From an uncultured Bacteroidota bacterium (GTDB lineage: Bacteria; Bacteroidota; Bacteroidia; Bacteroidales; P3): 64,000 nucleotides of DNA. Below the pieces are notes generated by a model. That model was not told the DNA's origin, did not search any database, and was given only the letters and a program-made list of their open reading frames with translations. Position numbers and translations under genes: made by a program. The DNA is taken from positions 18,626 through 82,625 of the forward strand of contig CADAQX010000017.1 of the NCBI GenBank assembly GCA_902790215.1. The letters run 5' to 3'. How positions within the stretch are numbered: position 1 is the first letter of the stretch; every line of letters starts with the position of its first letter. Shown here piece by piece: positions 1-64,000 of the stretch.

Positions 1-1
1 C

Positions 2-3000
2 GTCACCCTGACGGTGAGTAACCACTTTGGTGCCGATACCGCTATATGGGTGATCAGGGTGCTTGACTGCAGCGGGATAGCATTGCCCTATCACGAAGAC
101 TTTGAGGAGGTGACAGCCGTGTCGTCTTCGACTGTTGGCTATCTGCCTGGTTGTTGGAGCCACAACTGGAACGGCAGCAATGCCGCCTTAGCCCCGCATG
201 TGATTACCACTGGCGGCTACCAATTCCTGAGCGGTATTCCCAACAATGCCCTCCTGCTCCTTACCGGCGGTTCTACAGGCTATGGGAACCAAGCCGAAGT
301 GGTGCTGCCACGGTTTGCAGACAGCCTGCAGCACCTCTCTATTGCCTTTGACTATTGGAGCGAATCGTCCGGCACACTGACAGTAGGGTATCTGTACGAT
401 AACTTGTTCCATGCCGTTGCCACTATCCCCAACCATGGGGGCAACTACCTGCGCGACACCGTCAATTTCGCCTCAGCCATCAGCCCCGATGGTCGTATTG
501 CGCTGCGCTGGAGCCATGCCACTTCGTATTGGGGTGTGGCGATAGATAATGTGGAGGTGTTTTCCGACAACACCATCTATCCTCCCGACAGCCTGACGAT
601 CGACAGCATCGATGTCGTCTCTGCACGGGTGTCGTGGGGTGCTGTGACGGGTGCCACCGCCTACCACGTTGTGGTGGACAGTGAGGTGGACACGGTGGTT
701 GGCAGTCGCTCATTCGGCCTCTTAGGGCTGGCACCGCATACCACATACACTGTGCGCGTGGCGGCAATTGTAGGAACCGACACCGGTCGCTATGCCACAA
801 CCACCTTCACCACCCTCTGCGGTATCCAGTTGCCATACTACAACGACTTCAGCCAAGGCAACAACTCCATCGACTGCTGGACCAACTACCGTACTTCGTC
901 TGAAATCTATCAGCAGCAACTGTCCATCTCAAAGGATGCCTATTCGCTATGCCAGATGGCAACACCTGTTATCTACGCTCCCGGCAACAGTCTGTTCGTC
1001 ACTTTTCAATTGAAGAGGAGAGACTCTTGGCGCGAAGTAAGCCTCATCGTGGGTGCCATGACCGACCCGACGGATGCCAGCACATTCATGCCTATCGATA
1101 CCTTTGCAGTGGGCAGTTCATGGACAGAGTGCCAATTCAACACACGCGGTCTCGGTACCACTCCGCTTGCCATTGCCTTCCGCCCCTGCAACTCGTATGA
1201 TGACCTCCTCATTGACGACCTCCTTATCGAGTCCTCCACACCATGTGCCAGTCTCTTCTCGGTCGATGCTACCCTGCTCAGCGCCACCTCGGCCGTGCTC
1301 AGCTGGGAGTATGACATCGAGAGCGACCTTCCCATACTTGGGGCGCTGGTCACGCTCTACGACACCACCTCGGGCTACACAACAACATTCATTGCCCATG
1401 GCTCCGACACCATCCTCAACCGTCTGCCCCTGCGGCATACGTTCAGAGCCGATATCAGCACCTACTGCGGCAGCGACACCTCCGAGCCGCTCAGCGTCAC
1501 CTTCACACCCTCACCCATGCCCTGTGCCGAAGTGCAGGGAGACAATGTCTATCTGATATCCCATCCCATACAGAACATCAACAACTATGGCTATAGCCAG
1601 ATGCTCTATCCCGCCCTCTTGGCCGCCTCGGTCGATACGCTCTACGGCATCGCCCTCCGCTTCACCGGTGTCAACGACGGCGACACCCGCCTCATCGATG
1701 TCTATATCGGACAGACCTCCGCCACTACGCTCACCTCGCCTGTCAGTGCCACCAATCTCACGTTAGCAGTGCAGAACCACCTGTTCCCGTCCGTCCACGG
1801 ATGGGTAAAGATACCCTTTTCCACTCCTGTGCCACTCGACGGTGTGAGCAACCTCATCGTCACCATCGACGACAACACGGGCCACCCGGGCTATAACACC
1901 ATGAGTTTCGGAGCCCACCTCGCCGATACGGGTGGATTCCTCTACTACGACGGATGGCCCAACGCCAATGTTGACCCTTACACACTTGGTTTCGCCCTGT
2001 CGAGCAGCAACAACATCCCCGACATCCAGCTGCTTGGCCACTGTGCCACCGAACGCTGCCTACCGCCTGTCGTCAGCGTGGAGCCCGACACCCACAGCCT
2101 CACCGTCGCGTGGACCCGGCGCGGCAGCGAGAACCTGTGGCGCGTGGAATACCGCGAAGAGCGCGACAGCACCTGGATAGTGGTGGACAGTGTTGCCAAC
2201 ACCACATCGACCATCACGTACCTCAACGCCAGTTCGCGCTATCAGGTACGTGTCGGCTCGGTGTGTAGTGACACCAATATCATATACAGTGAGGTGGTGA
2301 CAACGGCCACCCTATGCGGGACTGTCGATGTGCCGTACTACCAAAACTTCCTAACCAACGCTGCCCCCTGCTGGAATCTCCGCGACTATCTGCCCAGCGC
2401 AAACTACGGAGTCGATCTCTTCTTGAGCATGCCCATCGTCTCGCCTGCCATCAACGGAAACCTTTCCCAGATGCAGGTGCGTTTCAAAATCACCGGTAGC
2501 CCCAATTTCCATCCCGTCGTCAAGGTAGGCGTCGGCAACTCCTATGGCAACAATGCTGTCTGGATTGATTCGATAATGCTTTCTTCTTTCGATGAGGAGG
2601 ATCATGTCGTATCGCTGGGCAGCTATACGGGTGGCGAGAGACATCTGTTGTTCATTGCCAACACTCCCTACGCACGCCTCCGGGAGGTAACTATTGAGTC
2701 GGTTGTTTGCCACGCAGTGCACCATATCACCGTCAGCCAACTCACCGACACTTCGGCACATTTCAATTGGCCTCCTGCAGGGAACGGCAACCAGTGGGCG
2801 GTATATTTAGGCGATACACAACTCGCCATCACGTCCAGCCCGACATACACCGTGCGCGGTCTTCTCCCCGGCAATGGCTACACCTTTGCCGTTCGCGAGA
2901 TATGCGGTGCAGGCGACACCTCCGAGGCCACCACTGTCACCTTCACCACGCTATGTCCCCCGCAGCCGCTGCCTTGGAGCGAGGATTTCGAGGCGTACAC

Positions 3001-4126
3001 CACCTCGTCGTCACCCATACCCTGTTGGTCCTATATCTTCCGGCCGCTCAACGTCGCAGTAGCCACCACTATTGCCTATATAGGTTATTACAACGCATCC
3101 CACACCTTGCGCATCTACGATGTCACCCATAGCAACCCGGTCGATACCAATATGACCAACTTCATCTGCACACCTATGCTCATGGCGGGCGGGGCTCCAT
3201 CGCGCATTGAATTCGATGCCTACCTGCAGAACGGACACGTCACTGTCGGAATAATGACCGACGTTGCCGACACCAATACATTCATCCCGCTGACCGAGAT
3301 AGACGACACGTCCACCCATTATGTTTTCACAGTCGACTCTTCGCTTTTCTCCATCGCCTTCACCTGCCACGGGGCAGTCAATTGCCACATTGACAACATC
3401 ACCGTGGGTGAATGCCCTACATATCGCCTCACTCTCGCCGTGAACGACACCACAATGGGTAGCGTCGATGGTGATGGAACCTATCCTGACGGAACTCAGG
3501 TTACTATCGCCGCTATACCCAACGAGGGCTACCATTTCGTCCAGTGGAGCGACAGCGTGACCGATGCTGCCCGCACAATTGTCCTCCACAACGATATCAG
3601 CCTCACAGCCTTCTTTGCGCCCGACACCGTGTGGCATCAAGTCTCCGTGAATACAAACGTAGATGGTGCAGTAGAAACATACGGTAGTGGTCGCTACGGC
3701 CATGGCGACACTGTGGAGATTGGATTCTTTTTACCCGATACTGCGACCGAGGGTGGCTACTGGCAGTTCATCGGTTGGGACGACACCAATGCGACCGAAA
3801 ATCCCCGCTGGGTTGTTGTTGTTTCCGACACCCTCCTCACAGCCCTGTTCCAATGGGTGGCCGACAGCGTGAGGATTGATGAAATCGATGGACTCACTCA
3901 ATCGGTCAGCCTCTTTCCCAACCCCGCCTTCCACACTGTCATCATCCGTAGTGAAAGAGATTGCACCGTAGCCTTCCTGTCGGCTGATGGTCGGGAGGTG
4001 CTGCGCATGGTGTGCCGTGCTGGTGACAACCCCGTCGATGTCCAACATCTTGCCCAGGGAGTATATTTCCTCCGCATACTCGACATGAATCAGCCTCCTA
4101 TCAAACTCATCGTGACGAGGGAGTAA
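2..4126 (+). CDS. Giant secreted FN3/jelly-roll protein with T9SS sorting domain (5' partial)
   Basis: The frame is open from base 2, so the true start lies upstream; 1374 residues are visible. The protein is modular. A recurrent unit begins with Cys and an LPY-x-x-DF-like motif (visible residues about 22, 273, 772 and 984) and alternates with fibronectin type III-like segments (about 192-272 and 686-770). Two InlB-B/Listeria-Bacteroides-like repeats follow near 1140 and 1212 (GYHFVQW and GGYWQFIGW cores). The last about 75 residues (from SVSLFPNPAF) are a type A T9SS C-terminal sorting domain ending in GVYFLRI and a basic tail. Such proteins are exported by Sec, then moved across the outer membrane by T9SS and attached to the surface. 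Adhesion or substrate binding is likely but no catalytic motif is seen. It is followed by a short repeat tract, not by a related gene. Confidence 0.85.
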   Translation, partial: VTLTVSNHFGADTAIWVIRVLDCSGIALPYHEDFEEVTAVSSSTVGYLPGCWSHNWNGSNAALAPHVITTGGYQFLSGIPNNALLLLTGGSTGYGNQAEVVLPRFADSLQHLSIAFDYWSESSGTLTVGYLYDNLFHAVATIPNHGGNYLRDTVNFASAISPDGRIALRWSHATSYWGVAIDNVEVFSDNTIYPPDSLTIDSIDVVSARVSWGAVTGATAYHVVVDSEVDTVVGSRSFGLLGLAPHTTYTVRVAAIVGTDTGRYATTTFTTLCGIQLPYYNDFSQGNNSIDCWTNYRTSSEIYQQQLSISKDAYSLCQMATPVIYAPGNSLFVTFQLKRRDSWREVSLIVGAMTDPTDASTFMPIDTFAVGSSWTECQFNTRGLGTTPLAIAFRPCNSYDDLLIDDLLIESSTPCASLFSVDATLLSATSAVLSWEYDIESDLPILGALVTLYDTTSGYTTTFIAHGSDTILNRLPLRHTFRADISTYCGSDTSEPLSVTFTPSPMPCAEVQGDNVYLISHPIQNINNYGYSQMLYPALLAASVDTLYGIALRFTGVNDGDTRLIDVYIGQTSATTLTSPVSATNLTLAVQNHLFPSVHGWVKIPFSTPVPLDGVSNLIVTIDDNTGHPGYNTMSFGAHLADTGGFLYYDGWPNANVDPYTLGFALSSSNNIPDIQLLGHCATERCLPPVVSVEPDTHSLTVAWTRRGSENLWRVEYREERDSTWIVVDSVANTTSTITYLNASSRYQVRVGSVCSDTNIIYSEVVTTATLCGTVDVPYYQNFLTNAAPCWNLRDYLPSANYGVDLFLSMPIVSPAINGNLSQMQVRFKITGSPNFHPVVKVGVGNSYGNNAVWIDSIMLSSFDEEDHVVSLGSYTGGERHLLFIANTPYARLREVTIESVVCHAVHHITVSQLTDTSAHFNWPPAGNGNQWAVYLGDTQLAITSSPTYTVRGLLPGNGYTFAVREICGAGDTSEATTVTFTTLCPPQPLPWSEDFEAYTTSSSPIPCWSYIFRPLNVAVATTIAYIGYYNASHTLRIYDVTHSNPVDTNMTNFICTPMLMAGGAPSRIEFDAYLQNGHVTVGIMTDVADTNTFIPLTEIDDTSTHYVFTVDSSLFSIAFTCHGAVNCHIDNITVGECPTYRLTLAVNDTTMGSVDGDGTYPDGTQVTIAAIPNEGYHFVQWSDSVTDAARTIVLHNDISLTAFFAPDTVWHQVSVNTNVDGAVETYGSGRYGHGDTVEIGFFLPDTATEGGYWQFIGWDDTNATENPRWVVVVSDTLLTALFQWVADSVRIDEIDGLTQSVSLFPNPAFHTVIIRSERDCTVAFLSADGREVLRMVCRAGDNPVDVQHLAQGVYFLRILDMNQPPIKLIVTRE

Positions 4127-4128
4127 GG

Positions 4129-4215
4129 TTTTGAATTCGTTAATTCGTAAATGTGTTAATTCGTTAGTCAAGGATTCACACATTCACACATTAACACATT
4201 AACGCATTAAAAAAG
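4129..4215. repeat. Short-period intergenic repeat tract (TTAATTCG / ACACATTA type)
   Basis: The left half repeats TTCGTTAATTCG/GTGTTAATTCG and the right half repeats ACACATTAACACATTAAC, so the two halves are roughly complementary and could fold into a long imperfect hairpin. The same type of tract lies at 21011-21131. It sits just after the stop of the T9SS protein and may act as a 3' end structure. Confidence 0.6.
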
Positions 4216-4394
4216 CTATGCCCCGGCGGTGACGGTGGTGAGGCGGTTGAAGGCGGTCTGGGCGAGGGCGTGCAGCTGTTCGGGGGTGACGGTCTGGAGG
4301 GTGTCGAGGAGATTGTTGGAGAGCCGTTCGTCGACCTCGGTGGCCACCATCTGGCGGTAGCGGTCGGAGACCTCGAAGATGCCGTCGATGCTGC
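4216..4394 (-). pseudogene. Displaced 3' end of an M16 peptidase gene
   Basis: Read on the minus strand, this stretch encodes the last roughly 59 codons of an M16-family protein and ends in a proper stop (4216-4218). It matches the end of the intact M16 gene at 9509-9687. I count about 12 differences over some 172 aligned bases, several of them silent. Homology stops abruptly at 4394, where the sequence turns AT-rich. There is no start codon or upstream part. It is best read as the original gene end, cut off when the 4395-9508 segment entered and supplied a replacement end. A simple local duplication followed by drift is the alternative. Confidence 0.85.
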
Positions 4395-4479
4395 CTTTAT
4401 TCTCGTATAGGTTTCATTGGTATTCTACTTTGATGCTTTTTTCTTAAATGATACAGTTGCACTATTTTTGCAAAACTTT

Positions 4480-4509
4480 ATTGCAATTCGTTTTTTTTTC
4501 GTATTTTTG
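4480..4509 (+). promoter_or_regulatory. Bacteroidales-type promoter for the island operon
   Basis: A TATTTTTG box (4502-4509), matching the Bacteroides -7 element TAnnTTTG, stands 40 bases before the ATPase start. A TTG at 4481 lies about 18 bases upstream of the box. A second TATTTTTG is at 4463-4470. Confidence 0.55.
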
Positions 4510-4548
4510 CATTTGATAGGTGTTTTTTGTTTAGTTTGACTGATTACT

Positions 4549-5742
4549 ATGAAATATTTGACTATAAGGGGATTTGGTCCGATAAAAAGTGCGGAATTAC
4601 AAATTGACAGAATCGCACTGGTAATAGGAATGCAAAGTTCGGGAAAGAGCTCTTTGCTTAAAATGGCAGCGTTCTGTTCTTGGGTGGAGAAACGCATTAT
4701 GGTTACCCAGTCTGACAAGCAGTTCGTGGGTGGCAAATCTTTTATACAAGAGTTTGCAGATTACTATGGCCATTATGATTATTTCCAACCGAATACTTTA
4801 ATAACGTATTCTTCCAGTTACCTTTCGTTTGTTTTTGACAACGGTCAAACGGAACAGAAGTTTTCATTTAAATGGCAGTCTCACCGTTGGGATTATCGAC
4901 GACCCAAGGTGCAGTATATTCCGTCGGAACGTAACATTGCATCACTTATTCCTAAATGGCAGGACATCCCTGTCCGCAAAAGTCTTTCGGATTTTCTTAC
5001 CGAATGGGATAATGCTCGGCGACAGATAGGAAAAGAGGAGGACATGCTTCAGTTGGGATACTCCTACACTTTTGACCCGGCTACGGGAACGGATAGTATT
5101 CGCACCAGTGGAGGGAAACCGTTCCGGTTGACCGATGGCTCCAGTGGCCTTCAATCTCTTGTCCCTATGTATTTGTTGATAGATTATCTATGGCGGGGGC
5201 AATACATGAATTCCCATGATTCACAGCAGTTAAAACCACAGCAAAGAATGGAAAGGGAATACCTTCTTTCTGAATTGTATTTATCTGCTCCGGGTAAGGC
5301 TCAATCACTCCCTAATAAAATACCGTTTACTCTCCCTGTGGAAAAAAATATAGAGGGGAAGTCTTATTATTTCCAAACGCAGAAAGATGCCGTCCGATTT
5401 GAGAACAGGTGCCAGAGATTCCTGTTTACCGACCATAGCGAATTGTTCCTTGAAGAGCCAGAGCAGAACCTCTTTCCGCCGACACAGGGTCAACTTATAG
5501 ACTGGTTATATGATATGGCCTACGACAGCAAACATAGCAATACGCTGATGATTTCTACCCATAGCCCGTATATCCTAAATGCTCTTTGTAAGTTGCGCCG
5601 GAAAGATATGAGTTTTTATGTTACGCATCCCGACGAAGAAGCTTCGGATATGTTCAAAGTCAAACAACTATCAGTTGAGGAAATAGATGAGATATACAAT
5701 TCGGGTACAGACCTATTCTTTAATTATGCCGCATTTGTATGA
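4549..5742 (+). CDS. AAA15/OLD-like ATPase of the island
   Basis: This 397-residue protein has an SMC/ABC-type ATPase fold split around a middle region. Walker A is GMQSSGKS at residues 27-34. A DGSSGLQS signature-like stretch lies in the middle. A Walker B with catalytic glutamates (LFLEEPE) sits near 299-305, and a switch histidine in STHSPY near 338. The order and length fit the AAA15/OLD group of stand-alone ATPases that work with a nuclease partner in defence systems such as PARIS, Septu, OLD or Gabija-like pairs. The stop overlaps the start of the next gene by four bases (ATGA), which implies translational coupling. Low GC and the island location suggest transfer. The ATPase fold is sure; the defence role is inference. 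Confidence 0.8.
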   Translation: MKYLTIRGFGPIKSAELQIDRIALVIGMQSSGKSSLLKMAAFCSWVEKRIMVTQSDKQFVGGKSFIQEFADYYGHYDYFQPNTLITYSSSYLSFVFDNGQTEQKFSFKWQSHRWDYRRPKVQYIPSERNIASLIPKWQDIPVRKSLSDFLTEWDNARRQIGKEEDMLQLGYSYTFDPATGTDSIRTSGGKPFRLTDGSSGLQSLVPMYLLIDYLWRGQYMNSHDSQQLKPQQRMEREYLLSELYLSAPGKAQSLPNKIPFTLPVEKNIEGKSYYFQTQKDAVRFENRCQRFLFTDHSELFLEEPEQNLFPPTQGQLIDWLYDMAYDSKHSNTLMISTHSPYILNALCKLRRKDMSFYVTHPDEEASDMFKVKQLSVEEIDEIYNSGTDLFFNYAAFV

Positions 5743-6269
5743 GCCAGAAATCGCTGTTTGTAATCCCCGAGTGCTATATTGATACCGTATTAGTGGAGTA
5801 TGTTCTGGACATGCATGTCAATCACCAACATTCATGCAACAATGTGGTCCGGACTATGAAAGAACGGTATGGCGATGGGTTTGCTGTGGGCATTATTGAT
5901 AATGACAAACATGGCGTGGGGTATCTCAGTGAATGTTCTCTCGTTGCAAAATCAAAGCATCTTGAAGTGTTTAAGCACCAAAACAGAAGTCATTTTATTA
6001 TTACTGTAACCCCTGCGATGGATGGATTTGTGATGGAGTGTGCAAAAGAACAGGGCGTTAATCTGTCCGATATAGGACTTCCCACAGATCTAAAGTCGTT
6101 TAAGCACGTGACAAAAAGTGAGAGAATGCCTTTTGACAAGCGTTTTCCAATATTGTTTCAGGCTATTAAGGATAATGAGGAGATTGTTGCCCTCCGTAAT
6201 ACTTTGGGATACCTTTGCCAAGAGCAATACAATGTAAATCTGGCTACGGTTCGTCGTTTTTTTCAGTAA
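5739..6269 (+). CDS. Small TOPRIM-like partner of the AAA ATPase
   Basis: A 176-residue protein whose start overlaps the ATPase stop. I do not recognise a named family with certainty. The N-terminal strand carries an acidic residue (E11 in VIPECYID), and about 40 residues later there is a hydrophobic strand ending in D-N-D (GIIDNDK, D54 and D56). An early Glu followed by a DxD pair is the layout of TOPRIM nuclease domains. It also matches the partners called DUF4435, DUF4276 or RloB that accompany AAA15 ATPases. The protein is shorter than typical DUF4435 proteins (around 300 residues). If the reading is right, it would be a metal-dependent nuclease or RNase whose activity is gated by the ATPase. 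Confidence 0.55.
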   Translation: MSQKSLFVIPECYIDTVLVEYVLDMHVNHQHSCNNVVRTMKERYGDGFAVGIIDNDKHGVGYLSECSLVAKSKHLEVFKHQNRSHFIITVTPAMDGFVMECAKEQGVNLSDIGLPTDLKSFKHVTKSERMPFDKRFPILFQAIKDNEEIVALRNTLGYLCQEQYNVNLATVRRFFQ

Positions 6270-6306
6270 TAATTAAATAGAGTTGTATATAAGAATCGAT
6301 AATAAT

Positions 6307-9300
6307 ATGGATACGAAAAACTATTCGCTCGAAAAGCATCTGGAAGCCTTGTGTGCTGCCGATCCCGATTACAATCTGTTGCTCGATGCATGGCGGTTGA
6401 ACAAAAAGAATCTTCCCAATGCGTTGAGTACAATCGCATCCTATTTCCCACACTATAGTCGGCATGACGACAGCCATTCCATGACCTTGCTCGATAATAT
6501 CCAGCGGCTGTTGGGGCGCGACAGGGTGGAGCGGCTCGGCCCTACCGACACCTTCTTGATACTAATGGCAGGCTTGACGCATGACCTTGGTATGTATATG
6601 TCCTACACCTTTCTGGAGGAAGAGTGGGATAAGCCTGAAATGGCGGATTTGCTGACAACATACGCCTCCAGTGCCGACAAGCAGATTTCAGATGCTGCCA
6701 ACTTGTTGCTGAATCAAAGACTTCGCCCTGACGACCCGGCAAAGGGTTTCAAATGGGCACTGGAACTGCGCAATGCTGTCACTTTGATTATCGCGCAGCA
6801 GATGCGAGGCGGCCATGGCGACAGAAGCAAAGACTACTTGAACAAAAAGGATGATTTGTTTGCCAAGATGGCACACGATTTCTATTGTGATGCCTTCCCT
6901 TCGCGTTATTTGTCTTTGCTGGCTGATGTGGCACATCTGCATGGTGCCAATTTCGGTGAGTTAATGAATTTGCCTCATGAAGATGATGGATTGCGGGGTG
7001 ACAAGGTGCACCCACGGTTCATTGCTTGCATGATACGTTTGGGCGACTTGCTCGATGTGGACAGCAACCGATTCAACGATTTCACATTATCTACGCTGAA
7101 AGAAATGCCGGAATCCTCCAAGGCGCATTTCGATAAGCACCAGGCTGTGAAACACCTGCTCATCTCGCCTGATGGCATTGAGGCGGAGTTGGACTGCCCC
7201 ACCGATGCCTCTTACCGTGTAGCCCGCGAGCTGTTCGACATGTTGGAAAAAGAGGTGGAGAAGCAGAGCCAGAACTGGAACCGCATAGCCCCTGCCGATT
7301 TGGGCGGGCTCCCTCCTGTACTACATAATGACAGTATTCAAATCTACTACAAAGGGGCGAAGACGCGTCCCGAGTTGCGGAATCTTCGTTTTGACATATC
7401 AAGCAAGCGCACCTTTGAGATGCTGAAAGGGGGTGCTATCTATATAGATCCTGGAAGGGTGTTTATTCGCGAGATTGTGCAAAACGCCATGGACGCGACC
7501 AAGTTGCAGATATGGAAAGATATGGATTACTACTTTCCATACCATCTGACAAACCCGGAACGTGACATCAGGTCGGCTGCCGACATCATGTTTGCGAGCG
7601 ATGTTCCCCAGTCTATCTATGAGCGCTATCCGATAAACCTCAAAGTGAAATATGACGAAGAGAAACAGGTGGTGCGAGTGGCTTGCGAGGATTGGGGGAC
7701 AGGCATATCGGAGGAGAGTTTGATACGGATGACCAGCCAAGTGGGGGCCAGCCGCAAGGCGGACAGGGACTATGAAGCCATGGTGCAGAAGATGCCGTAC
7801 TTTCTGCAGCCGACAGCCGCTTTTGGCTTGGGTCTGCAGACGGTCTTTTATGTCGCTAATGAGTTCACTGTCGATACGCATTACCCGGGCGAGCCAACGC
7901 GGAGGATTGTTTTCCGTTCTTCGGTGGATGGCAGTTTCTGCTCCATCGAAGAGGAGAATATCGACTTTAAACGTCCAATCAAGGGGACGGACCGGACCAA
8001 GGATGTTCCCCATGGCACCACAGTTACAATTGAGATTGATCCCAACCATTTTGGAGAGCTGTTCGAATTAAATAAGGATGAGTTGGATGGACTAATGAAA
8101 AACATGGATAGCGTCCCCTATTACATTGTGAGTAAAGTCGAAGGATATATAAACCGTACTTTTGAACATGTGGAAAAAATTCCCATCCACTATACGTCAG
8201 AGTATCAGACAAAAGTCTTTGGTAAGGAGGAAAAAGGTGATAGGTACGAATTTCTTTCAGAGGAGCAGCACTTCCGAGCCAGTTGGAAACAGAATGATGA
8301 TGGAACCCTGCTTTTCCGTATAGAAGAAAATAAATATGGTTCCGAGATGGTTGTATTTTTTGATTTAGATGATGGTAACGATGTCCTTCTTTTCTTTCGG
8401 GATATTCCAATAAGCAGTAATTGCTACTGCTCATTTGATGGAAATTGGAATCTTTTTTGTAGGCAAGCAGACAAGTTTTTGACTGTCTCCCGGGACAGAT
8501 TGCTTCCCCAGGGAGAGGATTGGTGTCAAAAAACATGGGATGTATTATCTCCCGATATTCTCAGATTAGTGTACCCAAAATTACTGGAAGAATGTAAAGG
8601 GGCATGTTTAAACAATGTTAATAACAGGCTTTCTCTAAAAAAGAAGCATTCTCTCCAAAAGCAATATAATAAGCTTTGTTGTGTAAATTGGATTTCACCA
8701 AATCCTATTAATATGGATTACCAACCTTTAAGTGATTATTTTTTGGATAGAAAGAATTTTATTAAATTGAATGGTGATACGGTAACAGCCAAACAATTGT
8801 TTGAAGCGAGGAGAGTATGTGATTATGATAAAACCTATACAACCAGTAAGACTGAGATAATGAGGCTTTTTAAAAAGGTATCATCACCATCAGATGATAT
8901 AGTGTTTTGTAATCGTGATAACGTGTCGTTTCCTGAAAGTTTTGTGTGTAGTAGGATTGTTGCTGCCAGAAATGTTAACGTATTCTCCTTAAATACAAAT
9001 TCGGAGATACCTCAATTCGTTGAAATTGATACAAAAGACATTAAGGACTATTATGATACTAGTTTTTTATTTTTATTACATGGTCTCAAAGAGTATGAGA
9101 AAATAGTGGTAGGAAAGGAGTATGCCCCGCAACTGGGTTATAGTATACCCGATTATGGGAATTGCTGGATCTATCCAATGCCTGTCCGTAATGCAGACTA
9201 TGAAGATGCAGATGGGTATGAGATAGAACGAGAGGAGATGAGATTGAAACTGGAAAAGGGTTATATCAAAGAATTGGTTCCGGAATATCTGGTGAAATTG

Positions 9301-9423
9301 ATTCAGAAGTACAATGCATTGAAAAATGACAAACTGACAGCGGATGAGATTTACAATGAGTATATCCGCCTAATCCTTGACGCTCATTATGGTTATCTTC
9401 CGCCCCAAAGTGAAGAACGATAA
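6307..9423 (+). CDS. HD-domain plus Hsp90-like (GHKL) ATPase protein
   Basis: A 1038-residue protein; I take ATG 6307 rather than the in-frame TTG at 6283. The N-terminus has an HD-type metal-binding region with H49, H53-D54, H57 and H92-D93 (HYSRHDDSHS and LTHDLG), resembling the HD-CE class seen next to HATPase domains. A GHKL/Hsp90-like ATPase follows: N box REIVQNAMDAT near 388, G1 box DWGTGIS near 462, G2 box AAFGLGL near 505. The remaining 500 or so residues have no motif I recognise and are encoded by markedly more AT-rich DNA than the first half. It starts 37 bases after the TOPRIM-like gene on the same strand, so co-transcription is likely. HD-GHKL proteins are usually annotated only as hypothetical; a sensor or effector role in conflict is inference. 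Confidence 0.75.
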   Translation: MDTKNYSLEKHLEALCAADPDYNLLLDAWRLNKKNLPNALSTIASYFPHYSRHDDSHSMTLLDNIQRLLGRDRVERLGPTDTFLILMAGLTHDLGMYMSYTFLEEEWDKPEMADLLTTYASSADKQISDAANLLLNQRLRPDDPAKGFKWALELRNAVTLIIAQQMRGGHGDRSKDYLNKKDDLFAKMAHDFYCDAFPSRYLSLLADVAHLHGANFGELMNLPHEDDGLRGDKVHPRFIACMIRLGDLLDVDSNRFNDFTLSTLKEMPESSKAHFDKHQAVKHLLISPDGIEAELDCPTDASYRVARELFDMLEKEVEKQSQNWNRIAPADLGGLPPVLHNDSIQIYYKGAKTRPELRNLRFDISSKRTFEMLKGGAIYIDPGRVFIREIVQNAMDATKLQIWKDMDYYFPYHLTNPERDIRSAADIMFASDVPQSIYERYPINLKVKYDEEKQVVRVACEDWGTGISEESLIRMTSQVGASRKADRDYEAMVQKMPYFLQPTAAFGLGLQTVFYVANEFTVDTHYPGEPTRRIVFRSSVDGSFCSIEEENIDFKRPIKGTDRTKDVPHGTTVTIEIDPNHFGELFELNKDELDGLMKNMDSVPYYIVSKVEGYINRTFEHVEKIPIHYTSEYQTKVFGKEEKGDRYEFLSEEQHFRASWKQNDDGTLLFRIEENKYGSEMVVFFDLDDGNDVLLFFRDIPISSNCYCSFDGNWNLFCRQADKFLTVSRDRLLPQGEDWCQKTWDVLSPDILRLVYPKLLEECKGACLNNVNNRLSLKKKHSLQKQYNKLCCVNWISPNPINMDYQPLSDYFLDRKNFIKLNGDTVTAKQLFEARRVCDYDKTYTTSKTEIMRLFKKVSSPSDDIVFCNRDNVSFPESFVCSRIVAARNVNVFSLNTNSEIPQFVEIDTKDIKDYYDTSFLFLLHGLKEYEKIVVGKEYAPQLGYSIPDYGNCWIYPMPVRNADYEDADGYEIEREEMRLKLEKGYIKELVPEYLVKLIQKYNALKNDKLTADEIYNEYIRLILDAHYGYLPPQSEER

Positions 9424-9444
9424 TCTAGGCGGTTTGGCTTGAAA

Positions 9445-9482
9445 ACACAAAAGGCTGGGGCGTTGGCTCCAGCCTTTTGTGT
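9445..9482. terminator. Symmetric rho-independent terminator at the island end
   Basis: A perfect 14-base inverted repeat (ACACAAAAGGCTGG ... CCAGCCTTTTGTGT) around a 10-base loop, with A and T runs that could end transcription in both directions. It separates the HD-GHKL gene from the convergent M16 gene. Confidence 0.85.
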
Positions 9483-9508
9483 TTGTGGTGTATGAGAATA
9501 GGGGTTGA

Positions 9509-10765
9509 TTAGGTGGGACCGGCGGTGACGGTGGTGAGGCGGTTGAAGGCGGTCTGGGCGAGGGCGTGTAGTTGTTCGGGGGTGACGGTCTGGAGGGTGT
9601 TGAGCAGGTTGGTGGAGAGCCGTTCGTCGACCTCGGTGGCCACCATTTGGCGGTAACGGTCTGAGACTTCGAACACGCCGTCGATGCTGCGGATGAAGTC
9701 GCCCATCATGAAGTTGCGTACGCGGTCGAGTTCGTCTTGGGCGACGGGCTCCTGGCGCAGAAGGTCTATCTCGCGATTGATTTCCTTGAGGGCGTCCTGT
9801 GTGGCCGAGGCGGCGACGTCGGCTGTGATGTAGAACACGATACTGCCTCGGAATATCTGGGTGGTGCTGTAGATGCCGTAGGTGTAGCCTTTGTCTTCGC
9901 GCAGGTTGCTCATGAGGCGCGAGCCGAAGTATCCGCCGAGGACGGTGTTGAGCACCATGAAGCGGGTGTAGTCGATGCTGTGCCACTCGAGGGGTAGGAT
10001 GCGGCCAACGCGGATGGTGAACTGCACGGCGTTGGGCACGGTGATGTGGCTGACTGCATCGGTATAGGCTTCTGGGCAGGGCTCGGGGAGCGTCACGGCG
10101 GCGGTGGCGACGGAGGGGTCGGCCAAGGGTGCCAGGTGCTGCTCGGTAAGGTCGAGCAGCTCGGGGTCGATGGCTCCGCTGAGGACGATATGTGAGGTGG
10201 CGAGGCTGTAGTGGCGGTGGATGAAGTCGGCAATATCCTTGGGGGTGAGAAGGTCGAGGTCGTCGGGTGTGGCATAGGTGCCCAAGGGGTGGTTGGTTCC
10301 ATAGAGTAGTTCGTAGTAGCGGTTGCGGGCGAGATAGGAGGTCTTTTGGAAGCTAGTGCGGAGCTGTGCGCGGCGGTTGTTGATGTAGGCCTCGAAAAGT
10401 TGGGGGGTGACAACGGGTGAGTCGAACATCTGGCGTATGACGGGAAGGACGAGCCCGGCAAAGCGTCGGAGGAAGTAGAAAGAGATGTTGGCGGTGCAGA
10501 CGTCGGTCATGCGCTCGACGATGATGCCATGGAAGTCGATGAACTCGGCCATCTGCTGTGCAGTGAGCTTGGCGGTGGCTTCGCCGAAGAGCTGGTTGGC
10601 GGCGTGTGCCATGCTTTTGAGAGTCTGCCGGGCACTGCCTGCTTCGACGGTGATGTCGAGTTTGACCAGTCCAAGTGACTGGTTCGGGAAGAGGTAAAGG
10701 GTGTTGCCGTTGGGCAGGGTGTGTTCCTGCGGTATGAGGGGCTGGAGCGAAGGGGGTTGTAGCAT
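9509..10765 (-). CDS. M16 (pitrilysin-like) family protein without the zinc motif
   Basis: A 418-residue protein of the M16 peptidase family. It has the N-terminal LPNG-x-x-LYL strand, a helical region where the catalytic motif belongs, and a C-terminal half with the DRVRNFMMGDF helix. The inverted zinc motif HxxEH is absent; the aligned stretch reads MAHAANQLF. It is therefore probably the non-catalytic partner of a two-subunit M16 protease or a structural homologue. No signal peptide is evident, unlike many periplasmic M16 proteins. Its last 60 or so codons exist a second time at 4216-4394, so the current 3' end may have come with the island. The catalytic partner is not in this window. Confidence 0.8.
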   Translation of the reverse strand: MLQPPSLQPLIPQEHTLPNGNTLYLFPNQSLGLVKLDITVEAGSARQTLKSMAHAANQLFGEATAKLTAQQMAEFIDFHGIIVERMTDVCTANISFYFLRRFAGLVLPVIRQMFDSPVVTPQLFEAYINNRRAQLRTSFQKTSYLARNRYYELLYGTNHPLGTYATPDDLDLLTPKDIADFIHRHYSLATSHIVLSGAIDPELLDLTEQHLAPLADPSVATAAVTLPEPCPEAYTDAVSHITVPNAVQFTIRVGRILPLEWHSIDYTRFMVLNTVLGGYFGSRLMSNLREDKGYTYGIYSTTQIFRGSIVFYITADVAASATQDALKEINREIDLLRQEPVAQDELDRVRNFMMGDFIRSIDGVFEVSDRYRQMVATEVDERLSTNLLNTLQTVTPEQLHALAQTAFNRLTTVTAGPT

Positions 10766-10929
10766 GGGGATTGTTTGATTGTTTGATTGCTTGATTGTTT
10801 GATTGCTTGATTGCTTGATTGTGTTTTGTTGATATGTTGATACGTTGATATGTTGATATGATGCGAGTCGTATAAACTTATAAACTTATCAACGGACAAC
10901 GTATTTACACATTCAAGCATTCAAGCAAT
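10766..10929. repeat. Intergenic inverted short-period repeat tract
   Basis: Consecutive units of TTGATTGC/TTGATTGT, then GTTGATATGTTGATAC, a GATGCGAGTCGTATAAAC core, ATAAACTTATCAAC units, and finally CATTCAAGCATTCAAGCA. The outer and inner units are complementary, so the tract is a nested imperfect palindrome between the TonB receptor and the M16 gene. The same core recurs at 38335-38487 and, inverted, at 41583-41711. Confidence 0.75.
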
Positions 10930-13398
10930 TTAAAATGTGGCGCTGAGTTTGATGTTGAGTTGTCGGGCGGTGAGGTAGTTGGGTACGGCGTAGTAGTGGT
11001 TGGTGTAGTCGGCCACCCAGATGAAGGAGACGACGTTGTGGTAGTCGAAGAGGTTGAAGACTTCGATGCTTATGGAGAGGTCGCTGAATAACCGGCCGAT
11101 GCGTGAGCGGCGTATGCTTTCGAAGCGTGTGAGCTGGATGGTGTTGCCCCAGTCGGTGCGGAAGTAGGGGGGTATGTGGTATTGGTTGGAGCGGTCGGTC
11201 TGGTAGGGGTGTGTGGTGGGTGTGCGTGTGCCGTAGAGGAGGCTGAGGCTCATGCGCCACCAGGGGAATGAGGGGATGTAGTCCTGCAGGAAGATTTTGA
11301 AGCTGAACCGCTGGTCGGTGGGTCGGTTGATCCAGCCGAGGTTGTCGCCGAGGAGGTCTTCCTGGGTTTTCATGACGGAGATGCTTGCCCAGGATTGGAG
11401 TCCGGGGACGAGGTCGCCGTTGATGCGGAGGGAGGCTCCGGTGGCGTAGCCGACGGCTTGCTGGTCGGGGTTGTAGCGTATGCGGAGGTTGTCGATGGTG
11501 TAGGGGATGAGGTGGGTGATGTATTTGTAGTAGAGGTCGGCGGTGATGCGGAAGGGTTTGCCCCAGAGGGTGAGGTTCCAGTCGGCTGCGGCGGTGGCCT
11601 GGTAGGAGCATTGGGCTGGGATGCCGCTGCAGAGGGTGCCGTCGGGACGGCGCAGCTCGCGGTAGAGGGCGGGCTGCTGGTAGATGCCTGCGGCTACGCG
11701 GTAGAGGATGTCGGGTCCAGCATGAGGCTTGTAGCTTGCCGCGATGCGGGGCGAAAGGAGAAATTGAGAATTGAGAATTGAGAATTGAGAATCTTGCGGG
11801 TTGGAGGTGATGTAGTATTGCCCCCGGAGGCCGGCGGTGAGTTTGATGAGGTTGTCGTGGCGGGTGAAAAGGTTGATTTCGCGCTGGGCGTAGGCGATGC
11901 CGCGCAGGGTCTGCACTTGGTTGTCGGCGTTGCAGAAGAGCTGCAGTGCGGGAGCGAGGACGGTGGTGTCGTCGATGCCGGGCAGGCGGTGGTCGGTGGG
12001 GTAGGAGTAGTCGGCGCTGTCGACCCATTTCCATTCGCGCAGTCGTCCGGAGGTTTGCTCTATCTGCCCTTTGATTCCAAAATTCCAGGAGCCGAGGAGG
12101 GCGTAGCGCACCAGTTTGAGCTCGGTGTTGTAGATGGTCATGTCGAGGCGGTTGCGGGCGTGTTCGAGGAAGGTGCCCACGCCTTGGTCGAACTGGTGGG
12201 TGTCGGCGGTGTTTTCGCCCACGGCCACGGCATACAGCCAGTATTGGCTCTGGATGTCGTAGTTTTCCTGTTCGCGGTTGGAGAGGGCCGAGGTGATCCA
12301 TTGCATCTGGAAGTCGTCGTTGGGGTGGTAGTTGAGGGTGAAGGCTCCGAGGAGGGTGCGGTAGCGGTCGCGTTCAAGCCCGTCGAAATAGACGTCGAAC
12401 TTGAGCGATTGCTGGAAGCTGCCGAAGACGGTGGCGCGGGTGTAGGGGACGAGGCCGTAGAGGTTGTTGGTCCACACGGTGAGGAGGCTGAGGTCGAGGC
12501 TGTCGTTGACGCGGTAGCGGAAGATGCCCTGGAGGTCGGTGTAGGCGGTGGAGTAGGAGCCTTCGGTGTCCATGCTTTTGAGTATGTAGCGGTTGTTGTG
12601 GTGGCGGAGGCCGATGCCGTAGGAGAACCGTTTGCCCAAGGTGCCCTGCGCGGAGGCTGAGCCGCCCAGAAGGGAGAGGGCGAGGCGGTAGCGTTGTTCG
12701 ACGGGACGGCTGTAGATGATGTCGAGGACGGAGGACATGCGGTCGCCGTAGGTGGCGTCGAAGCCGCCGGGGGAGAAGAGCAGGTGGTCGACGAGGTCGG
12801 GATTGATGATGCTGAGCCCTTCCTGCTGTCCGCTGCGGACGAGTTGGGGACGGTAGATTTCCACCCCGTTGATGTATACCAGGTTCTCGTCGAAGGAGCC
12901 GCCGCGGACGGAGTACTGCGACGAGAGCTCGTTGTTGGAGCTGACGTCGGGCAGGGTTTTGATATAGGATTCTACGCCTTCGTTGGGACCTATGCTGTTT
13001 TCTATGCGCTTGATGTCTATCTGGGAAAAAGTGGTGGAGCGGATGCGGTCGTCGCTGACGGTGACGGGGTCGAGCTGGGTGGAGGAGGGTTTGAGGGTGA
13101 GGTCGAGGCGTCTCTTTTCGCCTTTGGTCAGCCTCAGGCGCAGGGTCTGCGTTTCGTAGCCGGTGCATGAGATGCGCAGCGTGACGCTGTCGGTTTCGCG
13201 GACGGTCAGGGTGTAGTATCCCCGGTGGTCGGCTGTGGCACCGTGCGGCGTCCGGCTGTCCACGACTCCCACTGTGGCATATTCCACTCCGCCGCCCTCG
13301 GCGGAAAGTATCCGTCCGTGCAGTGTGCCCTGCGCCATGAGGTTTGAGAAACAGCATGGTAGCAGGGTCAGTATGATTATGAAGATTGTCCTGTTCAT
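10930..13398 (-). CDS. TonB-dependent outer-membrane receptor
   Basis: An 822-residue protein with a signal peptide ending at MAQ (about residue 23). A carboxypeptidase-regulatory-like beta-sandwich domain follows (about 24-105; GYYTLTV and GYETQTL), then a TonB plug (SQYSVRGGSFDENLVYINGVEIY near 163-185) and a 22-strand-type barrel ending in Phe (LSATF). It imports an unknown ligand across the outer membrane with energy from TonB. No SusD partner is adjacent, so a glycan role is not supported; siderophore, cobalamin, peptide or plant-phenolic transport are all possible. An odd point is the stretch at 11761-11796, where intergenic-type repeat units are translated in frame within a barrel loop. 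Transcription appears separate from the M16 gene. Confidence 0.88.
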   Translation of the reverse strand: MNRTIFIIILTLLPCCFSNLMAQGTLHGRILSAEGGGVEYATVGVVDSRTPHGATADHRGYYTLTVRETDSVTLRISCTGYETQTLRLRLTKGEKRRLDLTLKPSSTQLDPVTVSDDRIRSTTFSQIDIKRIENSIGPNEGVESYIKTLPDVSSNNELSSQYSVRGGSFDENLVYINGVEIYRPQLVRSGQQEGLSIINPDLVDHLLFSPGGFDATYGDRMSSVLDIIYSRPVEQRYRLALSLLGGSASAQGTLGKRFSYGIGLRHHNNRYILKSMDTEGSYSTAYTDLQGIFRYRVNDSLDLSLLTVWTNNLYGLVPYTRATVFGSFQQSLKFDVYFDGLERDRYRTLLGAFTLNYHPNDDFQMQWITSALSNREQENYDIQSQYWLYAVAVGENTADTHQFDQGVGTFLEHARNRLDMTIYNTELKLVRYALLGSWNFGIKGQIEQTSGRLREWKWVDSADYSYPTDHRLPGIDDTTVLAPALQLFCNADNQVQTLRGIAYAQREINLFTRHDNLIKLTAGLRGQYYITSNPQDSQFSILNSQFLLSPRIAASYKPHAGPDILYRVAAGIYQQPALYRELRRPDGTLCSGIPAQCSYQATAAADWNLTLWGKPFRITADLYYKYITHLIPYTIDNLRIRYNPDQQAVGYATGASLRINGDLVPGLQSWASISVMKTQEDLLGDNLGWINRPTDQRFSFKIFLQDYIPSFPWWRMSLSLLYGTRTPTTHPYQTDRSNQYHIPPYFRTDWGNTIQLTRFESIRRSRIGRLFSDLSISIEVFNLFDYHNVVSFIWVADYTNHYYAVPNYLTARQLNIKLSATF
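11761..11796. repeat. Intergenic-type repeat translated inside the TonB receptor
   Basis: Four copies of the 8-9 base unit GAGAATTGA lie in tandem and read SQFSILNSQFL on the minus strand near residue 537-547. Similar GAGAATT/AGTTGAGA units fill non-coding gaps elsewhere in the window. Confidence 0.75.
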
Positions 13399-13440
13399 TA
13401 AAAAAAGCAGGTGATTAACGATGTATTTGAAAAAAAATTG

Positions 13441-13448
13441 TATTTTTG
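13441..13448 (+). promoter_or_regulatory. TAnnTTTG promoter element
   Basis: TATTTTTG preceded by an A/T-rich run and followed 59 bases later by the start of the MORN-like gene. It lies in the divergent gap with the TonB receptor. Confidence 0.6.
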
Positions 13449-13506
13449 CAAATTATTTTGACAGCGCAGGCTGTCGTGAAAGTGAAAAGTTAAAAGAATA
13501 AAGTAT

Positions 13507-14547
13507 ATGAAACAGAAAGTTTTGTTGTTGGTGCTATTGTTGGCGGGCATGGTCTGCCAGGCACAGAATCAGATTGACAAACAGGGACGCCGCCAGGGTC
13601 ATTGGCTGAAAACCGATAAACAGGGGGCCAAGGTGTATGAGGGCGATTTTGTCGACGGGTTGGAGACAGGCACGTTCACTTATTATTATCCCGACGGGAC
13701 GGTGCGCATCAAGAATGTATATACCGTGCCGGGCAGGATTTGCCAGCACGAGGTTTATGACTCCGAAGGCCATATGCTGGCCAAGGGTACCTTCAACCAG
13801 AAGAACCGCGACGGCCTGTGGGAGTTTTTCTCCAAAAGCGGGAAGAAGGTGAAGCAGACCAACTATAAGATGGGTGTGCGCCACGGGCAGCAGGTGATTT
13901 TCACTTCCAACGGCGACACTGCCGAGGTGAGCAACTGGAGCGACAACCACCGCCACGGCCGCTGGTGGAAGCGCATCGGCGAGAAGGGCTACATCACGGC
14001 CACCTATGTGCACGGCGGCATTGAGGGGAAACTGGTTGAATATGGCGAGGATGGACAGCTGGTGCGCGAGGGCGAATATGTCAACGGCGACCGCCACGGT
14101 CACTTCCGCTATTATGAGAACGGCAAAAAGGTGGTGGACGAAATATGGCGCACGGGCATTATGCGCGACAGAACGGTTCGCCTCATGGTGCCCGAGGAGA
14201 TGTATGTCTCGATTTACGACATCTATTATATGGCACCCCAGGGAAAGAGCAAAACCATTGTCTATCTCCACGACGGCACCAAGCTGGTTGACTTGGAGGA
14301 GGCCGAGAGGCTCTATGCGCATGTCGGCGACGGCCGTTTCACGCTTGCCAACAAGGAGGCCCGTATCATGGTGGCCACAGACTTGATTGTCGGTACAACC
14401 CGCGACAGCGAAGGACGCGAGGTGCTCAGTCTCGACCCCAAGCCCGATTTCGATGTCTTTCCCGACGAGGACTGCATGAAGATGCTCCACAGCCTCAAGC
14501 TCCAGCAGCAGACTATCGATGCCGGCGGCTCCTTCGATTTTGAATAA
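13507..14547 (+). CDS. Secreted MORN/YwqK-like repeat protein
   Basis: A 346-residue protein with a signal peptide (cleavage near CQAQ, residue 20). It has at least seven MORN-like repeats of the form G-x-x-x-G-x-W/F-x-x-Y-x-x-x-G (for example GLETGTFTYYYPDG and GDRHGHFRYYENG) between about residues 25 and 215. Bacteroidetes encode many such proteins, often annotated as YwqK-family antitoxin or MORN protein, but no toxin partner is next to it. The C-terminal 130 residues (EEMYVSIYDIYYM onward) are not repetitive and I do not recognise them. The location is periplasm or envelope; function is unknown. Confidence 0.75.
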   Translation: MKQKVLLLVLLLAGMVCQAQNQIDKQGRRQGHWLKTDKQGAKVYEGDFVDGLETGTFTYYYPDGTVRIKNVYTVPGRICQHEVYDSEGHMLAKGTFNQKNRDGLWEFFSKSGKKVKQTNYKMGVRHGQQVIFTSNGDTAEVSNWSDNHRHGRWWKRIGEKGYITATYVHGGIEGKLVEYGEDGQLVREGEYVNGDRHGHFRYYENGKKVVDEIWRTGIMRDRTVRLMVPEEMYVSIYDIYYMAPQGKSKTIVYLHDGTKLVDLEEAERLYAHVGDGRFTLANKEARIMVATDLIVGTTRDSEGREVLSLDPKPDFDVFPDEDCMKMLHSLKLQQQTIDAGGSFDFE

Positions 14548-14557
14548 TGCGAAAAAA

Positions 14558-14585
14558 AACAACGGCGCCTCACGGCGTCGTTGTT
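14558..14585. terminator. Hairpin after the MORN-like gene
   Basis: AACAACGGCGCC pairs with GGCGTCGTTGTT (one G-U) around a 4-base loop, preceded by eight A. The U-run is on the minus strand side, so as a plus-strand terminator it is weak. Confidence 0.5.
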
Positions 14586-14751
14586 CCCATTAAACACTAT
14601 TACAAAATCCTTTTTAGGTAAAACAAAAAAACCTAAACATTCGATTGACTTCTGGTTTGGGGCCTTTCTATCTCTCAAATGCGATTGCAAAATTACACAC
14701 TTTTTCTTAAATGGCAAGGGTTTAATTTACATTTTAACTATTTTTAACTAC

Positions 14752-16050
14752 ATGAAAATTGCCACCCATACATTAGGATGCAAGCTAAACTTTGCTGAAA
14801 CCAGCTATTTGCAAAAGCAGTTTGCCGAAAAGGGTTTTAACATTGTCTCGTATCGTGAGAAGGCCGATTTATATGTGATAAACACCTGTACGGTGACCGC
14901 TGTTGCTGAAAAGAAGTGCCGCAACGCCATCCGTCAGGCGCTCTCGCAAAACCCCGACGCCACGGTTGCCGTGATAGGGTGTTTTGCCCAAAACGGTGCC
15001 GAACAGATAGCGGCAATACCGGGCGTGGACATTATCCTCGGCAACGACAGCAAGCACTTGCTTCCGGAGGTGGTGGAGGCCTATTGGCAACACCGTGACG
15101 GGAAGGGGGCTCCCTATGTCAGTGTCGCGGCACCCGTCAGTTTCCAACCCTGTTATTCGGGAGGCGACCGCACGCGGACTTTCTTTAAGATTCAGGACGG
15201 CTGTGACTATTTCTGCACTTATTGCGCCATTCCCTTTGCACGCGGGCGCAGCCGCTCGGCAACCATTGCCGAGACCGTTGCTGTTGCGCGGGAGATTGCC
15301 GCCAGCGGAACCCGCGAGGTGGTCTTGACAGGTGTCAACACCGGCACTTTCGGCCTCCGTCACGGAGAGTCGTTTATCGACCTGCTGAGGCAGCTGGACA
15401 CGGTGGAACCCATTGCCCGTTACCGGATTTCCAGCATCGAACCCAATCTGATAACCGAGGAGATAGTGGACTTTGTCGCCTCGTCGCGCGCCTTTCTCCC
15501 CCATTTCCATATCCCTCTGCAGGCGGGTTCGGACAAGGTGCTGGGAATGATGCACCGCCATTACGATACTTCGCTTTATGCCAATCGTGTCGAGTATATC
15601 AAGAAGACGATGCCCGATGCCTGTATTGCGGCCGATGTCATTGCCGGATTCAACGGTGAGGACGAGAAGACCTTTGACGAAAGCGTCCGTTTCATCAGCC
15701 AGTTGCCAATCTCATACCTGCATGTATTCCCCTTTTCCGACCGTCCCGGCACGGCGGCTTTGAAGATGGGGGAGAAGGTGCCCGTTGCTGTCCGCAAAGA
15801 GCGTGGAGCCGCGCTGCAAGCCCTCTCCAACACCATGCGCCGTGCATTCATCCAAAGCCAGACCGGGAAAGAGCGCACCGTGCTGTGGGAGCACACCCGC
15901 CACGGCGACTCCGCCAACCCCGTGATGCAGGGATGGACAGACAACTACATCCGCCTGCAGCGGCTCTATGACGACTCTCTTGTTGGGGAAGTGACGCCGT
16001 TCCCCGTTACCGAATCAACAATTGTTGAAAACTTCGCTTGCGAAGATTAA
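14752..16050 (+). CDS. mtaB: tRNA t6A37 methylthiotransferase MtaB
   Basis: A 432-residue radical-SAM methylthiotransferase that adds a methylthio group to N6-threonylcarbamoyl-A37 in tRNAs reading ANN codons. The start ATG at 14752 gives the expected N-terminus KIATHTLGCKLN; an in-frame extension to 14581 is non-conserved. The UPF0004 domain holds the first cluster cysteines (CKLN, CTVT, CFAQ). The radical-SAM motif CxxxCxxC is at residues 151, 155 and 158. Family length is normal, with a TRAM-like end. The gene stands alone between the MORN-like gene and a promoter at 16062. Confidence 0.93.
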   Translation: MKIATHTLGCKLNFAETSYLQKQFAEKGFNIVSYREKADLYVINTCTVTAVAEKKCRNAIRQALSQNPDATVAVIGCFAQNGAEQIAAIPGVDIILGNDSKHLLPEVVEAYWQHRDGKGAPYVSVAAPVSFQPCYSGGDRTRTFFKIQDGCDYFCTYCAIPFARGRSRSATIAETVAVAREIAASGTREVVLTGVNTGTFGLRHGESFIDLLRQLDTVEPIARYRISSIEPNLITEEIVDFVASSRAFLPHFHIPLQAGSDKVLGMMHRHYDTSLYANRVEYIKKTMPDACIAADVIAGFNGEDEKTFDESVRFISQLPISYLHVFPFSDRPGTAALKMGEKVPVAVRKERGAALQALSNTMRRAFIQSQTGKERTVLWEHTRHGDSANPVMQGWTDNYIRLQRLYDDSLVGEVTPFPVTESTIVENFACED

Positions 16051-16061
16051 AAAAAATCTTG

Positions 16062-16069
16062 TATTTTTG
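16062..16069 (+). promoter_or_regulatory. TAnnTTTG promoter element
   Basis: TATTTTTG with a TTG about 21 bases upstream, 94 bases before the PurF-like gene. It probably drives the three-gene unit up to elbB. Confidence 0.6.
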
Positions 16070-16163
16070 TCAGCATGTTTATTACAGTGCATTTCTTGTA
16101 GTGTGCTGTGGTTTTGGTATTTATTTATTAATATAACATATATAAATTTAATCTTTTTACAAC

Positions 16164-17570
16164 ATGAGCGGTCTTTTCGGAATAATATCCCAAAAACCTT
16201 GTGCCTCGGAGCTCTATTATGGCACCGACTATCATTCTCATCTCGGCACCCGCCGTGCGGGCCTCAGCACCATCGACAACGGCGTGATGCACCTCAACAT
16301 CCACAACATCGAGAACACCCAGTTCAAGACCAAGTTTGCCTATGATGTGCACGAAATGCTTGGCAACAAAGGTATCGGCGTGATCAGCGACACCGATGCC
16401 CAGCCCATTGTGTGCAACTCGCATCTTGGCCGCTTCGCCGTCTGCACGGTGTCACGTATCAACAACGTGAGTGAGCTTGAGAAGATTTGTCTCGACAAAA
16501 ACCAGCAGTTTACCGAGCTGAGCATGGGGCGGACCAACCCCACCGAGCTGGTCGCCTTGCTTGTGACACAGGGCAAGACCTTCACCGACGGCATTGCCAA
16601 TGTGTACGAGAAGGTGCGGGGAAGTGTGTCGTTTCTCATTCTCACCAACGACGGCATCATCGCCGCCCGCGACCGCTATGGCCGCACTCCGCTTGTGGTG
16701 GGGCGGCGGGACAAGGATTATGTAGTAGCCTCCGAGTCCAACAGCTACGTGAACCTCGGCTACCGCACCGAATACTTCATCAAACCCGGCGAGGCTGTTC
16801 ATATCAGCCACGACGGCATCCACCAGCTCATTGAACCCAGCGACAAGATGCAGATATGCTCGTTCCTATGGATTTACTATGGGTTCCCTGCCGTCGAGTA
16901 TGAAGACATCAACGCGGAGGAAGTGCGCTACCGTCTGGGCGAAGCGATGGGAAAAAGCGACGATGTCGATGCTGACTATGTGTCGGGAATACCCGACTCC
17001 GGCGTGGGCATGGCTCTTGGCTATGCCGTCGGCAAAGGCATTCCCTACAAGCGCGGCATCCTCAAATACACCCCTACCTGGTCGCGCAGTTTCATGCCCG
17101 TTGACCAGGAGTCGCGCAGCCTTGTGGCCAAAATGAAACTGATACCCTCCCACAAAGTCCTCGAAGGAAAGGATGTCGTGTTCTGCGACGACAGCATCGT
17201 CCGCGGCACCCAGCTCAGGGATCAGGTGCGCATGCTCTATGCCAACGGAGTGAAACACATACATGTCCGCATCAGCTGCCCGCCGCTGCTCTACGGCTGC
17301 AACTATCTCAATTTCTCAACTTCCAAGACCGACAACGAACTGATTACCCGCCGGGTGATTGCCGAACTCGAGGGGGGAGAGGTGCGCAACCTGGAGGCTT
17401 ACCGCGACGAGACCTCAAAGCAGTACGCCAATCTCGTGGAGACCATCCGCAAGACTGTCGGTGTCGACACGCTCAAATTCAACTCCCTTGCCACCGTCTG
17501 CGAAGCCATCGGCCTGCCCAAGGAACGGCTCTGCACCCACTGCTTCGACGGCAGCTCTTATGGTGAATAA
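16164..17570 (+). CDS. PurF-like amidophosphoribosyltransferase paralogue lacking the Cys nucleophile
   Basis: A 468-residue protein with the architecture of glutamine PRPP amidotransferase: an N-terminal Ntn-glutaminase domain and a C-terminal phosphoribosyltransferase domain with an intact PRPP loop (DDSIVRGTQ near 342). The C-terminal CTHC pair (457 and 460) resembles the Fe-S ligand region of PurF. The glutaminase nucleophile, which should be Cys directly after the initiator Met (MCG...), is Ser here (MSGLFG). The protein may therefore use free ammonia or have lost glutaminase activity. Bacteroidetes carry such paralogues besides a true PurF, so purF is not assigned. It is followed after 15 bases by a secreted helical protein. 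Confidence 0.78.
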   Translation: MSGLFGIISQKPCASELYYGTDYHSHLGTRRAGLSTIDNGVMHLNIHNIENTQFKTKFAYDVHEMLGNKGIGVISDTDAQPIVCNSHLGRFAVCTVSRINNVSELEKICLDKNQQFTELSMGRTNPTELVALLVTQGKTFTDGIANVYEKVRGSVSFLILTNDGIIAARDRYGRTPLVVGRRDKDYVVASESNSYVNLGYRTEYFIKPGEAVHISHDGIHQLIEPSDKMQICSFLWIYYGFPAVEYEDINAEEVRYRLGEAMGKSDDVDADYVSGIPDSGVGMALGYAVGKGIPYKRGILKYTPTWSRSFMPVDQESRSLVAKMKLIPSHKVLEGKDVVFCDDSIVRGTQLRDQVRMLYANGVKHIHVRISCPPLLYGCNYLNFSTSKTDNELITRRVIAELEGGEVRNLEAYRDETSKQYANLVETIRKTVGVDTLKFNSLATVCEAIGLPKERLCTHCFDGSSYGE

Positions 17571-17585
17571 TCTTGCAATCCGATA

Positions 17586-19355
17586 ATGAAAAAGACAATC
17601 CTCATACTATTACTACTCTTTGCCGCCATGCTCTCGGGGCTGTCTGCCCAGGAGGCACGGCCGATTTCTGTCAAAGTCATCGCACCTGCCTTCGGTGTCA
17701 ATCCGCTCTTCATGGACGACACCGCCGTGGTGCGGCGCTACCTTGACAGCATCGGCAGCGACAACCATGCACTCGCCGACAGCTGCGTGGCCATCAATGC
17801 CCGTGTGCTGGCATTCCAGAGCATCATGCTCTATGACTACCCTCACCGCAACGACACAGTATGGGTGGACGACAACACCTACTTGATGGATTATAACATC
17901 TATGCCGCCAAACTCTCAACCCTCTCCGATTTCGTGCTGAAACGAGCCCATGACTACATCGAGCGCGAACACATACGGCAGGATGCCATCCAGCAGAACG
18001 CTTTCAACCTTATCAAAGACACCATTGCACGCCAGCACCGCACCATCGTCAATGCCTGCGAGGGCTTCGGTGTCAGCGACAGCGACCGCAAGAAGGAACT
18101 CAAGGATCTCTACTACGCCTACCTCACCGTCTACAACCGCTATGACCTGTCTGCCGGACGCACCGACGAAGCCTACGTCGAGGCGCTCTCAAGATTCGCC
18201 AAGTTCCAAAACCATCTCATTGACAATCTCCTCTCTACAAACAACATCAACAACCGCATAAAGAACTTTACCAACACGCTCAAAATACGCTGCGGGCGCA
18301 ACCATTCCGACATTCTGCGCTCCTACCAGCGTGTTTTCCGTACCCAGCCCCGCGATGTCTCTTTTTCCAACATCAAGGATTACTACAAGTACATCGACAG
18401 CCTGCAGACTGTCATGCAGGTGCAGGAAGCCTATCTCTCGGTCATCGAGCTGCGTGAGAAAATCACTGCCAACTCCGACCGCATCAACCGGCAATACGGT
18501 TCCCGTTTCCACGATGTGGTGAGAACCTACCGCGAGGTGGCCAACAGTGTCAACACTGTCCCGGCATTCTACACCCTCTTCGGTGCCAAGGACTTCATTG
18601 ACCAGATGCAGGAGTTTATCCAGGTGCAGGATTGCTACCTGCAGGACTACACGCGGCTGATGACCATCCGCGAACACGGCGACACCATTGTACGGCGTTG
18701 CTCCATGCGTTATTCCGATGTGTCCAAAGCCTACAACACCATGCTCAGCGACCTCTCCCTCAAGTCCGGCACGCCTATGCCCAACTACCGCACACTCGAC
18801 GACGCTGTGCGTTTCAGCACCGAAATGGACAGGTTCGAGATTATCCAGCGGCAATACGACTCCATCATCGACATCCGCAGAACTATCGACCGGTACAAAG
18901 ACTCCATTTCCAAAGGCTGGATGTCTCACATGACCGTCTATAACGGCTACCAGTCCATCCGTAAAAAAATGGTGATGACACCCTCGTTTATCGACATCGA
19001 GGGGGGCTCGAAATTCATCAACGACCTCCGCGACTTTGTCGACACACAGGAGAAATGCCTCGAAGCCATACGACTGTACAACGAGTACCGCCGTCTCGAC
19101 GATGTGACGCTGGAACAGATTCAACCCTTCCGCAATATACGCAAGGCCTATTCCCGCCTCGAGAAAACCTATCTCACCATCAAGGCTATCAACCACACCT
19201 CCGAACTCTTCGTCTATTGCCGGCAGTTGGAGTCGTTCATCTCCGTGCAGAACGACATTATCGAACTTGTCAAGAGCAATCAGGCACCGTCGGTCGACAA
19301 CCGTCTGGCTAACAATAAAGACATCGATCAAATTGAAAAAATATTAGGATTATGA
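17586..19355 (+). CDS. Secreted helical protein of unknown function
   Basis: A 589-residue protein with a clear signal peptide (cleavage near LSAQ, residue 21). The remainder is nearly all predicted helix and rich in charged and aromatic residues. It shows a loose internal repeat of about 90-100 residues built around Y-x-x-x-x-x-x-Q-x-x-I/V-Q-x-x-Y-L and a later F-I-x-D-L/M-x-E/D-F-I/V-x-x-Q-x-x-C/Y (near 260-290, 345-360, 475-495 and 540-555). No catalytic motif is visible. It starts 15 bases after the PurF-like gene, and its stop overlaps elbB by four bases, so the three are probably one transcript. Location is likely periplasmic. I do not recognise a family. Confidence 0.7.
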   Translation: MKKTILILLLLFAAMLSGLSAQEARPISVKVIAPAFGVNPLFMDDTAVVRRYLDSIGSDNHALADSCVAINARVLAFQSIMLYDYPHRNDTVWVDDNTYLMDYNIYAAKLSTLSDFVLKRAHDYIEREHIRQDAIQQNAFNLIKDTIARQHRTIVNACEGFGVSDSDRKKELKDLYYAYLTVYNRYDLSAGRTDEAYVEALSRFAKFQNHLIDNLLSTNNINNRIKNFTNTLKIRCGRNHSDILRSYQRVFRTQPRDVSFSNIKDYYKYIDSLQTVMQVQEAYLSVIELREKITANSDRINRQYGSRFHDVVRTYREVANSVNTVPAFYTLFGAKDFIDQMQEFIQVQDCYLQDYTRLMTIREHGDTIVRRCSMRYSDVSKAYNTMLSDLSLKSGTPMPNYRTLDDAVRFSTEMDRFEIIQRQYDSIIDIRRTIDRYKDSISKGWMSHMTVYNGYQSIRKKMVMTPSFIDIEGGSKFINDLRDFVDTQEKCLEAIRLYNEYRRLDDVTLEQIQPFRNIRKAYSRLEKTYLTIKAINHTSELFVYCRQLESFISVQNDIIELVKSNQAPSVDNRLANNKDIDQIEKILGL

Positions 19356-20002
19356 ACATTGCAGTAATTCTTTCAGGCTGTGGCAACCGCGACGGCAGCG
19401 AGTTGCAGGAAACCCTTTCACTTCTCCTGGCCATCGACCGCCGGGGGTGGCACTACCAGTGCTTTGCCCCCGAAGGCGACTATGCCGTTGTCAGCCACCT
19501 CGACGGCAACGAGCACGGCGACCGCCGCGACATTCTTGTCGAGTCGGCCCGCATTGCCCGCGGCGACATCAAGCCTCTGCCGCTTTTCCGCGCCGAGGAC
19601 TATGATGCCCTGGCTCTTCCCGGAGGCATGGGCGCGGCCCGCAACCTCTCCACCTATGCATTCGACGGCGGGGCTATGACCGTCCGTCCCGATGTGGAGG
19701 AGGCCATTCTGTCGACCTATAAACTGCACAAACCGGTGCTGGCCATGTGCATAGCACCCATGGTGCTTGCCAAGGTGCTGTGGGCTTACGGAGTCAGCCT
19801 CACCTTGGGCGGCGACAACCCCGCTGCCCGGGCTGCAGCGCAGATGGGTGCCAAAGTGCAGCATTGCGGAGTCACCGAGGTCTGTGCCGACCGCGAACAT
19901 CGAGTCTATACCACCCCCGCCTACATGGTAGGCACCCGCATCAGCGAAATATTCGCCGGAGCCGAGAATATGGTGGCATCCCTCGAAAAAGACTGCCGCT
20001 GA
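19352..20002 (+). CDS. elbB: ElbB, DJ-1/PfpI-family glyoxalase-like protein
   Basis: A 216-residue protein of the isoprenoid biosynthesis glyoxalase ElbB family (class I glutamine amidotransferase-like fold). It has the N-terminal ILSGCGNRDGSE motif, the LPGGMGAARNLS nucleotide-loop-like motif and the reactive cysteine in AMCIAP (Cys133). Length is normal. ElbB proteins have glyoxalase III-like activity in vitro; the physiological role is uncertain. The start overlaps the stop of the upstream helical protein (ATGA), which supports coupled translation with that secreted protein. Confidence 0.9.
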   Translation: MNIAVILSGCGNRDGSELQETLSLLLAIDRRGWHYQCFAPEGDYAVVSHLDGNEHGDRRDILVESARIARGDIKPLPLFRAEDYDALALPGGMGAARNLSTYAFDGGAMTVRPDVEEAILSTYKLHKPVLAMCIAPMVLAKVLWAYGVSLTLGGDNPAARAAAQMGAKVQHCGVTEVCADREHRVYTTPAYMVGTRISEIFAGAENMVASLEKDCR

Positions 20003-20124
20003 CCCAGTTGACAGGCTTCTGCAATATGCTGTATGTCCCTGCCGGTTCGTCACACCAGGGATATAACGTCGTTTGTTGTTCCCCTTCGCCAATGAGGAAA
20101 TAGGAACTACCCAGTATGTAGAAA
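20003..20124. other. Gap after elbB
   Basis: Non-coding sequence between elbB and the dispersed repeat. I see no strong hairpin or promoter in it. Confidence 0.4.
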
Positions 20125-20408
20125 CCATCAAGCGTCGTCATTTGTTCGATCGTTATTCGATCGTTTTCCCTTTTTTTTCCGTTTCACAAAGGGAAAACGA
20201 TGGGAAACATATCGGAAAACGATAAGATAAAGAACGATGCAACATCGAGCCCTAAAGGCACACAGAGGAACGTTGGGGACAATTATGCGACAATATAGGA
20301 ACGTTGACGAAAGATGACGTAATCCCTCACAGAATAAAAAGTAAATTACGCGCGAACCGGCAAGCGTCGTTACTTTGTGCAACGTTGCTACTGTTCGGTC
20401 GCGACATT
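20125..20408 (-). repeat. Dispersed ~285-bp element, copy 1
   Basis: The copy begins CCATCAAGCGTCGTCAT and contains a hairpin core (CGTTTTCCC ... GGGAAAACG), a GAGGAACGTTGGGGACAA block, a GAACGTTGACG block and a CGCGCGAA-x-CGGCAA block near the end. Copies 2 (32644-32902, inverted) and 3 (55907-56198) show the same blocks in the same order. All three lie in gene gaps. On the minus strand (in this copy) a frame of about 50 codons stays open in every copy and gives nearly the same peptide ending NDDA. Confidence 0.85.
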
Positions 20409-20523
20409 GTTTTGCGCAACGTTTGCCAGCGATATGGTCAATCTGTCCGATACAAATATATATCCTAATGGCCTATTTGGAAAAATAACGACGTTACAAC
20501 GACGTTCCAAAGGGCTAAGGGAC

Positions 20524-20566
20524 ATAAAAAAAACGGGCTGCCGACCCTTGGGGTGGCAGCCCGTTT
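20524..20566 (-). terminator. Rho-independent terminator of the DUF805 gene
   Basis: AAAACGGGCTGCC pairs with GGCAGCCCGTTTT around a short loop, flanked by a run of A that becomes U on the minus strand. It lies 15 bases past the DUF805 stop. The 20409-20523 stretch before it holds nothing I recognise. Confidence 0.85.
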
Positions 20567-20581
20567 TGTGTTTGTGACATG

Positions 20582-21010
20582 TTATTCTGCAGTCTCGATT
20601 TGAGTGGGTTCTTTCGGGTTCGGACCCCATTTGTTCTCACCAGGCTGCGAGTCGGTGAACATCCATACCAAGAAGACGATGCAGATGGCCAGACTGGCAC
20701 AATAGAAGAGGATGGTCAGCCCCGTGTTAGTCTCCTGGAACATGCTGCCGATCGAACCTAACAGCGAGCCGCCCAGAAACAGGAAATACCAGAACCCCGA
20801 CCTGCCGATGTCGTGCAAGCGGCGCACCGTGACGGCTATGCTGGGGATAAGCACCGCAATATAGTACAGCAGGTAGAGATACAGAAACGGACTGCCCAGC
20901 GTGGCGCGTACCAATATGAAGTTGATGAGCGAGAACCACCAGTACTCACTCCTCCGGGCACGGCTGTTGAAATCCGCATACTGCTTAAAGCACTTAATAA
21001 ACCACTTCAT
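20582..21010 (-). CDS. DUF805 membrane protein
   Basis: A 142-residue inner-membrane protein of the DUF805 (YhaH) family. The family N-terminus FKQYADFNSRARRSEYWWF and the central VRRLHDIGRSGFW motif are both present. Four hydrophobic segments follow, and the tail ends in a polar GENKWGPNPKE motif typical of the family. Function is unknown. It stands alone on the minus strand between a terminator and a repeat tract. Confidence 0.9.
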   Translation of the reverse strand: MKWFIKCFKQYADFNSRARRSEYWWFSLINFILVRATLGSPFLYLYLLYYIAVLIPSIAVTVRRLHDIGRSGFWYFLFLGGSLLGSIGSMFQETNTGLTILFYCASLAICIVFLVWMFTDSQPGENKWGPNPKEPTQIETAE

Positions 21011-21131
21011 TTTTAGAATTCGTTAATTCGTTAATGTGTTAATTCGTCAATGTGCTAATTCGTTAATTCGTGAGTCCTTTTGATGCGCCAAGGACTAACA
21101 CGTTCACACATTAACACGTTCACACATTCAA
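21011..21131. repeat. Short-period intergenic repeat tract (TTAATTCG type)
   Basis: Left half: repeated TTCGTTAATTCGTTAATGTG. Right half: repeated CACACATTAACACGTTCACAC. A unique centre near TGAGTCCTTTTGATG lies between them. The arms are complementary in the manner of 4129-4215. Confidence 0.7.
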
Positions 21132-21881
21132 TCAAGCCTTCAGCAGGAAGTTGAGGTTATCCTCGAGGGCATACTCCTTGGTGTTCTCCATCTTTGTCTT
21201 GAACACCTTCATCTTGTTGGGCTTGCCAATCAGTTTCAGGTCGCCGTTCTCAAGCAGCAGGGCGGTAGCCTCGCGGATGGCGGCCACGGTTGCCTTGGGG
21301 TTGACCATGATGTACTCTTTCAGGCGGTCGTCGCGGGTTTCGCCGCCGTGCTTGGGGTCGAAGAAGTCGGTGTAGTGGGGGTTGATTTGGAAGGGGACAA
21401 GGCCCATGCAGTCGAATGAGTCGGGCATGACGATGGGCATGTCGTTGGTGGTGCAGAGGGTGGGGCCTGCCACATTGCTGCCGGCACTCCAGCCCATGTA
21501 GGGCATACCGTCGAAGGCACGCTGGCGGATGGCCTGCATCAGGCCTGTGCGCTGCAGTTGGCGCACCAGGTGGAAGGTGTTGCCACCGCCCACGGCTACA
21601 CAGTCGGTGTCGTAGACGGCATTGATAGGCAGTGCCTTGTGGTGCACGCTGGTGAGTTTCACGCCAAACTCTGCATAGACTTTGGCTACTTTGGCCTCGT
21701 AGGCGTCGTAGCTCTTGGTTAGGCCGCCTTCGGCGAGAGAAACGCCGGCATAAGGCACGAAGAGCACTTTTTTCACGTTGTGCCGACGGCAAAAGTCGGC
21801 AATCATGTCCTTGCACCAGCCGAGGTAAGCCTCGCCGCGCATGGTGCTGTTGCTGATGAGTAAGAGATTACGTTTATCCAT
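21132..21881 (-). CDS. pepE: Dipeptidase E (aspartyl dipeptidase)
   Basis: A 249-residue cytoplasmic S51 serine peptidase that cleaves dipeptides with N-terminal Asp. The nucleophile elbow GWSAGSN has Ser132. The GGGNTFHLV motif and the INPHYTDFF motif with the supporting His match the family, and length is normal. The enzyme salvages Asp-X dipeptides. The gene stands between two repeat tracts and its transcript probably starts in the short tract at 21884-21910. Confidence 0.92.
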   Translation of the reverse strand: MDKRNLLLISNSTMRGEAYLGWCKDMIADFCRRHNVKKVLFVPYAGVSLAEGGLTKSYDAYEAKVAKVYAEFGVKLTSVHHKALPINAVYDTDCVAVGGGNTFHLVRQLQRTGLMQAIRQRAFDGMPYMGWSAGSNVAGPTLCTTNDMPIVMPDSFDCMGLVPFQINPHYTDFFDPKHGGETRDDRLKEYIMVNPKATVAAIREATALLLENGDLKLIGKPNKMKVFKTKMENTKEYALEDNLNFLLKA

Positions 21882-21910
21882 GGTGATTGATTGTTGATAT
21901 GTTGATACGT

Positions 21911-22276
21911 TTAGTGGTTGTTATCACTTTGTCGTGTTTTGTTGTATGCAATGAGTCTGTTTAGGTAGGCGCTGATTTTCTGAGATAAAGCTAATAGATA
22001 AGTTTGTCGTTCTTGAGTACAATATCCCAATTCTGTACAGATGTATAGCATGCTTCTGACTTCGGCACAACTACCTTTTGCAATTTGTAAAAATCGGATA
22101 TTGGTAGCTCCTGAACCAGATTCACTACCTTCTGCGATATTGTTCATGATAGACACTGATGCTCGTTGTATTTGGTCACGAAAACCATAGTCGCGATTGT
22201 CTCTCATGATTTGATATATTGACAGTGTCAATGTTTTAGCGTCTTGCCATACTTCTAAGTCTTCAAAAAAAGCCAT
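21911..22276 (-). CDS. Four-helix bundle protein (S23/IVP family)
   Basis: A 121-residue protein starting at MAFFEDL; a six-codon extension to 22294 would lie within an intergenic repeat and is not favoured. It carries the family marks F-x-D-L-x-V-W at the N-terminus, FRDQIQRASVSIMNNIAEG in the middle and a FLQIAKGS motif. Members were first found as 23S rRNA intervening-sequence proteins and are now known as four-helix bundle proteins of unclear role, common in Bacteroidetes. It is not within an rRNA here. Confidence 0.88.
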   Translation of the reverse strand: MAFFEDLEVWQDAKTLTLSIYQIMRDNRDYGFRDQIQRASVSIMNNIAEGSESGSGATNIRFLQIAKGSCAEVRSMLYICTELGYCTQERQTYLLALSQKISAYLNRLIAYNKTRQSDNNH

Positions 22277-22317
22277 ATCGTATAAACATATCAACTTATC
22301 AACATATCAACAATATG
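22277..22317. repeat. Short ATCAACATATCAAC repeat between gyrB and the four-helix gene
   Basis: Tandem ATCAAC units after a TCGTATAAAC core, the right arm of the family seen at 10766 and 38335. The matching left arm (TTGATATGTTGATACG) is at 21891-21910, so the two arms bracket the four-helix gene. Confidence 0.65.
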
Positions 22318-24291
<1,974 letters not shown>

Positions 24292-24305
24292 TCAATAAGA
24301 ATTTG

Positions 24306-24313
24306 CAAAGATA
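24306..24313 (-). promoter_or_regulatory. TAnnTTTG promoter element for gyrB
   Basis: TATCTTTG on the minus strand, 35 bases before the gyrB start, preceded by an A/T-rich tract. The rest of the gap to 24496 holds only a repetitive ATTCCGATTACTCCGA-like tract. Confidence 0.65.
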
Positions 24314-24496
24314 CGAATTTTTTCCGACATATCAGTGGCCTGATAATGAAAAAAACAGGGCTTTTTTCCACCGCCAGTGTCAGTAACTTGGAGAGGGGGT
24401 GGAAGGGTTTGTGGGATAGGGAGTTGTCGGAGTATTCGGAGTGTTCAGAATATTCCGAATAATCTGATTATTCCGATTACTCCGATTTCTGTTTTT

Positions 24497-27400
24497 TTAT
24501 CGGGTTAGTGTCTCGGCGGGGGTGGAGGCTTGCAGCAACCCTTTCTTGCTCTCTTGCCAGGGGAGTGCAAGGCACTGCACGGTGGCAGGCGGCAGGTGGA
24601 AACGTCCGGTGCGGTCGGTGGTGACGGTGTACATCAGCTTGTGGGTGCCGGCAGGGAGGCTGTAGATGATGATGTCGAGGCAGTCGGGTTTTCCGGCAAA
24701 CTGTTTGGCGGCAGTGCCAATGCGCGAGTCCGCAACATCCTTGACCTGTATGTCGGTGAATTTCGCTGAGGAGGAGGCTATGAAGGAGACAGTGCTGTGC
24801 GACGAGAAACAGGCAGCGTGTGGAGAGCGGATGTGCAGGTGGTTGACAGGACGGTCGAGGGTAACCGTTAGCGTTATCATGTATTCGCCGTATGGTGAAT
24901 CGGGCGAGACGGGTTCCTCGAGTGACTTTATCTCTCGGACGAGCATGATGTTGTTGTCCACATGCTCTTTGTACCAGTGGGGGTCGCGGATGAATCCCCG
25001 GCTTATCAGCCGTGCCCTGTTGGTGCCATACCACACGTTAGTGGGCAGGAGGTAGCGGATGCGCTGACGCACTTGGTCGGCAAGGACGGTATCGTGCAGC
25101 ACCTCCTCAAAGATGTCGATGTGGTCCAGCTGCGCCGTGGCACTGTTGCCGATGTCTTTACAATGCCGTCCCCGCTCGGGGTGGTTGGGGTCATACGCCG
25201 ACGACTGCACGATGTTCCTTGCCATCTTGCGCGCCAGTGCGGTGTCGCCATGGCGGTAGAAAACCTGTATGTCCCATTTCTCAGGCTTCTTGAGCATATT
25301 GGCAAAGAGGCTGTCGCGCATGGGGAAATACATCGAGTCGAGGGGGTAGCGGGAGAAGTGGTCATGCACGGTAAACCATTCTCTGGCAGAGTTCCGCGAT
25401 TTGGGGTATTTATTCCAGTGTATGAACACCAGGCTGTCGGCCAGCTGGAGGCTGCGCTGGATTCTGAAAGACTCGGGAATCTTAACGTGCGGACACTCCT
25501 TTTCTATCAGCATGAGGGTCTTTAGGTAGGCAAGAACACAGGTCTCGTTGAAGATGGTCTTCTGCCTTTGCCGGCAAGGCCAGCCACCACTGGGCAGCTG
25601 CAACTTGTCGAGAACCTGTATCAGCGAGTCCACTGCGCGGCTGTTGTGGTATGCGGCGGCACAATAGAGGGTGTCGAAGATTATCTGTATGGAATTGTCG
25701 ATGGGATTGTTTTTTCCGTGGAATAAATCCTTGGCGCGGGACTGCAGGGCGCTGTAGTCCGTGGCGGAGAGGGCGTAGGCGTTGCCATGCAGACGGGGAC
25801 GGCGTAGCAGGTTCACGCTTGACGAAAGGGCGTCGATTACAAAGTCGCCGTGCATCGGGTCTGTGGCGGTAAGGGTGAAATCGCGATGGCGCGACATGAA
25901 CGGGAGCAGTGTGCGGGGTGCCACCATGGGGAACTGCACCTGTGTGGCACCATCAAGCAGCGACTTGGAAACTCCTTTCCCTTGAGCTTTCTTGCCGTCA
26001 TACATGCGAATGTCCAGTCCCTTGGCTGTGGCACCGTCGTAGCGGTCTATGCGGACTGCAATCGAGGTGCTGTCGCCTTCGTAGAGGAACGGCGGTACAT
26101 TGGGCATAAGCATAATGTCGCGATAAGTGTCATAGGTGTTGCAAAAGAATACGGTAGTGCCTTGCCTGTCCATGGCTACGGCGTCGATGTACCAGCGGGC
26201 AATCCGCTGCGGGGCATTGAAACGGATGTCCACAATGCCGTCGTGGTCGCTGCGCAGGTTTCCAAACCACGGGCCGTAAGGCGACAAGTCGGTGCGGAGC
26301 ACCCCTTGCGGCATTGCTTGCTGGTTCAGGATGAACCAGTCTTCATCCGGTCCAATGGTGGCAGCCGCACAATACAAGACGTCGTATCCGCACGTGCCCA
26401 CCGAGAGGAGGGTGTTGACTATGTCCAGGTCAGGATATCCAAGGGAAGGTTGGCGTCGACTGTTGCCTTCCGGTTTCCGCAAGGCAAAGAATGGCTTCTG
26501 TGTTTTTGGGGTGCTTTTGGCGGGGTTCAGAATCTTGGTATTGTTGCGATAATACTTTTGTTCAAAGGTGCAATAGAGCCTATTGTAGTTGCCTCGGAAA
26601 GGGACGCTGCTGTGGTAAGAGTAGCTTATGAAGTAAGAGTAGCTTATGAAGGGAGAATATCCGTGGCCAGACAAATTGTTGAGGGCATTGTCGTAGGCAG
26701 TCAGTGCCAGCGTGGTCTGCACAGGGTTGCCGAGCGTGTCGGTGAAGCGCAACCGCCAATGGCTGGGAGCCCCGGCAAAGAGCCTCTGGACATGGAAGCC
26801 TGAGTCGGCAGGGGTGAGATTGAAACCTTCGGGTTCAATCCATTGCCATTTCAACTGTGGGCGGGGACGGTAGACATTGACAGAGGCACTCCCGACATAA
26901 CGTTGCCCGTTGCGATAGGCCAGGACGGAAACGCCCAGCGTACCCTCCCACTTCTCTTCTATGGGAATGGCTATATGGGTGAAACCGTGGTCAAGGCGCA
27001 GGTGGCGGAGCATGATGATGCTCCCTTCGTGGGAGACAAGCAGCATGGCCGAGGCCTTCTTCGCGCTGCCCACACGCACCTTCAGTGTGTCGCCGATGTG
27101 GTATTGGTCCTTTTCAGTCGAGGCAAAGATTGTCAGGCTGTCAAGCGGCATCGTGGCGTCGAAGCCCAGGTAAGAGGCTTGCAGGGTGCTGGGGCGTAGG
27201 CAGGGGTTGTCGCTGGTGAGGGAGAAGCGTAGATGTCCATCGGGCAGCGCAATGGCGGGGACAAGTTTGTCGAGGGACGTTTGCTTGGCGGGGATGGCTA
27301 TGTCGCCCTGCCACACAACGGTGGGTTGTGGCTCCGCAGTCTCTATCACGAGCCTTGCAGTGACGGACAACAACTTATTGTCGAGCGCCTTGCAACTGAC

Positions 27401-29791
27401 ATAGATGGCTTCGAGGCCTTCTATGTAATTGGAATACCAGTCACCGGTTATGTCAACGCCATGGTGGTTGTAATTAACAATGGAAAACCAACCGGTATAG
27501 TCGCCCACAGGTATTTCGAGCGTCTCCTCCGCCTCCTCGCCTGTGGGGTCTGTGGCGGTCACCTCCACACGGTACACAGCATACTCGCCGTCGCAGTAGG
27601 GGAGGTATTCGTACTTCTCAGGAGTGAATAGGAGCGTGAAAGACCCATCGGGATTGACGGGCAGTCTGCCTTTGCCGACAAGAAACCTGCCACCATCATG
27701 CTCGTTACCAACATCTTTTACCCAGTCGGCATAAGCAAACCACTGCGTCAAGGTATAGGACACCGAATCGGGCGCAACGGCGGCGCCACTGCGTGAGGTG
27801 AGTCTTCCCTCGACGCAGACCGGGCGACCATAGCGCTGGGTGTCGCTCGTTGCGTTCAGGGTCAGCGAAAGCGTGGGAAGCGTGTAGTTGTCCACTTCAA
27901 ACTGTACTCCGCCCAATTGGTCGCCGTTGAGGCTATACGAACTGAGGGAAAAATCGTTGTCGTAGTCTTCATTGGGATTAAGTACCTTCGACAAGACGAT
28001 GTGCCCTTCCGCCCAGCCCATGTCGTCGGTGGTGAGGTGCAGCGAGGTGATGCTGTCGCTGTATATACCGGCTTTCATATCCACCCGCAGGCGGTAGTGC
28101 GGAATGGGTCTGGGGGCTTCCCTGTCGCCTGGAGTTTGATGAAACGCCGTGACGGTGAAGTGGACAGTGTCCGTATAACGATAGGCGGGGGCGTTGAGGA
28201 AGAAGGAAACCGACGTGTCGGCATCCTCTTCCCACTCTTGATGGAAGCTTAGACTGCCATATATGTTATGACCCAAATCGGTCAGTCTTTTCCCTTGGTC
28301 GTCAATGCTGTAGCTGGCGACGTATTTCCCCTTTTCGGGCATCAGTGGACCGAAGTCGTAGCGTCCCGTTGTGTCGGTGTATGCTACAAGGGTGAGGGTG
28401 TCGCTTACCGAGTCGTCTTCTTTCCGGGGTATGGCAGTTAAGGAGACGGGGATGCCAACAATCGGTTGTCCTGTCACGGTGCTAAGCACCAATCCCTTGC
28501 CATTCGCCCTGTCGATGGGCTCAATGTCTGCTGTCTGGCAGGAGAAAGCGTGGATGTAGAAACTGCGCAGACAGCTGTCCGGCACGTCGGCGCTGGCCGG
28601 GAACGGCTCGTTGGCGACAAGCATGGAGTATTTCCCCACGGGGACTGGGGGGAAATAATAGCGATGCCTGTCCCCGTCGCCTTTCCCGGCTCGCTGCACC
28701 TGCATTGCAAAATCGTGCACCACGGGCTGCGACAAGGCAAAGCGTACCTTGTCCAGTCTGGACATCGTATCCAAGACACCGCTGATGTCCGGCACTATGC
28801 GTATATGCAGTGTGGCACTTGTGTCGCCCCGGTAGGTGAAGAAACACCCGCTGTCGGGCGAAACGACGGGGGCAACATCCACATAATATATAGGCGATGG
28901 CCCCGTTGAGCGAAAAACTCCCCTGCGGTGGCCTCCGGTGTAGTGGTTGACAAACCCCTTCAATTCGCGGCACAGCGTCTGCCAGCGTACCGAAGAGGTG
29001 TCGGTGTTTTGGCTTATCAGATACTGCGCCACCTCTTTCAATATAGTGAGTTTATACAGCGTCGTGCCGTTCTGGGGTATATCCATGCGGGCCAATGCAA
29101 ACGGGTTGACCAGCGAGCGGTAAAGGCTGTCGCTATAGACCAAGCCCTTGTCGCTGAAAAGCAGCGTGGTGCCCACTATGTTGTGCAGGGCGGCATAGCT
29201 CACAGCCTCGTACAGCGTAAGAGCGGCGTAGCTGTTCACCGAGTCGTGCTCCGTGAGAAAATCGTATTCGGCCACCTGTTTGCCTTGCAGCAGTGCCTTC
29301 GATGTCGACAGGGCGGCACGGCTATGGCTCAGGATACTGTCGTTCAACCGAGCGGGATCCCATGACCGAAAAACCGTGTCGGTGGGCTCGATGCTGCCAA
29401 GCCAGTCTGTAATGTTGCGGTCGAAAGGTCCCTTGTTGTATTTGGAAACATGCACATATATGCTCGCCAGCAACGAGTGGCACAAAGCCCTCTCCGTCGG
29501 GGCAAGATAGGGTAGCGTGTGGCGGAGTATTGCCTCGGAGTTCACGGTGTCCGACAGTTTCCGCCCCACAGAGGCCAAGCCGTAGGCGGCCCGCAGCAGG
29601 TCGTATGACGGCGAACCGCCGCTGGTGATTGTATCATCTTGTTTTGCATAGGCGTAATTTTGACATATCATCGTGTAGGCGTCGGCATAAGCCTTTGTCT
29701 CAACGAGAGAGTCAATGGTTCGCCACGGTGTCTGTGCCGATGCCGACAGGCAGCACAACAGGCTCAGCAGGATAAAAGTGCGCTTAATCAT
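24497..29791 (-). CDS. Alpha-2-macroglobulin-like giant envelope protein
   Basis: A 1764-residue protein with a signal peptide ending LSASAQ (about residue 20). It has a helical N-terminal region, several macroglobulin-like beta domains (an MG2-type YRYTDTVHFTVTAF near 515 and a DQYHIGDTLKVRV near 880) and a helical toroid-like region near 1370-1560. The order matches the bacterial alpha-2-macroglobulin group widespread in Bacteroidetes. The thioester motif CxEQ of the toroid is not present, so a covalent protease-trap mechanism is not expected. Location is probably the periplasm or outer membrane. It is a single-gene unit with its own promoter. The role (protease inhibition or envelope scaffold) is inference. 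Confidence 0.75.
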   Translation of the reverse strand: MIKRTFILLSLLCCLSASAQTPWRTIDSLVETKAYADAYTMICQNYAYAKQDDTITSGGSPSYDLLRAAYGLASVGRKLSDTVNSEAILRHTLPYLAPTERALCHSLLASIYVHVSKYNKGPFDRNITDWLGSIEPTDTVFRSWDPARLNDSILSHSRAALSTSKALLQGKQVAEYDFLTEHDSVNSYAALTLYEAVSYAALHNIVGTTLLFSDKGLVYSDSLYRSLVNPFALARMDIPQNGTTLYKLTILKEVAQYLISQNTDTSSVRWQTLCRELKGFVNHYTGGHRRGVFRSTGPSPIYYVDVAPVVSPDSGCFFTYRGDTSATLHIRIVPDISGVLDTMSRLDKVRFALSQPVVHDFAMQVQRAGKGDGDRHRYYFPPVPVGKYSMLVANEPFPASADVPDSCLRSFYIHAFSCQTADIEPIDRANGKGLVLSTVTGQPIVGIPVSLTAIPRKEDDSVSDTLTLVAYTDTTGRYDFGPLMPEKGKYVASYSIDDQGKRLTDLGHNIYGSLSFHQEWEEDADTSVSFFLNAPAYRYTDTVHFTVTAFHQTPGDREAPRPIPHYRLRVDMKAGIYSDSITSLHLTTDDMGWAEGHIVLSKVLNPNEDYDNDFSLSSYSLNGDQLGGVQFEVDNYTLPTLSLTLNATSDTQRYGRPVCVEGRLTSRSGAAVAPDSVSYTLTQWFAYADWVKDVGNEHDGGRFLVGKGRLPVNPDGSFTLLFTPEKYEYLPYCDGEYAVYRVEVTATDPTGEEAEETLEIPVGDYTGWFSIVNYNHHGVDITGDWYSNYIEGLEAIYVSCKALDNKLLSVTARLVIETAEPQPTVVWQGDIAIPAKQTSLDKLVPAIALPDGHLRFSLTSDNPCLRPSTLQASYLGFDATMPLDSLTIFASTEKDQYHIGDTLKVRVGSAKKASAMLLVSHEGSIIMLRHLRLDHGFTHIAIPIEEKWEGTLGVSVLAYRNGQRYVGSASVNVYRPRPQLKWQWIEPEGFNLTPADSGFHVQRLFAGAPSHWRLRFTDTLGNPVQTTLALTAYDNALNNLSGHGYSPFISYSYFISYSYHSSVPFRGNYNRLYCTFEQKYYRNNTKILNPAKSTPKTQKPFFALRKPEGNSRRQPSLGYPDLDIVNTLLSVGTCGYDVLYCAAATIGPDEDWFILNQQAMPQGVLRTDLSPYGPWFGNLRSDHDGIVDIRFNAPQRIARWYIDAVAMDRQGTTVFFCNTYDTYRDIMLMPNVPPFLYEGDSTSIAVRIDRYDGATAKGLDIRMYDGKKAQGKGVSKSLLDGATQVQFPMVAPRTLLPFMSRHRDFTLTATDPMHGDFVIDALSSSVNLLRRPRLHGNAYALSATDYSALQSRAKDLFHGKNNPIDNSIQIIFDTLYCAAAYHNSRAVDSLIQVLDKLQLPSGGWPCRQRQKTIFNETCVLAYLKTLMLIEKECPHVKIPESFRIQRSLQLADSLVFIHWNKYPKSRNSAREWFTVHDHFSRYPLDSMYFPMRDSLFANMLKKPEKWDIQVFYRHGDTALARKMARNIVQSSAYDPNHPERGRHCKDIGNSATAQLDHIDIFEEVLHDTVLADQVRQRIRYLLPTNVWYGTNRARLISRGFIRDPHWYKEHVDNNIMLVREIKSLEEPVSPDSPYGEYMITLTVTLDRPVNHLHIRSPHAACFSSHSTVSFIASSSAKFTDIQVKDVADSRIGTAAKQFAGKPDCLDIIIYSLPAGTHKLMYTVTTDRTGRFHLPPATVQCLALPWQESKKGLLQASTPAETLTR

Positions 29792-29819
29792 ACAGCAGTC
29801 ATCTATTCAATTGATTTTG

Positions 29820-29827
29820 CAAAGATA
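29820..29827 (-). promoter_or_regulatory. TAnnTTTG promoter element
   Basis: TATCTTTG on the minus strand, 29 bases upstream of the macroglobulin-like gene. Confidence 0.65.
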
Positions 29828-29842
29828 CAAAAAAAATATTGA

Positions 29843-30108
29843 TTGCTTGAATGTGTTAATGCTTGAATGCTTGAGTGGCTGGCGCGGTCAAATCACTCAA
29901 GCAATTAAACAATCAAGCAATTAAACAGATTCCGTCATGATTAGAGCCATTTTTGTGGCGAAAAGTGACATGCCACGTTTTTTTTAGTTGAAAGTTGAGA
30001 GTTGAGAAGATTGCTTGAGTGATTGCTTGATTGTTTGAGTATTTTTCACTCAAGCATTAACACATTCAGGCATTCAAGCAATATTTCAACTTTCAACTTT
30101 TAACATTT
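29843..30108. repeat. Intergenic short-period repeat tracts (TTGATTGC and AGTTGAGA types)
   Basis: This fills most of the 350-base gap between two divergent genes. It contains TTGAATGTGTTAATGCTTGAATGC then CAATTAAACAATCAAGCAATTAAAC, and AGTTGAAAGTTGAGAGTTGAG then ATTTCAACTTTCAACTTT: two nested pairs of complementary arms. Bases 29930-29990 between them look unique. Confidence 0.7.
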
Positions 30109-30125
30109 GTGTCGTTTTTTTTTTG

Positions 30126-30133
30126 TATATTTG
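30126..30133 (+). promoter_or_regulatory. TAnnTTTG promoter element
   Basis: TATATTTG with TTTG at 30106 upstream, only 10 bases before the start codon, giving a very short or nearly leaderless transcript. Confidence 0.6.
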
Positions 30134-30142
30134 CAAAGAGAA

Positions 30143-31069
30143 ATGATTAAACGCTACGTACTCATATTCCTGAGTGTCATGCTTCTGTGCAAGGTCAATG
30201 CGCAGGAGTTCCGGTGTGCTGTCTCAATAAACAACCAGAAACTACTCTCCACCACCCAGTCCTACCAATCCACCGACAAGAAAGTTTTCGAGAGCATGAA
30301 ACAGGCACTCGAGGATTTTATCAACTCCCGCCGCTGGACCAACCTCGACCTGGAGCAGCACGAAAAGATAGACTGCTCCTTCAGCATCATCCTCAACGAG
30401 CGCACCTCGCTCACCGACTTCAAAGGGCAAATCACCATGCAAATGCGCCGCCCCGTCTACAACTCGTCCTACACCACAGGCCTGTTCAACTACATCGAGT
30501 CCGCCGACTTCGCCTTTGTCTACAACGAGAGCCAGCCGCTCGACTACGACCCCAACACCTTCTACGGCAACCTCTCCTCAACCGTCGCCTACTACCTCTA
30601 CATCATGCTCGGTATCTACTTCGACAGCTACGGCCCCAACGGCGGCGAGCAATTCTACGAAATGGCGCGCACCGTCTGCCAGACCGCCGACGCCGTGCAG
30701 CAGTACAAAGGCTGGAACAGCCGCGAAAGCCAGAAAGCACGCTACTGGTTTATGGAAAACCACACCAACTCCGCCTACAGCGGCCTCCACACCGCCTACT
30801 ACCTCTACCACCGCATGGGACTCGACATGATGACCAAAGACCAGCCACAGGCACGACAGAACATCATCGCCGCCCTGCAAGCCCTGCAGCAAGTCAACAA
30901 AGTGCGCCCCAACCTGCTGTCCGTAACACAATTCGTCGATGTGAAAATCTCCGAGATAGTCAGCATCTTCACCCCGGCGCCCGCCGAAGAACAGAAAACC
31001 GTCTATAACATTATCAAAGAGATAAGCCCCATCAACACCTCCAAACTGAAAGACTTCGCCACCAAATAG
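30143..31069 (+). CDS. PorD-like (DUF4835) type IX secretion protein
   Basis: A 308-residue protein with a signal peptide (cleavage near VNAQ, about residue 20) starting at MIKRYVL; an upstream in-frame ATG would include the promoter. The mature part resembles DUF4835. It opens with F-x-C-x-V-x-I-N-x-Q, has the SIILNE and QIQ/ITMQM-like strands, an aromatic middle (LDYDPNTFYGNL), a helical second half with YYLYIMLGIYFDSYGPNGGEQFY, and a short basic tail. DUF4835 proteins are now often named PorD and are linked to T9SS. That fits the T9SS-tailed proteins at 2-4126 and 33563-35953. The link is family knowledge, not shown here. The aminotransferase follows after a repeat. Confidence 0.8.
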   Translation: MIKRYVLIFLSVMLLCKVNAQEFRCAVSINNQKLLSTTQSYQSTDKKVFESMKQALEDFINSRRWTNLDLEQHEKIDCSFSIILNERTSLTDFKGQITMQMRRPVYNSSYTTGLFNYIESADFAFVYNESQPLDYDPNTFYGNLSSTVAYYLYIMLGIYFDSYGPNGGEQFYEMARTVCQTADAVQQYKGWNSRESQKARYWFMENHTNSAYSGLHTAYYLYHRMGLDMMTKDQPQARQNIIAALQALQQVNKVRPNLLSVTQFVDVKISEIVSIFTPAPAEEQKTVYNIIKEISPINTSKLKDFATK

Positions 31070-31115
31070 CCACTCAAACAATCAAGCAATCAGACAATCA
31101 AGCAATCATTTGATA
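31070..31115. repeat. CAATCAAGCAATC repeat before the aminotransferase
   Basis: Four to five ACAATCAAGC/AGACAATC units, the right-arm type of the window's repeat family, between the PorD-like stop and the aminotransferase start. Confidence 0.7.
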
Positions 31116-31132
31116 ACCTAATATAAAACATC

Positions 31133-32449
31133 ATGACACAAATACCCATACAGAAAGAGGTAATCGACAAGATTGCCGGCCAAAACAAAATCGCCAACCC
31201 TGGCAAAGCCAGCATCCGCGAGATGCGCAAAATGATCCAGGACGTGGAGCATGAGACGGGCATCCGTTTCGTAAAGATGGAAATGGGCATTCCCGGACTG
31301 CCCGCACCCCAGGTCGGAGTCAACGCCCAGATCGAGGCCCTCAAAAGCGGCGTCGCCTCCATCTATCCCGAAATCTACGGCACCGCCGACTTCAAGAAAG
31401 AGGCGGCACGCTTCGTGAAGAACTTCCTCGACATCGACGTCACTCCCGACTGCTGCGTCCCCACCGTCGGCTCCATGCAGGCCGGATTCGCCAGCTTCCT
31501 CACCCTCACCCGCTATGATGCCAAAAAGACCAAAGTGCTCTTCATCGACCCTGGCTTCCCCGTGCAGAAACAGCAGTGCCGCGTGCTCGGCATCCCCATG
31601 AAAGCCTTCGACGTCTATGAATACCGCGGCGACAAACTGCGCGACAAACTCGAAGAGGAACTCAAGGACGGCGACGTCGCCTGCCTCATCTACTCCAGCC
31701 CCAACAACCCCGCCTGGTTCTGCTTCACCGAGCACGAACTGAAAATCATCGGCGAAATGGCCAACAAATACGGAGTCGTCGTCATGGAAGACTCCGCCTA
31801 CTTCCTCATGGACTTCCGCAAAGACTACTCCGTCCCCGGACAGCCCCCCTTCCAGCCCACCGTGGCCAAATACACCGACCGCTACGTCATCATGATCTCC
31901 GGCTCCAAGAGCTTCTCCTATGCCGGTGAGCGTATCGCCATGATGGTGTGCAGCCCCAAACTCTTCAACATGGAATGCCCCGACCTGGCACGCTACTACA
32001 GCCAGACCCAGCTCGGCCGCGCACTCATCTTCGGCACACTCTACTGCCTCAGCTCAGGCACCGCCCACTCCGTGCAGTACGCCATGGCTGCCATGCTCAA
32101 GGGAGCCAACGACGGCACCTTCAATTTCGTCAAGGACATCAAGGAATACGGCGAGAAGGCCAAAATCATGAAACAGATGTTCACCGACAACGGGTTCTTC
32201 ATCGTCTATGACAAAGACATGGGCGAAGACATCGGCGACGGCTTCTACTTCACCTTCTGCTACCCCGGCTACGAAGGCGTCGACCTGCTCAACGAGCTCA
32301 TCCGCTATGGCATCAGCGCCATCGCCCTCGACATCACCGGCAGCCACAAACAGGGCATCCGCGCCTGTGTGGCACTCGTGCTGCGCGACCAGTTCCCCGA
32401 CCTCAAAGCCCGACTGGAAAAATTCCACGCCGACCACCCCGTCAAGTAA
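31133..32449 (+). CDS. PLP-dependent aminotransferase, class I/II
   Basis: A 438-residue fold-type I aminotransferase. It has the substrate-entry and cofactor motifs GSMQAGF, YSSPNNPAWFCF, MEDSAYF and the PLP lysine in SGSKSFSYAGERIAMM, with an Arg near ITGSHKQGIRACVAL at the end for the substrate carboxylate. Length is normal for the class. The substrate cannot be deduced; relatives in Bacteroidales are annotated only as pyridoxal phosphate-dependent aminotransferase. It lies 64 bases behind the PorD-like gene and could share its transcript. Confidence 0.85.
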   Translation: MTQIPIQKEVIDKIAGQNKIANPGKASIREMRKMIQDVEHETGIRFVKMEMGIPGLPAPQVGVNAQIEALKSGVASIYPEIYGTADFKKEAARFVKNFLDIDVTPDCCVPTVGSMQAGFASFLTLTRYDAKKTKVLFIDPGFPVQKQQCRVLGIPMKAFDVYEYRGDKLRDKLEEELKDGDVACLIYSSPNNPAWFCFTEHELKIIGEMANKYGVVVMEDSAYFLMDFRKDYSVPGQPPFQPTVAKYTDRYVIMISGSKSFSYAGERIAMMVCSPKLFNMECPDLARYYSQTQLGRALIFGTLYCLSSGTAHSVQYAMAAMLKGANDGTFNFVKDIKEYGEKAKIMKQMFTDNGFFIVYDKDMGEDIGDGFYFTFCYPGYEGVDLLNELIRYGISAIALDITGSHKQGIRACVALVLRDQFPDLKARLEKFHADHPVK

Positions 32450-32472
32450 AATCCTCCCGACAGACATATTCC

Positions 32473-32505
32473 AAAGGGCAGCCGACATAACGACGACTGC
32501 CCTTT
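32473..32505 (+). terminator. Terminator after the aminotransferase
   Basis: AAAGGGCAG pairs with CTGCCCTTT and is followed by a T-rich stretch. A second hairpin (AAGGGCA ... TGCCCTT) follows at 32518-32540. Confidence 0.75.
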
Positions 32506-32643
32506 CCCTTTTAGAAGAAGGGCATCCAGTGAATGCCCTTCGATAGCGAAGCGGAGAAAGCACCGCCCCGCGGTTGCTGGCCTGTCAAAGCCTCTCCAAA
32601 AGTCCCTCACTTTTGGAGGATGCAAAAAGTAATGCTTGATTCT

Positions 32644-32902
32644 GGTGAGACGCTTGCCGCTTCGCGCGTAATTTATATTTTATTCTGTGAGGGGTTACGC
32701 CAACTTTCGCCACCTTACTTTAACGTTCCGAAAGTGTCGTATATTTGTCCCCAACGTTCTTCTGTGCGCCTTTCGGGCTCGAAGTTGCGTCGTTCTTTAT
32801 CATATCGTTTTTCGATATGTTTCCCATCGTTTTCCCTTTGTGAAAGGGAAAACGAGTGGAAAACGATCGAATAACGAGCGAATAAATGACGACGCTTGAT
32901 GG
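32644..32902 (+). repeat. Dispersed ~260-bp element, copy 2 (inverted)
   Basis: Reverse-complement copy of the element at 20125 and 55907. It reads GACGCTTGCCGCTTCGCGCG at one end, CCCAACGTTC in the middle, a TTTTCCCTTTGTGAAAGGGAAAA hairpin and TGACGACGCTTGATGG at the other end. It fills the gap between the aminotransferase and the lipoprotein gene. The flanking 32541-32643 and 32903-33013 hold nothing I recognise. Confidence 0.85.
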
Positions 32903-33013
32903 TTGCATCAACGACTGAATATGCTTGTCAAACTTTAGTTTTTTATTCGATGTGTTTCCTATAAATAAGGGAAAAGGCGTGATAATGAATGGCTTTGGGA
33001 CGGGGTGCTGGGG

Positions 33014-33060
33014 AAAAAAGACGAGAGTCGGGAAGACTGTTCCCCGACTCTCGTCTTTTT
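33014..33060. terminator. Bidirectional terminator
   Basis: AAAAAGACGAGAGTCGGG pairs with CCCGACTCTCGTCTTTTT, with A and T runs on both sides. It ends the minus-strand lipoprotein gene at 33074. Confidence 0.9.
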
Positions 33061-33073
33061 CCGGATTGGTGGA

Positions 33074-33541
33074 TTATCGGGTGTAGACCCCGATTTGCCT
33101 TTCGGCATCCAGTCTGTATTTCTGCAGTTCGAGAAACTCTTCGCTGTTCTTGTTCCAGTCGGTGAAGGTGCCCACATAGCCGCGTATTGTGACGATGTAG
33201 CGATGGCCGTCGCGCTCGGACACGATGTCGAACACGGGTGCCACGAGGATGTCGCCTTCATGCTTCTGCAGGGTTTTGTTGGTGGCGGCAATCCTGAGAC
33301 GCTCGCGGAGGGCGTCGGGGGTGGCGCCGTTGCCGACCAGGGCTTTCAGTTCCTTGCCCTCGAAGACCCAAGAGTCGGAGAAGCTTACGGGGTTAACCTG
33401 CACTTTGACGGTGGGAGGAATGACGAATACATCGGTGCCGGCGTCGGCAATGCGGGTTTCGGCATAGTGGTATTTGAAGGAGGAGCAGGAGCTCAGCGAT
33501 GCGGCAATGACTGCTGCGGCAATAATGAGTTTGGCTTTCAT
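33074..33541 (-). CDS. Small lipoprotein of unknown function
   Basis: A 155-residue protein with a lipoprotein signal (lipobox LSSC, Cys19). The mature part is mixed beta with ISERDGHRYIVTIRGYVGTF near the middle and is not a family I can name. It is probably anchored in the inner leaflet of the outer membrane or the inner membrane. It sits 21 bases after the C10 protease gene on the same strand and ends at a strong terminator. It could be a co-transcribed partner or inhibitor of the protease, but nothing in the sequence shows that. Confidence 0.7.
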   Translation of the reverse strand: MKAKLIIAAAVIAASLSSCSSFKYHYAETRIADAGTDVFVIPPTVKVQVNPVSFSDSWVFEGKELKALVGNGATPDALRERLRIAATNKTLQKHEGDILVAPVFDIVSERDGHRYIVTIRGYVGTFTDWNKNSEEFLELQKYRLDAERQIGVYTR

Positions 33542-33562
33542 GGGTGTGTTGCTTTTTTTGTG

Positions 33563-35953
33563 TTATTTCTTTATCAGTTTGGTGGTGCGGGTGCCGCTCT
33601 TGACGAAGTAGACACCTTGTGGCAGGGATGCGATGTCGATGGTGTTGCTTCCGCTGTGGGCCTGACGGCTGAGCACGGCACGGCCTGTCATGTCGTAGAT
33701 GACAACGTCCGATGCAGCAGGCAGGGTGACGGTGACGGCGCTTGTGGCAGGGTTGGGGTGGAGGCTGAAAGCATCGGCAGTAGCGGCGGGGTCAATGGCA
33801 ACGGGGTAGTTGCTTTCGTAGCAGCCCAGGTCGATACGGCCGTTGCGGCAGCGGAGTTTCTTGTCGAGGTCGCCGTCGGTGATGCATTCGGCCAGGCGCT
33901 GGCCAGCATCGATACAGACAGAGCCCCGTGCCAGATGCCAGTCGGCATTGTCGGGCTCGGTGCGTTGGCCGGGGGTGGCAGAGGGGTTGTTGAAGCGGGG
34001 TCCTTCGGCAGCGTTGTTGTCGCTGCTCAGCAGGATGCAGGTGCTGTCGCCCACGGCGGTGTCGTTGTCGAAGGCACTGTGGCGCAGACAGGTGTCGTTG
34101 AGCTCGGTATTGATGCGCAGGCAGGTGTCGTTGCCCCACACAATGTTGTTTACAAAGCTGTTGCGTTTGTGGTTGAAGACGACCCCGATGCCGTGGTTGG
34201 CCACGATGTCGCTGTTGGCGATGCGGGCGGTGCCGTCAAGCACAACGGCGTTGCCGTTGTTGTTGTTCAAGAGACTTTGGCGCATGACGGCATCGTTCAT
34301 CGAGCAGATGACGGGTGCCTGGTTGTCTTCGATACGTGTCCCTACGGCGACACAGTCGGACGAGGAGAGACTCATGACGGTGCCGCTGTTGCTTTTGCAG
34401 TTGCGTACGGTGAGATATTTTGTGGTGATGTCGCCTGAGAGGCTGATGCAGTTGGCTGAAGAGCTGTAGCCGTTCTGCAGTATGATATTGTTTATCGTCA
34501 GTTCACGTCGGATTGTGTTGTTGCGCGAGTACAGGAGGCCATGGCTGTTCTGGCCGTCGATGATGGTGGGATGCTGTTCGGGTCTTAGCTGCGAGATGGA
34601 GGTCTCCGTTCCGGCAAAGCCTCCGTAGATGGTGGCGGCATTGTTGAAAACAAAGGCGTAGTCGTTCTCTGTGTTGCCGTAGTAGGTGCCTTCTTTCATC
34701 CATATTTCCCTGTTGACTATTTTGTTGAGTGTAACAGCGGCTTCGATGTTGCTGTTGCTGTTTTCCCAACTGGTGCCGTCGCCGTTGCCGTCGGGCGAGA
34801 CGTGGAAGATGGTGAGGTGTCCGTCCCAGCCGGAGGGGTGTATGTTGATGACCATTTCGTGCTGCGAGGTGAAGCCTACCATGGTAGTGAGGGTATAGAA
34901 ACCGTCGGCATAGCCGCCCCAGCCCCAGTTGAAATGGTATTGGTTTCGGTTGTTATAGCCGTCCAGCACAAAGGCGTGGCCGCCATCGTTGGAGAAGCCC
35001 GAATACTCGATGGGTCTGCGGTCGTGTATTTCATTGCGGATGAGAGATATCCACTGCTGGTCGTTGTTGACGGCGTTGCGGGAATACCATACTGCATCGG
35101 TGTAGCCGAAATGGAGCAGGCCTTCGGGCACATCGTGTGTCTGAGCTCCGCTGCCGGAGGTGTGCGAGGGGTTTTGATAGTTCATGTTCACCACTACACC
35201 GCAGTGGTAGCAGAGCCGCGACACCATGTCGCGCTCGGCGGCAGAAGAGGTGCGCCGTATTTTGTCAGGCATGAGGTCGTAGTCGTAGTCGGTGGTGTCG
35301 AAGTTGACGGCTTGGACGCCATAGGTGGAATGCTGGTATGATTTCTGCCCGAAGCCGCGTGCCGGGAATCTGTAATAGCGTATAATCTGCGCCATGGCGG
35401 TGGCCACGCAGCCCACCACTACATGCTCTCCGTCCGAGACGGGACAGTAGTTGTTGTAGCCGCTGCCCTGCTCCCATGTGGAGGTGAGCAGGTATTCGTC
35501 GGCTTTGGGCTGGGGCAGTTCACTGCCATTGTCGGTGAGAAGCTCTTCCCATAGTTTAAGGTGGTCGGGGTTTGCGGGTGCGTCGGCCTTTATGCCCCTT
35601 TGTATCTCGTCGGCGTATGAGTTGAGCCACTGACGCATGTTGTCGGGCAGACGGCGGTTGTCGAAACTGCCGTTCATGGAGTAGCCGAGGACGGGCGTGC
35701 AGCGGTCGTCGGCACCCATGATGATGAAGCCTTGGCTGCCGTAGTTGAAGACGTAGAAGCTTGCTGTAGCCCCGGTAGCGGGGTCGACGTTGCTGTCAAT
35801 GGAGTAGAAGGCGAGCGTGTCGCCTTTTTCTATGAGTCCTTTCTGTTGAAGGAAATGGGTTGCGGCAATTCTTGCTGTGGCGACATCGACGGGTAAAGCA
35901 GCTGCCGTGGCGGTGACAAATAGCAGTGCTGCAATGGCTAAGGTGCGGTGCAT
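33563..35953 (-). CDS. C10 (streptopain-like) cysteine protease with beta-helix and T9SS tail
   Basis: A 796-residue secreted protease. Signal peptide and Spi-like propeptide occupy about residues 1-130. The papain-like C10 catalytic domain has Cys182 (VGCVATAMAQI), His326 (GGHAFVLDGY) and the HFNWGWGG motif. After about residue 390 comes a region of short beta-strands with many Asn and Asp (VNREIWMKEGTYYGN..., a parallel beta-helix-like stretch). The last about 75 residues are a type A T9SS sorting domain (SLHPNPA ... GVYFVK). Relatives include streptopain, PrtT and interpain. The domain mix suggests binding to a repetitive surface or glycan as well as proteolysis. A promoter is at 36016 and a small lipoprotein lies just downstream. 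Confidence 0.88.
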   Translation of the reverse strand: MHRTLAIAALLFVTATAAALPVDVATARIAATHFLQQKGLIEKGDTLAFYSIDSNVDPATGATASFYVFNYGSQGFIIMGADDRCTPVLGYSMNGSFDNRRLPDNMRQWLNSYADEIQRGIKADAPANPDHLKLWEELLTDNGSELPQPKADEYLLTSTWEQGSGYNNYCPVSDGEHVVVGCVATAMAQIIRYYRFPARGFGQKSYQHSTYGVQAVNFDTTDYDYDLMPDKIRRTSSAAERDMVSRLCYHCGVVVNMNYQNPSHTSGSGAQTHDVPEGLLHFGYTDAVWYSRNAVNNDQQWISLIRNEIHDRRPIEYSGFSNDGGHAFVLDGYNNRNQYHFNWGWGGYADGFYTLTTMVGFTSQHEMVINIHPSGWDGHLTIFHVSPDGNGDGTSWENSNSNIEAAVTLNKIVNREIWMKEGTYYGNTENDYAFVFNNAATIYGGFAGTETSISQLRPEQHPTIIDGQNSHGLLYSRNNTIRRELTINNIILQNGYSSSANCISLSGDITTKYLTVRNCKSNSGTVMSLSSSDCVAVGTRIEDNQAPVICSMNDAVMRQSLLNNNNGNAVVLDGTARIANSDIVANHGIGVVFNHKRNSFVNNIVWGNDTCLRINTELNDTCLRHSAFDNDTAVGDSTCILLSSDNNAAEGPRFNNPSATPGQRTEPDNADWHLARGSVCIDAGQRLAECITDGDLDKKLRCRNGRIDLGCYESNYPVAIDPAATADAFSLHPNPATSAVTVTLPAASDVVIYDMTGRAVLSRQAHSGSNTIDIASLPQGVYFVKSGTRTTKLIKK

Positions 35954-36015
35954 TTTTTTAATGTGTTTTTTATTGCTTGTGTATTGGACTTTGAAATAAT
36001 GACTATTTCGGGCTG

Positions 36016-36023
36016 CAAAATTA
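36016..36023 (-). promoter_or_regulatory. TAnnTTTG promoter element
   Basis: TAATTTTG on the minus strand upstream of the C10 protease. Confidence 0.55.
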
Positions 36024-36119
36024 CAACTTTTTTTGTGATTATGAGCAAAACGGAACAGTTTTTCTTCTTAAAAAAAGTCAAGATGCGAACATTATATTTC
36101 GGAGGTCGCAAAAATGTTG

Positions 36120-36127
36120 TATTTTTG
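36120..36127 (+). promoter_or_regulatory. TAnnTTTG promoter element for ybaK
   Basis: TATTTTTG followed by GCAT, 52 bases before the ybaK start. Confidence 0.6.
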
Positions 36128-36178
36128 CATTCCGTGAGGTTATGATTTTATCTTTTAATAATACTGTATTGTACTGTT

Positions 36179-36661
36179 ATGTCTGACTTTAAAACCAATG
36201 TAATGCGTATCCTTGAAAAGGAAAAGGTGTGCTATACGGCTCATGAGTACCCCCATGGCAAGGAGGCTGTTGACGGTGTCACGGTTGCCTCGCTGCTGGG
36301 ACAGGACCCCGCCAGGGTGTTCAAGACCCTGGTGACCCGTGGCGACAGCGGCGGGTATTTTGTGTTTGTTGTTCCGGTGGAGAGCGAGCTGGATTTGAAG
36401 AAGTGCGCCAAGAGTGTAGGGGAGAAGAGTGTGGAGATGATCCATGTGAAGGATATCACGCGGGTGACGGGCTATGTGCGTGGAGGCTGTTCGCCTTTGG
36501 GTATGAAGAAGCCCTATGTCACGACGTTCCATATCAGTGCCGAGCAGCTGCCCACGATGATGGTGAGTGCCGGCAAGATAGGCTATCAGATAGAGTTGGC
36601 GCCCGGCGATTTGGTGCGGCTTGCGCAAGGGCAGTTTGCCGACATAGTCCGGCAAGGGTAG
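36179..36661 (+). CDS. ybaK: Cys-tRNA(Pro)/Cys-tRNA(Cys) deacylase YbaK/EbsC
   Basis: A 160-residue cytoplasmic trans-editing enzyme that clears Cys from mischarged tRNA-Pro. It has the family pattern Y-T-A-H-E-Y near the start, the catalytic lysine region ARVFKTLV (Lys44-45 neighbourhood), and GYVRGGCSPLGMKK near 100-113, which matches the YbaK GYV-x-G-x-x-SP motif. Length is normal. It is a single gene between two divergent/convergent neighbours, with its own promoter and terminator. Confidence 0.92.
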   Translation: MSDFKTNVMRILEKEKVCYTAHEYPHGKEAVDGVTVASLLGQDPARVFKTLVTRGDSGGYFVFVVPVESELDLKKCAKSVGEKSVEMIHVKDITRVTGYVRGGCSPLGMKKPYVTTFHISAEQLPTMMVSAGKIGYQIELAPGDLVRLAQGQFADIVRQG

Positions 36662-36683
36662 ACAGAGCCCTCTGCAAAAGAGA

Positions 36684-36707
36684 AAAGCCCGCTGCATGGC
36701 GGGCTTT
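36684..36707. terminator. Convergent terminator
   Basis: AAAGCCCGC pairs with GCGGGCTTT around CTGCATGG-like loop bases, between ybaK and the minus-strand gene ending at 36735. Confidence 0.8.
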
Positions 36708-36734
36708 GTTGTATTGCCTGATTGTTCCTGATGG

Positions 36735-37679
36735 TCAGCGAATGAGGGTGACGGTGCCTTTGCGCTGGTGGCGTATGTGGTCTTTGTCGGTGTAGTAGAT
36801 GACGTATACGTAGGCGCCCTGCGGAAGGGGTCGGCCGTTGTAGGTGCCGTTCCATCCTTGGTCGAGGCTGTTGGTGTGGAAGACTTGCATCCCTCTGCGG
36901 TTGAAGATTGCCAGGCGGTAGTCGGTCAGGGTCTCGCCGGGACGGCTGAGGCGCGGACGGAAGATGGTGATGCTTGCGTCGTCGGAGGCAGGGGCAAAGG
37001 CGTTGGGTATCCACAGGATGGTGTCGTCCTGGCCGGATGTTGCGGCTTTCTGCACCGGTTGCTGCGGCTCGGTGGCTACGTCCGTGAGGTCTTGGGCGAC
37101 GGGGTTGCTTGAAAGTTGAGAGTTGAAAGTTGAAAGTTGAGAGTTGGCTGCCGCACTCTGATAATTCTCCATTCTCGATTCTTGAAGGTTTGAAGGTTTG
37201 AGGGTTTGAAGGTTTGAAGGTTCGAGGGTTTGAGAGTTGGGATTGCTTGATTGCTTGATTGCTTGATTGCTTGAAAGTTGAGAGTTGGCTGCCACACTCT
37301 GATAATTCTCCATTCTCGATTCTTGAAGGTTTGAAGGTTCAAGGGTTTGAGGGTTTGAGGGTTTGAAGGTTTGAGGTTTCGAGGTCTCGAGGGTTTGAGG
37401 GTTTGAAGGTTCGGGGGTGTTGCTTTGGTCTACGGCTGTTTCGATGTTGGCCTGTGCAATCTGTGTTGTGCCGGGTGTGACAATGACGGGCGTGGCGGGC
37501 GAACTGGCGGGCTTGCCGGCCGGGATGAGGACTATGGCTGCAACGATGGCTGCAGCGGCTGCGCCGGCACCGATGCGTGTCCACCTGCGGAGCAGTGCGC
37601 GGCGGTGGAGGGTGTTTTCAATCCGGTTCCACACTTCGGGGTCGGGCTGTGCGGTATAGTCTTTCAGCTGTTTGTTCAT
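36735..37679 (-). CDS. Sigma-factor-linked membrane protein with gliding-type (CHU_C) C-terminus
   Basis: A 314-residue protein starting at MNKQLKDY just after the ECF sigma gene; an in-frame extension would overlap the sigma gene. It has a short N-terminal cytoplasmic helix, one transmembrane helix (near 34-53) and a low-complexity linker of repeats (near 89-192). The C-terminal domain of about 85 residues reads PNAFAPASDD ... DYRLAIFNRRGMQVF ... GWNGTYNGRPLPQGAYVYVI, which matches the gliding motility-associated (CHU_C) family. Position and topology suggest an anti-sigma or sensor partner. Fusion to a T9SS type B-like domain is unusual. The linker consists of the same short-period repeats found in gene gaps, translated in frame. 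Confidence 0.75.
   Translation of the reverse strand: MNKQLKDYTAQPDPEVWNRIENTLHRRALLRRWTRIGAGAAAAAIVAAIVLIPAGKPASSPATPVIVTPGTTQIAQANIETAVDQSNTPEPSNPQTLETSKPQTFKPSNPQTLEPSNLQESRMENYQSVAANSQLSSNQAIKQSSNPNSQTLEPSNLQTLKPSNLQESRMENYQSAAANSQLSTFNSQLSSNPVAQDLTDVATEPQQPVQKAATSGQDDTILWIPNAFAPASDDASITIFRPRLSRPGETLTDYRLAIFNRRGMQVFHTNSLDQGWNGTYNGRPLPQGAYVYVIYYTDKDHIRHQRKGTVTLIR
37104..37412. repeat. Repeat array inside the sigma-partner gene
   Basis: Tandem TTTGAAGGTTTGAGGG-type and GATTGCTTGATTGC-type units, read on the minus strand as LEPSNLQTLKPSNL and SNQAIKQSSN. The start motif GCTGCC-x-CACTCTGATAATT occurs at 37147 and 37288, giving a 141-base (47-codon) tandem unit, so the frame is kept. Confidence 0.8.
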
Positions 37680-37696
37680 AATATTGTTGTTTTTAT

Positions 37697-38251
37697 TTAT
37701 TCTTCGTTTTGTAATTTCTTTCTCAGTAGTCTGCGGGCTCGTGCCAGGGTGCTGCGGATGGTGCTTTCGGGTTTGTGCAGCCTGTGGGCAATGGTGGCGA
37801 TTTCCATGTCCTCTACTTCGTGCATGTTGAAGACGAGGCGGCATTGGGTAGGCAGGTGCTGGATGGCGTTGACGATTTGTCCGAGGGAGTAGTCGGGCAG
37901 GTCTGTGTTTTCCTCTTTTTCGTTGTCGGGGTAGTCGATTAGGTATTCTTCCGGTAGCTGGGTGAGGTCGGCGTAGATGATTTCGCGGTTGCGGGTGATG
38001 TAGTTGATGGCGGTTCGCACCATGATTTGGTTCATCCAGTTTTCGAGTGCGGCAGGGTTCTGGAGGGTGTTGATTGTTTCAAAGATCTTTATGAATCCGT
38101 CGTGGAGCAGGTCTTGGGCTTCGTCGCGGGAGTGGGTGTAGCGCATGCATACTCCTAACATCTTTGGCGCATATTCGTCGTAGAGACGTTTTTGTGCCCG
38201 TGCATCTTTCCGCCTGCAGGCGTCCACTACATGTTCCATTTCGGACTTCAT
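37697..38251 (-). CDS. ECF-type RNA polymerase sigma factor
   Basis: A 184-residue sigma-70 family factor. Region 2 has the LYDEYAPKMLGVCMRYTHSRDEAQDLLHD-like helix pair, and a linker with LTQLPEEYL and YPDNEKEE follows. Region 4 reads LPTQCRLVFNMHEVEDMEIATIAHRLHKPESTIRSTLARARRLLRK, a helix-turn-helix that binds the -35 region. Length is normal for ECF factors. It lies 17 bases upstream of the membrane partner on the same strand, which suggests one operon and sequestration of the sigma factor at the membrane. Targets are unknown. Note that the usual Bacteroidales ECF/FecR pair is not what follows. Confidence 0.9.
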   Translation of the reverse strand: MKSEMEHVVDACRRKDARAQKRLYDEYAPKMLGVCMRYTHSRDEAQDLLHDGFIKIFETINTLQNPAALENWMNQIMVRTAINYITRNREIIYADLTQLPEEYLIDYPDNEKEENTDLPDYSLGQIVNAIQHLPTQCRLVFNMHEVEDMEIATIAHRLHKPESTIRSTLARARRLLRKKLQNEE

Positions 38252-38334
38252 ACACTATTATGACACAGAAGGTGCGTTTTTGTCCACTTTTTTTAACTTT
38301 TTTTATAATTTTTCTGTGAATTGAAAATAAAAAG

Positions 38335-38487
38335 ATTGCTTGATTGTCTGATTGCTTGATTGTTTGAGTGTGCTTTGTTGATATGTTGATACGTTGATAT
38401 GTTGCGAGCCGTATAAACTTATCAACTTATCAACGGACAACGAATTAAAGCAATCAAGCATTCAAGCAATATTTCAATTCTCAACTC
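38335..38487. repeat. Intergenic inverted short-period repeat tract
   Basis: TTGATTGTCTGATTGC units, GTTGATATGTTGATACG units, a GCGAGCCGTATAAAC core, ACTTATCAACTTATCAAC units and CAATCAAGCATTCAAGCAAT, then CAATTCTCAACTCTCAACTT. It shares its layout and core with 10766-10929. Confidence 0.75.
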
Positions 38488-40278
38488 TCAACTTATCAGC
38501 TCGTCCAGTTCAAGCCATCGGAGTTCTTTTTCGTCCAGTTCGGCGATGATTTGTCCGATGCGCGTCGATGCCTCGGTGAGTTTTGCCACGTCGGTGACGG
38601 CACCTTGGTTGAGGAGGGTTTCGAGGGTGGCTTTTTCTTGGTTGAGGGCTTCTATCTCGGCGGTGAGGGCTTTGTATTCCTGCTGCTGTTTGTAGGAGGG
38701 GCGGGGTTTGTCGCTTCGGTTGCGTGTGTACTGGGGTTTGTCGTCGCGTTTTTGCAGGTTCTCTTTTTTGCGCAGGGTGTTCTGTTCGTCGCGGTACTGG
38801 GTGTAGTTGCCGTGATAGTCTTTGATATGCCCGTTGCCCTCGAAGACGAGCAGGTGGTCGACGATGTGGTCCATGAAGCTGCGGTCGTGGCTGACGATGA
38901 TGAGGCACCCTTTGTAGTCGCGCAGGAATTGCTCGAGTATTTCGAGTGTGTAGATGTCGAGGTCGTTGGTGGGCTCGTCGAGTATGAGGAAGTTGGGATT
39001 GGCCATGAGCACCTTTAGCAGGTAGAGCCTGCGGCGTTCGCCGCCACTGAGGTTGCCGAAGTAGTTGAACTGCGTTGTGTCGTCGAAGCCGAAGTAGGAG
39101 AGGAACTGATGGGCTGACATGTCTTTGCCGTTGTCCAGCTCGATTTGCTCGGCCACGTCTTTGACGATGTCTATCACGCGGCGGTCGGCAGGGGCGGTCA
39201 TCCCTTCTTGTGTATAGAATCCGAAGCGGATGGTTTGCCCCACGATGACGCGGCCGCTGTCGGGTCGCAGTCGCTCGGTGATGAGGTTGAGGAAGGTGGA
39301 TTTGCCTATGCCGTTGGGGCCGACGATGCCGATTTTCTCGCCTTTCTTGAATACGTAGCTGTAGTCGTCGACCATCTTTTCGCCGTTGTAGCTTTTGGTG
39401 ACGTTGTACACTTCCAGTATTTTGCCGCCGATGCGCTCGGTCTTCACGGTGAGCTGCGGGCGGCTGTCGTCGAAGCGGGTGTGTGCCTTCTCTTCCAGTT
39501 GGTAGAAGGCATCGATACGTGCCTGGGCTTTGGTGCCGCGGGCTTGGGGCATGCGGCGCATCCAGTCGAGCTCGGTGCGGTAGAGGCTCTTGGCTTTCTC
39601 TACTTCGATGCGCTCGTTGTATTCCCGTTCCGCTTTTTTGCGCAGATAGTAGTCGTAGTTGCCGCGGTAGTGGTAGAGGCGGCTGTTGTCCAGTTCGAGG
39701 ATGTCCTGGCACACGTGGTCGAGGAAGTAGCGGTCGTGTGTCACCATGAGGATGGCTAGCCTTTGGCGCGACAGGAAGTCCTCCAGCCACTCTATCATCT
39801 GTATGTCCAGATGGTTGGTGGGCTCGTCGAGGAGTAGCAGATTGGTGTCGTCGAGAAGGATGCGGCTCAAGGCAGCTTTCTTTTGCTCGCCGCCGCTGAG
39901 TGTCTGCATGGGCTGGTCGAGTTTGTCGTCCAGCCGCAGACGGCTGAGTATCTCTTCGATGCGCTGCTCGAATGTCCATTCGTCCTCGTGTTCGGGCTTC
40001 TGTGCCGAATAAACAAAGCTGCGCACCGTTTGCTGCGGCATCAGCTCGGGTTGCTGCGGCAGATAGGCCATGCGTGCTCCGTTGCTGAATGTCACTTTGC
40101 CGTCGTCCTGCAGGGTTTTGCCAGTGAGGATGTTGAGGAGGGTGGATTTGCCATAGCCGTTGCGGGCTATGAGGGCGGTTTTCTGTCCGGCATTGATGCC
40201 AAAGGAGATGTTGTCGAACAGCAGTTTGTCGCCGTATGACTTGGTAAGGTTTTCAACAGTGAGCAGAGCTTCGGCCAT
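38488..40278 (-). CDS. ABC-F family ATPase (Uup-like)
   Basis: A 596-residue cytoplasmic protein with two ABC domains and no membrane segments. First Walker A is NGYGKST (near 35-42) and the signature LSGGEQKKAAL; second Walker A is GPNGIGKST and the signature LSGGERRRLYL. The P-site-tRNA-interacting linker between them is long and basic, and the tail has a coiled-coil (EYKALTAEIEALNQEKATLE). The tail plus linker resemble Uup or EttA-type translation factors rather than transporters. The start at 40278 gives MAEALLTVENL; upstream in-frame codons overlap rarA and are not conserved. It lies 40 bases downstream of rarA. Confidence 0.9.
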   Translation of the reverse strand: MAEALLTVENLTKSYGDKLLFDNISFGINAGQKTALIARNGYGKSTLLNILTGKTLQDDGKVTFSNGARMAYLPQQPELMPQQTVRSFVYSAQKPEHEDEWTFEQRIEEILSRLRLDDKLDQPMQTLSGGEQKKAALSRILLDDTNLLLLDEPTNHLDIQMIEWLEDFLSRQRLAILMVTHDRYFLDHVCQDILELDNSRLYHYRGNYDYYLRKKAEREYNERIEVEKAKSLYRTELDWMRRMPQARGTKAQARIDAFYQLEEKAHTRFDDSRPQLTVKTERIGGKILEVYNVTKSYNGEKMVDDYSYVFKKGEKIGIVGPNGIGKSTFLNLITERLRPDSGRVIVGQTIRFGFYTQEGMTAPADRRVIDIVKDVAEQIELDNGKDMSAHQFLSYFGFDDTTQFNYFGNLSGGERRRLYLLKVLMANPNFLILDEPTNDLDIYTLEILEQFLRDYKGCLIIVSHDRSFMDHIVDHLLVFEGNGHIKDYHGNYTQYRDEQNTLRKKENLQKRDDKPQYTRNRSDKPRPSYKQQQEYKALTAEIEALNQEKATLETLLNQGAVTDVAKLTEASTRIGQIIAELDEKELRWLELDELIS

Positions 40279-40318
40279 GATGCGGTGTATTAGGTGGCAG
40301 AATATGGAAAACGGGGGC

Positions 40319-41572
40319 TTAGTAGTTGTATTTCTCTTTCCAGCGTGCGCGCAGCAGACGGCGGGTATCCTCCTCGCGCGGGTTCTGGCCAGGTTCGTAA
40401 AACTTGGTGCCGCGCAGGGCATCGGGCAGAAACTCTTGCTCCACGAAGTTGCCCGCGTAGTCGTGGGCATACTTGTAGCCGTCGTGGTAGCCCAGCTGCT
40501 TCATCAGCTTGGTGGGGGCGTTGCGTATGTGCAGCGGCACGGGCAGGTCGCCGGTCTGCTTTACCATTTGCTGCGCGTTGTTCAGCGCCATGTAGGTGCT
40601 GTTGCTCTTGACCGACGAGGCCAGATAGACCGCACATTGCGACAGTGTGATGCGACATTCGGGATAGCCCAGTTTTGTCACAGCATCGAAGCATGCGTTG
40701 GCCAGCAGCAGTGCGTTGGGGTTGCTGTTGCCGATGTCTTCGGAGGCAAAGACAAGCATCCTGCGGGCGATAAACACGGGGTCTTCGCCGCCCTCGATCA
40801 TCCGTGCCAGCCAATAGACGGCGGCGTTGGGGTCGCTGCCTCGCATGGACTTGATGAATGCACTGATGATATCGTAGTGCATCTCGCCTTGTTTGTCGTA
40901 GAGGGCAAGGTTTTGCTGCACCACGCCTGTGGTGCGGTCGTTGTCGATTACCACGGTGTCGCCAGCGGTGTTGTTTACCACCAGTTCGATGGCGTTGAGC
41001 AGCTTGCGGGCGTCGCCGCCCGAGATGCGGAAAAGGGCCTCCACCTCTTTTACCTCCACTGTGCGCCCCTGTGTGGCATAATAGTGCACTGCGCTGTCGA
41101 GCAGCTGCCGCATTTCTTGTTCGCCAAATTCTTTCAGCACATAGACCTGGCAGCGCGAAAGCAATGCCGATATGACCTCGAAGGAGGGGTTTTCCGTTGT
41201 GGCTCCGATGAGGGTGACAATGCCCTTCTCCACGGCACCCAGTAGCGAGTCCTGCTGGCTCTTGGAAAAGCGGTGTATCTCGTCGATAAAAAGGATGGCG
41301 TTCTCCTCGCTTTTGGCTTTCTCTATCACCTCGCGCACCTCTTTCACCCCGCTGCTGATGGCGCTGAGGGTGTAGAAAGGACGGTGGAGCATGTTGCTTA
41401 TCACCATGGCCAAGGTGGTCTTGCCGATGCCGGGAGGGCCCCAGAATATCATCGAGGGGATGCGGCCGCTCTCCACCAAAGTGCGCAGCACGGCACCTGG
41501 ACCTACCAGGTGCTGCTGTCCGATATAGTTGTCGAGGTTGGTGGGCCTCAGTATTTCGGCTAAAGGCTTCAC
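40319..41572 (-). CDS. rarA: Replication-associated recombination protein A
   Basis: A 417-residue AAA+ ATPase that acts at stalled replication forks. Walker A GPPGIGKT is at residues 45-52, Walker B FIDEIHRF near 100, sensor ATTENPSF near 124. The MgsA/RarA-specific C-terminal tetramerisation part has [22 protein letters not shown] and [19 protein letters not shown]-like motifs. Length is normal. Its stop precedes the ABC-F start by 40 bases, so the two may be co-transcribed; the upstream gap is filled by repeats. Confidence 0.93.
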
Positions 41573-41582
41573 TTCGAGAACT

Positions 41583-41711
41583 TGTTAATTCGTTAACCGC
41601 TGATAAGTTTATGATTTATCGTTGTTCGTTGATAAGTTTATACGGCTCGCATCATATCAACATATCAACGTATCAACATATCAACATAACACATTCAATC
41701 ATTAACACATT
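41583..41711. repeat. Intergenic repeat tract, inverted orientation
   Basis: ACTTGTTAATTCGTTAAC, ATAAGTTTATGATTTATC, GTTGATAAGTTTATACGGCTCGCATCAT core, then ATCAACATATCAACGTATC units and ATCATTAACACATTC. The core is the reverse of the one at 10766 and 38335. It spans rarA to queA. Confidence 0.75.
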
Positions 41712-42767
41712 CTACAGGATAAGCATGGCGTCGCCGTAGGTGGAGAACTTGTACTTCTCGCGGATGGCGGACTCGTAGGCCATGCTTACAAACTCCATGC
41801 CGCCGAAGGCACTTGCCATGATGTATTGCGATGACTTGGGGTGGTGGAAGTTTGTCACCATCATGTCGGCAATGGTGAAGTTGTACGGCGGGAAGATGAA
41901 CTTGTTTGTCCACCCGTCGTAGGCACTCACTTTGCCTGCAATGGTCACGGCGCTCTCTATGGCACGCATCGTTGTGGTGCCGATGATGCAGATTTTGTTG
42001 CCGTTGTTCTTGGCGTTCATGATGACATCGCAGGTCTCCTGCGACAGGTGCATCTCTTCGGCGTCCATACGGTGTTTCGACAGGTCTTCGACTTCGATGT
42101 CTTTGAAGTTGCCGATACCGCAGTGCAGGGTCAGCTCTTGCCAGATGATGTCGTTTATCTCGAAACGTTTCATCATCTCACGGCTGATGTGGAGCCCTGC
42201 GATGGGGGCAGCGACGGCGCCCTCGACTTTGGCGTATATGGTCTGATAGCGCTCGGCATCCCAGTTCTCGATGTTGCGCAGGCGCTGCAGCTCGTCGGGC
42301 AGCGGGGTGTGTCCCAGGCTGCGGATGTGCTTGTTGAACTCCTCGTCGGTGCCGTCGAAGAGGAAACGCACGGTGCGGCCGCGCGAGGTGGTGTTGTCAA
42401 TCACCTCTGCCACCAGAGACTCGTTGGGACCGAAGTAGAGCTTGTTGCCGATGCGTATCTTGCGGGCAGGGTCGACAATGACGTCCCACAGGCGCATGTC
42501 CTTGTTCAGCTCACGCTGCAGGAACACGGTGATTTTGGCACCGGTCTTCTCCTTCTCGCCATACAGCAGGGCAGGGAACACCTTGGTGTTGTTGGCCACC
42601 ACCACGTCGCCTTCGTTCAGGTAGTCAAGCAAATCCTTGAACAAGCGGTGTTCGATGGTTTGAGTGTCGCGGTGCAGCACCATGAGGCGTGCCTCGTCGC
42701 GTTGCTTTGAGGGTTTCTCGGCAATCAGTTCCTTCGGAAGGGTAAAATTAAAATAAGACAGTTTCAT
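41712..42767 (-). CDS. queA: S-adenosylmethionine:tRNA ribosyltransferase-isomerase
   Basis: A 351-residue enzyme that transfers and isomerises ribose from SAM to preQ1 at tRNA position 34, in queuosine biosynthesis. It has the N-terminal PKELIAEKP motif, RTVRFLF, the [14 protein letters not shown]-like segment and the C-terminal [16 protein letters not shown] motif. Length is normal. In many Bacteroidales queA sits next to truB in the ftsX-DUF3098-uppP-truB cluster. Here about 4 kb holding a lipoprotein and a porin lies between truB (46847) and queA. Confidence 0.94.
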
Positions 42768-42790
42768 GATTTCTTTGTAAAAAAAACGTG

Positions 42791-42798
42791 CAAAGATA
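42791..42798 (-). promoter_or_regulatory. TAnnTTTG promoter element for queA
   Basis: TATCTTTG on the minus strand 24 bases before the queA start. The 42799-43124 stretch beyond it is AT-rich and carries a TTTTCCCTTTCCGAAAGGTAAAA hairpin resembling the core of the dispersed element, but no other block of it. Confidence 0.6.
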
Positions 42799-43124
42799 CG
42801 AAATTTTCAGGGCGTTGTCAAGTTTTTTAACTTTTTTAGTGTGATGTGATATTGCATTTGCTTGTGTTCTACTTTGTTATATTATTGGTAAAAATTAACA
42901 TTACAGCCCTGTTTTACCTCCTTAATAGGGCCTTTTGTTTTTTTCTTTTTCATACTTGGGATGGTTCTTTCTTCCTTTTTTTCCCTTTCCGAAAGGTAAA
43001 ACGAATGTAGAACGATTATTTATGGCGAGATAATGGAGCAAATCTGCAGTGGCACGTTATTGGGAAAATGTATGGCGGTGCTGTGTTGAATCAAAATAAA
43101 ACTTATCATGTCAAAAAAAAGTTG

Positions 43125-43132
43125 TATCTTTG
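43125..43132 (+). promoter_or_regulatory. TAnnTTTG promoter element of the leader RNA
   Basis: TATCTTTG after a run of eight A, predicting a start near 43139. It lies far (nearly 400 bases) from the next start codon. Confidence 0.65.
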
Positions 43133-43138
43133 CACCTG

Positions 43139-43391
43139 CATTGCCGAGAGGAAAGGCATGCTTAGAGAAAGCGCATTCTTTCGCTAATTCCTTTACAGTG
43201 AATCTCGACACTTCACATTAAACCTTGGAATTGCTGAATGAACGCTTCATTTGGTTGTATCGTATTCTTTTCGATATAACTCAAAGTGGAGTAGTTTCCG
43301 TTCTTATTCAGGTTTAAGGGAGTCGAGACCCTACTGTAAGGATAAGGACGAAGTTTGACGGCTCCACTTTCTTGTTAATGTTTATTTTTTT
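43139..43391 (+). ncRNA. Candidate structured RNA (long hairpin, possible 6S-like or leader)
   Basis: After the promoter there is a GCATTGCC ... GGCATGC hairpin, then a long one: AAAGTGGAG (43283-43291) pairs with CTCCACTTT (43362-43370), the inner arms CGTTCTTATTC and GGATAAGGACG pair over 11 bases with G-U wobbles, and AGGG pairs with CCCT at the top. A T-rich run (43384-43391) follows. An irregular long hairpin with internal loops recalls 6S RNA (the Bacteroidales-1 type), but I cannot confirm the family. It could also be only a 5' leader of the small ORF and lipoprotein. Confidence 0.5.
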
Positions 43392-43426
43392 GACATCCCG
43401 TTGAGCCACGGACAGGAAACTGCAAA

Positions 43427-43467
43427 TGCAGCAATGCCCGGTGATGGCTGTGCATCGTCGTGCTGCA
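43427..43467 (+). promoter_or_regulatory. Hairpin in the leader before the 59-residue ORF
   Basis: TGCAGCA pairs with TGCTGCA and the next bases ATGC pair with GCAT, giving a two-step stem in the 5' region between the long hairpin and the small ORF. Its role is unknown. Confidence 0.45.
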
Positions 43468-43520
43468 TATTGGTATGATATTTGTTAACTTACATATTTA
43501 TAAACTAAAACATTAATGTT

Positions 43521-43700
43521 ATGACAACAAAGACAAGAAAAGAGTATCTGGCTCCCGCAGTGAGGACACTGCAGACCAGCGTAGAAAACGGTTACGCTCT
43601 CAGCCATGAGGGTACCGAACCCCCGCAGCCTACTGGACTGATGGGTGGAAACGAGAGTTTTATGGGAGGCAGCAGTTTCGACGGCACTGCTTTCAATTAG
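43521..43700 (+). CDS. 59-residue peptide upstream of the fimbrillin-like lipoprotein
   Basis: ATG 43521 to TAG 43700 encodes 59 residues, starting MTTKTRKEYLAPAVRTLQ and with a Gly/Ser-rich, Phe-containing end (FMGGSSFDGTAFN). There is no signal peptide. Similar short ORFs with Y-x-x-P-x-V near the N-terminus and Gly/Ser-rich tails are common just ahead of fimbrillin or BACON-type lipoprotein genes in Bacteroidales, so this one is likely real. It lies 20 bases before the lipoprotein, on the same strand. Function is unknown. Confidence 0.65.
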   Translation: MTTKTRKEYLAPAVRTLQTSVENGYALSHEGTEPPQPTGLMGGNESFMGGSSFDGTAFN

Positions 43701-43720
43701 TCATTAACCTTAAAAAGAAG

Positions 43721-45310
43721 ATGAAAATGAAGAAAGTTCTATTATCTCTATTGGCTTTTGTGTCAATAGTTGGTCTATTGTCATTGACTTCTTGCAAAAA
43801 AGAGGAGGCCGGCAATGGCCAGTTCACCGCCACAATGGAGTCCTGCACCAGCCAGGACGGCAAGACCGTCCTCAACGGCACAAACCTTAATTGGGAACCC
43901 AATGACCTTGTAACTATTTATGGTGTTGGCGGTATAGGTTATTATTTCGCTAATCCACAGACTCCGGCTACTGTTGCTGCTTTTGTCTATAGTGGGTTCG
44001 AGCACGAGATTTCAGCTCCCTGCCGTGCTTACTATCCATATAATCTTACCTATGACGGGGTACACATCCAGCTTCCCGCCACACAGACATATGTGGAGGG
44101 TTCAATGATTGGTTTTCCCATGTATGCCGAGAGCAACACCAACATGCTTGCTTTCCGCAACCTCTGCGGTGCATTGAAATTGCACCTCACCAAAGCCAAT
44201 ACCAGCATCACTGCGATAGGCGTCACTGCCAACAGCCAGATTAACGGTACGTTCACCCTTAACTACAATAATGGAGACCCCGTGCTGATTGGTAGCAGTG
44301 CCGCTACTTCGGCTCCATCCCCCAGCACCACGCTCAGATGTGTCACAGCGCAGTCCATTGACAACGGTGCCGACTTCTTTATCTATTTGCCCGCTGGTAA
44401 TTATACTGGACTTGAGATAGATGTGCTCAGCGATGATGGACGTTATTGCATAAAGACTGCTAATGTTACAATCCCAGTCGCCCGTAGCCGTTACACAACT
44501 ATCACTTTGGGTGAGAATGACCTTAATTTCATCACTCCGCCTTCACATGAAAACCAGTCTGGCTTTTTTTCGGTGAGTGAAACACAGCAGGTACGCTTCT
44601 CTCAGGGTAATTTGCAGTATCAGGTTAGCACAAATACATGGCGTTTTGCCTTACACCAGTACGACTTCATAGGTTATAGCAATAGCAATATTAGTTCTAC
44701 CCACTATGATGGTTGGATTGACCTTTTCGGCTGGGGAACAGGGAATAACCCTATGCTCTCTTCTACAGACCTTGCGGATTACAGTACTTTTGTCGACTGG
44801 GGTGATAATGCTATTTCCAATGGTGGTAACATTGCCAACATGTGGCGTACGCTTACTTCGGATGAGTTGCTCTATCTGCTGAATTACCGCACAAACAGCA
44901 CTAATCTTGGAACTGCTAACGCACGCTATGCCCAGGGTACCGTGAACAACATCCATGGCGTTATTCTGTTTCCCGACGGTTATGTCCATCCGGCGTGTGT
45001 AGCTGCGCCCGTTGGTATTAATCAACAAAATTCCGGCGGATGGGATGGCAATGTGTACACACTCAATCAATGGTCTCTGATGGAGGCTGCAGGGGCAGTG
45101 TTTCTGCCTGCAGCTGGCTATCGTACTCCACCATCAGTTGTTGGTAATTTTGGCGGGGTTGGCAGTTATTGGACTTCATCAACTTTTGAAGCCGGTGGTA
45201 GGACTATTGTTAGCTACCTCAGGTTTTCTAATAGCTACCTTTTTATAGGTGGATCCTATACTGATTTTAGTATGGGTTTTTCTGTGCGCCTTGTTCAGGA
45301 TAATGAATGA
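43721..45310 (+). CDS. Fimbrillin/FISUMP-like lipoprotein
   Basis: A 529-residue lipoprotein (lipobox LTSC, Cys26). Residues about 35-270 form a beta-rich domain with the fimbrillin family feel (SWE/NWEPNDLVTIYG; TFTLNYNNGDP). From about 290 a second domain begins with GFFSVSETQQVRFSQGNLQY, the conserved opening of a large Bacteroidales FISUMP-type domain, with GWIDLFGWGTG near 335 and the closing GFSVRLVQD near 520. It is likely a surface or periplasmic protein, maybe a pilus tip or adhesive protein; no ligand is known. The lipoprotein and the 59-residue ORF form one unit ended by the palindrome at 45332. Confidence 0.82.
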   Translation: MKMKKVLLSLLAFVSIVGLLSLTSCKKEEAGNGQFTATMESCTSQDGKTVLNGTNLNWEPNDLVTIYGVGGIGYYFANPQTPATVAAFVYSGFEHEISAPCRAYYPYNLTYDGVHIQLPATQTYVEGSMIGFPMYAESNTNMLAFRNLCGALKLHLTKANTSITAIGVTANSQINGTFTLNYNNGDPVLIGSSAATSAPSPSTTLRCVTAQSIDNGADFFIYLPAGNYTGLEIDVLSDDGRYCIKTANVTIPVARSRYTTITLGENDLNFITPPSHENQSGFFSVSETQQVRFSQGNLQYQVSTNTWRFALHQYDFIGYSNSNISSTHYDGWIDLFGWGTGNNPMLSSTDLADYSTFVDWGDNAISNGGNIANMWRTLTSDELLYLLNYRTNSTNLGTANARYAQGTVNNIHGVILFPDGYVHPACVAAPVGINQQNSGGWDGNVYTLNQWSLMEAAGAVFLPAAGYRTPPSVVGNFGGVGSYWTSSTFEAGGRTIVSYLRFSNSYLFIGGSYTDFSMGFSVRLVQDNE

Positions 45311-45331
45311 GTGATTCTCTTGTAAATACTT

Positions 45332-45364
45332 GTTGCGGGCGGCAATTGCCGCCCGCAACTTTTG
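45332..45364 (+). terminator. Strong terminator after the lipoprotein
   Basis: A perfect palindrome of 14 plus 14 bases (GTTGCGGGCGGCAA and its complement) followed by TTTT. Confidence 0.9.
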
Positions 45365-45479
45365 TTGTGCGGAGGGGCAATAAAAGCGGGGGATTGGCGT
45401 TTAATAGTTGTGAGTTGAAAGTTGAGATGACCGATTATTAAACTAGAGCCTATAACGAGAAAAATAAAAATAGAAGACT

Positions 45480-46850
45480 ATGAAGAAAACACTACTGACT
45501 GTTTTGTGCTTGGCGGTGGCCTTGGGGGCAGCTGCGCAGGATGACAAGGAGGCAAAGCCTGACAAGGTGAAGATTAAGCCTTACGGTTTTGTGAGGAATT
45601 ATTTCAATTTCGACACCCGCAATACCTATACGGTTGTGGGCGGCGAGTACAACATGATTCCGTATGACGAGAAGTGGAACGGCACCCCGGCACAGTGTGA
45701 TGCCATGGGTGTGGAGCGCGTGGACTTGAATGCCGTGCCACATGCCAGCTTCCAAGCGTTGACGACACGGTTCGGTTTGGCTTTGGAAGGTCCCAAGGTG
45801 ATGGGGGCAGCCACCAGCGGAAAGGTGGAGGCCGACTTTGGCGGCTTCGGCACAACGAACACTGTGCTGCGCCTTCGATTGGCATATTTGAAACTGCATT
45901 GGGCCAACAGCATGGGTTTGTCGCAGGATTTGTTGGTAGGCCAGTATTGGCATCCGCTGAGTGGCGACATCATGCCTGAGGTGCTGGGCATGGCGTCGGG
46001 AGCTCCTTTCCGCGCCCACAGCCGCACGCCTCAGCTGACCTATACCGTTGCCAGGAATGGCTTCGGCATTACAGCCTCCGCGCTGTATCAGCTGCAGTAT
46101 ATGTACAACGGCCCGTCGTATTCCAACGGCGTGTGGAGCAGTGTCGCCAGCACGGATTTTGCACTCCGTGCGCTGGTGCCTGAAGCCTTCATGGGCATTC
46201 AGTATCGCGGCGACCGCATATATACGCAGTTGGGCAGCACCTGCCAGTCGCTGAAACCCCGGACAGTAGGATACAAGACCGTGGATGTGGACGGAACACC
46301 GACCACCATTGCTACTCCAGTGAACGAATGGCTGACCACTTTTTCACCGACTTTCTATTTCCAGTATGTTGATAAGAGCATTTCGCTCAAGTACAGGTTT
46401 ATCTACGCCCAGAATACCAGTCATGTGAACCAGTTGAACGGATACGGTGTGACAGGTGTGGCAGCAGACGGCTCGTGGGAATACGCTCCGTTGCGTGCAG
46501 CCATCAGCTATCTGAATGCCGCCGTGGGCAGCAAGTACCGCTTTAATATGTTTATGGGCTACATGAAGAATCTGGGAGCCGGAAAGGATTTATACGACTT
46601 CGGCACAGCCCAGGCTGCACGGTATTTGATATTCATGAAGGGAGGTGATAATTTCACTCATCTGAACAGTGTGTGGCGTTTTGCTCCGTCGCTGAGCTAT
46701 AATTTGCCGCATTTCAATCTGGGTATTGAATATGAATGGACAGCCTGTACGTTTGGCGACCAGGCCAGTAATGGCAAGGTGCTGCTCAACGACAACCTGC
46801 ACATGGTGCAGAACCAGCGTGTGTGCCTGCTGGTGAAGTATAATTTCTAA
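45480..46850 (+). CDS. Outer-membrane beta-barrel porin (DcaP-like)
   Basis: A 456-residue protein with a signal peptide (cleavage near AAAQ, residue 20). A run of alternating beta-strands follows, beginning KIKPYGFVRNYFNFDTRNTY, with aromatic girdles, and the last residue is Phe (LLVKYNF), the usual barrel signature. The N-terminal strand and length recall DcaP-type trimeric porins. Substrate is unknown. Its stop overlaps that of truB on the other strand by four bases, so the two are tightly convergent. Confidence 0.72.
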   Translation: MKKTLLTVLCLAVALGAAAQDDKEAKPDKVKIKPYGFVRNYFNFDTRNTYTVVGGEYNMIPYDEKWNGTPAQCDAMGVERVDLNAVPHASFQALTTRFGLALEGPKVMGAATSGKVEADFGGFGTTNTVLRLRLAYLKLHWANSMGLSQDLLVGQYWHPLSGDIMPEVLGMASGAPFRAHSRTPQLTYTVARNGFGITASALYQLQYMYNGPSYSNGVWSSVASTDFALRALVPEAFMGIQYRGDRIYTQLGSTCQSLKPRTVGYKTVDVDGTPTTIATPVNEWLTTFSPTFYFQYVDKSISLKYRFIYAQNTSHVNQLNGYGVTGVAADGSWEYAPLRAAISYLNAAVGSKYRFNMFMGYMKNLGAGKDLYDFGTAQAARYLIFMKGGDNFTHLNSVWRFAPSLSYNLPHFNLGIEYEWTACTFGDQASNGKVLLNDNLHMVQNQRVCLLVKYNF

Positions 46851-47647
46851 GCTAAAAATTGCTCTACGTCTTCGAGGGCGACTGCATTCGTAAGGGTGTA
46901 GTCGCCTACTTGTTCACGTCGCAGGGTAGAGAGGAAGGCACCGCTGTCGAGTGCCATGCCCAGGTCTCGGGCGATGCTGCGGATGTAGGTGCCTTTGCCA
47001 CATTTGATTCGGAAATCAATCTGTGGCAGATGGGATGGTACAGTGCCTTGAGGGTGGTCATAGAGGTGCAATGCATCGGGCGACGTGGACTGTGGCGCCA
47101 CGGGCTCGTTTGCGGCATCAGGGTTGCCGGGACGGAATGCTGTGATGTCGAATTCGTAAATCCGCACGGCTTTCGGGGTGGGCAAAGGAGCCTCTTCGCC
47201 AGTGTCTGTCTGTCGTGCGTATTGGTAAGCCCGCTGCCCATTTATCTTTACGGCACTGAACAGGGGCGGCACCTGCTCTATAGTGCCTGTAAACTGCGGC
47301 AGGATAGATTGAAGCAGGGCAGGGGTGATGTGGGCAAAGGGATAGTAGTTGTCTATTGCACGTTCCAGGTCGTAGCAGGGTGTGGTGGCGCCCAGCACCA
47401 TGGTGCCGGTATAGACTTTGTCACCGTCCTGCAGCTCATTGATGCGTTTGGTGGCTTTGCCCACACACACAAGGAGGAGGCCTGTTGCCAGCGGGTCGAG
47501 CGTTCCGGCATGGCCTATCTTGAATTTCTTTAAACCATAGAGGTTACGGATAGTGGACTTGACCTTGTTGACGGCTTGGAAGGAGGTCCACTGGCGGGGT
47601 TTGTCGATGGGGATGACTATGCCCCCAAGCAGTTCTTCCTGTGTCAT
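46847..47647 (-). CDS. truB: tRNA pseudouridine(55) synthase
   Basis: A 266-residue enzyme that makes pseudouridine 55 in the T arm of tRNA. It has IPIDKPRQWTS, the catalytic GHAGTLDPLATG with Asp51, the KVY motif and the C-terminal CGKGTYIRSIARDLG motif. The N-terminus is standard. Its ATG overlaps the uppP stop by one base, so it is the last gene of the ftsX-DUF3098-uppP-truB unit. Confidence 0.95.
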   Translation of the reverse strand: MTQEELLGGIVIPIDKPRQWTSFQAVNKVKSTIRNLYGLKKFKIGHAGTLDPLATGLLLVCVGKATKRINELQDGDKVYTGTMVLGATTPCYDLERAIDNYYPFAHITPALLQSILPQFTGTIEQVPPLFSAVKINGQRAYQYARQTDTGEEAPLPTPKAVRIYEFDITAFRPGNPDAANEPVAPQSTSPDALHLYDHPQGTVPSHLPQIDFRIKCGKGTYIRSIARDLGMALDSGAFLSTLRREQVGDYTLTNAVALEDVEQFLA

Positions 47648-48450
47648 CAGAGCATCGGAAGCACAATGGCCAGTATACCTACAATGGTGCAGTAGAGGGC
47701 GAACCAGATCAGTTTGCCTTTCTTGACAATGTTAATCATCCATTTGCAGGCGATGCAGCCGCTGATGAATGCGGCAAGGAAGCCGACGACCAAGGAGAGC
47801 GTGGGCAGGCCGGCCATGGCGGTGCTGACGCCTACCTCGGCCATGTCCTTGGCATCGAGCAGGGCTTCGCCCAGGATAGGAGGAATGACCATGAGGAACG
47901 AGAACTGAGCCAGTTTCTCTTTCTTGTTGCCCAGCAACAGGCCGGTGGCGATGGTACTGCCTGAGCGCGACAGGCCGGGCAGGACGGCGACGGCTTGCGC
48001 TATGCCGATGACAAAAGCGTGCCACGGTGAGATGTTTTCACGCTGGCGGGGTTTTGCCCAGTAGGAGAATGCCAGGAGAGTGGCTGTGACGAGGAGGCAA
48101 ATGCCCACCACAAGCAGACCGCTGCCGAAGACCTCTTCGACCTTATCCTTGAACAGGAATCCCACAATGGCCACGGGTATCATGGAGATAAGGATGTTGA
48201 CTATATATTTGGTGCCTTCGTTCCATTTCCATTTGAAGAGGTCTTGGAAGAGCCACACAATCTCGCGCCACAAGATGACGCAGGTGCTGAGCACGGTGGC
48301 CACGTGGACGGCTACGGTAAAGGCAAGGTTTTCCTCGCCGTTGAGGCCGAAGAGGTAGGCACCGATGGTGAGGTGTCCGCTGCTGCTGACGGGCAGGTAT
48401 TCGGTGAGTCCTTGGATAAGACCAAGAATCAGGGCTTCAAACCATTCCAT
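47647..48450 (-). CDS. uppP: Undecaprenyl-diphosphatase
   Basis: A 267-residue inner-membrane enzyme that recycles undecaprenyl pyrophosphate for peptidoglycan and glycan export. It has the N-terminal [23 protein letters not shown] motif with the conserved Glu and Ser/His, the [16 protein letters not shown] motif, and eight or so membrane segments. Length is normal. It also goes by bacA. It starts 24 bases after the DUF3098 stop. Confidence 0.95.
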
Positions 48451-48474
48451 AGAAAATATCGAGTATTAAGAATG

Positions 48475-48744
48475 TTATTGTTCGTTTCTTTTCCCGTTGT
48501 ACATGATGGCCACAATCTCGGCTATGAGACCCAGGATGATTAGGATGGGCGCGACATAGAGTCGGCGGCTGTCGAACATGGCAGGATTGAAGACGTTGGG
48601 GTCGTCGCTGCCGCCACCGCTGAGAAAGATGTAACCTAATGCCAGCAGTACGATGCCGACAAGCATGATGATATAGTTGATTTTGCCGAAGACAAAGGTG
48701 AACGGGCTGTTGCTTTCGTTGTTTTTATTGATTTCTTTTGCCAT
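48475..48744 (-). CDS. DUF3098 two-helix membrane protein
   Basis: An 89-residue protein with two transmembrane helices (residues about 24-43 and 66-83) and the conserved middle SGGGSDDPNVFNPAMFDSRR. It matches DUF3098, which in Bacteroidetes sits between ftsX and uppP. The function is unknown; position suggests envelope assembly or division. Confidence 0.88.
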   Translation of the reverse strand: MAKEINKNNESNSPFTFVFGKINYIIMLVGIVLLALGYIFLSGGGSDDPNVFNPAMFDSRRLYVAPILIILGLIAEIVAIMYNGKRNEQ

Positions 48745-48778
48745 GATTATTATGTTTTGATAGGGTGTTACGGATTGA

Positions 48779-49654
48779 TTAACGGTTGCGGTTCAGGTAG
48801 CGGCGGACGGCGAAGAGTGTGGAGAAGTAGGAGAGTATGACGCCTAGCAGGATGATGACCACTGCGATGCCGGCGTACCACAGCATGTGCGAGTTGTTGA
48901 GCAGGTCGAGGCCTTGCAGCGACTGGTTGAAGACCCCAGTGGCGATGGCCAGCACAAGGATGGCGATGATGGCGCCAAGGAGACCGTACCAGATGCTGCG
49001 TATCAGGAAGGGATGGGCGATAAAGCCGCTTTTGGCTCCGACAAGCTGCATGGTGCGGATGGTGTCGCGCTGGGCATAGAGTGCAATGCTGATGGTGCTG
49101 CGTATCATAAGAATGCTGATGATGATGAGCAGCGCCATGAAGATGATGAGAAACCAGGTGACTTTGTAGAATACATCGTTCAGTTCGTTGACAATATTCT
49201 CTTGATATGCCACCCCGATGACACCATCGAGTTCGCTCACATCAGCGGTGAAGCGGGCGATGCTCTCGGCTCTTGCCTCAGGGCGGGTGTCGGGCATATA
49301 GTCGGCTCGCAGGTTGACCATCATGGATGGGTAGAGGGGATTGTAGCCGATGAAGCCTACAAAGTCGTCGTCAAGGTCTTCGGTGAAGATTTCCGCTGCC
49401 TTTTGCCGGGAGATGTAGTCGACATGTTTGACATAGGAAATGGCTTCGATTTGAGTCTGAAGGATGGCGGCGTCTGCGTCGGAGATATCGTTGACGAGGT
49501 CTACTTTGAACGTGATGCGTTCCTGCATGTCATGGGAGGCGCGATAGGTGTGGTATTCCACCATCAGGCAAAGCCCAAGAAGGAATAGCACCAATGTGAT
49601 GCTCAACACCGTGGAGGTGTGTGTCTCCCACAGATTGACCTTGCTTTTACTCAT
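48779..49654 (-). CDS. ftsX: Cell division protein FtsX
   Basis: A 291-residue permease-like protein with four membrane segments (one near 18-38 and three in the C-terminal third near 165-280) and a periplasmic domain between them. It works with FtsE to drive septal peptidoglycan hydrolase activity. The FtsX family match includes IRTMQLVGAKSGFI and the extracellular loop with SYVKHVDYISRQKA. ftsE itself is not visible here. It is the first gene of the truB-uppP unit. Confidence 0.9.
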   Translation of the reverse strand: MSKSKVNLWETHTSTVLSITLVLFLLGLCLMVEYHTYRASHDMQERITFKVDLVNDISDADAAILQTQIEAISYVKHVDYISRQKAAEIFTEDLDDDFVGFIGYNPLYPSMMVNLRADYMPDTRPEARAESIARFTADVSELDGVIGVAYQENIVNELNDVFYKVTWFLIIFMALLIIISILMIRSTISIALYAQRDTIRTMQLVGAKSGFIAHPFLIRSIWYGLLGAIIAILVLAIATGVFNQSLQGLDLLNNSHMLWYAGIAVVIILLGVILSYFSTLFAVRRYLNRNR

Positions 49655-49659
49655 GGCTG

Positions 49660-49828
49660 TGTTTTTTATTGCTTGAATGCTTGATTGTGTTACTTCGTGA
49701 CGTTGTTTAGGCTCGGCATAGTGAGCAAGCTCCCTCTGCTCTCACCCTGTACAACGTTAATGATTGAGTGAATGTTTGAGGGTTTTAAGGTTTTAGGGAT
49801 TGCTCAATTCACCATTCACAATTCACAA
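49660..49828. repeat. Degenerate repeat tract before dnaN's stop
   Basis: Contains TTGCTTGAATGCTTGATTG, TTAATGATTGAGTGAATG, and TTTAAGGTTTTAGGG units followed by ACCATTCACAATTCACAATT. The gap between dnaN and ftsX is only this tract and a small unique part (49690-49750). Confidence 0.6.
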
Positions 49829-50968
49829 TTAGTTTGCAAGCATGACCGGCATGACCAACATGAGGATGTCTTCGGGGCTGTCCTGCTCGTCGGTGACGGG
49901 GAAGATAATGCCGGCACGGCTGGGATGCGACATCTCGATGAGTATCTGCTCTGTGTCGATGTTGGAAACCATCTCTGTGAGGAATTTGGCGTTGAAGCCA
50001 ATCTCCATGGGGTCGCCTTCATACTGGCAGGGAAGCTTCTCGCTGGCATCGTTGGAGAATTCGAGGTCTTCGGCACTGACCACAAGCTCGTTTGCTTGAA
50101 TAGAGAGTCGGATTTGGTGCGAGGCTTGGTTGGCGAAGAGGCTTACGCGGCGCAAGGTGTTGAGGAACGAGTTGCGGTCGATGGTCAGTTTGTTGGGGTT
50201 CTCTTTCGGGATGGCGGCATCGTAGTTGGGGTAGCGTCCCTCAACCAGGCGGCAGATGATGTTGAAATTGTCGAAAGTGAAGAAGGCATTGGTGTTGTTG
50301 TAGTCGAGCTGGACATCCATCTCCTCTTTGTGCGAAGCCAGGATGTTACGCATCATCACTACCGGTTTGCGCGGCAGGATGAAGGAGACGGGAGTGTCGC
50401 TTTTCACGTCGTTGCGGCGATAGCGCACCAGCTTGTGGGCATCGGTGGCCACGAAAGTGATGTGCTCAGTGTTAATCTCGCACAGGATGCCGCTCATCTG
50501 CTGGCGCAGCTCATCGGTGGAGGCAGCGAAGGCTGTCTTGCTCACAGCGTTGACCAGAAGGCTGCTGGAGAGGGTTATGCTTGTCGTGTCGCGGGGCTCG
50601 GGCATGGAGGGGAAGGTCTCGGGGTTCTTGCCGGCCAGACGGTATTTGCCCTCGCCCGAAACGATGCTGATGGCGTAGGTGGAGTCGTCGACATTGAATG
50701 TCAGGGGCACGTCGTCAAGACTCTTCACGATGTCCAGCAACAGCTTGGAGGGGACGGCGATGTCGGTAAGACCGGTGATGTTGCCGGTTTCAACCTCGAT
50801 TTTAGAAATGAGGGTGGTCTCCAGGTCGGTGGCGCGTATGGTCAGCATTCCATCGTCGAGGTGGAAATGAAAACAGTTGATGATAGGCACGGTGTTGTTG
50901 TTTGTCAGCACACCGCTAAGCGACTGTATCTGCTTGGAGAATAACAGACTGTTGATGATGAATTTCAT
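49829..50968 (-). CDS. dnaN: DNA polymerase III beta subunit (sliding clamp)
   Basis: A 379-residue ring-forming clamp with three repeated domains. Typical marks include GMLTIRATDLETTL in domain 1, RRVSLFANQASHQIRLSIQ in the middle and the clamp end SHPSRAGIIFPVTDEQDSPEDILMLVMPVMLAN. Length is normal. It tethers DNA polymerase to the template. It stands alone with its own promoter and is not next to dnaA, unlike many Gram-positives but as in several Bacteroidetes. Confidence 0.95.
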   Translation of the reverse strand: MKFIINSLLFSKQIQSLSGVLTNNNTVPIINCFHFHLDDGMLTIRATDLETTLISKIEVETGNITGLTDIAVPSKLLLDIVKSLDDVPLTFNVDDSTYAISIVSGEGKYRLAGKNPETFPSMPEPRDTTSITLSSSLLVNAVSKTAFAASTDELRQQMSGILCEINTEHITFVATDAHKLVRYRRNDVKSDTPVSFILPRKPVVMMRNILASHKEEMDVQLDYNNTNAFFTFDNFNIICRLVEGRYPNYDAAIPKENPNKLTIDRNSFLNTLRRVSLFANQASHQIRLSIQANELVVSAEDLEFSNDASEKLPCQYEGDPMEIGFNAKFLTEMVSNIDTEQILIEMSHPSRAGIIFPVTDEQDSPEDILMLVMPVMLAN

Positions 50969-51016
50969 ATCTTTGACACTTGTTTATTATCAGAAAGGTA
51001 TACACATTTAGAATTG

Positions 51017-51024
51017 CAAAGATA
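51017..51024 (-). promoter_or_regulatory. TAnnTTTG promoter element for dnaN
   Basis: TATCTTTG on the minus strand about 50 bases before the dnaN start. Confidence 0.6.
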
Positions 51025-51103
51025 ATACATATTTTCCAATTATTGTTTTTTTCCAGTGGAAAAACTTTTCAACAATTGTTGATTATCCGCAGGAACGGGG
51101 TGG

Positions 51104-51475
51104 TCAGTCGAGCGAATAGCACACCCCTTCGGGCAGGTCCAGGCTGTAGTGGTAGTTGCAGTAGGCTTTCGAGTACTTGTCGTCAAGGTACATGGTGCCG
51201 CTGATTTTGTCACCGTCATGGTAGCGGTAGCGTGTACGATAGATGATGACACAGTTGTGGAAAGTTTGATTGTTCCCGCTGCTGTAGTCCTTGCCGATAG
51301 AATCGGGTGTTGTCAACGAAACCACGTAGCCGAAGTCCATCTCGGAGATGCTGGCGGTGGCCAGGGTGCATTGCAGGTAGCCGCAAACGGTGCCGGAAAA
51401 AGGAAAAGTGTCGGCTTTCTTCTTGCAGCCACACAACAACAGGGGCAAGAGGATGATTAAAAGATACTTCTTCAT
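51104..51475 (-). CDS. Small lipoprotein of unknown function
   Basis: A 123-residue protein with a lipoprotein signal (lipobox LLLC/LCGC, Cys near 15-17), followed by a beta-rich mature part with several Tyr (VIIYRTRYRYHDGDKISG). It lies 24 bases downstream of dapD on the same strand, so it may share its transcript. I do not recognise a family. Confidence 0.65.
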   Translation of the reverse strand: MKKYLLIILLPLLLCGCKKKADTFPFSGTVCGYLQCTLATASISEMDFGYVVSLTTPDSIGKDYSSGNNQTFHNCVIIYRTRYRYHDGDKISGTMYLDDKYSKAYCNYHYSLDLPEGVCYSLD

Positions 51476-51499
51476 AATTCTAATTGTCGTTTCTCTTGT

Positions 51500-52318
51500 T
51501 TATACACTGACATTATAGTCGCGCAGGGCGGCGTTGAGGGAGGTCTTCTTGTCGGTCGATTCCGAGCGGCGGCCGATAATCAGAGCGCAGGCCACCTGAA
51601 AGTCGCCTGCCGGGAAATGCTTTGTGTAGCTGCCGGGAATGACAATGCTCCGTGCCGGCACGCGGCCTTTCATGGTGACAGGCTCCGGACCCGTGACGTC
51701 GATGATGTGGGTGCTTGCTGTGATAACGGTGTTGGCGCCCAGCACGGCCTCCTCCTCCACCAGCACACCCTCCACAATAATACAGCGGCTGCCGATAAAG
51801 CAGTGGTCCTCGACAATGACAGGGGCGGCCTGTACGGGCTCAAGCACCCCGCCGATGCCGACACCTCCGCTGAGGTGCACATGCTTGCCTATCTGGGCGC
51901 AGCTGCCTACAGTGGCCCAAGTGTCCACCATGGTGCCGCTGTCCACATAGGCGCCGATGTTGACATACGAGGGCATCATCACCACGCCGGGCGCCAGGTA
52001 GGCACCGTAACGCGCCACAGCATGGGGAACCACCCGGACTCCCTGGGCGGCATAGCCGTGCTTGAGGGCTATCTTGTCGTGGAACTCAAAGGGACTGCAC
52101 TCCATGGTCTCCATGTCGTTGATGGGGAAATAGAGAATCACCGCCTTCTTGAGCCACTCGTTCACCTGCCATACCCCGTCAATTTTCTCGGCAATACGCA
52201 GATGCCCTTTGTCCAGCATCTCCACCGCCTCGCGTATGGTGTCTTGTATGCTTCTGTCTTTGAGCAGTTCACGGTCGTTCCATGCCTGTTCAATCAGTTG
52301 TTTTTTCTCTGTGTTCAT
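51500..52318 (-). CDS. dapD: Tetrahydrodipicolinate N-succinyltransferase
   Basis: A 272-residue enzyme that succinylates tetrahydrodipicolinate, the committed step of the succinylase route to meso-diaminopimelate and lysine. It has the helical N-terminal domain and then a left-handed beta-helix of hexapeptides (ARYGAYLAPGVVMMPSYVNIGAYVDSG and onward), with the conserved MVDTWATVGSCAQIG and the C-terminal SIVIPGSYTKHFPAG. I use ATG 52318 (MNTEKKQL); the in-frame codons to 52372 would run through the promoter. Family length is near 275. Confidence 0.94.
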   Translation of the reverse strand: MNTEKKQLIEQAWNDRELLKDRSIQDTIREAVEMLDKGHLRIAEKIDGVWQVNEWLKKAVILYFPINDMETMECSPFEFHDKIALKHGYAAQGVRVVPHAVARYGAYLAPGVVMMPSYVNIGAYVDSGTMVDTWATVGSCAQIGKHVHLSGGVGIGGVLEPVQAAPVIVEDHCFIGSRCIIVEGVLVEEEAVLGANTVITASTHIIDVTGPEPVTMKGRVPARSIVIPGSYTKHFPAGDFQVACALIIGRRSESTDKKTSLNAALRDYNVSV

Positions 52319-52323
52319 GACTG

Positions 52324-52331
52324 CAAAAATA
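52324..52331 (-). promoter_or_regulatory. TAnnTTTG promoter element for dapD
   Basis: TATTTTTG on the minus strand immediately upstream of the chosen start, implying a very short leader. Confidence 0.6.
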
Positions 52332-52394
52332 CAAAAAATAATTGAATCACGGCCTTTTTTATCAACAGACAAAATAAAACACCCCTTTTTGCGT

Positions 52395-52580
52395 TAAAAA
52401 AGTTGAAAGTTGAAAATGTGTGAATGTGTAAACGTGTTTGATGGTTTTAGGGGAGAAAGGTTTTAAGGTTTTAGTGTATCAAACCCTTAAACCCTTAAAC
52501 CTTTAAACCCTCAAATTAACGAATTAACACATTAACAAAATAACGTATCCAATTCTCAACTCTCAACTCTCAACATAAAA
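52395..52580. repeat. Mixed short-period repeat tract
   Basis: AAAAGTTGAAAGTTGAAAATG, TTTTAAGGTTTTAG, AAACCCTTAAACCCTTAAACC, TTAACGAATTAACACATTAAC and CAATTCTCAACTCTCAACTC units in a row; the outer arms are complementary. It fills the gap ahead of the secreted protein at 52586. Confidence 0.7.
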
Positions 52581-52585
52581 GAGCA

Positions 52586-53686
52586 ATGATAAAAAGGATT
52601 GTTTTATTCTGGATGGTGTCGGTTGCCATGTGCCTGTCGCTTTCGGCACAGGATAAGGCATTGATGGCCAATTACCAGTCCGAACTGCAGCAATTGTTCG
52701 AGGATGTGTACACTGCCCCCACCGACAACCAGCGCTATCTCGCCAGCGAGTCGGCGGTGAAACTGTTCACCGAGGCGCTCTCTGTCGAAAACTCCATCCG
52801 CTGGCAATGGGATTTTGGCAGCAAAGTGTCTGTTCTTACCGCTCCCGACAAGAAGTTCCGCATCATCACATGGCCCGTGGTAAACGATGTGGGAGAGTAT
52901 GAGTGCTTTGGCCTTGTTCAGGCGCTGAATGAGCGCACCAAGGAATACGATGTGTACGAGCTCCATGACCGTTCGGAACTGATTGTCAACCGCCAGGAGG
53001 AAGTCCTCGGCCCCGACCGGTGGCTTGGTGCCGTGTATCAGGAATTGATAACCACTACCTACGAAAACCGCACCTACTACACTCTTTTGGGATGGAACGG
53101 CGTGGATTACCTTACACAACGCAAAATCATCGAGCCCATCTGCTTCAAATCGGGCGGCAGCCAGCCCCAGTTCGGGCAGAACCTCTTCCGCAAAGAGCCC
53201 AACCTCCGCAGGGTGGTGCTCGAATACACTAAAACAGCCATGGTCACCCTCCGCTACGAGGAGCAGTATGTGCGCTTCATCGAGCGCATCCGCGCCAAAA
53301 GACGGACGCGATTCTCTCTCTCGTCGCTCTTCTCCCCGAGGCAGCGCGGAAGGGGGCGCGGCCGTGCCAGCCGGCCTGTATCCACAGCGGCACGCACATC
53401 GTCGGCCGTCCAGGAGCGTGTGCGGTCGGCTCCAAGCCAGAAAATCACCGACAAGAAATTGAGAATGATTATCTTCGACGAGGTGACTCCCCAAATACAG
53501 GGCATGGAAGGCCTCTACCAATACTATATCCCGTCGGGTGTCGAACTGGCCTATGTCTTTGTCAATGGCAAATGGGAATTGCATGACAACGCACAGGGTC
53601 GCGCCACCGACAAGAGATTGAACAAAGATTTTGACAAACCCATCGAGAAGGAGCCGCCCGCCTATCAAATGAAACAAGAAGAATGA
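52586..53686 (+). CDS. Conserved secreted protein of unknown function
   Basis: A 366-residue protein with a signal peptide (cleavage near LSAQ, residue 21). The mature part has a mixed alpha/beta domain with ITWPVVNDVGEYECFG and YYTLLGWNGVDYLTQRKIIEP, then an Arg/Ser-rich stretch of about 50 residues (near 235-290), then a beta-rich end. I recognise the general type as a Bacteroidales-specific envelope protein but can name no function. It is followed by a repeat tract, then dxs. Confidence 0.7.
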   Translation: MIKRIVLFWMVSVAMCLSLSAQDKALMANYQSELQQLFEDVYTAPTDNQRYLASESAVKLFTEALSVENSIRWQWDFGSKVSVLTAPDKKFRIITWPVVNDVGEYECFGLVQALNERTKEYDVYELHDRSELIVNRQEEVLGPDRWLGAVYQELITTTYENRTYYTLLGWNGVDYLTQRKIIEPICFKSGGSQPQFGQNLFRKEPNLRRVVLEYTKTAMVTLRYEEQYVRFIERIRAKRRTRFSLSSLFSPRQRGRGRGRASRPVSTAARTSSAVQERVRSAPSQKITDKKLRMIIFDEVTPQIQGMEGLYQYYIPSGVELAYVFVNGKWELHDNAQGRATDKRLNKDFDKPIEKEPPAYQMKQEE

Positions 53687-53897
53687 ATGCTTGAGTGCTT
53701 GAGCCGAAGGCCGCGAACACCGCTGAAATAAGTTAATAAAGTGAGTCAATGTGTAAATGCTTGAGTGAAAATCACTCAAACAATCAAGCAATCAAACAAT
53801 CAAACAACCAGGCAATCAAACAATCAAGCAATCAAACAATCAAGCAATCAAAAACTCAAGCAATCAAACAATCAAGCAATCAAGCAATCCCTTTGTC
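53687..53897. repeat. CAATCAAACAATCAAGCAATC repeat array before dxs
   Basis: About ten near-identical 8-9 base units (CAATCAAG/CAATCAAA) run into the dxs start codon region, after a left arm of TGCTTGAGTGCTTGAG and AATGCTTGAGTG. This is the longest uninterrupted array of this type in the window. Confidence 0.8.
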
Positions 53898-55859
53898 ATG
53901 ACTACCGAGGACAAAACACTTGACAACCCCATCATCGAGCCACACGCCACCGGCGTGGTGCTCGACAGCATCAACACTATACAAGATCTAAGAAAACTAC
54001 CGGTCTCAGACCTCCGTCAGTTGGCGGCCGACCTTCGTCACTACATTATCGAAACACTCTCGCACCATCCTGGCCACCTGGCCTCCAGCCTCGGCACCGT
54101 AGAGTTGACTCTCGCCCTTCACTACGTTTTCAACACCCCCGACGACAAACTCATCTGGGACGTCGGACACCAGGCCTACTCCCATAAAATCATCACTGGC
54201 CGTCGCGACCTCTTCCCCACCATCCGCACATATGGTGGGCTGAGCGGTTTCCCCCGCATGGACGAGTCCCCCTTCGACGCCTTTGGCACCGGACACAGCT
54301 CCACCTCCATCAGTGCCGCCCTCGGCATGGCTACGGCCTCAACCCTGCAGGGCAACACCCGACGCCAGCACATCGCCGTCATCGGCGACGGCTCCATGAC
54401 GGGCGGCGAAGCCTTCGAAGCCCTCAACAATGCCGGGGTGTCAAAAGCCAACATCCTTGTCGTCCTCAACGACAACGGCATCAGCATCGACAAAGCCGTG
54501 GGCGGACTCAACCGCCACCTCACCCGCATCACTGCCTCGCCCAAATACAACCAACTGAAAGAAAAAGTGTGGCGACACCTTGGTGGCGACCGCAATGACC
54601 CCTCTGCCCGCCATGGCAAATCGCTCAACTTCTTCCAGCGCGCCACCCGGATGGCCAAGACTGCCGCACTCGGTGCCCCCAACCTATTCGAGTCGCTGGG
54701 CTTCCGCTATTTCGGCCCCATCGATGGGCATAACATCGAAGAGCTTGTCGAAGTCCTTGCACAGCTCAAGGCCATCAAAGGACCCAAACTGCTCCATGTG
54801 GTAACAAAAAAAGGCAAAGGCCTTCGCACCGCCGAGAAACATCCTGTCACCTATCATGCACCGGGCCCGTTCAATGCCGAGACAGGTGCACAGATAAAGA
54901 AACCCAACGGCGGCCAGCCGCTGAAATACCAGGATGTCTTCGGCCATACCATTGTCGAACTGGCCAAGCACAACCCCCGCATCGTGGGAATCACTCCCGC
55001 CATGCCCACAGGCTGTTCCCTCAACTACATGATGGAACAGATGCCCTCGCGTGCATTCGATGTCGGCATTGCCGAACAGCATGCCGTCACCTTTGCCGCC
55101 GGTCTTGCTGCCCAGGGCATGCAGCCCTTCTGCAACATCTATTCCTCGTTTATGCAGCGGGCCTACGACCAGATAATCCACGATGTGGCACTGCAGCACC
55201 TGCCCGTCATCCTGTGCCTCGACCGTGCAGGACTTGTGGGCGACGACGGCCCCACGCACCACGGAGCCTTCGACCTCGCCTATCTCCGTCCCATCCCCAA
55301 CCTCACCGTCTGCGCACCCATGGACGAGCACGAACTCCGCAATATGATGTACACCGCCCAGCTGCCCGGACAGGGGGCTGTGGCCATCCGCTACCCGCGC
55401 GGCCTCAGCATCCATCCCGACTGGCGCAACGACATGGAGGCTCTCCCTGTCGGCAAGGGACGATGCCTGTGCGAAGGCACCGACGTGGCAGTCATTTCTA
55501 TTGGTCATGTGGGCAACGTCGCCTTTGATGCAGCCCGTCGGCTGCAGGCCGAAGGCATCAGTGCTGCCATGTACGACATGCGCTATCTCAAGCCGTTGGA
55601 CACCGCTCTCCTCGACAGTATCCTTTCCCAAGGCTTTCGCCGCATAGTCACCGTAGAGGACGGTGTGAAGAAAGGCGGTCTGGGCAGCGCCGTACTCGAA
55701 TACTTTGCCTCGGTCAAATCGGCCAATCCCGCCGCTGTCGTACCGCCCGTCACCGTGCTGGGCATTCCCGACCAGTTCATAACCCATGGCCCTGTACCCC
55801 AACTGCACAAAGACTGCGGCATCGATCTCGACTCAATCCTTGCAGCTGCCCGCAGGTGA
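53898..55859 (+). CDS. dxs: 1-deoxy-D-xylulose-5-phosphate synthase
   Basis: A 653-residue thiamine-diphosphate enzyme that condenses pyruvate and glyceraldehyde 3-phosphate in the first step of the MEP isoprenoid pathway. The TPP motif is GDGSMTGGEAFEALNNAG with the metal-binding Asn further on (NDNGISIDKAVGG). It has HVVTKKGKGLRTAEK and the transketolase-like AEQHAVTFAAGLAAQG and CLDRAGLVGDDGPTHHGAFD motifs. The first 35 or so residues precede the family core. Length is normal. It may be transcribed with the secreted protein upstream, though a repeat array separates them. Confidence 0.95.
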   Translation: MTTEDKTLDNPIIEPHATGVVLDSINTIQDLRKLPVSDLRQLAADLRHYIIETLSHHPGHLASSLGTVELTLALHYVFNTPDDKLIWDVGHQAYSHKIITGRRDLFPTIRTYGGLSGFPRMDESPFDAFGTGHSSTSISAALGMATASTLQGNTRRQHIAVIGDGSMTGGEAFEALNNAGVSKANILVVLNDNGISIDKAVGGLNRHLTRITASPKYNQLKEKVWRHLGGDRNDPSARHGKSLNFFQRATRMAKTAALGAPNLFESLGFRYFGPIDGHNIEELVEVLAQLKAIKGPKLLHVVTKKGKGLRTAEKHPVTYHAPGPFNAETGAQIKKPNGGQPLKYQDVFGHTIVELAKHNPRIVGITPAMPTGCSLNYMMEQMPSRAFDVGIAEQHAVTFAAGLAAQGMQPFCNIYSSFMQRAYDQIIHDVALQHLPVILCLDRAGLVGDDGPTHHGAFDLAYLRPIPNLTVCAPMDEHELRNMMYTAQLPGQGAVAIRYPRGLSIHPDWRNDMEALPVGKGRCLCEGTDVAVISIGHVGNVAFDAARRLQAEGISAAMYDMRYLKPLDTALLDSILSQGFRRIVTVEDGVKKGGLGSAVLEYFASVKSANPAAVVPPVTVLGIPDQFITHGPVPQLHKDCGIDLDSILAAARR

Positions 55860-55906
55860 TTTCGGTGTAAATTAGGTTTGACAACCACAATCGGTCGTTG
55901 ATATAA

Positions 55907-56198
55907 CCATCAAGCGTCGTCATTTATTCGCTCGTTATTCGATCGTTTTCCCATCTTTTTCCGTTTCAGAAAGGGAAAACGATGGGAGACATATCGAAAA
56001 ACGATATGACAAAGAACGGCGCAACACTGGGCCCGGAAGGCGCAAAGAGGAACGTTGGGGACAAATATGCGACACTTTCGGAACATTGACGTAAGGAGGC
56101 GAAAGCTGGCGCAAACCATCGCAGGATAAAACGTAACTTCCGCGCGAAGCGGCAAACGCCTCACTGAAAATAACGTTGCTCCCATTTGGTCGCGACGT
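55907..56198 (-). repeat. Dispersed ~290-bp element, copy 3
   Basis: Same orientation and block order as the copy at 20125: CCATCAAGCGTCGTCAT, hairpin core CGTTTTCCC ... GGGAAAACGATGGGA, AGGAACGTTGGGGACAA, ACATTGACG, CGCGCGAAGCGGCAA, and a GGTCGCGACGTT end. The gap between dxs and mce holds it plus unrelated sequence 56199-56300. Confidence 0.85.
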
Positions 56199-56304
56199 TA
56201 CCGGGATAAACCGGCCTGGAAAAACAGCTAATAATAGTCGGTGCAATGACCGGTTTGGGTACCCGGTCGAGAATGTTAATTAACATTGAGGTGGGAAAGT
56301 TTTA

Positions 56305-56335
56305 TTTGCCAAATCAAATATTATTTGTATTTTTG
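56305..56335 (+). promoter_or_regulatory. TAnnTTTG promoter for the methylmalonyl-CoA decarboxylase operon
   Basis: TTTG at 56305-56308 and TATTTTTG at 56328-56335 with a 19-base spacer, close to the Bacteroides consensus. The mce start is about 97 bases downstream, and no further promoter is obvious in the operon. Confidence 0.75.
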
Positions 56336-56432
56336 CACTTTCGGCTAAAGAATGTTTAGCGCCGAAAGGTTTTGTTATAGAGTAATAAAAGACTAAAAAT
56401 AACATAAAATATAAATTAAAAATATAAAGAAA

Positions 56433-56840
56433 ATGACCCCTTCGCACATTGAACACATTGGCATTGCCGTGACCAACCTCGATGAAGCCATCCGCTACTG
56501 GGAGGATGTCATGGGACTGAAATGCTATGCAATCGAAGAAGTGACCGACCAGAAGGTGAAGACCGCCTTCTTCAAAGTCGGTGAAGTGAAAATTGAGCTC
56601 CTTGAGCCCACCTGCCCCGAAAGCACCATCGCCGCTTTCATAGAAAAGAACGGTGGCAAGGGCGGCATGCATCATATCGCCTTCTGCATGGAGGACACTG
56701 ACAAGGCATTGAACGATGCCAAAGAGAAAGGCGTCCGCCTCATCGACCAGCAGAGCCGCATGGGCGCTGAAGGTCTGCACATCGGTTTCCTGCACCCCAA
56801 GAGCACCCTGGGTGTGCTGACCGAGTTCTGCTGCAAATAA
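56433..56840 (+). CDS. mce: Methylmalonyl-CoA epimerase
   Basis: A 135-residue vicinal oxygen chelate enzyme that interconverts (R)- and (S)-methylmalonyl-CoA. It has IEHIGIAVTNLDEAIRYWEDVMG, metal ligands in the H-x-x-x-A and HHIAF/E motifs, and the closing LHIGFLHPKSTLGVLTEF. Length is normal. It opens the methylmalonyl-CoA decarboxylase operon and supplies the right isomer, in the succinate-to-propionate pathway. Confidence 0.95.
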   Translation: MTPSHIEHIGIAVTNLDEAIRYWEDVMGLKCYAIEEVTDQKVKTAFFKVGEVKIELLEPTCPESTIAAFIEKNGGKGGMHHIAFCMEDTDKALNDAKEKGVRLIDQQSRMGAEGLHIGFLHPKSTLGVLTEFCCK

Positions 56841-56918
56841 GAGTTTCCAGGGATGCGCTGCCGGTCGCTAAGGCCGTCGGCAAACCCTATGTTCAATAAC
56901 CTACAAAAAATTCAAATA

Positions 56919-58478
56919 ATGGCATTTGAAGAAAAGATAAAAGAACTCCTTGACAAGAGGAGCGAGGCCAAAATGGGTGGTGGCCAGAAACGTATCGACA
57001 AACAGCACGAGCAGGGCAAACTGACCGCCCGCGAGCGTATCGCCCTGTTGCTGGATGAGGGTTCGTTTGAAGAGTTCGACATGTTTGTCGCTCACCGCTG
57101 TGTAAATTTCGACATGCAGAAGCAGTCCTTCCTCGGCGACGGCGTGGTGACCGGCTACGGCACCATCGACGGCCGTCCGGTGTATGTCTTCGCACAGGAC
57201 TTTACCGTGTTTGCCGGTAGCTTGAGCGAGACAATGTCGCTGAAAATCTGCAAGATTATGGACCAGGCCATGAAAACGGGTGCACCCGTCATCGGCCTCA
57301 ACGATTCGGGCGGAGCCCGTATCCAGGAAGGCAGCAACTCGCTGGCCGGTTACGCCGAGATTTTCGAGCGCAACATTCTTGCCAGCGGTGTGGTGCCACA
57401 AATCAGTGCAATCTTCGGCCCCTGTGCCGGTGGCGCTGTCTACAGCCCTGCACTGACCGACTTTATCCTCATGACCAAGGAGAACAGCTATATGTTCCTC
57501 ACCGGCCCGAAGGTGGTGAAAACCGTTACCGGCGAGGATGTGACCGTTGATAAGCTGGGCGGTGCCATGGTGCACGCCACCAAGAGCGGTGTGGCTCACT
57601 TCGTCGGCGAGACCGAGGAGGAGACCATCAAGCTTATCCGCGACCTGATGAGCTACATCCCCTCCAACAACTTCGAGGAGGCTCCCTATGTGCCTACCGA
57701 AGATCCAATCGACCGCTTGGAGGACAGCCTCAACAGCATCATCCCCGAGAACCCCAACGAGCCCTACGATATGAAGGGTGTTATCGAGGCTATCGTCGAC
57801 GATGGAAAGTTCCTTCAGGTGCATGAGAAATTCGCTCCCAACCTGCTGGTGGGCTTTGCCCGCTTCGGTGGCGTGAGCGTGGGTATTGTTGCCAACCAGC
57901 CTAAGGCCATGGCCGGTGTGCTGGACAGCAACGCCTCGCGTAAGGGCGGCCGTTTTGTCCGCTTCTGCGATGCTTTCAATATTCCTATCGTCACACTGGT
58001 CGATGTGCCCGGCTTCCTGCCTGGTACCGGTCAGGAGTATAACGGCGTGATTGTCCACGGTGCCAAGATGCTGTTCGCCTATGGCGAGGCTACGGTGCCT
58101 AAGGTGACCGTTACCCTGCGCAAGAGCTACGGCGGTGCCCACATCGTGATGAGCTGCAAGCAGCTGCGTGGCGACTTCAACTATGCTTGGCCCACCGCAC
58201 AGATTGCCGTGATGGGTGCCAGCGGCGCCACCGAGGTGCTGTATGGCCGCCAGATCAAGGAGATTGAAGACCCCGAAGAGCGCGCCAAGTTCATCGCCCA
58301 GAAGGAGATTGACTATAACGACCAGTTTGCCAACCCCTATTGCGCTGCCCGTTTCGGCTACATCGACGACATCATTGAGCCCCGCAACACCCGCTTCCGC
58401 ATCACCCGTGCCCTGCAGGTGTTGGCCACCAAGAAGGAGTCGCTGCCTTTGAAGAAACACAACAACATCCCCTTGTAA
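56919..58478 (+). CDS. mmdA: Methylmalonyl-CoA decarboxylase alpha subunit (carboxyltransferase)
   Basis: A 519-residue carboxyltransferase that moves the carboxyl group of methylmalonyl-CoA to biotin. It has the N-terminal [17 protein letters not shown], the acyl-CoA loops [24 protein letters not shown] and [17 protein letters not shown], and the C-terminal [18 protein letters not shown] and [10 protein letters not shown] motifs. I use ATG 56919 (MAFEEKIK), since the in-frame codons from 56853 are not conserved. Length is normal for the PccB/MmdA family. A propionyl-CoA carboxylase beta is the alternative, but the beta subunit downstream settles on a decarboxylase. Confidence 0.92.
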
Positions 58479-58558
58479 CAGTAATGCAACAAATTATTGT
58501 TTCATATTAATTAATTATTAACCAGGGGTTCTTCACCCCACAAAAACAACACAACAAA

Positions 58559-58903
58559 ATGAAGAAAGTTTTCTTAACTGCTTTAGTGGCTGCCGCTTTC
58601 GCTTTCGGTATGTCTGCTTGCAACAACAACAACAACACCGCTGAGGAGACCGTGGACAGCACCGCCCAGACCGAGATGTGCGAGCACGAGTGCCACCATC
58701 ACCATGAGTGCACCTGCGCCGACACCGCCTGCGCTGCCAACCACTGCGCCAACTGCACCGATACCAATTGCTGCAAGCCTTGCGACCACAAGTGCTGCAA
58801 GCACGAGGGTCAGGACAGCTGCTGCGCCGCCAAGAAAGAGTGCTGCAAAAACCAGCAGGGCTGCGAAGGCAAGAAAGAGTGCTGCGACAAAGCCAAGAAA
58901 TAA
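58559..58903 (+). CDS. Cys-rich lipoprotein in the decarboxylase operon
   Basis: A 114-residue protein with a lipoprotein-type signal (lipobox MSAC, Cys21), then a short Asn run and an acidic spacer. From residue about 40 on it has about 19 cysteines, many in CC or CxxC pairs, with several His (CEHECHHHHECTC and CCKHEG). It looks like a metal-binding or redox protein at the cell surface or in the periplasm; no family is recognised. It lies between mmdA and the OadG-like gene on the same strand, 80 bases after mmdA, and is followed by a strong hairpin. Cys-rich lipoproteins are not a known part of this complex. Confidence 0.75.
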   Translation: MKKVFLTALVAAAFAFGMSACNNNNNTAEETVDSTAQTEMCEHECHHHHECTCADTACAANHCANCTDTNCCKPCDHKCCKHEGQDSCCAAKKECCKNQQGCEGKKECCDKAKK

Positions 58904-58921
58904 GCAGTAAGATGGAGTAAC

Positions 58922-58953
58922 GCCATGGGTTGCGGATTTTTCCGCCCCATGGC
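58922..58953 (+). other. Strong hairpin within the decarboxylase operon
   Basis: GCCATGGG, TT, GCGGA, a TTTT loop, TCCGC and CCCATGGC: 13 paired bases in two steps with almost no mismatch. No T-run follows at once, so it may be an mRNA-stabilising or processing element, or a leaky terminator, rather than a full one. Confidence 0.6.
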
Positions 58954-59002
58954 AGATACTCTTTCAGGAAAACCGAATCTTTTTTGATTGTATTTTAAAG
59001 AA

Positions 59003-60046
59003 ATGAACAAGATAATTAAATCTATAGTCACAGTATTCGTTGGCTTGCTGCTCATGGCCGGCACTGTTGTGGCACAGCCTGGCCAGGGCGGGCATCGGCA
59101 CGGGGGACCGACTCCCGACATCATGATGCCCGGCGCCATGGAGCCCGGCATGCCTCCGCATGCAGATATGGGACCCATCAACATGGTGGCCAACCAAGCA
59201 TGCTATGTCCCCGACATGAAAGCCTTCGTGGTCATCGACAGCATCGACTGTGCGGTGGACCTCCTTGTGCGTGAGGGCGACACCTTGCGCCGTGTGGGCC
59301 GTTTCACCACCGATGTGCATATCGGACGCCACGACCTCAAAAACATCCTGCGCCCCAAGTCGGTAACCGTTTTCGGCGACAAGATTCTTGTGCTCGCCAG
59401 CTCGGCCAAAGACTCCTCTTTCCTTGCTGTTGTCAGCATGGAACCAGTGAAATGCACCGAAGAACAAGGCTTCGACACCCTCAAGGCCGTGGCCTGCCAG
59501 GGCTTCAGCACCTCATCGTATGCTTTCCAAATCAACTGCGCCGACGATGAAATCATCGTGGCAGGCAAAAACCCTGTGGGCTATGACTTGAACTTCATCA
59601 GCATCGCCAACGGGTTGGAGAATATCTCACAGTCCACCACTTTCCACTACCATGTGCCCAAGCAGTCCGAGCGCATCCAGGCCTCCGACCCCCATGGTTT
59701 TGGTCTTGCTGTAGTGGCCATCTCGGTGGTGTTCTTCGCCCTGATATGCGTCATGTCCATCATGTTCGGCTACGGCGGCCTTATCCAGCGCATCCAGAAC
59801 CGCAATAAAAAGGATGCCAAGGGAACCCCGGCTGCCGCTGTTGCCAAGTCCTCCGGTTCCGACGGTGAAGTGTATGCTGCCATTGCCGCCGCCATCTACG
59901 CCTATAGTCAGGACCTCCACGATGTGGAAGACACCGTTATCACCATCCAGAAGGTGGAGCGCGCATGGACACCGTGGAACGCCAAGTTCTACAACATGAA
60001 CAAATACTTCTCCGAGCGCCCCAACATGCCTCACAAAAGCAGATAA
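59003..60046 (+). CDS. OadG-like subunit with a large periplasmic domain
   Basis: A 347-residue protein starting at MNKIIK. It has a signal peptide (cleavage near VVAQ), a His/Met/Pro-rich stretch (GHRHGGPTPDIMMPGAMEPGMPPHADMG, about 30-55) and a periplasmic beta-rich domain (about 60-210). One transmembrane helix follows (near 230-250, VVAISVVFFALICVMSI), then a short cytoplasmic tail ending GEVYAAIAAAIYAYSQDL and a variable end. The helix plus the cytoplasmic EVYAAIAAAI motif match the OadG/MmdD (gamma/delta) family, which anchors the complex. The typical gamma subunit is only about 80-100 residues, so the periplasmic part is an extra domain. It follows mmdA and the lipoprotein on the same strand. 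Confidence 0.8.
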   Translation: MNKIIKSIVTVFVGLLLMAGTVVAQPGQGGHRHGGPTPDIMMPGAMEPGMPPHADMGPINMVANQACYVPDMKAFVVIDSIDCAVDLLVREGDTLRRVGRFTTDVHIGRHDLKNILRPKSVTVFGDKILVLASSAKDSSFLAVVSMEPVKCTEEQGFDTLKAVACQGFSTSSYAFQINCADDEIIVAGKNPVGYDLNFISIANGLENISQSTTFHYHVPKQSERIQASDPHGFGLAVVAISVVFFALICVMSIMFGYGGLIQRIQNRNKKDAKGTPAAAVAKSSGSDGEVYAAIAAAIYAYSQDLHDVEDTVITIQKVERAWTPWNAKFYNMNKYFSERPNMPHKSR

Positions 60047-60082
60047 GATTTACAGAAACAGAACCTATCATAGAGAAATACA

Positions 60083-60535
60083 ATGAAAAATTACAAACTC
60101 AAAATAAACGGCACAGAATACAGCGTTGACATCAACGATGTGGAAGGCCAGGAAATAAAACTCGAAGTCAACGGCACCCCCTACACTGTGACCGTCGATC
60201 AGGAATTGCACGAACACAAAACCCGCACCACCGTCATCAACGACCGCATGCCTCCCCGCGTGTCGGCTGCCAACGGCGATGTGCAGCGCGCCTCTGCTCC
60301 CCGTCCGGGTGCAGCAGCCGGCGGCACCAAGGTCACTACGCCCCTGCCCGGCACCATTCTCGACGTGTTTGTCAATGTGGGCGACCAGGTCAAGAGCGGC
60401 CAGACCGTCGTGCTGCTTGAGGCCATGAAGATGGAGAACAACATCGAGGCCGACACCGAAGGCACCGTCACCTCCATCAATGTCCGCAAGGGCGACAGCG
60501 TTCTCGAAGGCGACACCCTTATCGTCATCAGCTAA
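60083..60535 (+). CDS. Biotin carboxyl carrier protein of the decarboxylase
   Basis: A 150-residue protein with an N-terminal region and a C-terminal biotinyl-lipoyl domain (about 75-150). The biotin attachment motif EAMKMENN has Lys116. The middle is Ala/Pro-rich. It carries carboxyl groups from the alpha subunit to the membrane beta subunit. Length and position, between the OadG-like gene and the beta subunit, match the mmdC role. The N-terminal half may dock on the alpha or gamma subunit. Confidence 0.92.
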   Translation: MKNYKLKINGTEYSVDINDVEGQEIKLEVNGTPYTVTVDQELHEHKTRTTVINDRMPPRVSAANGDVQRASAPRPGAAAGGTKVTTPLPGTILDVFVNVGDQVKSGQTVVLLEAMKMENNIEADTEGTVTSINVRKGDSVLEGDTLIVIS

Positions 60536-60540
60536 AAAGA

Positions 60541-60621
60541 AGTAAGAACTGAGAATTAAGAATTAAAACCTTCCAGTTTTGATTGTTAGTTTTTAATTTT
60601 CAATTATTAATTTTAAACAAC
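60541..60621. repeat. Degenerate AATTAAGAATT-type tract before the beta subunit
   Basis: AACTGAGAATTAAGAATTAAAA on the left and TTTTTAATTTTCAATTATTAATTTTAA on the right form imperfect complementary arms. It ends at the beta subunit's start codon. Confidence 0.55.
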
Positions 60622-61794
60622 ATGTTCAGTTTATTAGCATCAGGTGGTTTCATGGACTTTCTGTCGACCCAGATGGTACAGTTCCTCATGTACACGGGTT
60701 TCGCCAACGTCACATGGGGCCACATCATCATGATACTCTTTGGCCTGACATTCATCTTCCTGGGTGTCAAGTTCGAGTTCGAGCCCCTGCTTCTTGTCCC
60801 CATCGGATTCGGCATGCTCGTGGGCAACATACCCTTCTATCCAGGGCTGAAGATAGGCGTATATGAGACCGGCTCGGTATTGAACATCCTGTACCACGGT
60901 GTCCAAAACGGCTGGTACCCGCCACTCATCTTCCTCGGCATCGGAGCCATGACGGATTTCTCCGCCCTGCTCTCCAATCCCAAGCTTTTCCTCATTGGCG
61001 CCGCCGCGCAGACGGGCATCTTTGCCGCCTATGCCGGTGCTCTGGCTTTGGGATTCGCCCCCAACGAGGCAGGTGCTATTGGCATCATCGGCGGTGCCGA
61101 CGGTCCCACGGCCATCTTCCTCTCGTCGCAGTTAGCCCCTGACCTGATGGGCGCCATTGCCGTCTCGGCCTATTCCTACATGGCACTTGTGCCCGTCATC
61201 CAGCCGCCCATTATGCGACTCATGACCACGCCCAAGGAGCGCACCATCCGCATGAAACCTCCGCGCCAGGTCTCCAAGCTCGAGAAGATTTCCTTCCCCA
61301 TCGTTGGCTTCCTCTTCTGCGCCTTCATCGTGCCGAGTGGTCTGCCCCTGCTGGGTATGCTCTTCTTTGGCAACCTGTTGAAGGAGTGCGGTGTCACCAA
61401 GCGTCTGAGCGAGGTGGCCAGCAATGCCATCGTTAACATCTGCACCCTGCTCATAGGTATCACCGTCGGTGCCTCCACCCAGGCCACCTCGTTCCTTACC
61501 GGCCGCTCGGTGCTCATCTTCTGTCTGGGTGCCTTCTCTTTCATCGTGGCCACCTTCTTCGGTGTCCTGTTTGTGAAGATTTTCAACCTCTTCCTCAAAG
61601 AAGGCAACAAGATTAACCCCCTCATCGGCAACTCCGGCGTCAGCGCTGTGCCCGACGCCGCCCGTGTGTCGAACAACGTAGGCCTCGAGTACGACAAGAC
61701 CAACTACCTCCTCCAGCACGCCATGGGTCCCAATGTGGCCGGTGTGGTGGGCTCGGCTGTTGCCGCCGGTATCCTGTTGGCCTTCCTGCACTAA
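60622..61794 (+). CDS. Sodium-translocating decarboxylase beta subunit
   Basis: A 390-residue inner-membrane protein of the OadB/MmdB/GcdB family that couples decarboxylation of carboxybiotin to sodium export. It has about nine to eleven hydrophobic segments. The conserved Asp stretches are AMTDFSALLSNPK, GIIGGADGPTAIFLSS, and NSGVSAVPDAARVSNNVG near the C-terminus, the last two being sodium/biotin-site regions. I use ATG 60622; the extension to 60583 would run through repeat DNA. It is the last gene of the operon, ended by the terminator at 61824. mmdB and oadB are both used for this family, so no symbol is given. Confidence 0.92.
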   Translation: MFSLLASGGFMDFLSTQMVQFLMYTGFANVTWGHIIMILFGLTFIFLGVKFEFEPLLLVPIGFGMLVGNIPFYPGLKIGVYETGSVLNILYHGVQNGWYPPLIFLGIGAMTDFSALLSNPKLFLIGAAAQTGIFAAYAGALALGFAPNEAGAIGIIGGADGPTAIFLSSQLAPDLMGAIAVSAYSYMALVPVIQPPIMRLMTTPKERTIRMKPPRQVSKLEKISFPIVGFLFCAFIVPSGLPLLGMLFFGNLLKECGVTKRLSEVASNAIVNICTLLIGITVGASTQATSFLTGRSVLIFCLGAFSFIVATFFGVLFVKIFNLFLKEGNKINPLIGNSGVSAVPDAARVSNNVGLEYDKTNYLLQHAMGPNVAGVVGSAVAAGILLAFLH

Positions 61795-61823
61795 AACAGA
61801 ATTGTTTTTTTCATGACTCCAGT

Positions 61824-61855
61824 GGGGTGTCCTGCAATCGTGGGACACCCCTTTT
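61824..61855 (+). terminator. Terminator of the decarboxylase operon
   Basis: GGGGTGTCC pairs with GGACACCCC (with TGCAATCGTG loop bases) followed by TTTT. Confidence 0.9.
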
Positions 61856-61878
61856 AATTTAGATGCGATTCCGTGTTG

Positions 61879-61951
61879 TTGAAGTTGAAAGTTGAGAATT
61901 ATCCAAGTGCGGCAGCAACTTTCGACTCTCATTTTTCAACTTTCAATTTAG
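61879..61951. repeat. AGTTGAAAGTTGAGAATT / TTCAACTTTCAATT tract
   Basis: Complementary left and right arms around a 25-base unique middle (CAAGTGCGGCAGCAACTTTC), the same family as 29843-30108. Confidence 0.65.
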
Positions 61952-62024
61952 AAGCGGCAATACAAATTTTTCGGACTTTCTGCGTTACTGAGGCTGTATG
62001 AAATAACAATAGTGGTTTCTATCC

Positions 62025-62393
62025 ATGCCGTTGCACAAATATATCCTGTTGTCTGTTGCTTTGCTCTCGTTTGTGACAGAGGTGCGAGCCCAGATACAGC
62101 CGACGTGCACAGTCTCCATCACGGTGGCCGACACCATATTTGTGCCCGACCCCTCCTCTGCCGGGTAATAGGTCTCGGTAGGCTGTAGCGATACCCTCCG
62201 CTTAAGCCTTACCACCCTTTTCAACCAGGCCAACCTCTTCCACTGGCAGCAGCCGGGCTTTGTGCGTTCTCACACGGCGGTTGACACGAGAGACTCCTAT
62301 ATCACCCCCAAGGGGATAACATTGTACATTGCGCAGCGCGATGATTATCTGGAGCATCAGAACGCGTCCCGACAGGAACGCGACATAATATAA
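62025..62393 (+). pseudogene. Broken copy of the secreted repeat-protein gene
   Basis: ATG 62025 opens with a signal peptide (to VRAQ) and QPTCTVSITVADTIF. The frame then meets TAA and TAG in tandem at 62166-62171 but, in the same frame, continues with recognisable homology (TTLFNQANLFHWQQPGFVRSHT) until a stop at 62391. It matches the next gene's N-terminal residues (TAYFQSANLFRWRKPGYVRSCT). The homology stops near residue 100 of the intact gene. It is a truncated, decayed paralogue, probably created by duplication of the neighbour's 5' part. Confidence 0.8.
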
Positions 62394-62636
62394 AAATAGA
62401 CAAAACTATCCATAATCACTTTGCCAAAGTGCATAGGAACACAATTTTCTTTCCATTTCCTCGTTATCACACTCAAACGGATAAACGTTATACCCATTAA
62501 TGCTATGTCAAACAAAAGTATGAAGTATAGACTATTGCGATATGCGAACATGTCCGACGATTTGACTGGGGGTGGTATATGCGTATCTGTACGTGATTCA
62601 GAATGTTGTCGTCCAATAAACCACAATAACATCCTT
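62394..62636. other. Gap before the secreted repeat protein
   Basis: AT-rich with no promoter box or repeat arms I can identify. An in-frame run from ATG 62505 joins the next gene, but it is basic and unlike a signal sequence, so I treat it as non-coding. Confidence 0.4.
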
Positions 62637-64000
62637 ATGCATCACAGATATTTAGTCATAACGTTGCTCCTGATGTTGCCCTTCTGGGCAAAAGGGCAGA
62701 ACTATCAGCCCTGTAGTACATCGATTGTTGTGGCCGATACTGTGGTGATGGAAGACTCGGTGCGTTTTCATCTGCTCCCTTTCGACGATGTGGACAGTGT
62801 GCTATGGGCTCCTGATTCCCTCTTCGCCAATCCCCGTGCCGTCGAGCAATGGATTACTCTGCCCTTTGATTCTTCGGTCCAAGTCTATCTCACTGCCTAT
62901 TTCCAGTCGGCTAACCTGTTCCGATGGCGTAAGCCAGGCTATGTGCGTTCCTGTACAGGCTATAATTATATCGAATCGCCGGCCGATGGCGACCTTTGCC
63001 AGCCCCGCAGCATCAGCATGGCTTCCGACCCTTCGGCGCTCTGTCCCGACTTTCCGTCCAACAATTACGGGAACAATATCATTATCAGTACTGATACGCT
63101 CCGTGTCTATGGCGACTCGTTGCCTGCTTTCTACAACTTCGACTCCGCTCAGGGCTCAATCTTGCCATTTATTACCGACCATTTGCGGCGAATTCCCTAC
63201 GATAGTGCCTATATACCTTTCTATGTGGATACCGTCGATATGTGGGATCCTTCCCGCAGCCACACTCATATCCTCTACATGAATCACTTCCGCCTCGTCT
63301 ATGGCAACGAACCTCAGGCCGCGTTGCCCACCATTGTCTTCACAGTCCATATTGACGACACCGCGCATCATTTCTTCCGCGAGGGCTGTAATATTCCTTT
63401 GTGCGACACCACCCTCATCTATTATGGCTCAATCGAATTTCCCCGTCCAGGAATTCCTCCGAGCCAGAGCCTCAACGCAGCCTACTATTTCAATATGGTG
63501 CCCCGACCTCACGGCAGGGCTATTTTCCGTTTCTACGAAACACCCACCAACTATTACAATACGCTCTCTTCCATCCAGATCAACCGCATCGAAATGCGAG
63601 GTTTCTGCCATCCTACCGACAGCCTTATGCTCATCGCCCCGCATCCGGGCTGCCTGGTGCGCGACACTCAGTATTGTGCCGTCTGCCGCAGCCAATTACC
63701 CTACACTTGGTTCGGACGCACTTTCGACTCGGATGCTTTCGATTCCATAACTGTTACCACCTCTCTCTGCGACTCGGTTCACTACCTCAGTCTTTCAGTA
63801 CACTTCGACGACACACTTGCTCTCTACGATACCGTGGTGCAGAATTCCTTGCCGTGGACCGCCTACGGCCACACTTTCGACAGCACCGGTCGCTACGAGC
63901 TGCTCCTTTCCGGCACATGGCCAGACTGTGACACACTGCTTTACTATAACCTCACCGTCATCGACAATGTCTTCGACACGACACTCACCTACATCTGTCC
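62637..64000 (+). CDS. Secreted repeat protein with CWG/GCD-type beta domains (3' partial)
   Basis: About 455 residues are visible from MHHRYLV; the frame is open to the window's end. It has a signal peptide (to AKGQ), a beta-rich N-terminal domain with several Cys, and, in the visible part near 365-455, two units built on a W-x-x-x-G-x-T/F-D-x-x-G/D pattern (YTWFGRTFDSDAF and LPWTAYGHTFDSTGRYEL), each closing with C-D-S or C-D-T followed by LxVT. Repeats of this kind are common in surface proteins exported by T9SS, and a sorting domain may lie beyond the window. A decayed copy of its 5' end lies just upstream. Confidence 0.7.
   Translation, partial: MHHRYLVITLLLMLPFWAKGQNYQPCSTSIVVADTVVMEDSVRFHLLPFDDVDSVLWAPDSLFANPRAVEQWITLPFDSSVQVYLTAYFQSANLFRWRKPGYVRSCTGYNYIESPADGDLCQPRSISMASDPSALCPDFPSNNYGNNIIISTDTLRVYGDSLPAFYNFDSAQGSILPFITDHLRRIPYDSAYIPFYVDTVDMWDPSRSHTHILYMNHFRLVYGNEPQAALPTIVFTVHIDDTAHHFFREGCNIPLCDTTLIYYGSIEFPRPGIPPSQSLNAAYYFNMVPRPHGRAIFRFYETPTNYYNTLSSIQINRIEMRGFCHPTDSLMLIAPHPGCLVRDTQYCAVCRSQLPYTWFGRTFDSDAFDSITVTTSLCDSVHYLSLSVHFDDTLALYDTVVQNSLPWTAYGHTFDSTGRYELLLSGTWPDCDTLLYYNLTVIDNVFDTTLTYIC

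What the first reader, a model, noticed from the sequence alone, without database searches (positions are those of the whole stretch)
4549..9423. Candidate undescribed defence system: AAA15 ATPase, TOPRIM-like protein and HD-GHKL protein
A four-base overlap couples an AAA15/OLD-like ATPase to a small protein with a TOPRIM-like E...DxD layout, the known logic of PARIS-type and OLD-type systems. A third gene with an HD domain and an Hsp90-like ATPase, plus a long novel C-terminal part, follows on the same strand. I know of no named system with this three-gene order, though I cannot exclude one. The foreign composition and island setting strengthen the conflict reading.
Basis: partly seen in the sequence, partly recalled or inferred. 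Interest (0 to 1): 0.82.

Follow-up and report, generated by a model that had tools for sequence, protein, structure and literature searches.

The report
OLD-type ATPase–Toprim pair beside HD–Hsp90 gene
A Bacteroidales genome carries, inserted at the end of a peptidase gene, a two-gene cassette that looks like an unnamed relative of a known virus-defence switch, next to a separate one-gene protein that fuses a nucleotide-cutting domain to a heat-shock-like ATPase; they look like two independent candidate defences rather than one three-gene system.

The parts
4223..4394 (.). Left direct repeat (172 nt): displaced 3' end of the M16-peptidase gene, with the flank seen at empty sites
   Evidence: 93% identical to 9519-9690; past the gene end it runs on like the empty-site genomes G079/G052
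4395..4548 (+). Left end of the insert and leader of the pair
   Evidence: win 4469-4587 is 89.9% identical to L036 6503-6620 in G012; absent from the empty sites aligned
4549..5742 (+). P1: OLD-type ABC ATPase, 397 aa, no fused Toprim
   Evidence: AAA_15 54.8 bits; PADLOC PDC-M29A 4.3e-52; motifs; tree
5739..6269 (+). P2: Toprim-like small protein, 176 aa, putative nuclease subunit
6307..9423 (+). P3: HD-CE + Hsp90-like ATPase domain + long C-terminal part without a significant match of its own, 1038 aa; a separate one-gene module
   Evidence: HD-CE 155.7 bits; Hsp90 profile hits 1.2e-12; C-terminal part; without P1-P2 in G082, G122
9519..9690 (.). Right direct repeat: 3' end of the intact M16-peptidase gene
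   Evidence: its 3' flank resembles that of other P3-bearing genomes
9509..10765 (-). M16-peptidase-family gene whose 3' end is the insertion site
   Evidence: Peptidase_M16_C 90 bits, cut-off 23; variable site

Best explanation
Two independent candidate anti-phage modules have collected at one chromosomal site. (1) P1-P2 is a two-gene OLD-family system in which ATPase and Toprim are separate proteins, working like PARIS but with its own Toprim family. P1 most likely assembles as an ATP-bound scaffold that holds P2 inactive; an infection signal changes P1's state and frees or activates P2, whose E11/D54/D56 metal site cuts nucleic acid (tRNA or DNA, not decided) and stops growth before the phage multiplies. 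Shown here: coupling, ATPase family, motifs, moderate Toprim-fold likeness, relation to AriA and PDC-M29A. Inferred: complex, trigger, substrate, defence. (2) P3 is a single-gene protein in which an Hsp90-like ATPase most likely senses, or is loaded by, a phage or stress signal and switches on an HD phosphohydrolase. Shown: the two domains with conserved motifs, and relatives in the P2-phage hotspot. Inferred: activity and function. The block probably entered by recombination at the 3' end of an M16-peptidase gene.
Confidence: 0.6

Rival explanations
1. One three-gene defence operon: P3 is a regulator or second effector of P1-P2 in this lineage.
For: Same strand, 37 nt between the P2 stop and the P3 ATG (coordinates). 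G012 has P3 plus a remnant of the start of P1 and end of P2 at the same site.
Against: P3 in 0 of 80 P2 neighbourhoods (51 of the 80 loci are 15 kb or longer); P3 without P1-P2 at the same site in G082 and G122; in G012 P3 persists although P1-P2 is reduced to a remnant.
Confidence: 0.1
2. P1-P2 has a housekeeping or stress role rather than defence, as proposed for the class-5 OLD protein Cran1 of archaea.
For: Neighbouring genes are mostly ordinary and there is no visible local excess of PADLOC matches. A non-defence OLD protein is published (PMC12796447, passages).
Against: Patchy presence: gene 2 in 12 of 190 genomes of the family (one a remnant) and 8 of 345 of the phylum (one with stops, one weak). 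A related pair in an archaeal virus. In this window a variable site that holds a DpdF/PsyrT-like helicase gene in one other genome.
Confidence: 0.2
3. P2 is a Toprim-fold protein without nuclease activity (a regulator or antitoxin of P1), and P1 or another factor is the effector.
For: Further invariant residues beside E and DxD (C12, N28, C33, H80, K126 in 74 of 74 and H29 in 73 of 74) suggest another chemistry or a metal site. Sequence comparison with known Toprim families is weak.
Against: E11 and D54xD56 are kept in the archaeal-virus relative, where N28, C33 and H80 are replaced. Related ATPases are followed by PD-(D/E)xK-like proteins, so the partner slot looks like a nuclease slot (motif only).
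Confidence: 0.15
4. The 172-nt repeats come from a local duplication unrelated to entry of the genes.
For: No recombinase in the insert; 93% identity fits a duplication followed by drift.
Against: The left copy carries the downstream flank of empty-site genomes and the right copy the flank type of P3-bearing genomes, as expected from insertion with element-borne sequence.
Confidence: 0.2

Closest known systems
PARIS (AriA-AriB), OLD class 4
   Same: AAA15/OLD ATPase and Toprim encoded by two adjacent genes; E and DxD in both (PMC9122126, PMC10568477 and PMC12796447, passages)
   Different: P2 has no DUF4435 match; six AriA-type ATPases from the same bacterial family form a separate clade (100/100); P2 is 176 aa against 250-307 for the six AriB relatives looked at
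PADLOC candidate PDC-M29 (PDC-M29A + PDC-M29B)
   Same: P1 matches PDC-M29A at 4.3e-52, 175.7 bits
   Different: No PADLOC model, PDC-M29B included, matches P2; the window's own genome has a separate locus with a P1 relative followed by a PDC-M29B match (PDLC04563), whose protein has a CD...LLEFK stretch read as PD-(D/E)xK
Gabija GajA and OLD class 1 nucleases
   Same: ATPase family; their Toprims are the best structural matches of P2
   Different: Toprim not fused to the ATPase; no GajB helicase next to it
HtpG/Hsp90 chaperones
   Same: P3's GHKL ATPase domain matches Hsp90 N-domains; a tentative middle-domain alignment with an SRD/SRE loop
   Different: N-terminal HD-CE domain added; far below the HtpG model's cut-off (29 of 371 bits); residues 580-790 alone match no solved structure and the rest is unassigned
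DRT reverse-transcriptase family UG24
   Same: The HD part of P3 matches residues 696-907 of the PADLOC model RT_UG24 (2e-9)
   Different: No reverse transcriptase in P3

Membership tests
PARIS | AAA_15 or AAA_21 ATPase next to the effector gene | tested here: met
   AAA_15 54.8 bits (cut-off 32.1), AAA_21 31.6 (cut-off 27); four-base overlap
PARIS | DUF4435 (PF14491) partner over 27 bits, the rule in PMC9122126 (passage) | tested here: not met
   No PF14491 hit for P2 (E<=1) or among P2 and 10 relatives (E<=10)
PARIS | ATPase groups with AriA | tested here: not met
   Six DUF4435-partnered ATPases form their own clade, 100/100; long branches, so the depth is unsure
PARIS | Triggered by Ocr; cleaves tRNA | not testable with these tools
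   -
OLD class 4 (split ATPase and Toprim) | Separate partner with a Toprim fold, E and DxD | tested here: met
PDC-M29 | PDC-M29A ATPase | tested here: met
   PDLC04562 4.3e-52
PDC-M29 | PDC-M29B partner | tested here: not met
   P2 and 10 relatives match no PADLOC model at E<=10; PDLC04563 finds another locus in G000
Gabija | Toprim fused to ATPase plus UvrD-like helicase gene | tested here: not met
   P1 matches only ATPase-type models in Pfam; the next genes are P2 and P3
Hsp90 (HtpG) | GHKL N-terminal ATPase domain of Hsp90 type | tested here: met
   Profile of residues 374-560 hits Hsp90 structures, best 1.2e-12; E389, N393, D396, D462, G464, G466, G507, G509 invariant in 7 of 7 rows
Hsp90 (HtpG) | Middle domain with catalytic loop | tested here: inconclusive
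   Profile 374-790 aligns through the loop of 2o1w, but scores only about 3 bits more than N-domain-only structures (41.3 against 38.2), and 580-790 alone finds nothing at E<=0.1. R729 invariant in 7 of 7 and 4 of 4 rows; that this is the Hsp90 catalytic arginine is recalled
Hsp90 (HtpG) | HtpG equivalog score | tested here: not met
   PRK05218 29 bits of 371 needed
HD-CE domain family (PF24391) | HD-CE match and H...HD...D | tested here: met
   155.7 bits, cut-off 27; H53, H57, H92, D93, D247 invariant in 7 of 7 rows
DRT UG24 | Reverse transcriptase fused to HD | tested here: not met
   No reverse-transcriptase match in P3 in Pfam or NCBIfam; only the HD part of RT_UG24 is matched

The most novel reading that the evidence does not exclude
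P3 founds an undescribed one-gene anti-phage kind in which an Hsp90-type conformational engine is wired directly to an HD nucleotide phosphohydrolase, found both in Bacteroidota chromosomes and in the defence hotspot of P2-like prophages. Beside it, P1-P2 shows that one OLD-ATPase lineage exchanges its weapon between a new Toprim family (with extra invariant Cys/His residues) and PD-(D/E)xK-like nucleases, reaching an archaeal virus.
Probability: 0.35. Interest if true: 0.72.

Novelty: new variant of a known kind. Interest (0 to 1): 0.5.

Why it matters
If right, two ready-to-test candidate defences sit on about 5 kb. The pair gives a natural experiment in how an OLD-type sensor stays the same while its nuclease changes. 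P3 asks whether bacteria use an Hsp90-like ATPase as an infection sensor, which would connect chaperone-type GHKL machines with immunity. The M16-peptidase 3' end is a small insertion site that can be searched for more such cargo in this genus.

Tried and rejected
One three-gene system: rejected on co-occurrence. PARIS membership: rejected on DUF4435 and tree. PDC-M29 membership: A component yes, B component no.

P2 by sequence alone: no Pfam, PADLOC or NCBIfam family for P2 at E<=1 nor PHROG at E<=0.1, apart from one sub-cut-off chance-like Pfam line; ten relatives gave only scattered weak Pfam lines, each for one member, and no PADLOC line; no convincing PDB sequence relative. Foldseek: 0 matches at E<=0.001 in PDB and BFVD. 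Profile comparison with six AriB: E 0.019, probability 2.5%; with nine OLD Toprims: no sensible alignment.

P3: structure failed with only four rows, pLDDT 35.8. Extra viral scans for more P3 rows added nothing of use. No E. coli record matched the phage-borne P3 relative at DNA level.

Defence-island test of P1-P2: ORFs of 150-1500 aa, 224 within 2.5 kb and 159 at 6.5 kb or more from the pair, 203 and 152 after removing near-duplicates, 120 of each scanned. At E<=1e-20, 50 PADLOC families were matched near (25 shown) and 18 far; the near list is swollen by many PDC-S02 models each matched by one protein, and the numbers of matching proteins are not given, so I read no enrichment. Pfam of the near set is mostly ordinary (163 families, 25 shown).

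Direction of the partner switch: the free tree nests the other-partnered ATPases inside P2-partnered ones, but holding the 33 P2-partnered rows together is not rejected (p-AU 0.361), so only one switch, not its direction, is supported. The PD-(D/E)xK label rests on a motif, without a Pfam hit in the five partners scanned.

The phylum survey with the P3 profile counts 231 of 345 genomes, but most of the listed matches cover only the ATPase part in open frames of about 620-700 aa (read by me as ordinary Hsp90- and related GHKL proteins); few reach the HD part.

Papers: PDC-M29 in print, 0 papers; HD-CE with Hsp90, one unrelated paper; other searches. Passages only were read of PMC10568477, PMC10952713, PMC9122126, PMC3710099, PMC12839542, PMC12796447, PMC12409363 and PMC11514479; a term search in PMC12988326 returned no passage; all others were seen as listings only. 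Subscription papers and preprints are not covered.

Full report
WHAT IS THERE. The window is part of genome G000 (2.98 Mb, 96.85% complete). It is Bacteroidales by inference: same-genus genomes G016, G050, G067 and G113 have contigs of the same lengths as records titled Bacteroidales. P1 and P2 share four bases. The stretch 4395-9518 is 43.0% G+C, lower than any of 589 equally long sliding stretches of the window (mean 53.0%, sd 2.5%).

P1. AAA_15 at 54.8 bits and AAA_21 at 31.6, with Walker A, an SSGLQS signature-like motif, EEPE and STH. The nearest PADLOC model is PDC-M29A (4.3e-52), far ahead of AriA (1.4e-16) and GajA (8e-11). No Toprim is fused to it. PDC means phage defence candidate (PMC11514479, passages); no paper in the library names PDC-M29.

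COUPLING. P1 lies immediately upstream on the same strand in 77 of the 80 loci (2 end at the contig edge, 1 P2 ORF was not called); 55 of the 77 overlap, 38 by exactly four bases, and in one (L104) the called P2 ORF is short and lies 254 nt away. P3 is in 0 of 80 by blastp on ORFs (51 loci are 15 kb or longer). In the family survey, P2 is in 12 of 190 genomes, one of them (G012) a 27-residue remnant, and in each of the other ten loci outside G000 it follows P1. In the phylum survey, 8 of 345, one with stops inside and one weak. None was found in viral contigs or plasmids, but the phage collection has one: Geoglobus ahangari pleomorphic virus 1, an archaeal virus, with a P1-like ATPase directly followed by a P2-like protein; the P2 profile scores it 55.4 bits; E, C12, D15, H29 and DxD are kept, N28, C33 and H80 are replaced.

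ONE ATPASE LINEAGE, TWO WEAPONS. P1 relatives are in 46 of 189 family genomes. Of 17 stretches fetched around more distant ones, 16 gave 17 P1 relatives by blastp (L166 gave none, L171 two), each followed on the same strand by a small protein of 138-225 aa. None of these 17 matches the P2 profile; one, at 0.014, is the nearest blastp line to P2. The pattern C[DE]...E.K fits 15 of 17, compactly and with hydrophobic residues before the E in 13 by eye, which I read as PD-(D/E)xK (no Pfam hit in the five scanned). PADLOC's PDC-M29B (PDLC04563) marks such a partner in G000 itself at C1:1722-2084. A tree of 57 ATPases puts six DUF4435-partnered AriA-type rows in one clade (100/100), the 17 other-partnered rows in one clade (100/99), and window P1 with three P2-partnered rows (100/99). 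Which partner type is older is not resolved (p-AU 0.361). OLD-ABC ATPases with alternative nucleases are a published theme (PMC12839542, passages).

P3. HD-CE at 155.7 bits; the same HD part matches the PADLOC reverse-transcriptase model RT_UG24 (2e-9). A seven-sequence profile of residues 374-560 hits Hsp90 proteins (best 1.2e-12). A profile of 374-790 has as its best hit an N+middle structure of endoplasmin (2o1w, 1.7e-12), aligned through the NVSRETLQQ loop to TVSRDRLLPQ of P3, and R729 there is invariant. But that alignment scores only about 3 bits more than N-domain-only structures, and residues 580-790 alone find nothing credible, so an Hsp90 middle domain is a guess. The C-terminal part is otherwise unassigned; a model with four rows failed.

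P3 STANDS ALONE. In the genus, 11 of 120 genomes match P3, but only four (G000, G082, G122, G012) do so nearly full length, and all four have it beside the same M16-peptidase gene. Four plasmid records carry relatives (two of Lachnospira eligens, one Pantoea, one Hymenobacter), of which the Pantoea and Hymenobacter ones lie within about 1.5 kb of integrase genes. Of three viral contigs found, in two the relative lies between a replication gene and the portal gene (L125: phrog_91 at 3.5e-268 and phrog_68 at 2.9e-169; L124: portal phrog_68 scanned, the replication gene judged by likeness), which is where PMC9122126 places the P2-phage defence hotspot (between gpA and gpQ; passages); the third (L123) lies near tail genes.

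THE SITE. A 172-nt direct repeat, 93% identical, flanks the block: 4223-4394 and 9519-9690, the latter inside the end of the M16-peptidase gene. Of 12 genomes compared, the site lacks an insert in 6 (G079, G052, G124, G109, G008, G006), holds P3 without P1-P2 in 2 (G082, G122), P3 with a P1-P2 remnant in 1 (G012), all three genes in 1 (G000), a 1698-aa DpdF/PsyrT-like helicase protein (PADLOC 1.1e-59) with a coiled-coil-like protein in 1 (G118), and is not readable in 1 (G121, contig end). Sites were called from ORFs of at least 90 aa; M16 itself was masked by longer overlapping ORFs in G082 and G122, where it was found by tblastn. The left repeat in the window continues into the flank seen at empty sites of G079/G052, while the right repeat has the flank type of P3-bearing genomes; G012 keeps a shorter trace of the same left junction. 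I infer insertion at the gene's 3' end with the insert supplying a replacement 3' end. No recombinase gene is in the insert, so the route (integrase in trans or homologous recombination of a circle) is open.

MECHANISM. For P1-P2 the best reading is a PARIS-like switch: an OLD ATPase scaffold restrains a Toprim nuclease until infection. In PARIS the ATPase activates AriB, which cuts tRNA (PMC12839542 and PMC12409363, passages). P2's substrate cannot be told. For P3 the best reading is ATP-driven control of an HD phosphohydrolase. Neither function was tested, and the neighbourhood test for P1-P2 gave no support.

VERDICT. P1-P2 is a new variant of the OLD/PARIS kind with an unnamed Toprim family; P3 is a candidate one-gene system for which I found no description in the library searched.

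Noticed in passing
G000:C1:334-2099 (L158): The same genome carries a second, distant P1-type ATPase followed by a PDC-M29B match: a separate PDC-M29-like locus.
   Followed up: partly
L175 3012-4453 (BK065157.1 5364-6805): Geoglobus ahangari pleomorphic virus 1, an archaeal virus, carries a P1-like ATPase and P2-like protein side by side, preceded and followed by genes annotated as winged-helix regulators.
   Followed up: partly
L036 6503-6771 (G012): P1-P2 is reduced to a remnant (start of P1, end of P2) while P3 next to it is open, suggesting loss of the pair with P3 kept.
   Followed up: partly
L190 4986-11113 (G118): At the same M16 site, a 1698-aa protein with DpdF/PsyrT-like helicase matches and a 342-aa coiled-coil-like protein.
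   Followed up: partly
window 14-4126; L187 4183-11412; L188 4029-11720: The gene left of the insert resembles part of a very large protein: one ORF of 2409 and 2563 aa in the empty-site genomes G079 and G052, but shorter ORFs in G000 (L037) and G012 (L036).
   Followed up: no
L034 7177-8890 and 11137-12342 (G096): A P1-P2 pair and a second P1-type ATPase without P2 lie within about 2.3 kb of each other.
   Followed up: no
P2 residues C12, H29, C33, H80: Invariant or near-invariant Cys/His in the Bacteroidota P2 family could form a metal site; C33 and H80 are replaced in the archaeal-virus relative. Unexplained.
   Followed up: partly
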